Source of the DNA: an uncultured Roseiflexus sp.
Lineage (GTDB): Bacteria > Chloroflexota > Chloroflexia > Chloroflexales > Roseiflexaceae
Reading direction: 5' to 3'
NCBI GenBank assembly: GCA_937935075.1
Contig: CALGYB010000150.1
Span: 1-36,193, forward strand
DNA length: 36,193 nucleotides
The notes under the pieces were generated by a model that saw nothing but the letters and a program-made list of their open reading frames with translations, was not told the DNA's origin and made no database searches. Made by a program: the position numbers and the translations under genes. This document shows, in pieces, positions 1-36,193 of this stretch; positions within the stretch are counted from its first letter, which is position 1; each line of letters starts with the position of its first letter.

Positions 1-83
1 CGGGTTCAGGCAAGGGGGTCTCTGCGCCTTTGCGCCTTTGTGTGAGTTAGAGAGATACGCGGTCTGGTGCGCCGTACAGCCGC
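1..83. other. Short flanking stretch with a GCGCCTTT tandem motif
   Basis: No gene is visible. Bases 22-41 hold two back-to-back copies of a TGCGCCTT-like unit. A very similar unit recurs at 14180-14198, so this looks like a small dispersed intergenic repeat downstream of the minus-strand PRPP synthetase gene. Confidence 0.4.
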
Positions 84-1067
84 TCACCGCGCCAGGCCGC
101 GCGGCGGAAAGATCGTATGCACCGAGACGCCGCTATGGATACGTTGAATGACCTCCGCCAGCAAGGGGGCGACCGTCAGGATGCGCAGGCCGGGCCACGC
201 TTTTTCCGCCGGCACCGGCAGCGTATCGGTGGTTACCAGTTCACGGATGGCGCTGGCGCGCAGGCGCTCCGCCCCATCGCCGCCGAGCACCGGATGCGCG
301 ACCGCCGCGTAGATCTCGCGCGCGCCGTGGCGTTCGAGCAGTTCGGCGGCGCTTACCAGCGAGCGTCCGGTGTTCACCTCATCATCTACCAGAATGCAGC
401 GTCGTCCGGTAACGTCGCCGATCAACGACATCGCCTCGATGCCATTCTCGCTCTCGATATCGGCGCACACCGGGTGACGTTTCTCGACGATGGCCAGCGG
501 TGCGCCGAGTTGCTCGGCAAAATTGCGCGCCCGCTTGGCAAACCCGATGTCCGACGACACCACCGTAACATCGTCCCACCCGCGATCGCGAAAGTAGCGC
601 ACCAGCAACGGCATGCTGCTCATCTCATCGACGGGGATGCTGAAGAACCCCTGAATCTGGCCGGCGTGCAGGTCGATCGTCACCACCTGTTGCGCGCCCG
701 CAACCTGGATCATATCGGCGAGGAGGCGCGCCGTGATCGGCACACGCGGCTGGTCGCGCTTGTCGGTGCGTCCATAGGCATAGAATGGCAACACTGCCGT
801 CACCCGCCCGGCAGAGGCGCGTTTGCAAGCGTCGAGCATAATCAGCAGTTCGAGAATGCGGTCGCTCAGCGGTGACGCCAGCGATTGAATGACAAAGACA
901 TCCTTTTCGCGCACGCTTTCATTCAGGCGCACAAAAATGTTCTCATTGGCGAAGCGGGTGATCGTTACATCGCCCAGGCGCACTCCCAAACGACCACAGA
1001 TGGCCTGCGCCAGCGCCGGGTTGCCATTGCCCGACAGTATGCGAAGTTCATCGAAGCGACTGCTCAT
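84..1067 (-). CDS. prs: Ribose-phosphate pyrophosphokinase (PRPP synthetase), divergent
   Basis: This 327-residue cytoplasmic enzyme should make PRPP from ribose 5-phosphate and ATP, feeding purine, pyrimidine, histidine and tryptophan synthesis. The length is close to the usual size of about 310-320 residues. Seen in order are the N-terminal LSGNGNPALA segment, the ASAGRVTAVLPFYAYGR region, DLHAGQIQGFF (normally DLHAEQIQGFF), a flexible-loop EKRHP, and the PRPP loop VDDEVNTGRS. The last two depart from the common DKRRP and VDDMIDTGGT forms, so this may be a paralogue or a divergent lineage version. The start is chosen because AGGAGGGG lies just upstream on the minus strand. The gene reads away from the aldo/keto reductase across a long repeat-bearing gap. 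Family assignment is firm; exact activity is less certain because of the altered loops. Confidence 0.9.
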   Translation of the reverse strand: MSSRFDELRILSGNGNPALAQAICGRLGVRLGDVTITRFANENIFVRLNESVREKDVFVIQSLASPLSDRILELLIMLDACKRASAGRVTAVLPFYAYGRTDKRDQPRVPITARLLADMIQVAGAQQVVTIDLHAGQIQGFFSIPVDEMSSMPLLVRYFRDRGWDDVTVVSSDIGFAKRARNFAEQLGAPLAIVEKRHPVCADIESENGIEAMSLIGDVTGRRCILVDDEVNTGRSLVSAAELLERHGAREIYAAVAHPVLGGDGAERLRASAIRELVTTDTLPVPAEKAWPGLRILTVAPLLAEVIQRIHSGVSVHTIFPPRGLAR

Positions 1068-1479
1068 ATCCCCTCCTGACGCACTTTTGTCTGATGTACG
1101 GTGACGATCATCTGGGCGCTCCTACGGCGTGAGGCCGGGCATGAATTATCGGACGACATCCTGGCGCTGTGGGCTGCCCTTGCTCAGGTCTGTCAAGCCC
1201 CGGTGGGGTTGCCACGCGCACAGGATGGGGCAGCGGCGCGGGAAGACGGCGTTATGTTGTCCACAATCGCGCTTTTCCCTGCCCTGGCGCCATACCCGAC
1301 GCGCCGACGAGACTCGAAGCGCACAGGTGTCGTTGTTGGGGATGCGTAGCGCCCGCTGCGCATTGCGACGCCAGCTGCTTTCATCCCTCCGCCCCCTGCT
1401 CCTCCGCCAGGAGAAGAAGAGGTTGGTAAGGCATCCTGATACCCCGAACAAATGATCTCCTCTTATGGATAGCCCCTCC

Positions 1480-1521
1480 GGGGCTTGCACTTGCGGTGAG
1501 CGCCGTCGAACTGCGTCCTCA
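1480..1521 (+). repeat. Dispersed repeat, copy related to 16926-16967
   Basis: About 42 bp of GGGCTT...CTTGCGGTGAGC...GGTCGAAC/GTCGAACT...GCGTCCTCA type. The core CTTGCGGTGAG and the ending GCGTCCTCA are shared exactly with the stretch at 16926-16967. Both copies lie in long gene-free gaps. Confidence 0.5.
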
Positions 1522-1534
1522 TGCCAGGTGGCGT

Positions 1535-1623
1535 TCAGTCAGACAAAATGTTCGAGCGTTCGTTGTGCAAGGCGCAACGGTCAACGCGCACCGGCAGGTG
1601 TGTCGTGGACGAATGACTGCGCC
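1535..1623 (+). repeat. Dispersed TCAGTCAGACAA element, copy A
   Basis: The stretch begins TCAGTCAGACAAAATG and contains CAAGGCGCAACGGTCAACGC. It aligns without gaps over 89 bp to 35675-35763 with most positions identical, and more loosely to the reverse complement of about 11990-12063. The family is intergenic and carries no ORF that I would defend. Confidence 0.65.
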
Positions 1624-1933
1624 TTGGCATCAGCATCTCCTCCGGGGCTTTCACTTGCTCAGCGAGGGCTTTCGCCCGCAGCAATACGGCGTTTCGTGAC
1701 AAGGCATGTCTGCGCTCCCACGACGCGCGATGCCATTGCAACGACATGATGTGCCGGGCGCCCACGGCAGGGCGCTTCTCCGGCGCGTTCCATTCCGCTT
1801 CCTTCGTGCCTGTCACCCGTGGCGACGGGCGTATTGTAGTCCAATCATCCGCCGAGAGCAACGTGGTACAATGGTGGCGTTCCACACACTGGTGCAGCGT
1901 GGCGAAGCGGCTGCGCTGCGAGAGGGGGATGTC

Positions 1934-2905
1934 ATGCAGTACGCACGTCTTGGTCGCACCGGTCTCCGTGTGAGTCGGCTCTGCCTGGGCACGATGAACT
2001 TCGGTCCGCTCACGAGTGAAGCCGACAGTTTCGCCATTATGGACCGGGCGCTGGAACTTGGGATCAATTTCTTCGACACGGCAAACGTCTATGGCTGGAA
2101 GACCGGCGAGGGGATCACCGAGCAGATCATCGGGCGCTGGTTTGCTCAGGGCGGCGGACGGCGCGAGAAGGTCGTGATCGCTACCAAGGTCTACGGCAAG
2201 ATGGGCGACTGGCCCAATGAGTCGCGGCTCTCGGCGCTGCATATCAGGCGCGCCTGCGAGGGCAGCCTGCGTCGCCTGCAAACCGACTATATTGACCTGT
2301 ACCAGATGCACCATGTTGATCGGGACACGCCGTGGGAGGAGATCTGGCAGGCGATGGAACAACTGGTGCGCGAGGGGAAGGTGTTGTATGTCGGCAGCAG
2401 TAACTTCGCCGGCTGGCATATTGTTCAGGCGAACGAAGAAGCGCGCCGCCGCAACTTTATGGGGCTGGTGTCGGAACAAAGCCTGTACAACCTGTCGGCG
2501 CGCATGATCGAACTCGAAGTCATTCCCGCCTGCCAGAGCTACGGCGTCGGCATTATTCCCTGGAGTCCGCTGGGCGGCGGGCTGCTCGGCGGGGTGTTGC
2601 AGAAGGCTGCCGAAGGACGGCGCGCCGATGCACGGATGCAGGAGCGTATCGAAAAATATCGCCCGCAGCTCGAAGCCTATGAGGGCTTTTGCCGCGAACT
2701 CGGCGAACAACCGGCTGATGTGGCGCTGGCGTGGCTGCTCCGGCAACCCGCCGTCACTGCTCCGATCATCGGTCCGCGCACCGTCGAACAGTTGAATGGC
2801 AGCCTGCGCGCGCTGGAGATCGCACTGGACGACGAGGCGCTGAAACGGCTCGACGCTATCTGGCCCGGTCCGGGCGGACCTGCGCCAGAGGCGTATGCAT
2901 GGTGA
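1934..2905 (+). CDS. Aldo/keto reductase
   Basis: This 323-residue NAD(P)H-dependent oxidoreductase of the aldo/keto reductase superfamily resembles bacterial AKRs of the YajO/AKR11 type; the substrate cannot be told. The TIM-barrel catalytic tetrad is visible: Asp48 in FFDTANVYG, Tyr53, Lys85 in VIATKVYG and His126 in DLYQMHH. The ATG at 1934 is preferred over an upstream in-frame ATG at 1706 because homology starts at MQYARLGRTGLRVS and AGAGGGGG sits just upstream. The reading frame before it has no family resemblance and crosses repeats. A TACAAT hexamer at 1867-1872 may be the -10. The next gene starts 21 bp downstream on the same strand, so the two are probably co-transcribed. Confidence 0.93.
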   Translation: MQYARLGRTGLRVSRLCLGTMNFGPLTSEADSFAIMDRALELGINFFDTANVYGWKTGEGITEQIIGRWFAQGGGRREKVVIATKVYGKMGDWPNESRLSALHIRRACEGSLRRLQTDYIDLYQMHHVDRDTPWEEIWQAMEQLVREGKVLYVGSSNFAGWHIVQANEEARRRNFMGLVSEQSLYNLSARMIELEVIPACQSYGVGIIPWSPLGGGLLGGVLQKAAEGRRADARMQERIEKYRPQLEAYEGFCRELGEQPADVALAWLLRQPAVTAPIIGPRTVEQLNGSLRALEIALDDEALKRLDAIWPGPGGPAPEAYAW

Positions 2906-2926
2906 CGACCCTTCAGGAGCAGCATT

Positions 2927-3742
2927 ATGAGCACCCGCTTCTCACGTCCTCGCCTGATCGACGAGACCGACCAGCGCTACCGCGCGCACGTCGAGCAGAT
3001 GAAACTGTTGCGCAGCAATCAACGCGCCATCCGCCCGCCGCGTGCGCGCGACCTGTTCGGCGGCGAGGCGGAAGCGGCGCTCCGCGACTGGCTGGCGCAG
3101 CAGGTCACGCTTTCGGAACGGCGTATCGTCGAATACCTGGAGCATCGCGGACGGCAGGCGGTCACCAAATACCGTGAACTCGACGCCGTGTGGCTGCCCG
3201 AACCCAAAACGATCCACGTCTTCGAGATCAAAGCCAGCATGAAGGCTGCCAGCCTGCGCCGCGCCATCCGTCAACTGCGCGATACGCAGACCATCCTGCG
3301 CATGCTGTTCCCTCGCGTCCATACCACGATCCTGCTGGTCGACACCGGCATTCCGCAGACGCCGGAAGAGGCGGCGGCGCAACTCGCCGAATGGATTGCC
3401 CGGCATCCAGAACGCCAACCACCGACCGAACCGCCGCCGACGCTCGCCGATGTCCTTGCGAGTCTGCCGCAGGTGCGCCTGTCGGACTCGCTCGCAGCAC
3501 TGCCGGATAACCCCGACCTGGTCGGGCTGATCCGGTTCTCGGTCGACGACATCATTGCGCTGGCAGGCGCCGAGCACCTGCACCTCGACTGGGACGAGGA
3601 CGACGAAGAGGAAGAGGAAGCGGACGCCGGGCCTGGCGAACCCGAACGGTACGTCTACTCCTCTGAGGCGGAAACCGACGAGGAAGACAACCCGCTGGCG
3701 GCGGCGTTGCGGAAGGCAATGCAGGATCGTGCGAAGGAATGA
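2927..3742 (+). CDS. Putative PD-(D/E)XK-fold protein with acidic C-terminus
   Basis: This 271-residue protein belongs to no named family I recognise. Residues 60-105 look like a restriction-endonuclease-like core: a helix with Glu69, then RELDAVW with Asp86, a turn, and VFEIKAS giving Glu100-x-Lys102. A following helix carries Gln116 (AIRQLRD). This is the D...ExK arrangement of PD-(D/E)XK nucleases. A Pro-rich stretch follows, and then a strongly acidic segment (about residues 220-258, DEDDEEEEEAD) with no transmembrane region. CAGGAG precedes the ATG. It lies 21 bp after the aldo/keto reductase and ends before a perfect hairpin. Nuclease activity is inferred from the motif only; the fold could equally be used in a non-catalytic DNA-binding or repair-associated protein. 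Confidence 0.8.
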   Translation: MSTRFSRPRLIDETDQRYRAHVEQMKLLRSNQRAIRPPRARDLFGGEAEAALRDWLAQQVTLSERRIVEYLEHRGRQAVTKYRELDAVWLPEPKTIHVFEIKASMKAASLRRAIRQLRDTQTILRMLFPRVHTTILLVDTGIPQTPEEAAAQLAEWIARHPERQPPTEPPPTLADVLASLPQVRLSDSLAALPDNPDLVGLIRFSVDDIIALAGAEHLHLDWDEDDEEEEEADAGPGEPERYVYSSEAETDEEDNPLAAALRKAMQDRAKE

Positions 3743-3762
3743 TGCGCAGAGACGTTGCAGTG

Positions 3763-3793
3763 GGTAAAGCCGTTGCAATGCAACGGCTTTACC
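3763..3793. terminator. Perfect 14-bp hairpin between convergent genes
   Basis: GGTAAAGCCGTTGC (3763-3776) is followed by loop AAT and its exact complement (3780-3793). It sits between the stop of the PD-(D/E)XK-like gene and the stop of the minus-strand EF-G-like gene. No long T tract follows on either strand, so a bidirectional terminator is inferred from structure and position. Confidence 0.6.
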
Positions 3794-3817
3794 GCTGGGG
3801 CGAGGGCATCATTGCGC

Positions 3818-5923
3818 CTAATGCCCGGAACTGTGCTCCTTCTTCTGCGCCTCGATCAGCGTCTGCATCAGGTGCGGCGGTACGTCCTCATAATGGTCGA
3901 ACGCCATCGAGAAACGCCCGCGCCCCTGGGTCAGCGACCGCAGGTCAGTCGCGTACCGCAGCACCTCAACCAGCGGCGCCTGCGCGGTGATCGTCGTGCG
4001 CCCGCCTTCCGCCGGCATCATGCCCAGTACGCGCCCACGGCGCGTGTTCATATCGCTGATGATGTCACCGGCATACTGTTCGGGCACGGTGATCTCGAGC
4101 TGGTAAATCGGCTCCATGATCGTCGGGTTTGCTTTTTGCGCTGCGATCTTGAACGCTTCATGCCCGGCGATCTGAAACGCGATGTCTTTGCTGTCTACCG
4201 GGTGCATCTTGCCGTCGAACAGTTCGACGCGCACATCGACCATCGGGTTGCCGGAGATGACCCCTTCAGCCATAGCCGCGCGCACCCCCTTCTCAACCGA
4301 CGGGATGAACGCCTTGTCGATCACGCCGCCGACAATCGAGTTGACAAATTCGAGCGGGTCGGTGCGGGTCGGATCGGGCGGAAGCGGCTCGATGCGAATC
4401 GTCACATCGGCGAACTGCCCGGCGCCGCCGGTCTGCTTCTTGTGGCGGTACTGCGCTTCGGCTTTGCCGCGGATCGTCTCGCGGTAGGGCACGCGCGGCA
4501 GGTCGAGTTCGACATCCACGCCAAACTTGCGTTTCATGCGCTCGACGATAATTTGCAGGTGCGACTCCCCCTGCCCGGAGAGCAGACTCTCGCCCGTCAT
4601 CGGGTCGCGTGAGACGTGCAGGCTCGGGTCTTCCTCGACGACGTTGTGCAGCGCATTGCCGAGTTTATCGAGATCGGCGCGCGTTTTGGGCTTGACCGTC
4701 GCCGTAAAAGCCGGCGCCGGAAACGCGATTGGCGCCAGTTGCAACGGCCGGTCGCGTGAGCAGAGAGTATCGTTGGTGCTGACATCGCCAAGTTTGGCAG
4801 CCACGCCGATGTCGCCAGGACCGATCAGTGCAACGGCGGTTTGCTCTTTGCCGCGCACCGCGTAGAGTTGCCCGATCCGCTCTTCTTTCCCCGTCCGCGG
4901 GTTGAAGACAGTCGAGTTGGCGCTCAATTCGCCGCTGAACACGCGAATGTACGACATCTTGCCGTAAGGATCGACGATGGTCTTGAACACCAGCGCACTG
5001 AGCGGTTCGGACGAAGCCGGCTTCAGGGTGACATCCTTGCCGGAGATGAGATCGCGCGCCGGCACGGGCTTGCGCGCCGCCGAGGGAATGCTGTCGAGAA
5101 TACCGTTGAGCAACTGCGCCATTCCCGCCACCTGCAACGCCGAACCGCAGAAGACCGGGACGATCGAGCCGTTGGCGATCCCGGCGCGCAGACCCGCATT
5201 CAGTTCTTCCTGCGTGAGCGCATCGGCGCCGCCTTCGAGGTATTTCTCGATCAGGTCATCGTTCGTGGCAGCGATCCGATCGACCAGTTTTTCGCGCCAT
5301 TCCTGTTCCAGGCTGATCATATCCGGCGGAATATCCGCCTCGACGAAACCGCCGTCGTGTTTTTCGGAGATCATCCAGGCGCGCTGCCGACGCAAGGAGA
5401 TGATGCCGGCAAACTCGCGCTGCTCGCCAATCGGCAGTTGCATCGGCACCACCGCCTCATCGAGGATCTGCCGCGCCTGTTCGATGCAGCGGAAGAAATT
5501 GGCGTTGTCGCGGTCGAGTTTGTTGATGAACAGCAGGATCGGCACGCGCGCCTTGCGCGCCATTTCCCATACCAGCTCCGTGCCGACCTCAACGCCGCCG
5601 GCGGCGTCGAGCACGATGATCGCGCCGTCGATCACGCGCATCGCGGCGGCCATTTCGCCGATCAGATCGGCGTAGCCGGGAACGTCGATCAGATTGATCT
5701 TGTTATCGTGCCATTCGACCGGCGCAACCGCCAGGTTGATCGACATACGGCGTCGCTGCTCTTCCGGGTCGTAATCCGAAACGGTGTTCCCATCTTCGAC
5801 GCGACCCGCGCGGGAAATCGCCCTGGCGGTGAGCAGCAACGCCTCGGTCAGCGTCGTTTTCCCGCAACCGCCATGGCCGAAGAGACCGATCGTGTGGATG
5901 AGGTCCGGTCCATATGCTCGCAT
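3818..5923 (-). CDS. Elongation factor G-like translational GTPase (EF-G paralogue)
   Basis: This 701-residue protein has full EF-G architecture. The GTPase domain has P-loop GHGGCGKT (residues 16-23), switch II DVPGY (80-84) and NKLD (134-137), followed by domain II, the III/IV region with SGQGESHLQIIVERM, and the C-terminal domain V with the GRVLGM motif. Canonical EF-G has DTPGH. Here the GTPase-stimulating His is replaced by Tyr84, as in the EF-G-like/FusA2 subgroup, so I would not call it the housekeeping fusA. No rpsL, rpsG or tuf lies nearby, which fits a paralogue. GAGGAGG lies just upstream of the ATG. A good promoter (TTGACC/TATAAT) lies about 140 bp upstream. A role in ribosome function under special conditions is possible but unproven. 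Confidence 0.9.
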   Translation of the reverse strand: MRAYGPDLIHTIGLFGHGGCGKTTLTEALLLTARAISRAGRVEDGNTVSDYDPEEQRRRMSINLAVAPVEWHDNKINLIDVPGYADLIGEMAAAMRVIDGAIIVLDAAGGVEVGTELVWEMARKARVPILLFINKLDRDNANFFRCIEQARQILDEAVVPMQLPIGEQREFAGIISLRRQRAWMISEKHDGGFVEADIPPDMISLEQEWREKLVDRIAATNDDLIEKYLEGGADALTQEELNAGLRAGIANGSIVPVFCGSALQVAGMAQLLNGILDSIPSAARKPVPARDLISGKDVTLKPASSEPLSALVFKTIVDPYGKMSYIRVFSGELSANSTVFNPRTGKEERIGQLYAVRGKEQTAVALIGPGDIGVAAKLGDVSTNDTLCSRDRPLQLAPIAFPAPAFTATVKPKTRADLDKLGNALHNVVEEDPSLHVSRDPMTGESLLSGQGESHLQIIVERMKRKFGVDVELDLPRVPYRETIRGKAEAQYRHKKQTGGAGQFADVTIRIEPLPPDPTRTDPLEFVNSIVGGVIDKAFIPSVEKGVRAAMAEGVISGNPMVDVRVELFDGKMHPVDSKDIAFQIAGHEAFKIAAQKANPTIMEPIYQLEITVPEQYAGDIISDMNTRRGRVLGMMPAEGGRTTITAQAPLVEVLRYATDLRSLTQGRGRFSMAFDHYEDVPPHLMQTLIEAQKKEHSSGH

Positions 5924-6059
5924 AATGTCCTCCTCGACAGTCGTTGGACAGGAAGAGCGCCTGCTTGTGAGCAGAACGCATCAGATACTCGTGGGGCAGA
6001 CGTGTTGCACGTTGAGGGTGACCCGCCTTTCCAGCAGAACGGTAGAAGGTTAAGTGGCA

Positions 6060-6087
6060 ATTATACGCATTTTCACGGGCGGGTCAA
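6060..6087 (-). promoter_or_regulatory. Promoter for the EF-G-like gene
   Basis: Read on the minus strand: -35 TTGACC (6087-6082), 16-bp spacer, -10 TATAAT (6065-6060). This is a near-consensus sigma-70-type promoter. Initiation near 6053 would give a leader of about 130 nt before the ATG at 5923. The -35 element lies right next to the folC stop codon. Confidence 0.65.
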
Positions 6088-6092
6088 CCGCT

Positions 6093-7457
6093 TCAATCTT
6101 TCTCTTCCGCCAGTCCCAACGCCTCGCGCGCGGCAGCGACGATGAACAGCGACCCGGTGACGCAGACCAGATCGTCAGGTGTGGCAAGGGATCGGGCGCG
6201 CGCCAGCGCCTCCGCCGGATCGAGCACAATGTCGATTGGCGTGTCGCTGCGCAGCAGCGGCGCAAACTGCTGGCGCAGATCGTGAAGCGCCACCAGCGCG
6301 CGCGGGTGGCGTGAGGCGGTCAGCACCAGCGCATCGACCGCCGGCGCCAGCGCCGGCAGCATGCGCGCCAGGTCCTTGTCGCGCGACGCGCCAAACACCA
6401 CGACGCGCTTCCTGCCGGGAAACATGCGGTTGAGCGATACGACGAGCTGGTGGATCGACTCGCCGTTGTGTGCGCCATCGAGCACAACCGGCGGCGCGCC
6501 GTCGATGATCTCCATCCGTCCGGGCCAGCGCGTCCCCGCTAGACCTGCCGCAATCGCCGCGTCGCTGATCGGCGACCCCATATCACGCAGGAGCAGCGCC
6601 GCAGCGGTCGCCAGGCGCGCATTCACGATCTGGAAGGTCCCGGCAAGCGATGGCGTGAGGTCGCGCTGGAACCGCTGCTGCGGTTCGACTTCCAGATAGT
6701 GCTCAACCGGAATGCGCCATGCGCCGGGCTGAAACGGCTCATCCGGAACAGCAAGCTCTGGCGTTGCCTCACGCACCACGTAGAGCGGCGCGCCGATCTC
6801 TGCGGCGCAGCGGACGAGCGCGCCAAGCGCCTCTGGATGCTGCGCCGCACTGATCACGGGCACGCCCGGTTTCATGATGCCGGCCTTTTCCCAGGCGATC
6901 TGAACCAGCGTATCGCCAAGCAGATCCATGTGATCGTAACTGATCGGGGTCATGACGTTGAGGATCGGCGTGACAACTGCTGCGCTGTCGAAGCGACCGC
7001 CGACACCGACTTCGAGGATCGCCAGATCAACGTTGCGCTCGGCGAAGTAGCGCAGCGCCAGGGCAAAGCCAATTGCGAACGTCACCGGTGCGCCGATTGG
7101 TCCGCTCGCCATCGCTTCGACAATGGGCTGGATCGACTCGACCGCCTGCACCAGTTCATGGCGGGCGATCGGCTGGCGGTTCACCTGAATGCGCTCGCGG
7201 TAGGTGTGCAGGTGCGGTGATGTCCATAGACCGGTGCGCAACCCGGCAGCCCGCGCCATCGCTTCCAGCAACGCCGCTGTCGAACCTTTGCCCTTCGTGC
7301 CGGCGACGATCACCGACGGCATCGCGTGCTGCGGATTGCCGAGCGCAGCGAGAAGGGCGCGGGTGCGCACCAGATTGAGCATTGGCGGCGGTCGCTGCGT
7401 TCCCTGCTGCCCGCCAATGAATGAGTAGAGATAGTCGAGCGCCTGCTGATAGTCCAT
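6093..7457 (-). CDS. folC: Folylpolyglutamate synthase / dihydrofolate synthase
   Basis: This 454-residue cytoplasmic ligase adds glutamate to folates and, in bifunctional forms, couples dihydropteroate to glutamate. It belongs to the Mur ligase superfamily. Visible are the P-loop AGTKGKGST (52-60), the LWTSPHLHTYRERI signature, EVGVGGRFDSAA, the DHMDLLGDT region and the C-terminal VLDGAHN motif followed by FGASRDKD. The size matches FolC at about 420-460 residues. The ATG at 7457 is preferred to an upstream in-frame ATG at 7532 because homology starts at MDYQQALDYL and the upstream part overlaps the promoter. The gene diverges from the MNT/HEPN operon across 120 bp and has its own promoter there. 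Confidence 0.93.
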   Translation of the reverse strand: MDYQQALDYLYSFIGGQQGTQRPPPMLNLVRTRALLAALGNPQHAMPSVIVAGTKGKGSTAALLEAMARAAGLRTGLWTSPHLHTYRERIQVNRQPIARHELVQAVESIQPIVEAMASGPIGAPVTFAIGFALALRYFAERNVDLAILEVGVGGRFDSAAVVTPILNVMTPISYDHMDLLGDTLVQIAWEKAGIMKPGVPVISAAQHPEALGALVRCAAEIGAPLYVVREATPELAVPDEPFQPGAWRIPVEHYLEVEPQQRFQRDLTPSLAGTFQIVNARLATAAALLLRDMGSPISDAAIAAGLAGTRWPGRMEIIDGAPPVVLDGAHNGESIHQLVVSLNRMFPGRKRVVVFGASRDKDLARMLPALAPAVDALVLTASRHPRALVALHDLRQQFAPLLRSDTPIDIVLDPAEALARARSLATPDDLVCVTGSLFIVAAAREALGLAEEKD

Positions 7458-7487
7458 ACATGCTCCGTCGCAACGATGCGGTCTGAC

Positions 7488-7516
7488 AGCATAGCGCAGC
7501 GCGGGTGCAGCGTCAA
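7488..7516 (-). promoter_or_regulatory. folC promoter
   Basis: On the minus strand: -35 TTGACG (7516-7511), 17-bp spacer, -10 TATGCT (7493-7488). The spacing is ideal and initiation would fall about 25 nt before the folC ATG. It abuts the promoter region of the divergent MNT/HEPN operon. Confidence 0.65.
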
Positions 7517-7534
7517 GCGTCGAAGCGGGCATGC

Positions 7535-7540
7535 TATAAT
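7535..7540 (+). promoter_or_regulatory. -10 box of the MNT/HEPN-led operon
   Basis: A perfect TATAAT lies 37 bp before the mntA-like ATG. No good -35 is seen at 16-18 bp spacing; the expected place overlaps the folC -35. The two divergent promoters may therefore compete or share a regulator binding site. Confidence 0.5.
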
Positions 7541-7577
7541 GACATCGCCACAGTCGAATGCGAACACGAGCAGCTTA

Positions 7578-7889
7578 ATGACAGTGCAAACCAGAGAGCA
7601 TATTTTAGACCTGTTGCACCAACATCGAAAGGAGTTGCGGCGTCTGGGGGTCAGACGCTGCGGTATTTTTGGTTCATTTGTAAGAAATACTCCGCACAAC
7701 GGGAGCGATGTCGATATTCTGGTCGAGTTTCAGCCTGGTCAGAAAACGTTCGATAATTTTATGCACCTCGCGTTCTTTCTCGAAGATCTTTTTGGGCGAA
7801 GGGTTGAATTGGTCACAACCGAATCACTCAGTCCCTATATCGGTCCCGCCATTTTGTCGGAGGTTGAGTATGCCTCCATCGACACGTGA
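7578..7889 (+). CDS. mntA: MNT-domain nucleotidyltransferase, MntA-like antitoxin
   Basis: This 103-residue minimal nucleotidyltransferase matches the antitoxin of MntA/HepT toxin-antitoxin pairs, in which MntA adenylylates a tyrosine of the HEPN toxin. It shows GS at residues 32-33 (IFGSFVRN) and the metal-binding pair Asp44 and Asp46 (GSDVDILVEF). The third acidic position is Glu77 (RRVELVT), where Asp is frequent. The ATG at 7578 is chosen because the domain begins at MTVQTREHIL and the upstream frame crosses the promoter. Its end overlaps the HEPN gene by 20 bp, indicating translational coupling. Function as antitoxin is inferred from the pairing. Confidence 0.85.
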   Translation: MTVQTREHILDLLHQHRKELRRLGVRRCGIFGSFVRNTPHNGSDVDILVEFQPGQKTFDNFMHLAFFLEDLFGRRVELVTTESLSPYIGPAILSEVEYASIDT

Positions 7890-8217
7890 GTATTTGCAGC
7901 ACATGCTTGAAGAGACGACATACCTGTTACAATCTTCCAGCGACATCGATAAAACGGCATTTTTGCAGAATGAAACCCTGAAACGGGCATTCGTCTGCAG
8001 CATTGAAGTAATTGGCGCAGCCGCCAAGCAGATGCCAGATACTGTTCGACAGCACTATCCGGCAATCGAGTGGCGTGCAATGGCCGGGATTCGTGATCGC
8101 CTGATTCACGGCTACTTTGGCGTCGATTACGATATTGTGTGGGATGTGGTTACGAGCAAAATACCAGCGCTTGACCAAACAGTACGGCAGATTCTGGCTC
8201 AGGAGGGCCTGCAATGA
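7870..8217 (+). CDS. hepT: HEPN-domain (DUF86) protein, HepT-like toxin
   Basis: This 115-residue all-helical HEPN protein of the DUF86/HepT family carries the catalytic RNase motif R-x4-H-x-Y intact: Arg75, His80 and Tyr82 in IRDRLIHGYF. In characterised pairs this motif cleaves RNA and the Tyr is the site modified by MntA. The start ATG at 7870 lies inside the upstream nucleotidyltransferase gene (20-bp overlap). The stop overlaps the start of the molybdopterin oxidoreductase as ATGA at 8214-8217. An intact motif argues for an active module rather than a relic. Cellular target is unknown. Confidence 0.88.
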   Translation: MPPSTREYLQHMLEETTYLLQSSSDIDKTAFLQNETLKRAFVCSIEVIGAAAKQMPDTVRQHYPAIEWRAMAGIRDRLIHGYFGVDYDIVWDVVTSKIPALDQTVRQILAQEGLQ

Positions 8218-10307
8218 TACCCCCCGACCGCATCCGCCTGGTGCGCGGCGCATGCCCGCACGATTGCCCCGATACCTGCGCGACGATCACTGAAGTGCAG
8301 GGGGAGCGCGCAGTTCGGTTCTATGCCGATCCCGACCATCCATTCACCCAGGGATGGCTCTGCGCGAAAGTGCGCCCCTACCTGGAGCGGGTGTATGCCC
8401 CGGATCGCCTGCTCTTCCCGCTGCGGCGCGTCGGTCCGAAAGGCGGCAACCGCTGGGAGCGCATTTCGTGGGAGACGGCGATCGATGAGATTGCAACTCG
8501 CTGGAAGGAGATTATCGCTCGCTACGGCGCGGCTGCCATTCTGCCCTACTCCTACAGCGGCACCCTCGGTTTGCTGCAACTCGTGATCTGCAATGCGCGC
8601 CTGTGGAACCGGATGGGCGCCAGCGGGCTGCAACGCAGCATCTGCGGCGCAGCCGCCGAAGCCGCCGTCGAAGCGACCCTCGGCGCGCGCTGGTCGCCCG
8701 ATCCGGCGGATGTGCTCCATAGCAACCTGGTGCTGATCTGGGGGCACAACCCGGCCAGCACCGGTCCGCACTTCATGCCGTTTCTGCGACAGGCGCAAAA
8801 GCGCGGTGCACATGTCGTCGTGATCGATCCACGCCGCACCCTGACGGCACGCAGCGCCGATGAGCATATCCGCCCGCGCCCGGCGACCGATGGCGCGCTG
8901 GCGCTCGGCATGATGCACGTCATCTTTCGCGACGGGCTGCACGACGAACCCTGGCTGGAACAGCACACCGTCGGCTGGCGCGACCTGCGCGACCGCGCCG
9001 CCGCTTACCCGCCCGCCCGGGTGGCCGCCATCACCGGCGTGCCGGAGGAGACGATTGTGGCGCTTGCCCGCCGCTATGCGACGACGAAACCGGCGTTGCT
9101 GAAGACGGCTGACGGCGTGCAGCGCCACGGGAATGGCGGTCAGACGTTCCGCGCCCTCTGCTGCCTGCCCGCCGTCGTCGGGCAGTATGGTGTGCGTGGC
9201 GGAGGGTTGTCGTACAGCACGAGCGGGTACGTCCGCTGGGACTCCGAAGCCGTTGGTCACGCCTCAGCATGCCCGCCAACGCCGCGCGTCGTGAACATGA
9301 ACCGCCTCGGCGCTGCGCTCACCGGCGAGGTCCGTGATCCGCCGATCATGGCGCTGTTTGTGTTCTGCGCCAATCCGGTCACCTCCTCGCCCAACGCCGG
9401 GTTGATCGTTCAGGGATTGCTGCGCGACGACCTGTTCACCGTGGTGCACGAGCAGTTCATGACCGATACGGCGCGTTACGCCGATATCGTCCTGCCTGCA
9501 ACGACGCAACTGGAACACGTCGATCTGCACAAGGCGTATGGACACCGTTGCCTCCAGTACAACCACCCGGCAATTCCGCCGCCTGGGGAGTGTAAGAGCA
9601 ACTGGGACGTGATGCGCCTGCTGGCGCGCGCCATGGGGTATACCGAACCCTGGCTCCACGAAGACGCTGAACAGGCGATCTGCGGCGTTCTCGACGCCAC
9701 CCGCGCTCGCAATCCGTTTCTCGAAGGCGTTACTCTGGAGCGGCTTCAGGCGGAAGGGACGGTCCCGCTCACCTTTCCGCCAGGGCGCGATGTTCCCTTC
9801 GCCGATGGGCATGTTCCAACCCCTTCGGGAAAGGTGGAGTTGCGCTGCGACGCGCTGCGCGCCCACGGTCTCGATCCGCTGCCGGACTATGTGCCGCCTG
9901 CCGAGTTTCGCGCGGCTGACGAGCATGCGGGAAATGGGCGCCTGCCGTCGCTCGTCCTGATCTCCGGTGCATCGCACCACTATGTTTCATCGAGTTTCGC
10001 CAATCAGCCGAGCCTGCGCGCAAAGGAGGGGCCGCCCTTCATCGAGATCAATCCCGCCGATGCAACGGTGCGCGGCATTCGCCACGGCGATGAGGTCCGT
10101 GTCGAAAGCGCGCGCGGCTGGTGCCATCTGCGCGCGATAGTGACCGACGACGCGCCGCCTGGTGTGGTGATTGCCCCCAAAGGAGCATGGGCAAGCCTGT
10201 CGCCCGACGGGCGCAATGTCAATTGGGTGACGCCCGACGCACTGGCGGACCTCGCCGGGCAGAGTACGTTCCACAGCAATCTGGTGCAGGTGCGACGGGC
10301 AGAATGA
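8214..10307 (+). CDS. Molybdopterin-dependent oxidoreductase (DMSO reductase superfamily)
   Basis: This 697-residue enzyme binds a bis-MGD molybdenum cofactor and one [4Fe-4S] cluster. The N-terminal cluster motif is complete: Cys14, Cys18 and Cys22 (CPHDCPDTC), with Cys50 in GWLCAK. Further on are RSICGAA, near the likely metal ligand, IWGHNPASTGPH, the VVVIDPRRT cofactor motif, and a C-terminal MoPterin-binding domain with SGASHHYVSSSFAN and FIEINPADA. No twin-arginine or Sec signal is present, so it is probably cytoplasmic. The substrate cannot be deduced. No Fe-S subunit, membrane anchor or cofactor gene is adjacent. It overlaps both the HepT-like gene and shikimate kinase by 4 bp, so it sits inside one operon. 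Confidence 0.9.
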   Translation: MIPPDRIRLVRGACPHDCPDTCATITEVQGERAVRFYADPDHPFTQGWLCAKVRPYLERVYAPDRLLFPLRRVGPKGGNRWERISWETAIDEIATRWKEIIARYGAAAILPYSYSGTLGLLQLVICNARLWNRMGASGLQRSICGAAAEAAVEATLGARWSPDPADVLHSNLVLIWGHNPASTGPHFMPFLRQAQKRGAHVVVIDPRRTLTARSADEHIRPRPATDGALALGMMHVIFRDGLHDEPWLEQHTVGWRDLRDRAAAYPPARVAAITGVPEETIVALARRYATTKPALLKTADGVQRHGNGGQTFRALCCLPAVVGQYGVRGGGLSYSTSGYVRWDSEAVGHASACPPTPRVVNMNRLGAALTGEVRDPPIMALFVFCANPVTSSPNAGLIVQGLLRDDLFTVVHEQFMTDTARYADIVLPATTQLEHVDLHKAYGHRCLQYNHPAIPPPGECKSNWDVMRLLARAMGYTEPWLHEDAEQAICGVLDATRARNPFLEGVTLERLQAEGTVPLTFPPGRDVPFADGHVPTPSGKVELRCDALRAHGLDPLPDYVPPAEFRAADEHAGNGRLPSLVLISGASHHYVSSSFANQPSLRAKEGPPFIEINPADATVRGIRHGDEVRVESARGWCHLRAIVTDDAPPGVVIAPKGAWASLSPDGRNVNWVTPDALADLAGQSTFHSNLVQVRRAE

Positions 10308-10846
10308 GCGCTCCAGCGATTATCGCACTGGTTGGACTCAGCGGCAGCGGCAAATCGACGGTGGCGCGCCGGCTGGCGGTGCATCTTGGCTGGCGTGGCT
10401 GCGACACCGACGCACTGGTGGAACAGATGGCGGGGCGAACGATCCCTGCCATTTTCGCCAGTGAAGGAGAAGCCGCCTTTCGTGAGCGGGAAACGATTGC
10501 GCTTACGGCGGCGCTCAACGAACCGAATACCATCGTTGCGACCGGCGGCGGTATCGTGCTGCGCGCCATCAACCGCGCGCTGTTGAAGGATAGGGCGTTC
10601 GTCGTGTGGCTCGATGCCCCGACCGATGTGTTGATCGCCAGGCTGCGCGCCCACGATGAGGAGCGCCCGTTGCTGGCGGGAGACGATCCGGCGGCGCGGC
10701 TGGAAGCGTTGCGTGTGCAGCGTGCGGCGCTCTACCGCGAAGTGGCGCATCTGACTGTGGACACCTCGAAAGCGTCGCCAGAGGAAGTGGCGGAACGGAT
10801 TGTCGGCGTGTTACAAGGGCTTATATCGAAGGAGGAATCGTTATGA
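10304..10846 (+). CDS. aroK: Shikimate kinase
   Basis: This 180-residue cytoplasmic enzyme phosphorylates shikimate at O3, the fifth step to chorismate. Visible are Walker A GLSGSGKST (11-19), the shikimate-binding CDTDALVE with Asp34 and Asp36, FRERE with Arg60, the TGGGIV glycine motif (80-85) and the lid region RPLLAGDDP, then RAALYREVA. Length is standard. The ATG at 10304 overlaps the upstream stop as ATGA, and its own TGA overlaps the lipoprotein ATG at 10843. aroB follows the lipoprotein, separated by a repeat block. The two enzymes act in one pathway but may not be in one transcript. Confidence 0.95.
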   Translation: MSAPAIIALVGLSGSGKSTVARRLAVHLGWRGCDTDALVEQMAGRTIPAIFASEGEAAFRERETIALTAALNEPNTIVATGGGIVLRAINRALLKDRAFVVWLDAPTDVLIARLRAHDEERPLLAGDDPAARLEALRVQRAALYREVAHLTVDTSKASPEEVAERIVGVLQGLISKEESL

Positions 10847-11775
10847 ACATCAGGCGTCTTCTGTTGCTTACGGCGCTGATGCTGGCGCTTGCCGGGTGCA
10901 GCATCAGCGGTGCTGCGCCAACACCAACGCCGGTTCCGCCAACGCCGACGCCCACACCCGTACCGACGCCCACGCCGCGCCCGACGGCTACTCCGCTGCC
11001 GACGCCGACGCCGCCTCCGGCTGCGGCATCCGCCGATGTCATTCAGGGCGGGATGCTCGCTGCCACCCAAGCCGACTCGTACCGGATCGAGGTCTCCATC
11101 AAGATGAAGGACACTACTGGCGAGGGGGCGCCAATGGCATCGCCGGACGGTATGATCGAGGTCATCAGCATGAAGGGCGAGGTCGCCAGCAAGAACTCGC
11201 GTGTGGAGATCGGCGGCTTATTTGCTGTGCTTCTGTCCGGCGATCCCGAAAAAAGCGCACAGTTCGTGACCGTCGATGGCAAGTCGTACATTCGTGGTCC
11301 GGCGCCGCTGTTCGGCGCAACCGAGGATGCCTGGTACGAGCTGCCCGACAAACAGGCATCCTCGGCGGGAACAGTTACTCTCGATCAGTTCACAGGTCCG
11401 CTTCAGCAGAGCGGCGCCCTCGATCCAGGCAGTTTCACCCCCGGCGGCTTCGAGATGCTCGATGGTCAGCGTTGCGCGATCTTCATCGGCGACAAAGAGA
11501 CGACCATCCGGCTACTGAGCAGCGTCGATCAGCAGGGAACATTCGTGCCGGAAGAAGTCGAACAGGGGGAAACGCGCCTTTTCATTTGTGATGATGGGCG
11601 CCTCCATAAGATGACGATCGATCTGTCCGGCACGCCGGCAGGACAGACAGAGCCAACCTCGCTCAGCATGTTGATCCGGCTGTACGATTTCAACAGCGAC
11701 ATCCGGATCGTTGCGCCGACAGACGCGCGACCGCTGGCGCCGCCATTGTTTGCCCTGCCGACGCCCACGCCGTGA
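10843..11775 (+). CDS. Secreted lipoprotein with Pro-Thr linker
   Basis: This 310-residue protein has a lipoprotein signal: MNIRRLLLLTALMLALAGC, with lipobox LAGC and the modified Cys at 19. An extended PTPTPVPPTPTPTP-style linker (about residues 25-60) spaces a globular domain of about 240 residues from the membrane. That domain has repeated beta-strand character, resembling outer-leaflet lipid-binding lipoproteins of the LppX/LprG type only in general layout; the match is not firm. The C-terminus ends LPTPTP. An AAGGAGG site precedes the start, and the ATG overlaps the aroK stop. Its stop codon TGA lies inside the first heptad of the tandem repeat that follows. Confidence 0.85.
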   Translation: MNIRRLLLLTALMLALAGCSISGAAPTPTPVPPTPTPTPVPTPTPRPTATPLPTPTPPPAAASADVIQGGMLAATQADSYRIEVSIKMKDTTGEGAPMASPDGMIEVISMKGEVASKNSRVEIGGLFAVLLSGDPEKSAQFVTVDGKSYIRGPAPLFGATEDAWYELPDKQASSAGTVTLDQFTGPLQQSGALDPGSFTPGGFEMLDGQRCAIFIGDKETTIRLLSSVDQQGTFVPEEVEQGETRLFICDDGRLHKMTIDLSGTPAGQTEPTSLSMLIRLYDFNSDIRIVAPTDARPLAPPLFALPTPTP

Positions 11776-11899
11776 ACTGAGAACTGAGGACTGAGGACTG
11801 AGGACTGAGAACCGAGGACTGAGGACTGAGGACTGAGAACCGAGAACCGAGAACTGAGAACTGAGAACCGAGGACTGAGAACCGAGAATCGAGAACTGA
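11774..11899 (+). repeat. 18 perfect-register heptad repeats, GRAYYGA type
   Basis: The stretch of 126 bp divides without a gap into 18 units of 7 bp: GAACTGA, GGACTGA, GAACCGA and one GAATCGA. The first unit overlaps the lipoprotein stop codon. Related tracts occur at 30688-30708 and 35620-35661 in the same orientation. Because 7 is not a multiple of 3, every frame reads through as low-complexity peptide (for example SVLSSQF on the minus strand), so open frames here are not genes. Confidence 0.95.
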
Positions 11900-11937
11900 T
11901 ACTCATGCGTTGAGCACATCATCCGGTCGCGCCCGGT

Positions 11938-12063
11938 GCAGCCTGCGCAGGCGGGCTTGGCAACCGCATCCTGCGGCTTCAGCCACCGGGCGGACTGCCA
12001 ACGCGCGTTGTGGATCGTTACGCCTTGCGAGCCGGACGCGCGAACATCTTGTCTGACTGACTG
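11938..12063 (-). repeat. Composite dispersed repeat, copy B (minus orientation)
   Basis: Read on the minus strand it starts GTCAGTCAGACAAGATG, contains a CAAGGCGTAACG core like copies A and C, and continues into CCCGGTGGCTGAAGCC, the palindromic unit also found after copy C near 35780 and 35926. It lies between the heptad tract and aroB, separating aroK and the lipoprotein from aroB. Confidence 0.55.
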
Positions 12064-12098
12064 CACGTTAGTATGAGAACTCAAGATGGACAGGAACA

Positions 12099-13199
12099 AT
12101 GACGCACTCCGCTGATCATCTGCATGTTACGACGCCGGGCGGCAGCTACGAGGTCGTTGTTGCGCACGGCGCACTCGACCATCTGCCGGAACGTTTGCGG
12201 CACGCCGGTATACGCGGCGCCGCATGGATCATCAGCGATGATCAGGTGTTCCCGCGCTACGCTCCTGCGCTGATCGAGCGCCTGCGCGCCGCCGGATATA
12301 CGGCGCACGGGTACGCCGTGCCGGCCGGTGAAACGAGCAAAGACCTGTCCGTAGTTGCACGGCTCTACGACTGGCTGATCGGCAACAGCGTCGAACGGCG
12401 CGATGTGGTGCTGGCGCTGGGTGGCGGCGTCGTCGGCGACCTGGCAGGGTTCGTGGCAGCAACGGTGCTGCGCGGCATTGCCCTCGTGCACCTGCCGACC
12501 ACCCTGCTGGCAATGGTCGACTCGGCAATCGGCGGCAAAACCGGCGTGAACCATCCGCTTGGCAAAAACCTGATCGGCGCGTTTCACCAGCCGCGCCTGA
12601 CGCTTGCCGATACTGCGACGCTGGCGACCCTGCCGCCGCGCGAACTGCGCGCCGGATGGGCGGAGGTGATCAAGCATGCTGTCATCCGCGACGCTGACCT
12701 GTTCGTGCATCTCGAAGCGATTGCCGATCCGTCGGCGCTCCGGGGCGAGGCGCTGGCGGCGGTCATCCGGCGCGCCGCCAGGGTCAAGATCGACATTGTG
12801 AATAGCGACGAACGCGAAACCGGTGAACGCATGCTCCTCAACTACGGGCATACCCTGGGACACGCCATCGAAGCCGCATGTGGCTACGGCGACCTGCTGC
12901 ATGGCGAGGCGGTCGCCATCGGCATGCACCTGGAGGCGCTGATCGCCCATCGTCTGGGGATGGTCGAAGCAGGGTTCGTCGAGCGCCAGCAGCGCCTGTT
13001 GCGCGCATATGGGCTACCAACCGACCTCCCGCCCGGCATGCCTGTCGATGACCTGATCGAACGCACATTGCGCGACAAGAAGGTGCGGGCAGGCAGGGTG
13101 CGCTGGGCGTTGCCGCAGCGGATCGGCGCGGCGACCGTGCGCGACGATGTGCCCGAAACAGTGGTGCGCGCCGTTCTCGAGAAGGCGACCGAAGGATAG
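12099..13199 (+). CDS. aroB: 3-Dehydroquinate synthase
   Basis: This 366-residue cytoplasmic, NAD- and metal-dependent enzyme converts DAHP to 3-dehydroquinate, the second shikimate-pathway step. It shows the NAD-binding LGGGVVGDLAGF (108-118), the DSAIGGKTGVN substrate motif (141-151), and the expected metal ligands Glu189 (GWAEVIKH), His251 (NYGHTLGHAIE) and His268 (LLHGEAV). Length is normal. AGGA lies just before the ATG. It is followed after 25 bp by the second HEPN/nucleotidyltransferase pair on the same strand. Confidence 0.95.
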   Translation: MTHSADHLHVTTPGGSYEVVVAHGALDHLPERLRHAGIRGAAWIISDDQVFPRYAPALIERLRAAGYTAHGYAVPAGETSKDLSVVARLYDWLIGNSVERRDVVLALGGGVVGDLAGFVAATVLRGIALVHLPTTLLAMVDSAIGGKTGVNHPLGKNLIGAFHQPRLTLADTATLATLPPRELRAGWAEVIKHAVIRDADLFVHLEAIADPSALRGEALAAVIRRAARVKIDIVNSDERETGERMLLNYGHTLGHAIEAACGYGDLLHGEAVAIGMHLEALIAHRLGMVEAGFVERQQRLLRAYGLPTDLPPGMPVDDLIERTLRDKKVRAGRVRWALPQRIGAATVRDDVPETVVRAVLEKATEG

Positions 13200-13224
13200 C
13201 CGCACACAATTAAGAGGGACCTGT

Positions 13225-13638
13225 ATGACTGAACCGGACGTGCGCTGGATTCAACGGCTCAACCATTTCACCAGAGCATTGCGTCAACTTGAAAAATTCA
13301 TCGCCAAAGGGGAGTTGAACGAACTTGAAGAACAGGGTTTAATCCAGGCATTCGAGTATACCTTCGAGCTAGCCTGGAATGTCATCAAGGACTACTTCGA
13401 GTTGCAGGGCGATACCGGCATTCTCGGCAGCCGCGACGCCTTTCGTCTGGCATTTCGGCGCGGATTGATCGAACACGGCGATGTTTGGATGAGTATGATC
13501 AAAAGTCGCGCATTGACCAGCCATACGTATAATGAGGAGATAGCGCAACAGGTTGCTTCGGCGATTGTAAGTCAATACTACCCTGAGTTTGTCAGACTGC
13601 ACGAAACGTTGACAAAGCTGAAAGGCAATGGGGCATGA
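13225..13638 (+). CDS. HI0074-type nucleotidyltransferase substrate-binding (HEPN-like) protein
   Basis: This 137-residue all-helical protein of the NTase_sub_bind family (HI0074 type) is related to HEPN proteins. The AFEYTFELAWNVIKDYFE helix and the MIKSRALTSHTYNEE motif are characteristic. It lacks the R-x4-H RNase motif seen in the HepT-like protein at 7870, so the two modules differ. The start ATG at 13225 follows AGAGGGA. An upstream in-frame ATG inside aroB is unlikely. Its stop overlaps the start of the partner nucleotidyltransferase as ATGA at 13635-13638. It is thought to pair with the nucleotidyltransferase as a toxin-antitoxin or substrate-presenting complex; the role is unproven. 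Confidence 0.88.
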   Translation: MTEPDVRWIQRLNHFTRALRQLEKFIAKGELNELEEQGLIQAFEYTFELAWNVIKDYFELQGDTGILGSRDAFRLAFRRGLIEHGDVWMSMIKSRALTSHTYNEEIAQQVASAIVSQYYPEFVRLHETLTKLKGNGA

Positions 13639-13973
13639 CGCTGCGATTTGGCTTGAAAGAGTCGGTCATTGAAAGCATCTGCGATGTCCTTGCCCGTCAT
13701 CCTGAGGTTGAGAAGGCGATCATCTACGGTTCACGCGCCAAAGGGACGTACAAGTACAACTCGGATATCGATCTGACACTCATCGGCGATGACCGCCTGA
13801 CCTTTCTGGCGCTCACAAACATAATGGACGAACTCGACGACCTTTTGCTTCCCTACATGATCGACCTTTCCGTGCTGCGCCACATCGGCGATCCTGATGT
13901 TATCGACCATATTCGACGTGTCGGGACCGTCTTCTACGAACGGAAGAAGTCTGAATGCGCCGGGATGGGTTAG
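13635..13973 (+). CDS. MNT-domain nucleotidyltransferase (HI0073 type)
   Basis: This 112-residue minimal nucleotidyltransferase has GS at residues 32-33 (IYGSRAKGTY), the metal ligands Asp44 and Asp46 (NSDIDLTL) and the third carboxylate Asp77 (YMIDLSVL). All three acids are therefore present, unlike the 7578 paralogue with Glu at the equivalent place. It is coupled by a 4-bp overlap to the HI0074-like gene. The gene order (helical partner first, nucleotidyltransferase second) is the reverse of the first module. A 14-bp perfect palindrome, CGCCTCATGAGGCG, lies 16 bp past the stop at 13990-14003. Confidence 0.88.
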   Translation: MTLRFGLKESVIESICDVLARHPEVEKAIIYGSRAKGTYKYNSDIDLTLIGDDRLTFLALTNIMDELDDLLLPYMIDLSVLRHIGDPDVIDHIRRVGTVFYERKKSECAGMG

Positions 13974-14253
13974 AGCGTGTCCGGAAACCCGCCTCATGAG
14001 GCGCCGTTGGGTGGGTGAAGGCAACGCTGGCTGAGCCTGTCGAAGCCAACGTCCGCCGCGCCTGTCGAAGCCAACGCCGATCACGAGATCGTCTCATAAT
14101 CCGGTTGATCTTCCTATGAGAGAGGCGCCCGGCAAAAACAGGCGCGAAGACGCACAGGCTATCGCACTGATTGCAGCGCTTTGCGCCTTTGCGCCTTCGC
14201 ATCAACCTGTTCGAGACAGTCGAAGATGTTCCTTTCGCCGAACCTGTCGCCTG
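13974..14253. other. Repeat-bearing gap between convergent genes
   Basis: The gap contains the palindrome CGCCTCATGAGGCG (13990-14003) and a GGCTGAGCCTGTCGAAGCC unit (14029-14047) with a partial second unit just after it (14061-14073). It also holds ATCCGGTTGATC (14099-14110), shared with the foldback element at 16623-16744, and the TTGCGCCTTTGCGCCTT motif (14181-14197) seen at the window start. No gene is visible. Confidence 0.55.
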
Positions 14254-15342
14254 TCACCGCACGATCAACGGCAGAACCACGCGCTCAGTCAGACAGATGG
14301 CGTTGAAATCGTGGTTGACCCCATCGGGCGGCACGGTCACTGTGCGCTGGACAGGCGCAATCGTGCAGCCTGGTGCGCTGGCAGTAAGCGTGTAGACGCC
14401 AGCCGGGAGATTGGTCATCGTGTAGAACCCGTCGGCATCGGTGGCGGCGCTCTGCGCGCCTGCCCGCACCGTCGCGCCCGCCACGCCGCGCCCCGCGCCG
14501 TCGGTCACGCGCCCGCTGATGCGATAGGTGAGCGGTGCGGCGCTGAAGTCCTGTCCGCTCACGTCGCCAGTGAGCGTGACGGTGCGGCTGACCGGCGTGA
14601 CCTGATAGCCGCTGAGCGCAGCGGTGAGGGTGTAGGTTCCCGTCGGCAGCCCGCTCAGCGTGTAGAACCCGTCGGCATCGGTGGCGGCGCTCTGCGCGCC
14701 TGCCCGCACCGTCGCGCCCGCCACGCCGCGCCCCGCGCCGTCGGTCACGCGCCCGCTGATCGTGCAGCGAGCGGGGTTCAGGAGAAGGACGTACAGGTCG
14801 GTCTGCGACGTTATAAATGCCTGACCGCAGATCATCACGCGGGCGAATGCCGGTTCCGGCAGAACCTGGACAGTTCCCGCCGCAGTGCCGTCTGATCGCC
14901 AGAAACCGCCTGGTAAGGGGACAAAAGGATCCGCATTGACATTGAAGAACAGACTGGTATGCAGCGATGTCAGGTTCCAGGAGTCCAGGCTGCTCGGCCA
15001 GCCCGGATGAATATCCCTGACCATGACAGTGCCCTCGGCAGTGCCGTCGCTCCTCCACAATTCGCGCCCGTGAACCCCGTCGTTGGCTGCGAAGAAAAGT
15101 GTCTGACCCATGACGGTGAAAGGAGATGGATCGAGCGCGTAACCTGGGGCGATATCTTTGACCATAGTTGTACCCTCGGCAGTGCCGTCGCTCTTCCACA
15201 GTTCGCGCCCGTGAACGCCATCATCGGCGTTGAAGAAGAGCGTATTATTGACAACTGTCAGGAACGTGTAATAGCCGAGCGAGCCACCGCTCCACTCGTT
15301 ATTATTAATCCTCTTGACCATAAAAGTGCCCGCTGGACCCAT
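14254..15342 (-). CDS. 3' part of frameshifted ELWxxDGT-repeat secreted protein
   Basis: This frame (up to 362 residues) continues the protein begun at 16309 but in a shifted frame; its nominal ATG at 15342 has no ribosome site. It carries further DGVHGRELWxSDGT units (three with WxSDGT in this part) and then two carboxypeptidase-regulatory-like Ig domains, each starting SGRVTDGAGRGVAGATV. The protein ends in RVVLPLIVR. Such a short hydrophobic basic tail is common, as I recall, at the ends of Chloroflexota exported proteins and might be a sorting signal. The Ig domains share an exact 102-bp DNA stretch. With the 5' part the intact gene would encode about 680 residues. Confidence 0.75.
   Translation of the reverse strand: MGPAGTFMVKRINNNEWSGGSLGYYTFLTVVNNTLFFNADDGVHGRELWKSDGTAEGTTMVKDIAPGYALDPSPFTVMGQTLFFAANDGVHGRELWRSDGTAEGTVMVRDIHPGWPSSLDSWNLTSLHTSLFFNVNADPFVPLPGGFWRSDGTAAGTVQVLPEPAFARVMICGQAFITSQTDLYVLLLNPARCTISGRVTDGAGRGVAGATVRAGAQSAATDADGFYTLSGLPTGTYTLTAALSGYQVTPVSRTVTLTGDVSGQDFSAAPLTYRISGRVTDGAGRGVAGATVRAGAQSAATDADGFYTMTNLPAGVYTLTASAPGCTIAPVQRTVTVPPDGVNHDFNAICLTERVVLPLIVR
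14419..14520 (-). repeat. Exact 102-bp intragenic duplication, unit 2 in coding order
   Basis: Identical base for base to 14659-14760, offset 240 bp (80 codons, in frame). It encodes the SGRVTDGAGRGVAG...DGFYT part of a carboxypeptidase-regulatory-like domain. Flanking parts of the domains have diverged. Confidence 0.95.
14659..14760 (-). repeat. Exact 102-bp intragenic duplication, unit 1 in coding order
   Basis: Partner of 14419-14520. Perfect identity beside diverged flanks suggests recent duplication or gene conversion within the ELWxxDGT gene. Confidence 0.95.
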
Positions 15343-16309
15343 CGCTGCGCATCAACTCATATTTGCACATCCCTGGGAACGTGGGTGCAGCGTCGATAAA
15401 ACCACCGACAAAGAAGAGCACGTCGTTCATTATCGCAAAGTGCGCCGGCGGGTAGGTTGAGACACAGAGATTGTCCCGTATCATGACTGTGCCTGCTGGC
15501 GATCCGTCACTTTTCCAGAGACTGTTGGAAGTCGCAATAAAGAGGGTGTTGCCGTGGACGATCAGTCTCCCACTCCCACCGAATGATCCGATCTGGAACG
15601 TTCCCTCTGTTGTCCCGTCGCTGCGCCACACGCCGGCGCCGGAACCGCCGCTGTAGGCAAAAAAGTAGAGCGCGCCGTTCATAGCGACCAGTTGCCCATT
15701 ATCATACCGGAATGCACTCTCTGCACCGGGATAGATGTCACGCACCAGCCGCGCGCCGGGCGTCGTCACGTCGCTGCGCCATAATTCGCGCCCGTGCACA
15801 CCGTCATCGGCGGCGAAGAAGAGCGTGTCACCCAGCGCAAGCATTGGAACATCCTCGTAAGTGTACATCGAAAGACTTCCCTGACTCCCGGCGCGAATGT
15901 CCTCGACCATGAACGTGCCGTCGGTTGTGCCGTCGCTGCGCCATAATTCGTGTCCGTGAACCCCGTCATTGGCAACGAAGAAGAGCACATTGCCGACAAC
16001 GCGAAACCGCGAGAGATCGGCGCCATCGCCGCCGGGGCGGATGTCCTTCACCAGGCGCGTGTCGTCTGGCGTACCGTCGCTGCGCCATAGCTCAGGACCG
16101 TGGATCCCATCATCGGCAATGAAGAAGAACACGCCATTGATAACCGCGACGTCGCGGCTGTTGAAGTCATACGCGCGCTGAAACGACTTCACAAGGGTCG
16201 GTTCGTCCGCATGGGCGAACGGCGCCGGCGCGAGCAGGGAGAGGAAAAGGAACGTGGTGATGAGCGCACAAGAGACGAGCGAACGACTGTGTCGATGACT
16301 GCGATGCAT
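15305..16309 (-). CDS. 5' part of frameshifted ELWxxDGT-repeat secreted protein
   Basis: This frame encodes 334 residues before a stop that follows the frameshift. A Sec signal peptide is clear: basic start, hydrophobic LITTFLFLSLLAPAPFA, likely cleavage after AHA (about residue 34). The mature part is a string of ELWRSDGT repeats spaced about 50-60 residues, each preceded by a VLFFVANDGVHG-type strand, as in beta-propeller-like surface proteins with ELWxxDGT repeats. Near 15335-15342 the frame runs out of repeat phase: SDGSSGHFYGQED then stop, while the next frame gives GPAGTFMVK, the expected continuation. AGGAGG precedes the ATG and TACAAT (16337-16332) could be the -10. Confidence 0.8.
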   Translation of the reverse strand: MHRSHRHSRSLVSCALITTFLFLSLLAPAPFAHADEPTLVKSFQRAYDFNSRDVAVINGVFFFIADDGIHGPELWRSDGTPDDTRLVKDIRPGGDGADLSRFRVVGNVLFFVANDGVHGHELWRSDGTTDGTFMVEDIRAGSQGSLSMYTYEDVPMLALGDTLFFAADDGVHGRELWRSDVTTPGARLVRDIYPGAESAFRYDNGQLVAMNGALYFFAYSGGSGAGVWRSDGTTEGTFQIGSFGGSGRLIVHGNTLFIATSNSLWKSDGSPAGTVMIRDNLCVSTYPPAHFAIMNDVLFFVGGFIDAAPTFPGMCKYELMRSDGSSGHFYGQED

Positions 16310-16622
16310 GGTACATCCTCCTGATGAGATGATTGTAGTACGGCAACGTTGCTGGAAGACGGCTCTTCGCTCTTGTTAAGTCGTCTCATGTAACGCATAC
16401 AAGCGCCGGAGGTTGCACGTCGCTCCTGTCATGTCGTCTCGCGGAACGCAGGCGCCTGGCATGCTTTGTCTGGCGGTCCGCACGTCACGCCGCCCGTCGC
16501 AGAACTGTCGGGAGGAACACACGAAGGGCGATCCTGCCCCCGCTGCGCCGGGGGGACTCATGCGCTAAGCGAGGGCGTTCGCGTCCACACAGGGGCGATC
16601 CTCACGAGTGGAGAGTTTTTAT

Positions 16623-16744
16623 AGAGCGATCAACCGAAACCTGGACAATCAAGGACGTGGAGCGGCAGACGTTGGCTGAGCCTGTCGAAGCCAACGTCTG
16701 CCGCAGGACGGTCAATGATTGTGCAACATCCGGTTGATCGCTCT
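16623..16744. repeat. 122-bp foldback (MITE-like) palindromic element
   Basis: The outer 14 bases AGAGCGATCAACCG (16623-16636) are the exact complement of 16731-16744. Moving inward both arms keep pairing imperfectly (GACAATCAAGGACG against CACAATCATTGACC read on the opposite strand) and again perfectly at CGGCAGACGTTGGCT. They close on the loop GAGCCTGTCGA. The whole unit can fold into one long hairpin. Parts of it, GGCTGAGCCTGTCGAAGCC and ATCCGGTTGATC, recur near 14029-14110. No target-site duplication was identified. Confidence 0.8.
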
Positions 16745-16925
16745 CGTGGATGCGAAGTGCGTTTTTGCCGTCCCAATGACCGTTTTTCCCCTCTTCCCCC
16801 CGATCCCCTTCTCCCATGAGGAGAGAAGGGGGCGTCAGGACGCGGCGCCGCCTCGCCCGTACCGGCATTCTGATGCCCGGAACGACTGGCAGCATGAGCG
16901 CGCATCGTCATCAGCAGTCCCAGCA

Positions 16926-16967
16926 GGGCTTCCCTTGCGGTGAGCACGGTCGAACCGCGTCCTCAGC
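16926..16967 (+). repeat. Dispersed repeat, copy related to 1480-1521
   Basis: Shares CTTGCGGTGAGC, GGTCGAAC-like and GCGTCCTCA blocks in the same order and spacing with 1480-1521. Intergenic. Confidence 0.5.
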
Positions 16968-17023
16968 CCACAACGAGACGAGGTTTCCCGCCCCATCAAG
17001 ATTGCACCCGGACGCGGCAGAGG

Positions 17024-17052
17024 TTGCACCTGATCGGCGAGCATGGTATACT
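17024..17052 (+). promoter_or_regulatory. Promoter of the PP2C phosphatase gene
   Basis: -35 TTGCAC (17024-17029), 17-bp spacer, -10 TATACT (17047-17052), 38 bp before the ATG at 17091. A strong GGAGGAG ribosome site follows at 17081-17087. Confidence 0.65.
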
Positions 17053-17090
17053 TTCGCGTCACTAATGGATGCCTCCTGACGGAGGAGCCT

Positions 17091-18446
17091 ATGAAACTGC
17101 GCCATAGCGCTCGCACAGACGTCGGCAAAACGCGGGATCATAATGAGGACGATTTTGGCATTGGCGAAGGCGCAGGGGTCGATCAGTACGGTGAGTTGCT
17201 CGTCGTATGCGATGGGATGGGCGGGCACGCCGCTGGAGAGGTCGCCAGCCGTCTTGGTGTCGAAACCATCCTCAGCACCTACTACAGCGACAGTTCTTCC
17301 GACCGTATCGATGTGCTGCGCCGGGCGTTCGAGCGCGCCAATGAGCGCATCCACGCCGAAGGGCGCGGCGCCATGGGCACCACCGGCGTTGCAGCGCTGT
17401 TCTACAATGGCATGCTGCACGTCGCTAACGTCGGCGACAGTCGCGCCTACCTGATCCGTAACGACGACATCTGCCAGATTTCACGCGACCACTCGCTCGT
17501 CGGCGAGCAGGTGGCGGCTGGCGTCATCACCGCCGATCAGGCAAAATCCAGTTACTACCGCAATGTCATTACCCGCGCTCTGGGGTATCAATCGGAAGTG
17601 CAGGTGGACATGTTCCACCTGCCGTTGCAGGTCGGCGATACGGTCGTGCTCTGTTCCGATGGGTTGCACGGGCTGGTCAGCGATGAGGAGATCGGCGAGA
17701 TTGCCCGCTCGATGCCCCTCGCCGACGCGGTCGATCGGTTGATTGACCTGGCGAATGAGCGCGGCGGCACTGACAATATCACGACGATTATTGCGCACGT
17801 TGACGAACTCAACGCTGCTGCAACCGTCGTTGATCCGTCCGACTCCGCCCGCACCACTGTCGAATTTCCGACGCCGCTGGCGTCGGAAACCATCGAATTT
17901 CCGGCAACTGTCAGCCTGACGCCAGCCGATGCCGATCCGGTCACGGAACGCACTGCGCCGCAGCCTGTTGCTCCTCCCGCTCCGCCGCCGGTCGCTGCTC
18001 CGCCGCCGCACGACGCCCCTGCGCCGCGACGGATGAACTGGATCGGCGCAACGCTCGCTGCTGTTCTGTTCACCGGGCTGGCGCTGGTGACGCTGTTCGT
18101 CGCCTATCCGATGGTGCTGGCGCCGGGTCAGGCAACTCCCGCCCCAGCCAATATACCGGCGACGACAGCACCCACCGACACACCGCCAACCATCACGCCT
18201 CCTCCTACTCAACCGCTCACTCAGGCGCCTGTCATTGTCCCTGTGGTGACCGAAACACGTGTGCCGACGGCATCACCAGACGCAACCACAACTGTACCCT
18301 CGTCTCCGGTCGCTACCAGCACGCCGACGCCTGCGGCGGCGCCGGCCGTCACGGCCACGCCAGGCGCATCGCCGTCAACACCCATCGCAACCGCAACCCG
18401 CACTCCTATTCCGCTGACGCTGCCGGTGCGCACGCCAACGCCATGA
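17091..18446 (+). CDS. Membrane-anchored PP2C-family Ser/Thr phosphatase
   Basis: This 451-residue protein carries an N-terminal PP2C (PPM) phosphatase domain of the bacterial Stp/PstP type, about residues 1-240. Metal-site residues are visible: Glu19 and Asp20 (RDHNEDD), Asp41 in CDGMGGH, then GTTGVAA, VGDSRAYL, SDGLHGLV and GGTDN. After a Pro-rich linker there is one transmembrane helix (WIGATLAAVLFTGLALVTLF region). The C-terminal outside tail is rich in Pro, Thr and Ala and ends RTPTP. The phosphatase domain is thus cytoplasmic and probably opposes Ser/Thr kinases, though none is encoded nearby. The start at 17091 is fixed by GGAGGAG and by the domain start; an in-frame upstream start at 17043 would lie on the promoter. 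Confidence 0.92.
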   Translation: MKLRHSARTDVGKTRDHNEDDFGIGEGAGVDQYGELLVVCDGMGGHAAGEVASRLGVETILSTYYSDSSSDRIDVLRRAFERANERIHAEGRGAMGTTGVAALFYNGMLHVANVGDSRAYLIRNDDICQISRDHSLVGEQVAAGVITADQAKSSYYRNVITRALGYQSEVQVDMFHLPLQVGDTVVLCSDGLHGLVSDEEIGEIARSMPLADAVDRLIDLANERGGTDNITTIIAHVDELNAAATVVDPSDSARTTVEFPTPLASETIEFPATVSLTPADADPVTERTAPQPVAPPAPPPVAAPPPHDAPAPRRMNWIGATLAAVLFTGLALVTLFVAYPMVLAPGQATPAPANIPATTAPTDTPPTITPPPTQPLTQAPVIVPVVTETRVPTASPDATTTVPSSPVATSTPTPAAAPAVTATPGASPSTPIATATRTPIPLTLPVRTPTP

Positions 18447-18518
18447 TTCCCGCTCCATGGTCTGGTAAAGCGTGGTACAATACTCGCATACGTGTTCGTA
18501 TGTTGAAGTGGAAGCGCG

Positions 18519-20411
18519 ATGCCGATACGGGTGCTTGATGCAACGGTTGCAGCACAGATCGCTGCTGGCGAGGTAATTGAACGGCCAGCCTCGGTGGTGC
18601 GCGAACTGGTCGAAAATGCGCTCGACGCGGGGGCGCGCCGTATTGTGGTGGAAACGCGCGGCGGCGGGTTGCGCGAGATTCGAGTGCAGGACGATGGGTG
18701 CGGCATTCCCGCCGATGAGGTCGAGCTGGCATTTGCGCGCCACGCGACCTCGAAACTGTCTACTGCCGATGATCTGTGGTCGATTGCAACGCTTGGCTTT
18801 CGCGGCGAGGCGCTCCCGTCGATTGCAGCAGTGGCGCAGGTGATCTGCATCACTCGTGCGGTCAATGCCAGCGTCGGCGTCGAACTGCGGATCGCCGGCG
18901 GCGAGGTGCAGGCGATCTCGCCGCGCGGATGTTCGCCAGGCACAACGATCAGCGTGCGCAACCTGTTCTACAACACGCCGGTGCGGCGCGAATTCCTCCG
19001 TTCCGATGCGACCGAGTCCGCCGCGATTACGTCGGTCGTCACCCAGTATGCGCTTGCCTATCCCGAAGTGCGCTTCAGCCTCTCCATCGAGGGGCGGGCG
19101 ACGTTGCAGACCAGCGGCAACGGCGATCTGCGCGCTGCCACGATCGAGGTGTACGGGATCGATGTGGCGCGCCAGTTGCTGGCGGTCGATGCCACTGCCG
19201 GTGAAGGCGTTGATCGCGTCCATATCTCCGGGTTGGTATCGCCGCCCGGGCTGACCCGCAGTTCACGCGCGGCTATTCACCTGTTTGTCAATCGCCGCGC
19301 CATTCAACCACGCGGACAGATCGCCATTGTGCTCGAAGAAGCGTATCACGCCCTGCTGATGAAAGGTCGCCATCCGATGGCGATCCTGAATATCAATGTG
19401 CACCCCGCAGCAGTTGATGTCAATGTCCACCCGACCAAGAGCGAGGTGAAGTTCCGCAACACGACGCAGGTCATGAGCGTGCTGGGGCGCGCGGTGCGCG
19501 CAGCGCTGCTGGAAAGCGGCGTGCGTCCCTGGGGAGAGCCGGGCATTCCGGCGTCGCTCGATACCGCGCAACGTCGCTTTGACCTGCGACGTCTCGGCAC
19601 ATCCCACGAAAGCGCGTGGGATGCGCCGCCCTGGATGCTGTCCGGCGCCGAAACAGGCACGGCGGCGCCGTTCGACAATCTCAGCGCGCCGCTCCAGATG
19701 AGCGGCTGGCGCGACGACGGGCGGTTCGACGATCTCACCGCTTCGCAGGGCGGCGCATGGCAACGCGAGGCGGCGGAACTACCCGAAGCGCGATGCGCTG
19801 AGCCTGCCGAAGCGCCGGCGACGAAACACTCAAAGCTTCCACTGTTGCGGATCGTCGGGCAGATCGCCCAATCCTACATCGTCGCCGAGTCGCCGGACGG
19901 CATGTACCTGATCGACCAGCATGCGGCGCACGAGCGGATCACCTACGAGCGCCTGATGGCGCAGCGCGGCGCCGGCGCGGTTGAACGCCAGGAACTGCTC
20001 ATTCCACAGGTGGTCGATCTGCCGCCAACGGCGCAGGATGTGCTGCTGGCTGCCGCTGATCAGTTGGCGGAGTGGGGGTTTGCCATCGAGCCGTTTGGTC
20101 GGAGCCTGCGCATTCGCGCTATTCCGGCAGTGCTCTATCCCGGCGATCTGGCAACAGCGCTGCTCGAAATCGCCGATCACCTGAGCGGTCGCGGCGGAAC
20201 GACGCCGCGCGACTGGCGCGAAGCGATGCTGATCACCCTGTCGTGCCACACGTCGGTGCGCGCCGGGCAGACCCTTTCGTTCGACGAGATGCGTGGGCTG
20301 GTGCTGCAACTCGAGCAGTGCGCATCGCCGCGCACCTGCCCCCATGGTCGCCCGACGATGATCCTGCTGACCACCACCCAGATCGAGCGTCAGTTCGGCA
20401 GGATCAAGTAA
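18519..20411 (+). CDS. mutL: DNA mismatch repair protein MutL
   Basis: This 630-residue protein links mismatch recognition by MutS to strand incision. The N-terminal GHKL ATPase shows AAGEVIERPASVVRELVENALDAGA, DDGCGIP, the TLGFRGEAL lid and GTTISVRNLFYNTP. A variable linker (about residues 330-440) follows. The C-terminal domain has the endonuclease motif DQHAAHERITYE starting at Asp466, SCHTSVRAG and CPHGRP, so this is a nicking-type MutL as in bacteria lacking MutH. TACAAT at 18476-18481 may be the -10. A GCGCTGAGCCTGCCGAAGCGC repeat (19795-19815) lies in frame in the linker. The gene ends with an 8-bp tail-to-tail overlap with the dtxR-like gene. Confidence 0.96.
   Translation: MPIRVLDATVAAQIAAGEVIERPASVVRELVENALDAGARRIVVETRGGGLREIRVQDDGCGIPADEVELAFARHATSKLSTADDLWSIATLGFRGEALPSIAAVAQVICITRAVNASVGVELRIAGGEVQAISPRGCSPGTTISVRNLFYNTPVRREFLRSDATESAAITSVVTQYALAYPEVRFSLSIEGRATLQTSGNGDLRAATIEVYGIDVARQLLAVDATAGEGVDRVHISGLVSPPGLTRSSRAAIHLFVNRRAIQPRGQIAIVLEEAYHALLMKGRHPMAILNINVHPAAVDVNVHPTKSEVKFRNTTQVMSVLGRAVRAALLESGVRPWGEPGIPASLDTAQRRFDLRRLGTSHESAWDAPPWMLSGAETGTAAPFDNLSAPLQMSGWRDDGRFDDLTASQGGAWQREAAELPEARCAEPAEAPATKHSKLPLLRIVGQIAQSYIVAESPDGMYLIDQHAAHERITYERLMAQRGAGAVERQELLIPQVVDLPPTAQDVLLAAADQLAEWGFAIEPFGRSLRIRAIPAVLYPGDLATALLEIADHLSGRGGTTPRDWREAMLITLSCHTSVRAGQTLSFDEMRGLVLQLEQCASPRTCPHGRPTMILLTTTQIERQFGRIK
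19795..19815. repeat. GAGCCTGTCGAAG-family palindromic unit inside mutL
   Basis: GCGCT and AGCGC flank GAGCCTGCCGA, the same loop sequence (one base changed) as the dispersed units at 14029-14047 and 16676-16694. It is translated in the unconserved linker of MutL as part of AEPAEAPA. Degenerate relatives lie at 27826-27846 and 36123-36143. Confidence 0.6.
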
Positions 20412-21114
20412 CCGTCACGTCACCCCACAGGTACGCAGCAATCTGCGGCGAAAGCGTGATCTGTCGGTCGTCGCGCTGAAGGGTGACGCCATACACCGGC
20501 GATGTATCGACAATGGCAAACTGTTCCCCCGGCACGAGACCGCTGTTCTGCAAGTAGCGGATCAGGACGGTATCTTCTTCCGCCTCTTCGGCAATGCGCC
20601 GTAGCGTAAAAACGCCTTCCGGCGTCGCCTGGTCGAGGCGCACCACACCCGCATAGGCATCACAGCGACCGGGGATCGGGTTACCGTGCGGGCATGTGGT
20701 CGCATCGCCGACCAGTTCTTCAATCCGCTCTTCCAGGCGCGGCGAGAGCGCGTGTTCCAAGCGCACCGCTTCCTCATGGATTTCGTGCCACTGCATTCCC
20801 ATTACATCAACCAGGAAGCGTTCCAGGATGCGGTGCCGCCGCACCATCGCCTCCGCTAGTCGAAACCCTTCATCGGTCAGCGAGATCTCGCCGCGCCCGT
20901 CGCGCACGATATAGCCGCGATCCTCCATGCGGCTCACCATATCGGCGACAGTCGGAGGGGTCACGTGCATCCATTCTGCGAGGCGCGCGCTGATGACCGG
21001 TTCTCCGCGCGCTGCCAGGTAATAGATGACCTCCAGATATTCTCGCATCTTTTCGGTCGGCCCGGCGTCGCCCGGCTTGCGCCGCGCTCTGACATGTCGG
21101 GGTGTGTCAGCCAT
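20404..21114 (-). CDS. DtxR/MntR-family metal-dependent transcriptional regulator
   Basis: This 236-residue repressor should bind Fe(II) or Mn(II) and control metal uptake genes. The N-terminal winged helix (about residues 20-85) is clear: MREYLEVIYYLAARGEPV, VTPPTVADMVSRMEDRGYI, DEGFRLAE. The dimerisation and metal domain follows with His94, His113, Glu120 and His121 in HRILERFLVDVMGM...RLEHALS. The TTCPHGNPIPG element and a C-terminal FeoA/SH3-like domain complete it. It lies 29 bp downstream of the DUF952 gene and may be the last gene of that run. No metal transporter is adjacent. The metal specificity cannot be read from sequence alone. Confidence 0.92.
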   Translation of the reverse strand: MADTPRHVRARRKPGDAGPTEKMREYLEVIYYLAARGEPVISARLAEWMHVTPPTVADMVSRMEDRGYIVRDGRGEISLTDEGFRLAEAMVRRHRILERFLVDVMGMQWHEIHEEAVRLEHALSPRLEERIEELVGDATTCPHGNPIPGRCDAYAGVVRLDQATPEGVFTLRRIAEEAEEDTVLIRYLQNSGLVPGEQFAIVDTSPVYGVTLQRDDRQITLSPQIAAYLWGDVTVT

Positions 21115-21143
21115 AATCGTTTCCTTGCCTGATGATGTGTTGA

Positions 21144-21497
21144 TTATAGCAGAAACGAGCCGTCAGCGTCACGCTCGATGCGTCGCACCTCGATGATCGC
21201 CGCTTGATCGATTGGTCCATAGACGTGCGGGAAGAGCGGCGCCAGGTCTGCGCCGGAGGGACGCTCCCAGCGCACCGGTGCGGTCAATTTTGCCGCATCG
21301 ATGACCAGCAGCACGAAATCGCCCGGCATCTCACGGTAGAGCGTATTGGCGACGCGCGCCATCAGTTCGGCGCCTTCGGTGCAATGCACGAACCCATCAA
21401 CGGCAAACTCCGCCGGAACATATGGTTCGTGGGCAGGCCACGTCTCCCAGCGTTCAGCCGGCGCCATATGGAAAATAATCGTGTTATTCCAACTCAT
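21144..21497 (-). CDS. DUF952-family protein
   Basis: This 117-residue cytoplasmic protein has the hallmarks of DUF952: an IIFHMAP start, DGFVHCTEGAEL, VLLVIDAAKL and PHVYGPIDQAAI near the end. The fold is related to ADP-ribosyltransferase-like domains by published structural comparison as I recall; no activity is established. The ATG at 21497 lies inside the 3' end of the FGGY kinase gene (14-bp overlap), indicating coupling. Homology starts at MSWNNTIIFHM, so longer upstream frames were discarded. Confidence 0.85.
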   Translation of the reverse strand: MSWNNTIIFHMAPAERWETWPAHEPYVPAEFAVDGFVHCTEGAELMARVANTLYREMPGDFVLLVIDAAKLTAPVRWERPSGADLAPLFPHVYGPIDQAAIIEVRRIERDADGSFLL

Positions 21498-23004
21498 AGA
21501 GTGCTGTGTGCACTGGCGCCAGCGCTGGCGCCAGGCGCAGAAACGCTGTACGGTAGATGCGCTCGTACTGTGCGTGGAGCGTTTCATCGGGCATAACCGT
21601 TCGTTCACGCATCTGCACTGCGCCAACCGCTTCGTCCTCGCTGCGGTACACGCCTGCGGCAATGCCGCCGAGCAACGCGGCGCCCAGGGCAACGCTTTCG
21701 TCCATATCCAGCACCTGGATCGGGCGCCCCAGCACATGCGCCTTGATGCCAAGCCAGACCGGCAGACGCGTGCCGCCGCCAATCGCCCGGATCGTCCTGG
21801 CGCGCACCCCCAGCATTTCCTCGATATTGTCGAGCATGTGCCGCCACTCGAACGCCAGACCTTCATAGACGGCGCGCGCCAGCGCCGCCCGCCCGCTGCT
21901 GACGGTCAACCCGACGAACGCCCCGCGCTCGCCGGCAGTCAGATGCGGTAGAAACAGCACACCAAGGCTGCCCGGCGGCGCTGAGGCCGCCAGCGCTTCG
22001 ACTTCCGCCGCGGCTGCGTCGAGCGGCGCGCCTGACGCCACGAGGGTGCGCATCCATTCGACCGCCGCGCCGCTGCTGAACAATCCGTCCATCGCATAGT
22101 ATCGGTCGCGCGCCACATGCGCGCCAAAGGTGACGTGCGTCCCGGACGACATATTGGCAATGAACAGCCGCTCATCGAGCGGAATATCATCAAGCGGCAG
22201 GAAGGCGGCCTCCGCCGTGCCCATCGAGTCGAGGCAATCACCAACGTGGCGCACATCGGCGGCGAGTGCGCCGCACACATGGTCGTGCCCGCCGACGCCC
22301 ACGGCGGTTCCCGGCGCCAGGCCCGTCTCCGCCGCCGCTGCCGCCGTCACCGTGCCAATGCGCGTGCCACTGGCGACCGGTTCAGGCAGCAGATCGCCAC
22401 GCAGCCCGGCGTGGTCGATCAGCGCATCCGACCAGCGACGCGCCCGCAGATCGAAGAGCATGCTGCGTGACGCCAGGGAGTAATCGGTTGCGCGCGCGCC
22501 ACACAGGCGAAACGCAATATAATCGGCGACATGCAGCCAGGTTGTTGCAGCGGCATACCCTTCCGACTCATAATCACGCAGCCATTGCAGCTTGAAAACT
22601 CCATAGATCGGCACAGGCAGCATGCCGGTCAACCGAAACGTCTCCAGCGGGTCATCATGTGCATTCCAGCGCTGCACATAGGTCGCAGTGCGCCGATCAT
22701 ACCAGGCAATGATCGGTGTCAGCGGCTCGCCACGCGCATCGAGCAGCACGCCTGCTTCACCGACGCTCGCCACTGCCAGCCCGCGCACCCGCCGGGGATC
22801 ATCAATAGCCGCCAGAGCGCGGCGGATCGCAGCGACAACGGACTCCCAGAGGATGTAAGGATCGTGTTCCGCCCATCCCGGCTGTGGTCGTTCGGTGGGA
22901 GTGGCAACGCTGGCAGACGCCGCCGGTGCGCCGCTCGTGGTGAAGACGATCACTTTGATGTTGGTCGTCCCAACATCGATGCCAAGGAGCAGATCATCCG
23001 CCAT
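21484..23004 (-). CDS. FGGY-family carbohydrate kinase (xylulokinase/gluconokinase-like)
   Basis: This 506-residue sugar kinase has phosphate-1 motif LLGIDVGTTNIKV near the start, a catalytic Asp241 in GVGGHDHVCGAL, DSMGTAEA, and the C-terminal adenosine-binding IRAIGGGTRLPVWLGIKA followed by ALGAALLGG. The length of about 500 residues is typical. No sugar isomerase or transporter is adjacent, so xylulose, gluconate or another polyol remains open. It lies 131 bp downstream of phaB and overlaps the DUF952 gene. Confidence 0.9.
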   Translation of the reverse strand: MADDLLLGIDVGTTNIKVIVFTTSGAPAASASVATPTERPQPGWAEHDPYILWESVVAAIRRALAAIDDPRRVRGLAVASVGEAGVLLDARGEPLTPIIAWYDRRTATYVQRWNAHDDPLETFRLTGMLPVPIYGVFKLQWLRDYESEGYAAATTWLHVADYIAFRLCGARATDYSLASRSMLFDLRARRWSDALIDHAGLRGDLLPEPVASGTRIGTVTAAAAAETGLAPGTAVGVGGHDHVCGALAADVRHVGDCLDSMGTAEAAFLPLDDIPLDERLFIANMSSGTHVTFGAHVARDRYYAMDGLFSSGAAVEWMRTLVASGAPLDAAAAEVEALAASAPPGSLGVLFLPHLTAGERGAFVGLTVSSGRAALARAVYEGLAFEWRHMLDNIEEMLGVRARTIRAIGGGTRLPVWLGIKAHVLGRPIQVLDMDESVALGAALLGGIAAGVYRSEDEAVGAVQMRERTVMPDETLHAQYERIYRTAFLRLAPALAPVHTALYELE

Positions 23005-23135
23005 ACCTTGCTCTCAGGAAAAAACCGGTGCGGCAATCATAGCACAAACCGACGATCCAGAAAAACAGCGACGCCGGATGTCGCCATCCAACGTCGCTGC
23101 CAGAGCGGCACGGACATGTCAGCAGAAGAGCGCAG

Positions 23136-23876
23136 TTACCAGAGCAGACCGCCGTCTACCTGAACGACCGAGCCGGTCACGAAGCTCGAGTCATCGGATG
23201 CAAGGAAGATGTACACCGCAGCGACCTCTTCCGGCTTACCGAGGCGGCGCAGCGGCGTGCGTTCCTGAACGGTCTGGATCACCTTTTCCGGGATTGTGCC
23301 GATCATCTCGGTTGCAATGAATCCTGGAGTCACGGCATTGACGCGCACGCCGGAAGGACCAAGTTCACGCGCCCAGGTCTTGGTCATGGCAATAACGCCG
23401 CCTTTAGTTGCGGCATAGTTCGACTGGCCAAAGTTGCCGTACAAACCGACGATCGAGCTGACATTAATGATCGACCCGCTGCCTTGCGCCGTCATATGCG
23501 GCGCCACGGCGCGCGTACACAGCCAGACGCCTTTGAGATTGACGTTGATCACCGCATCCCACTGTTGTTCGGTCATCTTCACCAGGCGTGCATCGCGCGT
23601 GATACCGGCATTATTGAGCAGGACATCGATCCGGCCGCCCCATGCCAGCACGGTCTCGACCATCGACTCCACCGACGCCGCCTGAGAGACATCGGCCTGA
23701 ACGGCGATCGCGCGCCCGTCCTGTCTGGTAATCTCAGCCACCGTCGCTTCGGCGCCGGCCATGTTGATGTCGACGACTGCAACGCGCGCTCCTTCGCGCG
23801 CGAAGGCAATCGCAGTCGCTTTACCGATCCCATGGCCCGCGCCGGTTACAATTGCAACCTTATCTTTCAGGCGCAT
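23136..23876 (-). CDS. phaB: Acetoacetyl-CoA reductase / SDR oxidoreductase
   Basis: This 246-residue short-chain dehydrogenase has the cofactor motif TGAGHGIG (11-18), NNAG (88-91) and the catalytic Ser141, Tyr154 and Lys158 (NVSS...SNYAATKGG). The C-terminus GSVVQVDGGLLW is typical of FabG/PhaB. Sequence alone does not separate FabG from PhaB. The position 30 bp downstream of the PHA synthase gene argues for acetoacetyl-CoA reduction to (R)-3-hydroxybutyryl-CoA, the PHA synthase substrate. No phaA thiolase lies in the window. Confidence 0.92.
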   Translation of the reverse strand: MRLKDKVAIVTGAGHGIGKATAIAFAREGARVAVVDINMAGAEATVAEITRQDGRAIAVQADVSQAASVESMVETVLAWGGRIDVLLNNAGITRDARLVKMTEQQWDAVINVNLKGVWLCTRAVAPHMTAQGSGSIINVSSIVGLYGNFGQSNYAATKGGVIAMTKTWARELGPSGVRVNAVTPGFIATEMIGTIPEKVIQTVQERTPLRRLGKPEEVAAVYIFLASDDSSFVTGSVVQVDGGLLW

Positions 23877-23906
23877 CGTCTTGTCTCCTCATTGCTGATA
23901 ACCGTT

Positions 23907-25025
23907 TTAGATCGACCGATCGGCAAGCCAGGCATCGATCTGCGGCCACAGACCACGACGCGCCCCGCTGCCAGCCATAATGCCAATATGACCGCCAGGC
24001 ATAATAATCTGGTGTTTATCGGTGCTGCTCACCCGATCCAGAATGGTTTCCGACTGACACGGCGGCACGATGTGATCCTGCCGGGCGATGATGTTGAGCA
24101 GCGACGCTTTGATGTCTCCCAGATTGACCGGGCGACCGCGCATGATCCACGTACCCTTCATCAACCGGTTTTCGCGGTAGAGATCGACGACCAGTTGACG
24201 GTACGCAGCGCCGGCAAACGGCACGCCATCGCTCACCCAGGTATTCATCGCCTGCCACGACTCGACGATCTTCGGATCATCGAGGTTATCGAGCAACCGC
24301 AGGTAATTGCCGACCAGATTTTCGACCGGCTTGAGCAGCTTGCTGCCGGCATCGATCATCTCGCCAGGGTAGTTGCCAGTTTGCTCGAGAATAGCGTCGA
24401 GGTTGAAATATTCCTCTTTCAGCCATTTGGGGAAGGGACCGATGGCCCCCTTGTTGGAGAAATCGATCGGCGCGGTCAGCAGGATCAGATTGCGCAGCCC
24501 GTCGTTCGGGCGCATTGCCGCATAGATCGCCGAGAGCGTCGCGCCAATGCACCAGCCGAGCATACTGAAATCATGCTGCCCGCTGTGCATCTGCATGCGA
24601 CGAACAGCGCGCGGCAGATATTCGAGCGCATAATCGTCGAAGGTCAGATGCGCATCTTCCGGACCTGGAGCGCCCCAGTCGACCAGGTAGACGCTGTACC
24701 CCTGCTGGACCATGTACTCGACGAAGCTATTCCCCGGGCGCAAATCGAAGATGTAGGGCTTATTGATCAACGCAAAGACGAGCAGCAACGGCACACGTTT
24801 GCGTTTCTCCGCCGGCGCCTGCGGGTAGTAGTGATACAGCGTCGTCTTATTCAGCGTCCAGATTGCTTCTTTGGGCGTCTGCGCCACTTTCGCTTTCTGC
24901 TTGCCCGTGGCGACCTTGACGCCCATCTCATAGGCTTTCCCCAAACGCTCAACTTCGGCGTACAGATTCTTCGCTACTGTCGCCGGATCTACGGGAAAGA
25001 GCGTCGTTTCAGGCGACGTCGTCAT
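23907..25025 (-). CDS. phaC: Class III poly(R)-hydroxyalkanoate synthase, PhaC subunit
   Basis: This 372-residue enzyme polymerises (R)-3-hydroxyacyl-CoA at the granule surface. The lipase-like box is GWCIGA with catalytic Cys159. Asp317 (ARQDHIVPP) and His346 (GGHIGIMAG) complete the triad. The short length (class I and II synthases are about 560-590 residues) and the VYLVDWGAP region mark class III, which needs PhaE. The phaE-like gene lies 47 bp upstream and phaB 30 bp downstream. AAGGAG lies just before the ATG on the minus strand. Confidence 0.96.
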   Translation of the reverse strand: MTTSPETTLFPVDPATVAKNLYAEVERLGKAYEMGVKVATGKQKAKVAQTPKEAIWTLNKTTLYHYYPQAPAEKRKRVPLLLVFALINKPYIFDLRPGNSFVEYMVQQGYSVYLVDWGAPGPEDAHLTFDDYALEYLPRAVRRMQMHSGQHDFSMLGWCIGATLSAIYAAMRPNDGLRNLILLTAPIDFSNKGAIGPFPKWLKEEYFNLDAILEQTGNYPGEMIDAGSKLLKPVENLVGNYLRLLDNLDDPKIVESWQAMNTWVSDGVPFAGAAYRQLVVDLYRENRLMKGTWIMRGRPVNLGDIKASLLNIIARQDHIVPPCQSETILDRVSSTDKHQIIMPGGHIGIMAGSGARRGLWPQIDAWLADRSI

Positions 25026-25072
25026 CGACCTACTCCTTACTGCTTACAGGCGGCACATGCCGCATTCTGAGG

Positions 25073-25672
25073 CTAGAATCCTTCGATAGCGTGATCTTCC
25101 TTCACCTCTTCGGGTGTCGCCGGATCGGGTGGCGGAACCTGGCGCGGCGCTTTGCGGCGCTTCTGGGACGCATCCACCGGCTCGAGCGCTGCCTGCTGCA
25201 GTCGTTCGATCAATTGCAGCATCTGATCGGCTTTGTGATCGAGCGCTGCCAGGCGCTGCTCCATGCCGTTGAGTTCTGTGCCTTCCTGCTTGTTCTGTTC
25301 GAGTTGTTCGGTGAGCATCTCGACGATCACCGGCGTCTGGGTGCGCAGCGCGTGCGCCAGTTGATCCAGTTTGATCTCGATGTCGTCCAGGCGCATTTCG
25401 ATGTTTGTCACCCGGCGCGCCAGGGTGGTCAGTTCCTCGCGCGACGGAAGGTTCAGGCGCGCCAGCGATGTCTTCATCGAGGTGTTGATCAACTGCTGTA
25501 ACGGCGCCGACGCGATCAGGTACGAGTCAAGCGTCGCTCCGACCCAGCGTGCAAACGTCTCGGTGTTGACCAGGTCGATCATCGCCTTGGCCCATGCGTC
25601 GAGCGTTGCATCGCGAGCCTTGCGCAGATTGCCAATTGGATCGTTCGGATCGAAGCCGTCTTTCTGGCCCAT
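25073..25672 (-). CDS. phaE: PHA synthase subunit PhaE / phasin-like protein
   Basis: This 199-residue protein is mostly helical and amphipathic. After the N-terminal helices, residues about 75-110 hold LNLPSREELTTLARRVTNIEMRLDDIE, the element found at the C-terminus of PhaE subunits, then a coiled-coil region and a Lys/Pro-rich tail ending HAIEGF. It should activate PhaC or coat granules. The ATG at 25672 is chosen because AAGGAG lies six bases upstream; the ATG at 25690 has no such site and a start at 25795 is less likely still. It is the first gene of the pha run. Phasin is the alternative name for the same features. Confidence 0.82.
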   Translation of the reverse strand: MGQKDGFDPNDPIGNLRKARDATLDAWAKAMIDLVNTETFARWVGATLDSYLIASAPLQQLINTSMKTSLARLNLPSREELTTLARRVTNIEMRLDDIEIKLDQLAHALRTQTPVIVEMLTEQLEQNKQEGTELNGMEQRLAALDHKADQMLQLIERLQQAALEPVDASQKRRKAPRQVPPPDPATPEEVKEDHAIEGF

Positions 25673-26042
25673 GAGCGTCTCCTTCGACATGTACGCCCGG
25701 CAAGGGCGGGTTGGGTTCTGGGGGTCTGTGCTGTGCAACACGGCGCTTTCGGGCGCGCGTTCACATAGGGGATAAAAAAGACGCGCCCTGCGCAACCGGT
25801 TCTGTCATGAGAGTAGTCGGAACAGTTACAGAGAGGATACAGCTTTCTGACACGTATGCGCTGCGGCAATAAACAATACATTGTGGCAATATGGTCATCA
25901 CAGGCGGCGGCGCTGCGCCGCAACAACATTCCCGGACGCATCTCCTCTCGCCAGTGTCGCGTAGCGTTGTCTGCGCTGCCTCTGTGACACCCTGACGAGA
26001 AGGCGCGCCAGGGTTGTTTGTTGAGTGCACACTTGATGTGCC
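25673..26042. other. Upstream region of the pha operon
   Basis: About 370 bp without a supported gene, between the divergent phaE and the small + strand gene. The part around 25860-25900 is AT-rich and contains the palindrome ACAATACATTGT. The pha promoter is probably in this stretch, but I could not find a convincing -35/-10 pair. Confidence 0.4.
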
Positions 26043-26399
26043 GTGCGCACATCTGTTATCCACGGCGCAACAGTGCTACCCGGCGCCGGAACCTCGGCAC
26101 TGCTTGACGTCGAACTCACCCGGGCGCTTACCGCCGATCAGACGCCGCTGCTGGCGAAGCAACTGTTGACACTCAAAAAGTATGTCGTGCAGGTCGATAC
26201 AACCGCCGCACCGCTGGGTGAACCATCTGATGATGAAGAGCCGGTGGAAGCGCAGGAGGAGATGGCGCCGCTCAACTTGAGCGACGACGACCTTCCACGG
26301 GATCTCAGCGATCAGGACGAGGAAGGAAACGCCAAAACCGCGCGCGTGACGCTCTCTCCGCACCTGCGCCGCTGTGACTGGGGCGCGCAGATGAAGTGA
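26043..26399 (+). CDS. Small acidic hypothetical protein
   Basis: Up to 118 residues from a GTG start. The family is not recognised. A short N-terminal part (TRALTADQTPLLAKQLLTLKKYVVQV) could form a helix and strand. The middle is strongly acidic (SDDEEPVEAQEE, SDDDLPRDLSDQDEE) and the tail is basic. Codon choice resembles neighbouring genes, which supports coding, but no ribosome site is visible and the start is uncertain. The competing minus-strand frame (26076-26513) runs across a palindrome and has an Arg-rich composition typical of a shadow. It lies about 145 bp before tRNA-Glu. Confidence 0.45.
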   Translation: MRTSVIHGATVLPGAGTSALLDVELTRALTADQTPLLAKQLLTLKKYVVQVDTTAAPLGEPSDDEEPVEAQEEMAPLNLSDDDLPRDLSDQDEEGNAKTARVTLSPHLRRCDWGAQMK

Positions 26400-26454
26400 G
26401 GCGTTGACGACGGTCGCCCGCGCCGCCGCCGCGTCCCTCACCGGACCTCGGACG

Positions 26455-26487
26455 GCGTAAGGGCGGGTCTCAGACCCGCCCTTACGC
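26455..26487. terminator. 15-bp perfect hairpin before tRNA-Glu
   Basis: GCGTAAGGGCGGGTC (26455-26469), loop TCA, exact complement (26473-26487). It lies after the small + strand gene and before the tRNA promoter. It may terminate transcription or be one of the palindromic GGCGGGTC repeats; no T tract follows. Confidence 0.5.
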
Positions 26488-26505
26488 GCTGGGACATTCT
26501 GGCGT

Positions 26506-26533
26506 TTGCTCACGGGGCAATCTCTGGTATAAT
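26506..26533 (+). promoter_or_regulatory. tRNA-Glu promoter
   Basis: -35 TTGCTC (26506-26511), 16-bp spacer, perfect -10 TATAAT (26528-26533). The tRNA begins 11 bp after the -10. Confidence 0.7.
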
Positions 26534-26544
26534 GGCGGCAGTGC

Positions 26545-26621
26545 GCCCCCGTCGTCTAGAGGCCAAGGACGCCACCCTTTCAAGGTGGAGATCACGGGTT
26601 CGAATCCCGTCGGGGGCGCCA
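26545..26621 (+). tRNA. tRNA-Glu (TTC anticodon)
   Basis: Acceptor GCCCCCG pairs with CGGGGGC, discriminator G, and an encoded CCA end (26619-26621). The anticodon stem CCACC/GGTGG encloses CTTTCAA with anticodon TTC. The T arm is ACGGG-TTCGAAT-CCCGT. All stems pair fully. It decodes GAA and GAG. Confidence 0.97.
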
Positions 26622-26622
26622 G

Positions 26623-26661
26623 GGTTTCGATCCCCGAAGGGCGCGAAGAGTCACGAAGAAC
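26623..26661 (+). repeat. 39-bp direct repeat, unit 1
   Basis: Starts GGTTTCGATCCCCGAAGG and ends AAGAAC; 37 of 39 bases equal 26696-26734. It begins directly after the tRNA CCA end. The first half resembles the tRNA T arm and acceptor strand. The second half resembles GGCGCGAAGA-type intergenic repeats. Confidence 0.85.
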
Positions 26662-26695
26662 CTGTCTGGTATTTGTGGCGTCAGACGCGCTTGTA

Positions 26696-26734
26696 GGTTT
26701 CGATCCCCGAAGGGCGCGAAGAGTCATAAAGAAC
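26696..26734 (+). repeat. 39-bp direct repeat, unit 2
   Basis: Second copy, separated from the first by 34 bp of unrelated sequence. The two differences fall at the CG/TA dinucleotide before AAGAAC. No third copy follows. Confidence 0.85.
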
Positions 26735-26790
26735 GGTGATCCAGCGCGGCGCCGCTGCAGTGCAACGGCGCCGCGGTTTCATGGCATTTG

Positions 26791-27546
26791 TCAGTCGTCG
26801 ATGCTATTGGGTATCTCGTCATGGCGTTCAGCGACTCGCTCGATCGGCACGCTCACCGTCATGCGGCGCGCGCGGTGCGCGCTTTCGCGGGCGACTACGG
26901 CGGCAACGACAATGCTGATGTCGTCGGCCGGTTCGTTGCGGTCGAGTTCCATGGCGCGATTAAAGAGCGCTTCAGCCAGCGTTGTGGCCGGCTGATCCGT
27001 CTCCACGCGCCACCCCGCCAGGTAGTTGCCAAGCTCCATATCGACCCCGTAGCGCTCACCTGCCTTGAGTAACCCGTCGGTGAACATGACGACTTGCAAG
27101 CCGGGGCGTAGCGCGATTTCGGTGATCACGGGCCTGGCGAGGGGATGTAAGCCTATCGGGGTCGATGGCTCATTGTGCAACTGCACCTCCCCCTCGCTCA
27201 GGACGAAGAACGGCGCCGGGTTGTTGCGCGAGACGCGCAGGCTGCCGCTGGCAAAGTCGATGGAGAGGATATTGAGCGTGGCAGACGCCTGCCCCATACG
27301 GTAGGTGTAGAGATAGTCGTGGACGGCGCGCGCCACCACTCCGTCGCGCGCGCCGTCCTTGAGTTGCGTCATCGCGCGGGTAGCGATCAGGTTGCTCAAC
27401 GTCTTGGCGCCGCGCCCGCTCCCCTGCCCGTCTACCAGCACGACCGACAGACCGCCGCCGGGTCGCTCGATGACCTCGAGCGTGTCGCCGCTCTCAGAGG
27501 CGCCAGAGCGTGGTACTTTGACAACCGCGATATCTATGTGGAGCAT
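26791..27546 (-). CDS. SpoIIE-type PP2C phosphatase
   Basis: This 251-residue cytoplasmic phosphatase of the SpoIIE/RsbU type has a metal Asp39 in VVLVDGQGSG, then the NNPAPFFVL strand, a second Asp in VMFTDGLLKAGE and a final DD in EPADDISIVVAAVV. There is no N-terminal sensor or transmembrane region, so it is the bare catalytic domain plus a short Arg-rich tail. Such proteins usually dephosphorylate anti-sigma-factor antagonists or act in partner-switching modules; no anti-sigma factor gene is adjacent. It is convergent with the tRNA region. The ribosome site is weak. Confidence 0.88.
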   Translation of the reverse strand: MLHIDIAVVKVPRSGASESGDTLEVIERPGGGLSVVLVDGQGSGRGAKTLSNLIATRAMTQLKDGARDGVVARAVHDYLYTYRMGQASATLNILSIDFASGSLRVSRNNPAPFFVLSEGEVQLHNEPSTPIGLHPLARPVITEIALRPGLQVVMFTDGLLKAGERYGVDMELGNYLAGWRVETDQPATTLAEALFNRAMELDRNEPADDISIVVAAVVARESAHRARRMTVSVPIERVAERHDEIPNSIDD

Positions 27547-28074
27547 TGTTGTTTCTCACAAGGGCGTCATCAACCGAACTTTTCCTTGTAGTATTGTAGA
27601 ACGATGGAAAAGCCATCGCAAGCGGGATGAGCGGCGCGAGGATATGAGGCGCGGATCCAAAGGGAGAGTGTTCCGCATGTGAGGGATGCTGGGGCAAGGT
27701 GAGCGACAAGCGGAGCCAGGGACAGAGGTCTTTCAGGGGGAGGCTTTTGTGACAGGCGTGGGGGCTTTGCGCATCACAACGCCATTGATTCCCTCATCAC
27801 CCCACCCCCGTCGCCTACAAGCAGTGCGCCGAGTCTGCCGAAGCGCGAAGAGGGGGCGTAGGGGCGAGGCGTTTTGATACTCGCAACAGGCGATAGAACT
27901 CAGGAACACGCCGAAAAACGTGATACCTGAAAGCGTAAGGAAGCAGAGGCGGGGAGCCGGGTTCCGAGTTCCTGGTTCCTGGAACTCCTCCTGAAGCCGT
28001 GCGGTTGAGAAGGAAAAAGCGCACCGTGGGGGGGAACCAGGCGCTGAGTTCCTGGTTCCCGGAACCCCGAACCC
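27547..28074. other. 528-bp gap with direct repeats
   Basis: No gene is supported. A 20-bp direct repeat GAGTTCCTGGTTCCTGGAAC (27966-27985) recurs with one change at 28046-28065 next to the ugpB-like stop. A degenerate GAGCCTGTCGAAG-family unit sits at 27826-27846. TACAAT on the minus strand near 27590 might serve the SpoIIE-type gene. Confidence 0.5.
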
Positions 28075-29487
28075 CTACCCCTCAACCGTCTTCAACAGCT
28101 CGACCGTCGGCTTGGCCGTCTCTTCGAGTTCCGCCTTGACGTCCATCCAGACCTTCGCCGGGTCTTCGCCGGCGATCGTAATGCGCTCCAGCCCTTTGCC
28201 GATAATCTGGTCGCCGCCACGCACATAGACGCGCGCCGAGTCCTGCGGGCGGGTCTTCGGCAGTTGCTCGACAGCCGTGCGGAAGTTTGGTCGTTCGGTA
28301 AAGTATTTCTGCATCGACTCCGACTCGACTGCCGCTTTGCGCACTGGCATATACCCTGTGCGCTGCGCCCATTGAATTGTCCACTCTTCGCCAGTAGCGA
28401 ACGCGATCCACTTCATCGCCGCCTGCTGTTTCTCGGCAGGCAGACCAGCTAAGATAGCCATGCCCGAACCACCGGTGCAACACCCAAAGCCCGCCGGACC
28501 CTCTGGCAAGAAGCCGGTGCCAACCGGGAACTGCGCATTCTTCTCGACGCCTGCCAGCGCAGCGGTGCTCAACATCGCACTGGCCGACAGACCCGTGACG
28601 AAGTCCTGGGTCACGTCCTTCGGCGTGGTCGCCCATTTGTAGGTTTGGGTCGTGTCGCGGTAGAAGTTGCCCGCCTTGATGCCGCCATCCTCGTGGATGC
28701 GGATGGTGAAGTCGGGGTCGCTGTAGCGACCGCCGAACTGCCAGATCACACCCTGGAACAGCCAGGCGATGTAGCTGGCGGCGCCAGGATGGGCGAACGC
28801 CGAACGTCCATCTTTGTTGAGTTTCGGCGCCCACTCCATGAACTCGTCCCACGTCTTCGGCGCACGATCTTCGAGACCGGCTTCCGCCCAGGCGTCTTTG
28901 TTGTAGTAGAACAGCGGGGTCGAGCGCGCAAATGGAACCCAGTACACCGTGTTCTTGCGAACACCCTCGTTGAGCAGCACATCAACGTATGCCTCACGCT
29001 TGACGCCTTCGGCTGCCATCAGATCATCGAGCGGCTGCAACTGGCCGTTGATGTAGAACGAGAACCACCACACATCCGAGAGCAGGCTGACGTCAGGGGT
29101 CTGCCGCGCCTGCACGGCGGCGGTCAGTTTCTGCGCTGTTTCTTCGTAATTGCCCTGAAACTGATAGTTGACCTTGACATCCTTCTGCGCGTTGTTGAAC
29201 GCATCGACGGTCGCCTTTTCGGCTTCGCCCAGAACGCCGCTGAACGACCCCCAGTAAGTGATCTCCACTGTCGAACCCATTGACCCCGAAGGCATGGTGG
29301 CTGGCGGCGCAGCAGTCGCCTGTTCAACGGTCGGCGCAGCGGTCGGCGGCACGGCAGTCGCCTGCCCAGCGGTTGGCGGCACGGCAGTCGGTGATGTCGT
29401 GGCTTCGCCGCCGCAGGCTGCCAGCGTCAGTGCACCGGCGCCCGCCGCAACGCCACGCAGGAATTGTCGTCGGTTAACCTTCGCCAT
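28075..29487 (-). CDS. ABC transporter substrate-binding lipoprotein, UgpB-like
   Basis: This 470-residue extracellular solute-binding protein of family 1 has a twin-arginine style start (NRRQFLRG, residues 5-12) and lipobox LAAC with Cys25. A Pro/Thr/Ala-rich spacer to about residue 75 precedes the binding domain. The middle PLFYYNKDAWAEAGLE...PKTWDEF and the late GFGCCTGGSGMAIL, WIAFATGEEW and GYMPVRKAAVES segments resemble UgpB, the glycerol-3-phosphate binder, more than maltose binders; a glycerophosphodiester or sugar ligand is possible. The ATG at 29487 follows GAGAGGAGAG. It is the last gene of the permease-permease-binding protein run. Confidence 0.9.
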   Translation of the reverse strand: MAKVNRRQFLRGVAAGAGALTLAACGGEATTSPTAVPPTAGQATAVPPTAAPTVEQATAAPPATMPSGSMGSTVEITYWGSFSGVLGEAEKATVDAFNNAQKDVKVNYQFQGNYEETAQKLTAAVQARQTPDVSLLSDVWWFSFYINGQLQPLDDLMAAEGVKREAYVDVLLNEGVRKNTVYWVPFARSTPLFYYNKDAWAEAGLEDRAPKTWDEFMEWAPKLNKDGRSAFAHPGAASYIAWLFQGVIWQFGGRYSDPDFTIRIHEDGGIKAGNFYRDTTQTYKWATTPKDVTQDFVTGLSASAMLSTAALAGVEKNAQFPVGTGFLPEGPAGFGCCTGGSGMAILAGLPAEKQQAAMKWIAFATGEEWTIQWAQRTGYMPVRKAAVESESMQKYFTERPNFRTAVEQLPKTRPQDSARVYVRGGDQIIGKGLERITIAGEDPAKVWMDVKAELEETAKPTVELLKTVEG

Positions 29488-29657
29488 GATTTTCTCTCTC
29501 CTCTCGTTAGCATCTGTCCCTGAGGTTGACGCCTGATACGACCGGTGCAATCGCATGTGACAGCACCGGTCATCTCAACCCTCAACCCTTTGTCAAGACC
29601 CTTGTAATCTACAACTTTCCCACCTTCCACTCCGCTTGCCGCTTATCCAATTTTCTG

Positions 29658-29690
29658 AACCACAGAGGCACAGAGGGCACAGAGAGAACC
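29658..29690 (+). repeat. CACAGAGGCACAGAG short tandem repeat
   Basis: ACCACAGAGGCACAGAGGGC then ACAGAG: three near-copies of a CACAGAGG(G/C) unit. It lies between the ugpB- and ugpE-like genes. Confidence 0.55.
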
Positions 29691-29705
29691 ATCTTCGCAC
29701 TCGTC

Positions 29706-29742
29706 AGGTGCGGGCAAGCGGGCCGTTTGCCCCTACGCACCT
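29706..29742. repeat. Intergenic hairpin between ugpE- and ugpB-like genes
   Basis: AGGTGCG (29706-29712) pairs with CGCACCT (29736-29742), and the inner GGCAA (29713-29717) pairs with TTGCC (29727-29731) with a small bulge. It could attenuate transcription into, or stabilise, the binding-protein message, or be a plain dispersed palindrome. Confidence 0.45.
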
Positions 29743-29763
29743 TTCCACCTTCAACCTGCAACC

Positions 29764-30663
29764 CTACCCCTTCACCGCCCCGGCTGCAATACCTTCGACG
29801 ATGTAGCGCTGCGCCCAGACGAAGAGGACAACCACGGGCAGCACAACGAACATAGTTCCTGCCATCACCACGCCCCAGCGCGCCAGTCCCTCCTGGTCGA
29901 GCAGGCGCGCCACGCCAATCGGCAGGGTGCGCATGTTTTCCGTGCTGGTGATGATCAGGGGCCAGAGAAACTCATTCCACTCGTTGACAACTGCGAAGAG
30001 GCCGGTCGTCGCCAGCGCAGGCATCGCCAGCGGCACAGCAATTTCCCACAGGCGCCGCATATGACCGGCGCCGTCGATCTCGGCGGCTTCAAACACTTCA
30101 CGCGGCAATGTCATAAAGTACTGGCGCATGAGAAAGGTGCCAAATGCCGTCGCTGCGCCGGGCAGGATCAATCCCCAGTATGTGTTGACCAGCCCAAGAT
30201 CGGCCATCGTCAGAAAGTTCGGCACAATCGTGATCTGCGCCGGCACCATGAGCGCTGCCAGCACAATCAGGAAGACGATGTTCTTTCCAGGAAAGCGCAG
30301 AAACACCAGTGCATACGCCGTCAGCACCGCCAGGGTCATCTTCGAAAGCGTCGTCGCCAGGGTCACGATGATGCTGTTGAGGTAGTAGCGGGCGAAGGGC
30401 GCCGCTCTCCAGGCGGCAGGATAGTTGTCCAGCGTGGGATTGAGCGGGATCCACGTCGGCGGTACGGTGTAGATTTCACGACTGGTTTTGAGTGATGCGA
30501 TCAGCATCCAGTAGATCGGCAGCCCGATTACCACCATCGAGACGATGATCGCCGTATACCCCGCGATGCGCCAGAGCCAGCGCCGCCGCAAGGCGAGCGC
30601 GCGACGGCGCCGCCGTCGGCGCTTTATTACGGTGCTTTTTTGGAGACCTGCGTGCTGTTCCAT
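29764..30663 (-). CDS. ABC transporter permease, UgpE-like (second permease)
   Basis: This 299-residue inner-membrane permease of the MalG/UgpE type has a run of seven or more Arg at residues 15-21 on the cytoplasmic side, then six transmembrane helices. The EAA loop is EVFEAAEIDGAGHMRRLWEIAVP, and FGTFLMRQYFMTLPREV matches the UgpE signature. The start has no clear ribosome site; the next stretch upstream holds heptad repeats. It forms the pore with the permease encoded upstream. Confidence 0.92.
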   Translation of the reverse strand: MEQHAGLQKSTVIKRRRRRRRALALRRRWLWRIAGYTAIIVSMVVIGLPIYWMLIASLKTSREIYTVPPTWIPLNPTLDNYPAAWRAAPFARYYLNSIIVTLATTLSKMTLAVLTAYALVFLRFPGKNIVFLIVLAALMVPAQITIVPNFLTMADLGLVNTYWGLILPGAATAFGTFLMRQYFMTLPREVFEAAEIDGAGHMRRLWEIAVPLAMPALATTGLFAVVNEWNEFLWPLIITSTENMRTLPIGVARLLDQEGLARWGVVMAGTMFVVLPVVVLFVWAQRYIVEGIAAGAVKG

Positions 30664-30687
30664 AGATTTGGGGGGTAAGGGTTAGGA

Positions 30688-30708
30688 GAACTGAGAACCG
30701 AGAACCGC
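30688..30708 (+). repeat. Three heptad repeats of the GRAYYGA family
   Basis: GAACTGA, GAACCGA, GAACCGC in register, in the 184-bp gap between the two permease genes. Same family and orientation as 11774-11899. Confidence 0.7.
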
Positions 30709-30847
30709 TCCTCTTGCCCCTTGCCACTCGCCTTGCATCCCTCGCGCCTTTCACCCTTTGAGAGCGCACCGGCGACGACTTGCACCCTTCGCATGCGTAA
30801 CGTAAACGTTCGAGCTTTCCACCTTCATACCAGTAACGTTCCCGCCT

Positions 30848-31759
30848 TCAACTGTAATGCACCCGTCGCTCCAGAAATCGCAACTGCAAAAGGGTCAGGA
30901 TCAGCATCAGCACGAACATCACCATCGCCACAACGCCAGCCGGACCGGCTTGCGATTGGATGAAGCCGCGCTCGTACAGGTGGTACACCAGCATATTGGT
31001 GGCGTTCACCGGTCCGCCGTCGGTCATTACCCGGATGATGTCGAACGCCTGGAAACAAGCCAGAACGCTCGTCACCAGCAGGAAAAAGATGATCGGCGAC
31101 AGCCCGGGAAGCGTCACGTGCCAGAATTGCCCCCACGGACCGGCGCCGTCGATCCGGGCCGCCTCGTAGAGCGTCCGGTCGATCGTCTGCAATCCTGCCA
31201 GATAGATAACAACGGCGTAGCCAGTATTCTTCCAGATATAGACGATCAGCAGCGCCGTCATTGCCCAGTTCGGGTCTGCCAGCCAGTTGGGCGAAAGGAT
31301 GCCGAACCATCCCAGGATCTGCGCCAGCAGCCCAAAACGCGGGTCGAAGATATAGATCCAGACAATCGCAATTGCTGCGCCCGAAAGGACGGTTGGCGTG
31401 AAGAGCACGGCTCGCGCGCCGTCGCGCCAGCGCAGCGGCTGGTTCAACAACAATGCCAGCCCCAGCCCCAGGATCATCGTTGCAGCGACCGATACGACGG
31501 TGAAGACTGCGGTGTTGATCAAAACGATGCGAAAAATCTCGCTGCTCAGGACGGTCTCGTAGTTGCGCAGACCGACGAAACGCCGGATCGGGCTGAGAAA
31601 GTTCCAACTGATCGTACTCAGGTAGGCGTTGTAGATCATGGGCCAGAACGTAAATGCCGCCAGGAGCAGTACGTTCGGGCCTATTAACAGAAGAAATAAC
31701 AGTCTCTCGCGCCACTCGCGCGCACTGGCGCGGGGACGCGACACAGAGAATGCACTCAT
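30848..31759 (-). CDS. ABC transporter permease, UgpA-like (first permease)
   Basis: This 303-residue inner-membrane permease of the MalF/UgpA type has about six transmembrane helices, including LLFLLLIGPNVLLLAAFTFWP and the IIFFLLVTSVLACF region. The EAA loop is TLYEAARIDGAGPWGQFWHVTLP, followed by TDGGPVNATNMLVYHLYERGF, like UgpA. It is first in the run ugpA-ugpE-ugpB. No UgpC/MalK ATPase is encoded here, so a shared ATPase elsewhere is presumed. The upstream gap carries an 11-bp-phased TTAA array. Confidence 0.93.
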   Translation of the reverse strand: MSAFSVSRPRASAREWRERLLFLLLIGPNVLLLAAFTFWPMIYNAYLSTISWNFLSPIRRFVGLRNYETVLSSEIFRIVLINTAVFTVVSVAATMILGLGLALLLNQPLRWRDGARAVLFTPTVLSGAAIAIVWIYIFDPRFGLLAQILGWFGILSPNWLADPNWAMTALLIVYIWKNTGYAVVIYLAGLQTIDRTLYEAARIDGAGPWGQFWHVTLPGLSPIIFFLLVTSVLACFQAFDIIRVMTDGGPVNATNMLVYHLYERGFIQSQAGPAGVVAMVMFVLMLILTLLQLRFLERRVHYS

Positions 31760-31908
31760 AGCATCGGCGTATCAACTGCCATGGCAGCGCAACTTAACAT
31801 AACATCAGTGCAGCGCCGCTCCTGATCGCCATTGGGAGAACGTGTAGATGCAACACCAGGTGCATGTATGATGATTTCAACACAGCATTTCTATTAGTAC
31901 TGCATTGG

Positions 31909-31963
31909 CGTTAAGTGATCACGAATATTGCATTAAGTCAACCTTAATTTCCCATTAACCCCC
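31909..31963. promoter_or_regulatory. Pho-box-like array: TTAA at 11-bp phase
   Basis: Five consecutive 11-bp units read CGTTAAGTGAT, CACGAATATTG, CATTAAGTCAA, CCTTAATTTCC, CATTAACCCCC. Four have TTAA at positions 3-6 (31911, 31933, 31944, 31955). Direct repeats of 11-bp period are the form of PhoB/PhoP boxes; cyanobacterial boxes use CTTAACC-type units. It lies 150-200 bp upstream of the UgpA-like gene. On the minus strand TACTAA (31899-31894) follows the array by about 9 bp, roughly where a Pho-dependent -10 would sit. Confidence 0.5.
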
Positions 31964-32084
31964 CCGGTACGTGGTTGCGGGCACAGGCGCCGGAGACCTG
32001 GCTGCCACACCTGGCATGTTCCGGTGCAATCGAGTATCATCATGGAGAGCAGGTTCGGATGCAGGCAGATAAAAAGGAGCGTCT

Positions 32085-32294
32085 ATGGTGCGCTGGATGG
32101 CAGATGAAGAATTGACGGCGCTGCTGCGACGCTACTATGGCGGCGAAGGCGGGTTGTGGCCCGTGATCCGGGATCAGGTCGCTGCCGAACTCCAGCGTCG
32201 CGGCATCGAAGGTGCGCGGCACATCCGCTTCCGTCGGCGCGATGACGGATACGAAGTGATCATCGAAGATGCACGCGGGTACGAACCAGAATAA
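32085..32294 (+). CDS. Small hypothetical protein
   Basis: This 69-residue protein is of no family I recognise. It starts MVRWMADEELTALLRRYY, predicted helix, and ends with RHIRFRRRDDGYEVIIEDARGYEPE, probably two beta strands. No signal or transmembrane segment is present. AAAAAGGAG lies just before the ATG, which supports real translation. The gabT-type promoter begins 3 bp after its stop. Confidence 0.7.
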   Translation: MVRWMADEELTALLRRYYGGEGGLWPVIRDQVAAELQRRGIEGARHIRFRRRDDGYEVIIEDARGYEPE

Positions 32295-32296
32295 CC

Positions 32297-32325
32297 TTGC
32301 CGGCGCCCGAAACCTGTGGTATAGT
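32297..32325 (+). promoter_or_regulatory. Promoter of the aminotransferase operon
   Basis: -35 TTGCCG (32297-32302), 17-bp spacer, -10 TATAGT (32320-32325). Initiation near 32332 would give a leader of about 95 nt before the ATG at 32426. Confidence 0.65.
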
Positions 32326-32367
32326 CAACGCTATCCCCGCAGCCCCAGTGACTGGAATGCGGCACTG

Positions 32368-32388
32368 CCAGCAGTCGTCGGCTGCTGG
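32368..32388 (+). promoter_or_regulatory. Leader hairpin followed by T-rich run
   Basis: CCAGCAG (32368-32374) and CTGCTGG (32382-32388) pair around TCGTCGG, then TTTGTTCTTCT. It lies in the untranslated leader between the promoter and the aminotransferase start, so it resembles an attenuator or weak terminator. A preceding CCAGTGACTGG (32345-32355) can form another small stem. Confidence 0.35.
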
Positions 32389-32425
32389 TTTGTTCTTCTC
32401 CCTGCCGCCAGAGAAAGGAATCGCC

Positions 32426-33787
32426 ATGACTGCCACGCCGACGCGCAGCATCAACCTTCGCACAACCGTTCCGGGACCGCGTTCGCGCGAACTGCTGGCA
32501 CGACGCGCAGCGGCTGTGCCGGATGGTCTCTACAAAGCGCATCAGATCGCAATTGAAAGCGCAGCGGGCGCCCTAGTAACCGATGTGGACGGCAATACCT
32601 TCATTGATTTCGTCGGCGGCATCGGTGTGCTGAACGCCGGTCACTGCCCGCCTTCGGTGGTGGCTGCCATTCAAGAGCAGGCGGCAAAACTGATCCACTT
32701 CTCGGCGCTCGTCGGGACGTATGAACCATACATCGCGCTCTGCGAACACCTCAATACCGTTGTGCCGATCAGCGGTCCCTGCAAAACCATCCTGTCGAAC
32801 AGCGGCGCCGAAGGGGTCGAGAACGCCATCAAGATCGCCCGCGCCGCAACCGGTCGCCAGGCGATCATCGCGTTCGAGGGGGCGTACCACGGGCGCACCT
32901 TGCTGACACTCACCCTCACCAGCAAGTACACCTTCAAAAAGACGTTCGGACCGTTCGCGCCTGAAGTGTACCGGGCGCCGTTCCCCGCCGCCTACCGGAT
33001 GGGAGTGAGCGAGGACGAGGCGGTTGCACGCTGCTGGGAGGCGTTCGAGCGCATGTTGGTGGCGCACGTCGGTCCCGAGGCGATCGCAGCGGTCATTATC
33101 GAGCCAGTGCAGGGCGAAGGCGGATTCATCCCGACGCCGCGCGAATTCATGCGGCGCCTGCGCGATTTCTGCGCGCGCAACGGCAGCATCCTGATCGCCG
33201 ATGAAGTACAGTGCGGCTTTGGGCGCACCGGCACGCTGTTCGCTATGGAGCAAATGGGGGTCGAGCCAGACATCCTGGTGAGCGCCAAGTCAATTGCTGC
33301 CGGGATGCCACTCGCAGCAACAACCGGGCGCGCCGAGATCATGGACAAGGCGCACGTCGGCGGGATTGGCGGCACCTACGGCGGCAATCCGCTGGCATGC
33401 GTCGCAGCGCTCGAAGTGTTGAAGCTGTTCGACGACGGCGAACTGCTGCGCCGGGCGCATCAGATCGGGGCAATCGTGCGTGAGCGCGGCGCGATCTGGC
33501 TGCGCGACATCCCGCTCGTCGGTGATGTGCGCGGGTTGGGCGCGATGCTGGCGATTGAACTGGTCAGAGACCGCGCCACCCGTGAGCCGGCAGCCGATGA
33601 CGTGCTGGAGGTGGTACAGTACTGCGCCGAACATGGCGTGCTGACCATGCGCGCCGGTCTGTACGCCAACTGCATCCGCCTGCTCATGCCGCTGGTCATT
33701 ACCGACGAGCAGTTGCACGAAGGACTCGATGTGCTGGAGGAGGCGCTGCACGCGGTTGCGCAACGGAAAGGAGGAGGGCATGGCTGA
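32426..33787 (+). CDS. gabT: Class III PLP aminotransferase (4-aminobutyrate aminotransferase-like)
   Basis: This 453-residue PLP enzyme of the ornithine/GABA transaminase family should move an amino group from an omega-amino acid to 2-oxoglutarate. Visible are VDGNTFIDFVGGIGVLNAGH, the phosphate-binding NSGAEGVENAIKIAR, AYHGRT, IIEPVQGEGGF, the ADEVQCGFGRTG active-site Asp segment, the Schiff-base Lys288 (SAKSIAAGMPL) and GGTYGGNPLAC. GABA specificity is likely but not proven; acetylornithine and other class III enzymes share these motifs. The start at 32426 follows AGAAAGGA. The last 8 bp overlap the Uma2 gene. Confidence 0.88.
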   Translation: MTATPTRSINLRTTVPGPRSRELLARRAAAVPDGLYKAHQIAIESAAGALVTDVDGNTFIDFVGGIGVLNAGHCPPSVVAAIQEQAAKLIHFSALVGTYEPYIALCEHLNTVVPISGPCKTILSNSGAEGVENAIKIARAATGRQAIIAFEGAYHGRTLLTLTLTSKYTFKKTFGPFAPEVYRAPFPAAYRMGVSEDEAVARCWEAFERMLVAHVGPEAIAAVIIEPVQGEGGFIPTPREFMRRLRDFCARNGSILIADEVQCGFGRTGTLFAMEQMGVEPDILVSAKSIAAGMPLAATTGRAEIMDKAHVGGIGGTYGGNPLACVAALEVLKLFDDGELLRRAHQIGAIVRERGAIWLRDIPLVGDVRGLGAMLAIELVRDRATREPAADDVLEVVQYCAEHGVLTMRAGLYANCIRLLMPLVITDEQLHEGLDVLEEALHAVAQRKGGGHG

Positions 33788-34520
33788 GGTGATCACGGCG
33801 CCCGCCGTTATTGAATACCCGGAAAGCGATGGCAAGCCTGTGGGTGAGACCGACGTTCATCGCCGCGAAATCCTGCACATTGTCGAAACGCTGGATCGGC
33901 ATTTTCGGAATGTGCCGGATGTCTATGTAAGCGGCAACCTCATGTTCTACTACGAGGAAGGCAACCCCTCGGCGGTTGTGTCACCGGACGTCTTTGTGGT
34001 CAAGGGGGTGCGCAAGGGGCTGCGACGCATCTACAAATTGTGGGAGGAGGGCGCTGCGCCATGCGTCGTCATGGAGATGACCTCGCGCTCGACGCGGCTG
34101 GAAGACAAGGGCAACAAACGCGCCCTCTACGCCATGCTCGGTGTGCGTGAGTATTTCCTGTTCGATCCGCTGGGTGAGTACCTGAAACCGCCGCTTCAGG
34201 GGTTTGCCCTGGTCGACGGCGAGTATGCGGCGTTGCCGTTTGAGGCTGACGGCGGCATTATCAGCCATGAGTTGGGGCTGAAACTGTACCGTGACGACAC
34301 GATGCTGCGCCTGATCGACCTGACGACCGGGAAGGAAGTCGTGCGCACCGAGCACCTGAGTGATGCTTTGCAGGATGCGCTTGCCAGAGCGCAACAGGCG
34401 CAGGAACAGGCGCGCCTCGCCGAAGAACAGGCGCGCCGTGAGGCGGAAGCGCGACGCGCTGCCGAAGTGGAACTCGAACGGCTTCGCGCCGAATTGCAAC
34501 GGTTGCGCGAGGATGTATGA
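33780..34520 (+). CDS. Uma2-family (DUF820) putative endonuclease with coiled-coil tail
   Basis: This 246-residue protein has a PD-(D/E)XK-type core as in Uma2 proteins: SPDVFVV with Asp70, then CVVMEMTSRSTRLEDKGNK with Glu99, and LYAMLGVREYFLFDP. Residues about 195-245 form a long, highly charged Ala/Arg/Glu/Gln coiled coil (ARAQQAQEQARLAEEQA...). Function of this family is unknown although many copies are typical in Chloroflexota and cyanobacteria. AAAGGAGG precedes the ATG at 33780, inside the end of the aminotransferase gene. Its stop overlaps the GNAT gene as ATGA. Confidence 0.9.
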   Translation: MAEVITAPAVIEYPESDGKPVGETDVHRREILHIVETLDRHFRNVPDVYVSGNLMFYYEEGNPSAVVSPDVFVVKGVRKGLRRIYKLWEEGAAPCVVMEMTSRSTRLEDKGNKRALYAMLGVREYFLFDPLGEYLKPPLQGFALVDGEYAALPFEADGGIISHELGLKLYRDDTMLRLIDLTTGKEVVRTEHLSDALQDALARAQQAQEQARLAEEQARREAEARRAAEVELERLRAELQRLREDV

Positions 34521-35134
34521 GCGAGATTGTGATTGTCAATACGCGCCCTGAGCATATTGACCAACTGGTGCAACACCAGCGCATCTGCTTCCCGACGCTC
34601 GCTGACCACGAACTGATGCAGCGTGAGCATTTCGAGTCGCAGTTGCGCCTCTTTCCCGAAGGGCAGCATGTTGCGCTCGATGGCGATCGGGTCGTCGGGC
34701 AGAGCAGCACCTTTCGCATCAGCGGCGCAATCGCCCTGGCGCCGCATACCTACCACTGGATCGTCGCCGGAAACTTCTTTACCAACCACGACCCGGCAGG
34801 GGAATGGCTCTACGGCGCTGATATGAGCGTGCATCCCGACTACCGGGGGCGCGGCATTTCGCGCATGCTCTACAATACGCGCAAAGACCTGGTGCGTCGC
34901 CTGGGGTTGCGCGGCATGGTTGGCGGCGGCATGATGCCGGGGTATGTGCGCTACCGCGACCGGATGAGTCCGCTGGAGTATGCGCAGGCGGTTGCGGCCG
35001 GCACTCTGATCGACCCGACGCTGACGCCGCAACTGCGCGCCGGTTTTGAACTGCGCGGCATTCTGCCCAACTACATCGAGGCTGGCGATCTTGGCAACGA
35101 CTCGACGCTGATTGTTTGGGAGTATCGGGAATGA
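34517..35134 (+). CDS. GNAT-family N-acetyltransferase
   Basis: This 205-residue acetyl-CoA-dependent transferase has motif A at VHPDYRGRGISRMLYNTRKDL, the beta-bulge/CoA pyrophosphate loop, preceded by WLYGADMSV. The N-terminal half (RPEHIDQLVQHQRICFPTLADHE) resembles acetyltransferases next to amidohydrolase or amino-acid genes, but the substrate is unknown. It is coupled by a 4-bp overlap to the Uma2 gene and is therefore in the aminotransferase operon, perhaps acting on an amine. Confidence 0.9.
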   Translation: MSEIVIVNTRPEHIDQLVQHQRICFPTLADHELMQREHFESQLRLFPEGQHVALDGDRVVGQSSTFRISGAIALAPHTYHWIVAGNFFTNHDPAGEWLYGADMSVHPDYRGRGISRMLYNTRKDLVRRLGLRGMVGGGMMPGYVRYRDRMSPLEYAQAVAAGTLIDPTLTPQLRAGFELRGILPNYIEAGDLGNDSTLIVWEYRE

Positions 35135-35268
35135 TACGGGGATTTTTTCCCTGGCGCCTCGCTTTCTGATGCGGTATCGTTGAAACAAGTGAAAAGGGCG
35201 GAACGATGTGTCCCCTGCGATAACGCCAAACCGATGAAAGCCTGATGATGAGCGATGGAAGGAGTGAC

Positions 35269-35610
35269 ATGAAACGAGTTTGGGTTGCGATGACCGGGCC
35301 GCTGAAGATCGCGCGTCGTATCACGGGCGTGTTTTTATTAACGCTCGGCATTCTTGGTCTGTTGCTGCCGGTGCTGCCCGGCTGGTCACTGATCATCCCC
35401 GGTGTGGCGCTGCTCGGGCGGCGTGATCGCCTGGTGCGCCTGAGCCACCTGGCGGTGCGGTATGCGCTGCGTTGGATGCGGTGCAGCCGTCAGCCGCACC
35501 TTCGGGCACTTGGGCGGCGCCTGACAACCGAGTATGGGCGCACCCGGCGTCTGGTGCTCCCCGCCATTGTTGCCACAGAACGCGCCGTTGCCCGTGCGCT
35601 GGCGTGGTAG
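35269..35610 (+). CDS. Small PGPGW-type membrane protein
   Basis: This 113-residue protein has a hydrophobic hairpin, about residues 18-50: ITGVFLLTLGILGLLLPVLPGW, then SLIIPGVALLG. The LPVLPGW turn matches the PGPGW transmembrane family, whose function is unknown. The rest is Arg-rich and probably cytoplasmic. GAAGGAG lies before the ATG at 35269, which is chosen over an upstream in-frame ATG at 35245. It stands alone, 134 bp after the GNAT gene. Confidence 0.82.
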   Translation: MKRVWVAMTGPLKIARRITGVFLLTLGILGLLLPVLPGWSLIIPGVALLGRRDRLVRLSHLAVRYALRWMRCSRQPHLRALGRRLTTEYGRTRRLVLPAIVATERAVARALAW

Positions 35611-35619
35611 GGGGTATGA

Positions 35620-35661
35620 GAACTGAGAACCAAGAACTGAGAACTGAGAACCGAGAACTGA
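35620..35661 (+). repeat. Six heptad repeats of the GRAYYGA family
   Basis: GAACTGA, GAACCAA, GAACTGA, GAACTGA, GAACCGA, GAACTGA in strict 7-bp register, starting 10 bp after the PGPGW gene stop and 13 bp before dispersed element copy C. Confidence 0.9.
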
Positions 35662-35674
35662 TACGAACTTGCGA

Positions 35675-35763
35675 TCAGTCAGACAAGATAGTCGCGTGTT
35701 CATTGTTCAAGGCGCAACGGTCAACGCACACCAGCAAGCGTGCCGTGGACCCATGACAGCGCA
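35675..35763 (+). repeat. Dispersed TCAGTCAGACAA element, copy C
   Basis: Starts TCAGTCAGACAAGATA and holds CAAGGCGCAACGGTCAACGC, aligned without gaps to copy A at 1535-1623. It is followed by a CCCGGCGGC...GCCGCGGG palindrome, as copy B is by its own version. Confidence 0.7.
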
Positions 35764-36193
35764 GTGGCGCTCAGCCTGCCCGGCGGCAAAAGCCGCGGGC
35801 TGGAGCGGGGATGCGCCGCGCAGGAGTAGGGCAGGTTTCAGCCCGCCGGCGCCGGCTTGACGCATTCCTGCACCAGTCCACGCCGCGCTTGCCCTGGCGC
35901 AGCCCATTTGCGCTGACTGGCGCTCGCCCGGCGGCTGAAGCCGAGGGCTAGAGCCTGTTATGTACTTTCGAGCATATAAGGTAATGAACCGCTTCAGCCA
36001 CGTGGACCTTGCCGCCCCCCCTGCCCCCCCGCATGCGGGGGGGCAGGGGGGGCGTTGATGCCCGTCATCGCCGGCGCGCGCTGCGGGGCGTCTTCGGTCA
36101 TGAAGGTCAGGGAGGGAGCGCGGCGCCTGAGCCGGTCGAAGCGACGAAGGCCCGCTCCGCGTCGCTCACATCGCTGGGATAGGGTTGACGTGT
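35764..36193. other. Repeat-rich right end without genes
   Basis: Contains GCCCGGCGGC-AAAA-GCCGCGGGC hairpin (35778-35800), a second GCCCGGCGGCTGAAGCC unit (35926-35942), the 42-bp palindrome at 36013-36054 and a degenerate GAGCCTGTCGAAG-family unit (36123-36143). No supported reading frame. Confidence 0.6.
36013..36054. repeat. Perfect 42-bp C/G-tract palindrome
   Basis: CGCCCCCCCTGCCCCCCC (36013-36030), GCATGC centre, then the exact complement to 36054. Both arms hold two C7 runs separated by TG. It can extrude as a cruciform or form a very stable hairpin. No loop bases other than the self-complementary GCATGC. Confidence 0.95.

Follow-up and report, generated by a model that had tools for sequence, protein, structure and literature searches.

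An array of 11-bp TTAA repeats upstream of a Ugp-like transporter operon in an uncultured Roseiflexus sp. is very probably a genuine Pho box, at which an activator of the phosphate-starvation response would dock, since the same kind of array, set equally far from the promoter, precedes phosphate-transporter genes of this bacterium as well as the corresponding uptake operon of relatives. On the strength of these sequence comparisons, the array is highly likely to be the operator, or activator site, of a promoter that drives ugpA-ugpE-ugpB under phosphate starvation. The array lies in a stretch of 36,193 nucleotides (contig CALGYB010000150.1), here called the window, and the features discussed below are collected in Table 1.

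Table 1. Array, promoter element and genes in the window (array units are read toward ugpA).
Feature	Coordinates	Strand	Remarks
Putative Pho-box array, five 11-bp units	31900..31958	-	16/16 TTAA bases invariant in five Roseiflexus species; architecture shared with pstS
Array unit 1	31958-31948	-	TTAATGGGAAA
Array unit 2	31947-31937	-	TTAAGGTTGAC
Array unit 3	31936-31926	-	TTAATGCAATA
Array unit 4	31925-31915	-	TTCGTGATCAC, degenerate
Array unit 5	31914-31904	-	TTAACGCCAAT, followed by GCAG and then TACTAAT
-10 element TACTAAT	31899-31893	-	11 bp past the last TTAA, 9 bp beyond 31909; 6/7 columns invariant in five species
ugpA-like permease, first in the operon	30848..31759	-	UgpA model E 1.3e-47, below equivalog cut-off
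ugpE-like permease	29764..30663	-	UgpE model E 2.8e-57, below equivalog cut-off
ugpB-like solute-binding protein	28075..29556	-	6r1b/4mfi E 5e-95; E. coli UgpB 4.2e-29
Small divergent gene, 69 aa	32085..32294	+	far side of array

Four TTAA cores, at 31911, 31933, 31944 and 31955, are spaced by 22, 11 and 11 bp, just as the initial annotation had stated. This spacing is correct and can be refined, in that the 22-bp gap hides one degenerate 11-bp unit in register (TTAA is thus present in four of the five units), and the array reads toward ugpA on the minus strand as TTAA-11-TTAA-11-TTAA-22-TTAA-N11-TACTAAT. Two further early claims, of an AT-rich stretch upstream of ugpA and of a possible -10 about 9 bp beyond the array, also held: the array region is a local minimum of GC content (0.37 at 31850-31949 vs ∼0.6 around it), and TACTAAT is found at the proposed distance. 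No -35-like hexamer lies at the usual distance from TACTAAT and a sigma-70 scan detected no complete promoter at the window array, as expected for an activator-dependent promoter. The site thereby combines the traits by which a Pho box is recognized, namely tandem direct repeats with an 11-bp period and a proximal unit 11 bp above a -10 that lacks a good -35. Further downstream, the ugpA leader (31840-31880) contains TGCACCTGGTGTTGCA, which is kept in three Roseiflexus species and is possibly a further regulatory site; an Rfam scan of the leader gave nothing of note and no match for this stretch.

A chance cluster of TTAA might be suspected in an intergenic stretch that is AT-rich, but this explanation is hardly credible. 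Dinucleotide shuffles of the window give an expectation of 0.01 triple TTAA arrays at up to one mismatch, vs one exact match observed, and the window site is the sole exact instance of TTAA-N7-TTAA-N7-TTAA in the genome (4.85 Mb). Recurrence of the array before pst genes also speaks against chance. The chance reading is already refuted by conservation, which was assessed by comparing the ugpA upstream regions of five Roseiflexus genomes (our own and G001-G004; among the named relatives of the species collection are Roseiflexus SKYG45, SKYB12 and 629F.7). All 16 core bases and six of the seven -10 bases are invariant, while invariance in the same five genomes amounts to 30% at the other array positions, 12% in the upstream flank and 29% in the downstream flank. 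Every one of the five Roseiflexus genomes with the operon keeps the array spacing upstream of ugpA; in G005 the ugp ortholog is missing and so is the ugpA-type site. The more distant G009 retains three of the four cores together with the -10 spacing. Outside the family, ugpA upstream regions from Anaerolineae, Thermoflexales and Candidatus Roseilinea contain same-frame arrays that beat nearly all shuffles (several with p at the floor of 0.005). Profile scores for ugpA upstream regions of L168, L166, L161 and L172 are weak, and among the Chloroflexota relatives compared with shuffles, L155, L157, L167 and L169 show no clear array before ugpA.

The TTAA cores alone give no direction, because TTAA is its own reverse complement, and the array, being intergenic and 126 bp from the start of the small plus-strand gene, could in principle serve that divergent gene. 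This is very improbable: the plus strand has no correctly spaced -10, the minus-strand -10 facing ugpA is conserved, and the polarity of the array (gap unit, then N11 to the -10) matches that before pstS, which lies downstream in the same sense. The array therefore points to ugpA, by virtue of its -10 and of the relatives, and the divergent gene is probably not its target. The 69-aa product has no family match, and its gene stays beside the ugpA promoter in Roseiflexus.

The initial annotation had read the array as Pho-box-like, in which case similar arrays should precede other phosphate genes and the spacing should be conserved in relatives. Both are found, and the comparative evidence from the pst promoters and the relatives' ugpA supports that reading. 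Arrays of this type occur before pstS1, pstS2 and pst3 of the same genome. The pstS1 promoter reads TAAACTATTTC TTAATACCAGC AATACAGGGTA TTAATATTGATCTGA TACACT, the pstS2 promoter of G003 reads TTAACCTAAAC TTAACACAACG ACCCTTTGCCC TTAACTTTGTGCAGG TATACT, and the match at the pst3 operon (on C45) has TATTAT as its -10. The N11 spacing to the -10 is common to the ugpA, pstS and candidate regulator promoters.

Six genus genomes were scanned for the pattern TTAA-11-TTAA-22-TTAA-N11-TA, allowing one mismatch. The pattern, which had been composed after the ugpA and pstS promoter types were both known, gave 11 exact matches, of which six precede pstS2 (6/6 genomes) and the other five precede ugpA. Matches with one mismatch lie before pstS1 (five, the G001 assignment resting on gene order at a contig end), before pst3 (one) and inside an unrelated coding frame (one, G002:C515, rejected as chance on account of that position). 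The reversed-pattern control gave a single match over all six genomes. A further triple array at C41:28878 was likewise attributed to chance, as neither strand has an N11-spaced -10 and the genes are unsuitably arranged.

Profile R1, built from 14 Roseiflexus-clade sites, matches only pstS1, ugpA and pstS2 in our own genome, pstS2 being outside the training set. Carried to other genomes and families, it recovers untrained pstS promoters (L238, L240, L233 and L237, the first two from other families) and the ugpA promoter of G026; for weak matches in relatives (L239, L241 and L244) no tie to phosphate genes was found. Profile R2, built from pst sites only, recovers both pst sites of our own genome but fails to recover the window site even when run unfiltered, so the likeness between the ugpA and pst promoters lies in the cores, spacing and -10 rather than in the spacer letters.

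In G003, PstS2 (L098:12062-14062) is a single 666-aa protein with two tandem PstS domains; its gene precedes pstA, pstB and phoU, beyond which lies a second pst operon. The pstS1 operon behind its Pho box (L097:1940-5311 in G000:C168; L099:3859-7161 in G003) is unusual in encoding a PstS-like binding protein, a HAMP histidine kinase plus a single-domain response regulator, which together may form a phosphate sensor fed by a binding protein.

PhoB dimers occupy 11-bp direct repeats in head-to-tail order, with the proximal unit replacing the -35, and OmpR-family regulators generally bind direct repeats with a period of ∼11 bp. The Bacillus subtilis PhoP box, which consists of TTAACA-like repeats, shares the TTAAC core and the ∼11-bp period with the Roseiflexus element. 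In E. coli, where the 11-nt Pho-box unit has been defined and ugp is under Pho control (PMC4415409), the -10 lies 10 bp downstream of the boxes (PMC1906773). The E. coli and Roseiflexus promoters share 11-bp direct repeats, several tandem boxes, a box 10-11 bp upstream of the -10 and the ugp operon as target. They differ in the core, CTGTCAT in E. coli and TTAA(C) in Roseiflexus, and in gene content, since no ugpC and no ugpQ or glycerophosphodiesterase gene was noted adjoining ugpA-ugpE-ugpB. Boxes of the cyanobacterial PhoB-type regulator SphR consist of CTTAACCT units with 3-bp linkers, repeated every 11 bp (PMC1906773), and have in common with the Roseiflexus element the TTAAC core, the 11-bp period, at least three units and a position before pst genes. 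In contrast to SphR boxes, the penultimate Roseiflexus unit is degenerate before ugpA and pstS2, the base after TTAA before ugpA is often T or G, and the spacer letters differ; the full 8-bp CTTAACCT consensus is not found in three or more units of the window array, which shares only the TTAA(C) core. Because this core is cyanobacterial, we regard the Roseiflexus site as a lineage form of a known element type. No described Pho regulon for Chloroflexota, nor a Pho study in Roseiflexus, was found in the literature searched.

The genome encodes ∼15 full-length PhoB-like response regulators, among which an orphan OmpR/PhoB-family regulator (C81:28024-28764, or 28021-28764 as L128:10022-10765) is favored, with some reservation, as the likeliest Pho activator and as self-regulated. 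Directly before its start codon stands TTAACTGTGGC ATAACAGAGCG TTAATGCTTATTTGT TAGAGT, an array of the form TTAA/ATAA/TTAA that is conserved across genus and family (6/6 genus genomes plus G006, G008 and G009, with G007 uncertain). These sites score weakly in profile R1. The closest paralog (C141 and its orthologs) has no such array. The -10 of the C81 regulator sits about ten bases before the start codon, and the layout suggests self-regulation and an mRNA whose leader is very short or absent. No kinase gene directly adjoins it among the neighbors examined.

The NCBIfam scores of this regulator, all below cut-off, are 230.8 bits for RpaB, 218.0 for YycF, 215.6 for MtrA and 214.7 for PhoB, so it fits the RpaB and WalR models slightly better than PhoB. 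Together with the number of PhoB-like regulators and the generality of direct-repeat binding at this period in the family, the RpaB score leaves some room for another OmpR-family regulator, of the RpaB or WalR type and responsive to stress or envelope state, for which phosphate genes would be only part of the targets. We consider this unlikely, given that the strong matches all lie before pst or ugp genes and that stress or wall genes are absent among them.

The initial annotation had described the transporter as Ugp-like and as importing glycerol phosphate, and both parts need qualification. For all three proteins, Ugp models are the best among specific transporter models, but the NCBIfam scores miss the equivalog cut-offs (UgpA 163 of 335 bits, UgpE 195 of 297 and UgpB 117 of 411). 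A Ugp-type importer is retained, while the likelier substrates are predicted to be glycerophosphodiesters rather than glycerol-3-phosphate, because the nearest solved relative of the binding protein is M. tuberculosis UgpB (PDB 4mfi, 6r1b), with E. coli UgpB a much more distant match. The M. tuberculosis protein binds glycerophosphocholine but does not bind glycerol-3-phosphate (PMC7034087). Its glycerol-binding residues are Asp102, Gly306 and Arg385 (PMC12718374), and the aligned Tyr78, Ser153, Ser272 and Tyr345 are presumed to be the phosphate ligands described there; counted along the 4mfi alignment, all seven are identical in the Roseiflexus protein. The Roseiflexus protein thus shares with the M. 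tuberculosis UgpAEBC glycerophosphocholine importer (PMC7034087, PMC12718374) the glycerol ligands and the presumed phosphate ligands of UgpB-type glycerophosphodiester binding. The specificity residue differs: Leu205, decisive for glycerophosphocholine in M. tuberculosis UgpB, is replaced by Tyr in Roseiflexus, and E. coli has Trp169. The best guess for the ligand is a phosphate-bearing glycerol compound. A few kb below the ugp operon, the window also contains class III polyhydroxyalkanoate synthase genes (phaC, phaR-like; 23907-25795).

In the mechanism that we propose, phosphate scarcity would lead to phosphorylation of an OmpR/PhoB-family response regulator, which would bind the 11-bp TTAA(C) units head to tail along a single face of the DNA. 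The promoter-proximal unit would occupy the -35 position, 11 bp from TACTAAT, so that the regulator would replace the -35 contact and recruit the housekeeping sigma factor, acting by activation rather than repression. Phosphate is the presumed signal because the array keeps company with pst genes, and the orphan C81 regulator, with a similar array before its own start codon, would be the likely activator. The promoter type of ugpA would also drive pstS1, pstS2 and pst3, and uptake of phosphate and of glycerophosphodiesters would thus be co-regulated.

A broader and more tentative possibility is a Pho-box code extending across Chloroflexota (TTAAC units at a fixed 11 bp from the -10), whose reader would be a self-regulated orphan regulator of the PhoB type without an adjoining kinase gene; in Roseiflexus, the same promoter type might also drive the PstS-like/histidine kinase/stand-alone receiver operon as a separate phosphate sensor fed by a binding protein. 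The element would give a concrete Pho-box definition to a phylum for which the literature searched yielded no described Pho regulon, would tie a glycerophosphodiester importer to phosphate control and would single out one candidate master regulator among ∼15. With such a definition, the phosphate response of hot-spring Roseiflexus mats would become readable from sequence.
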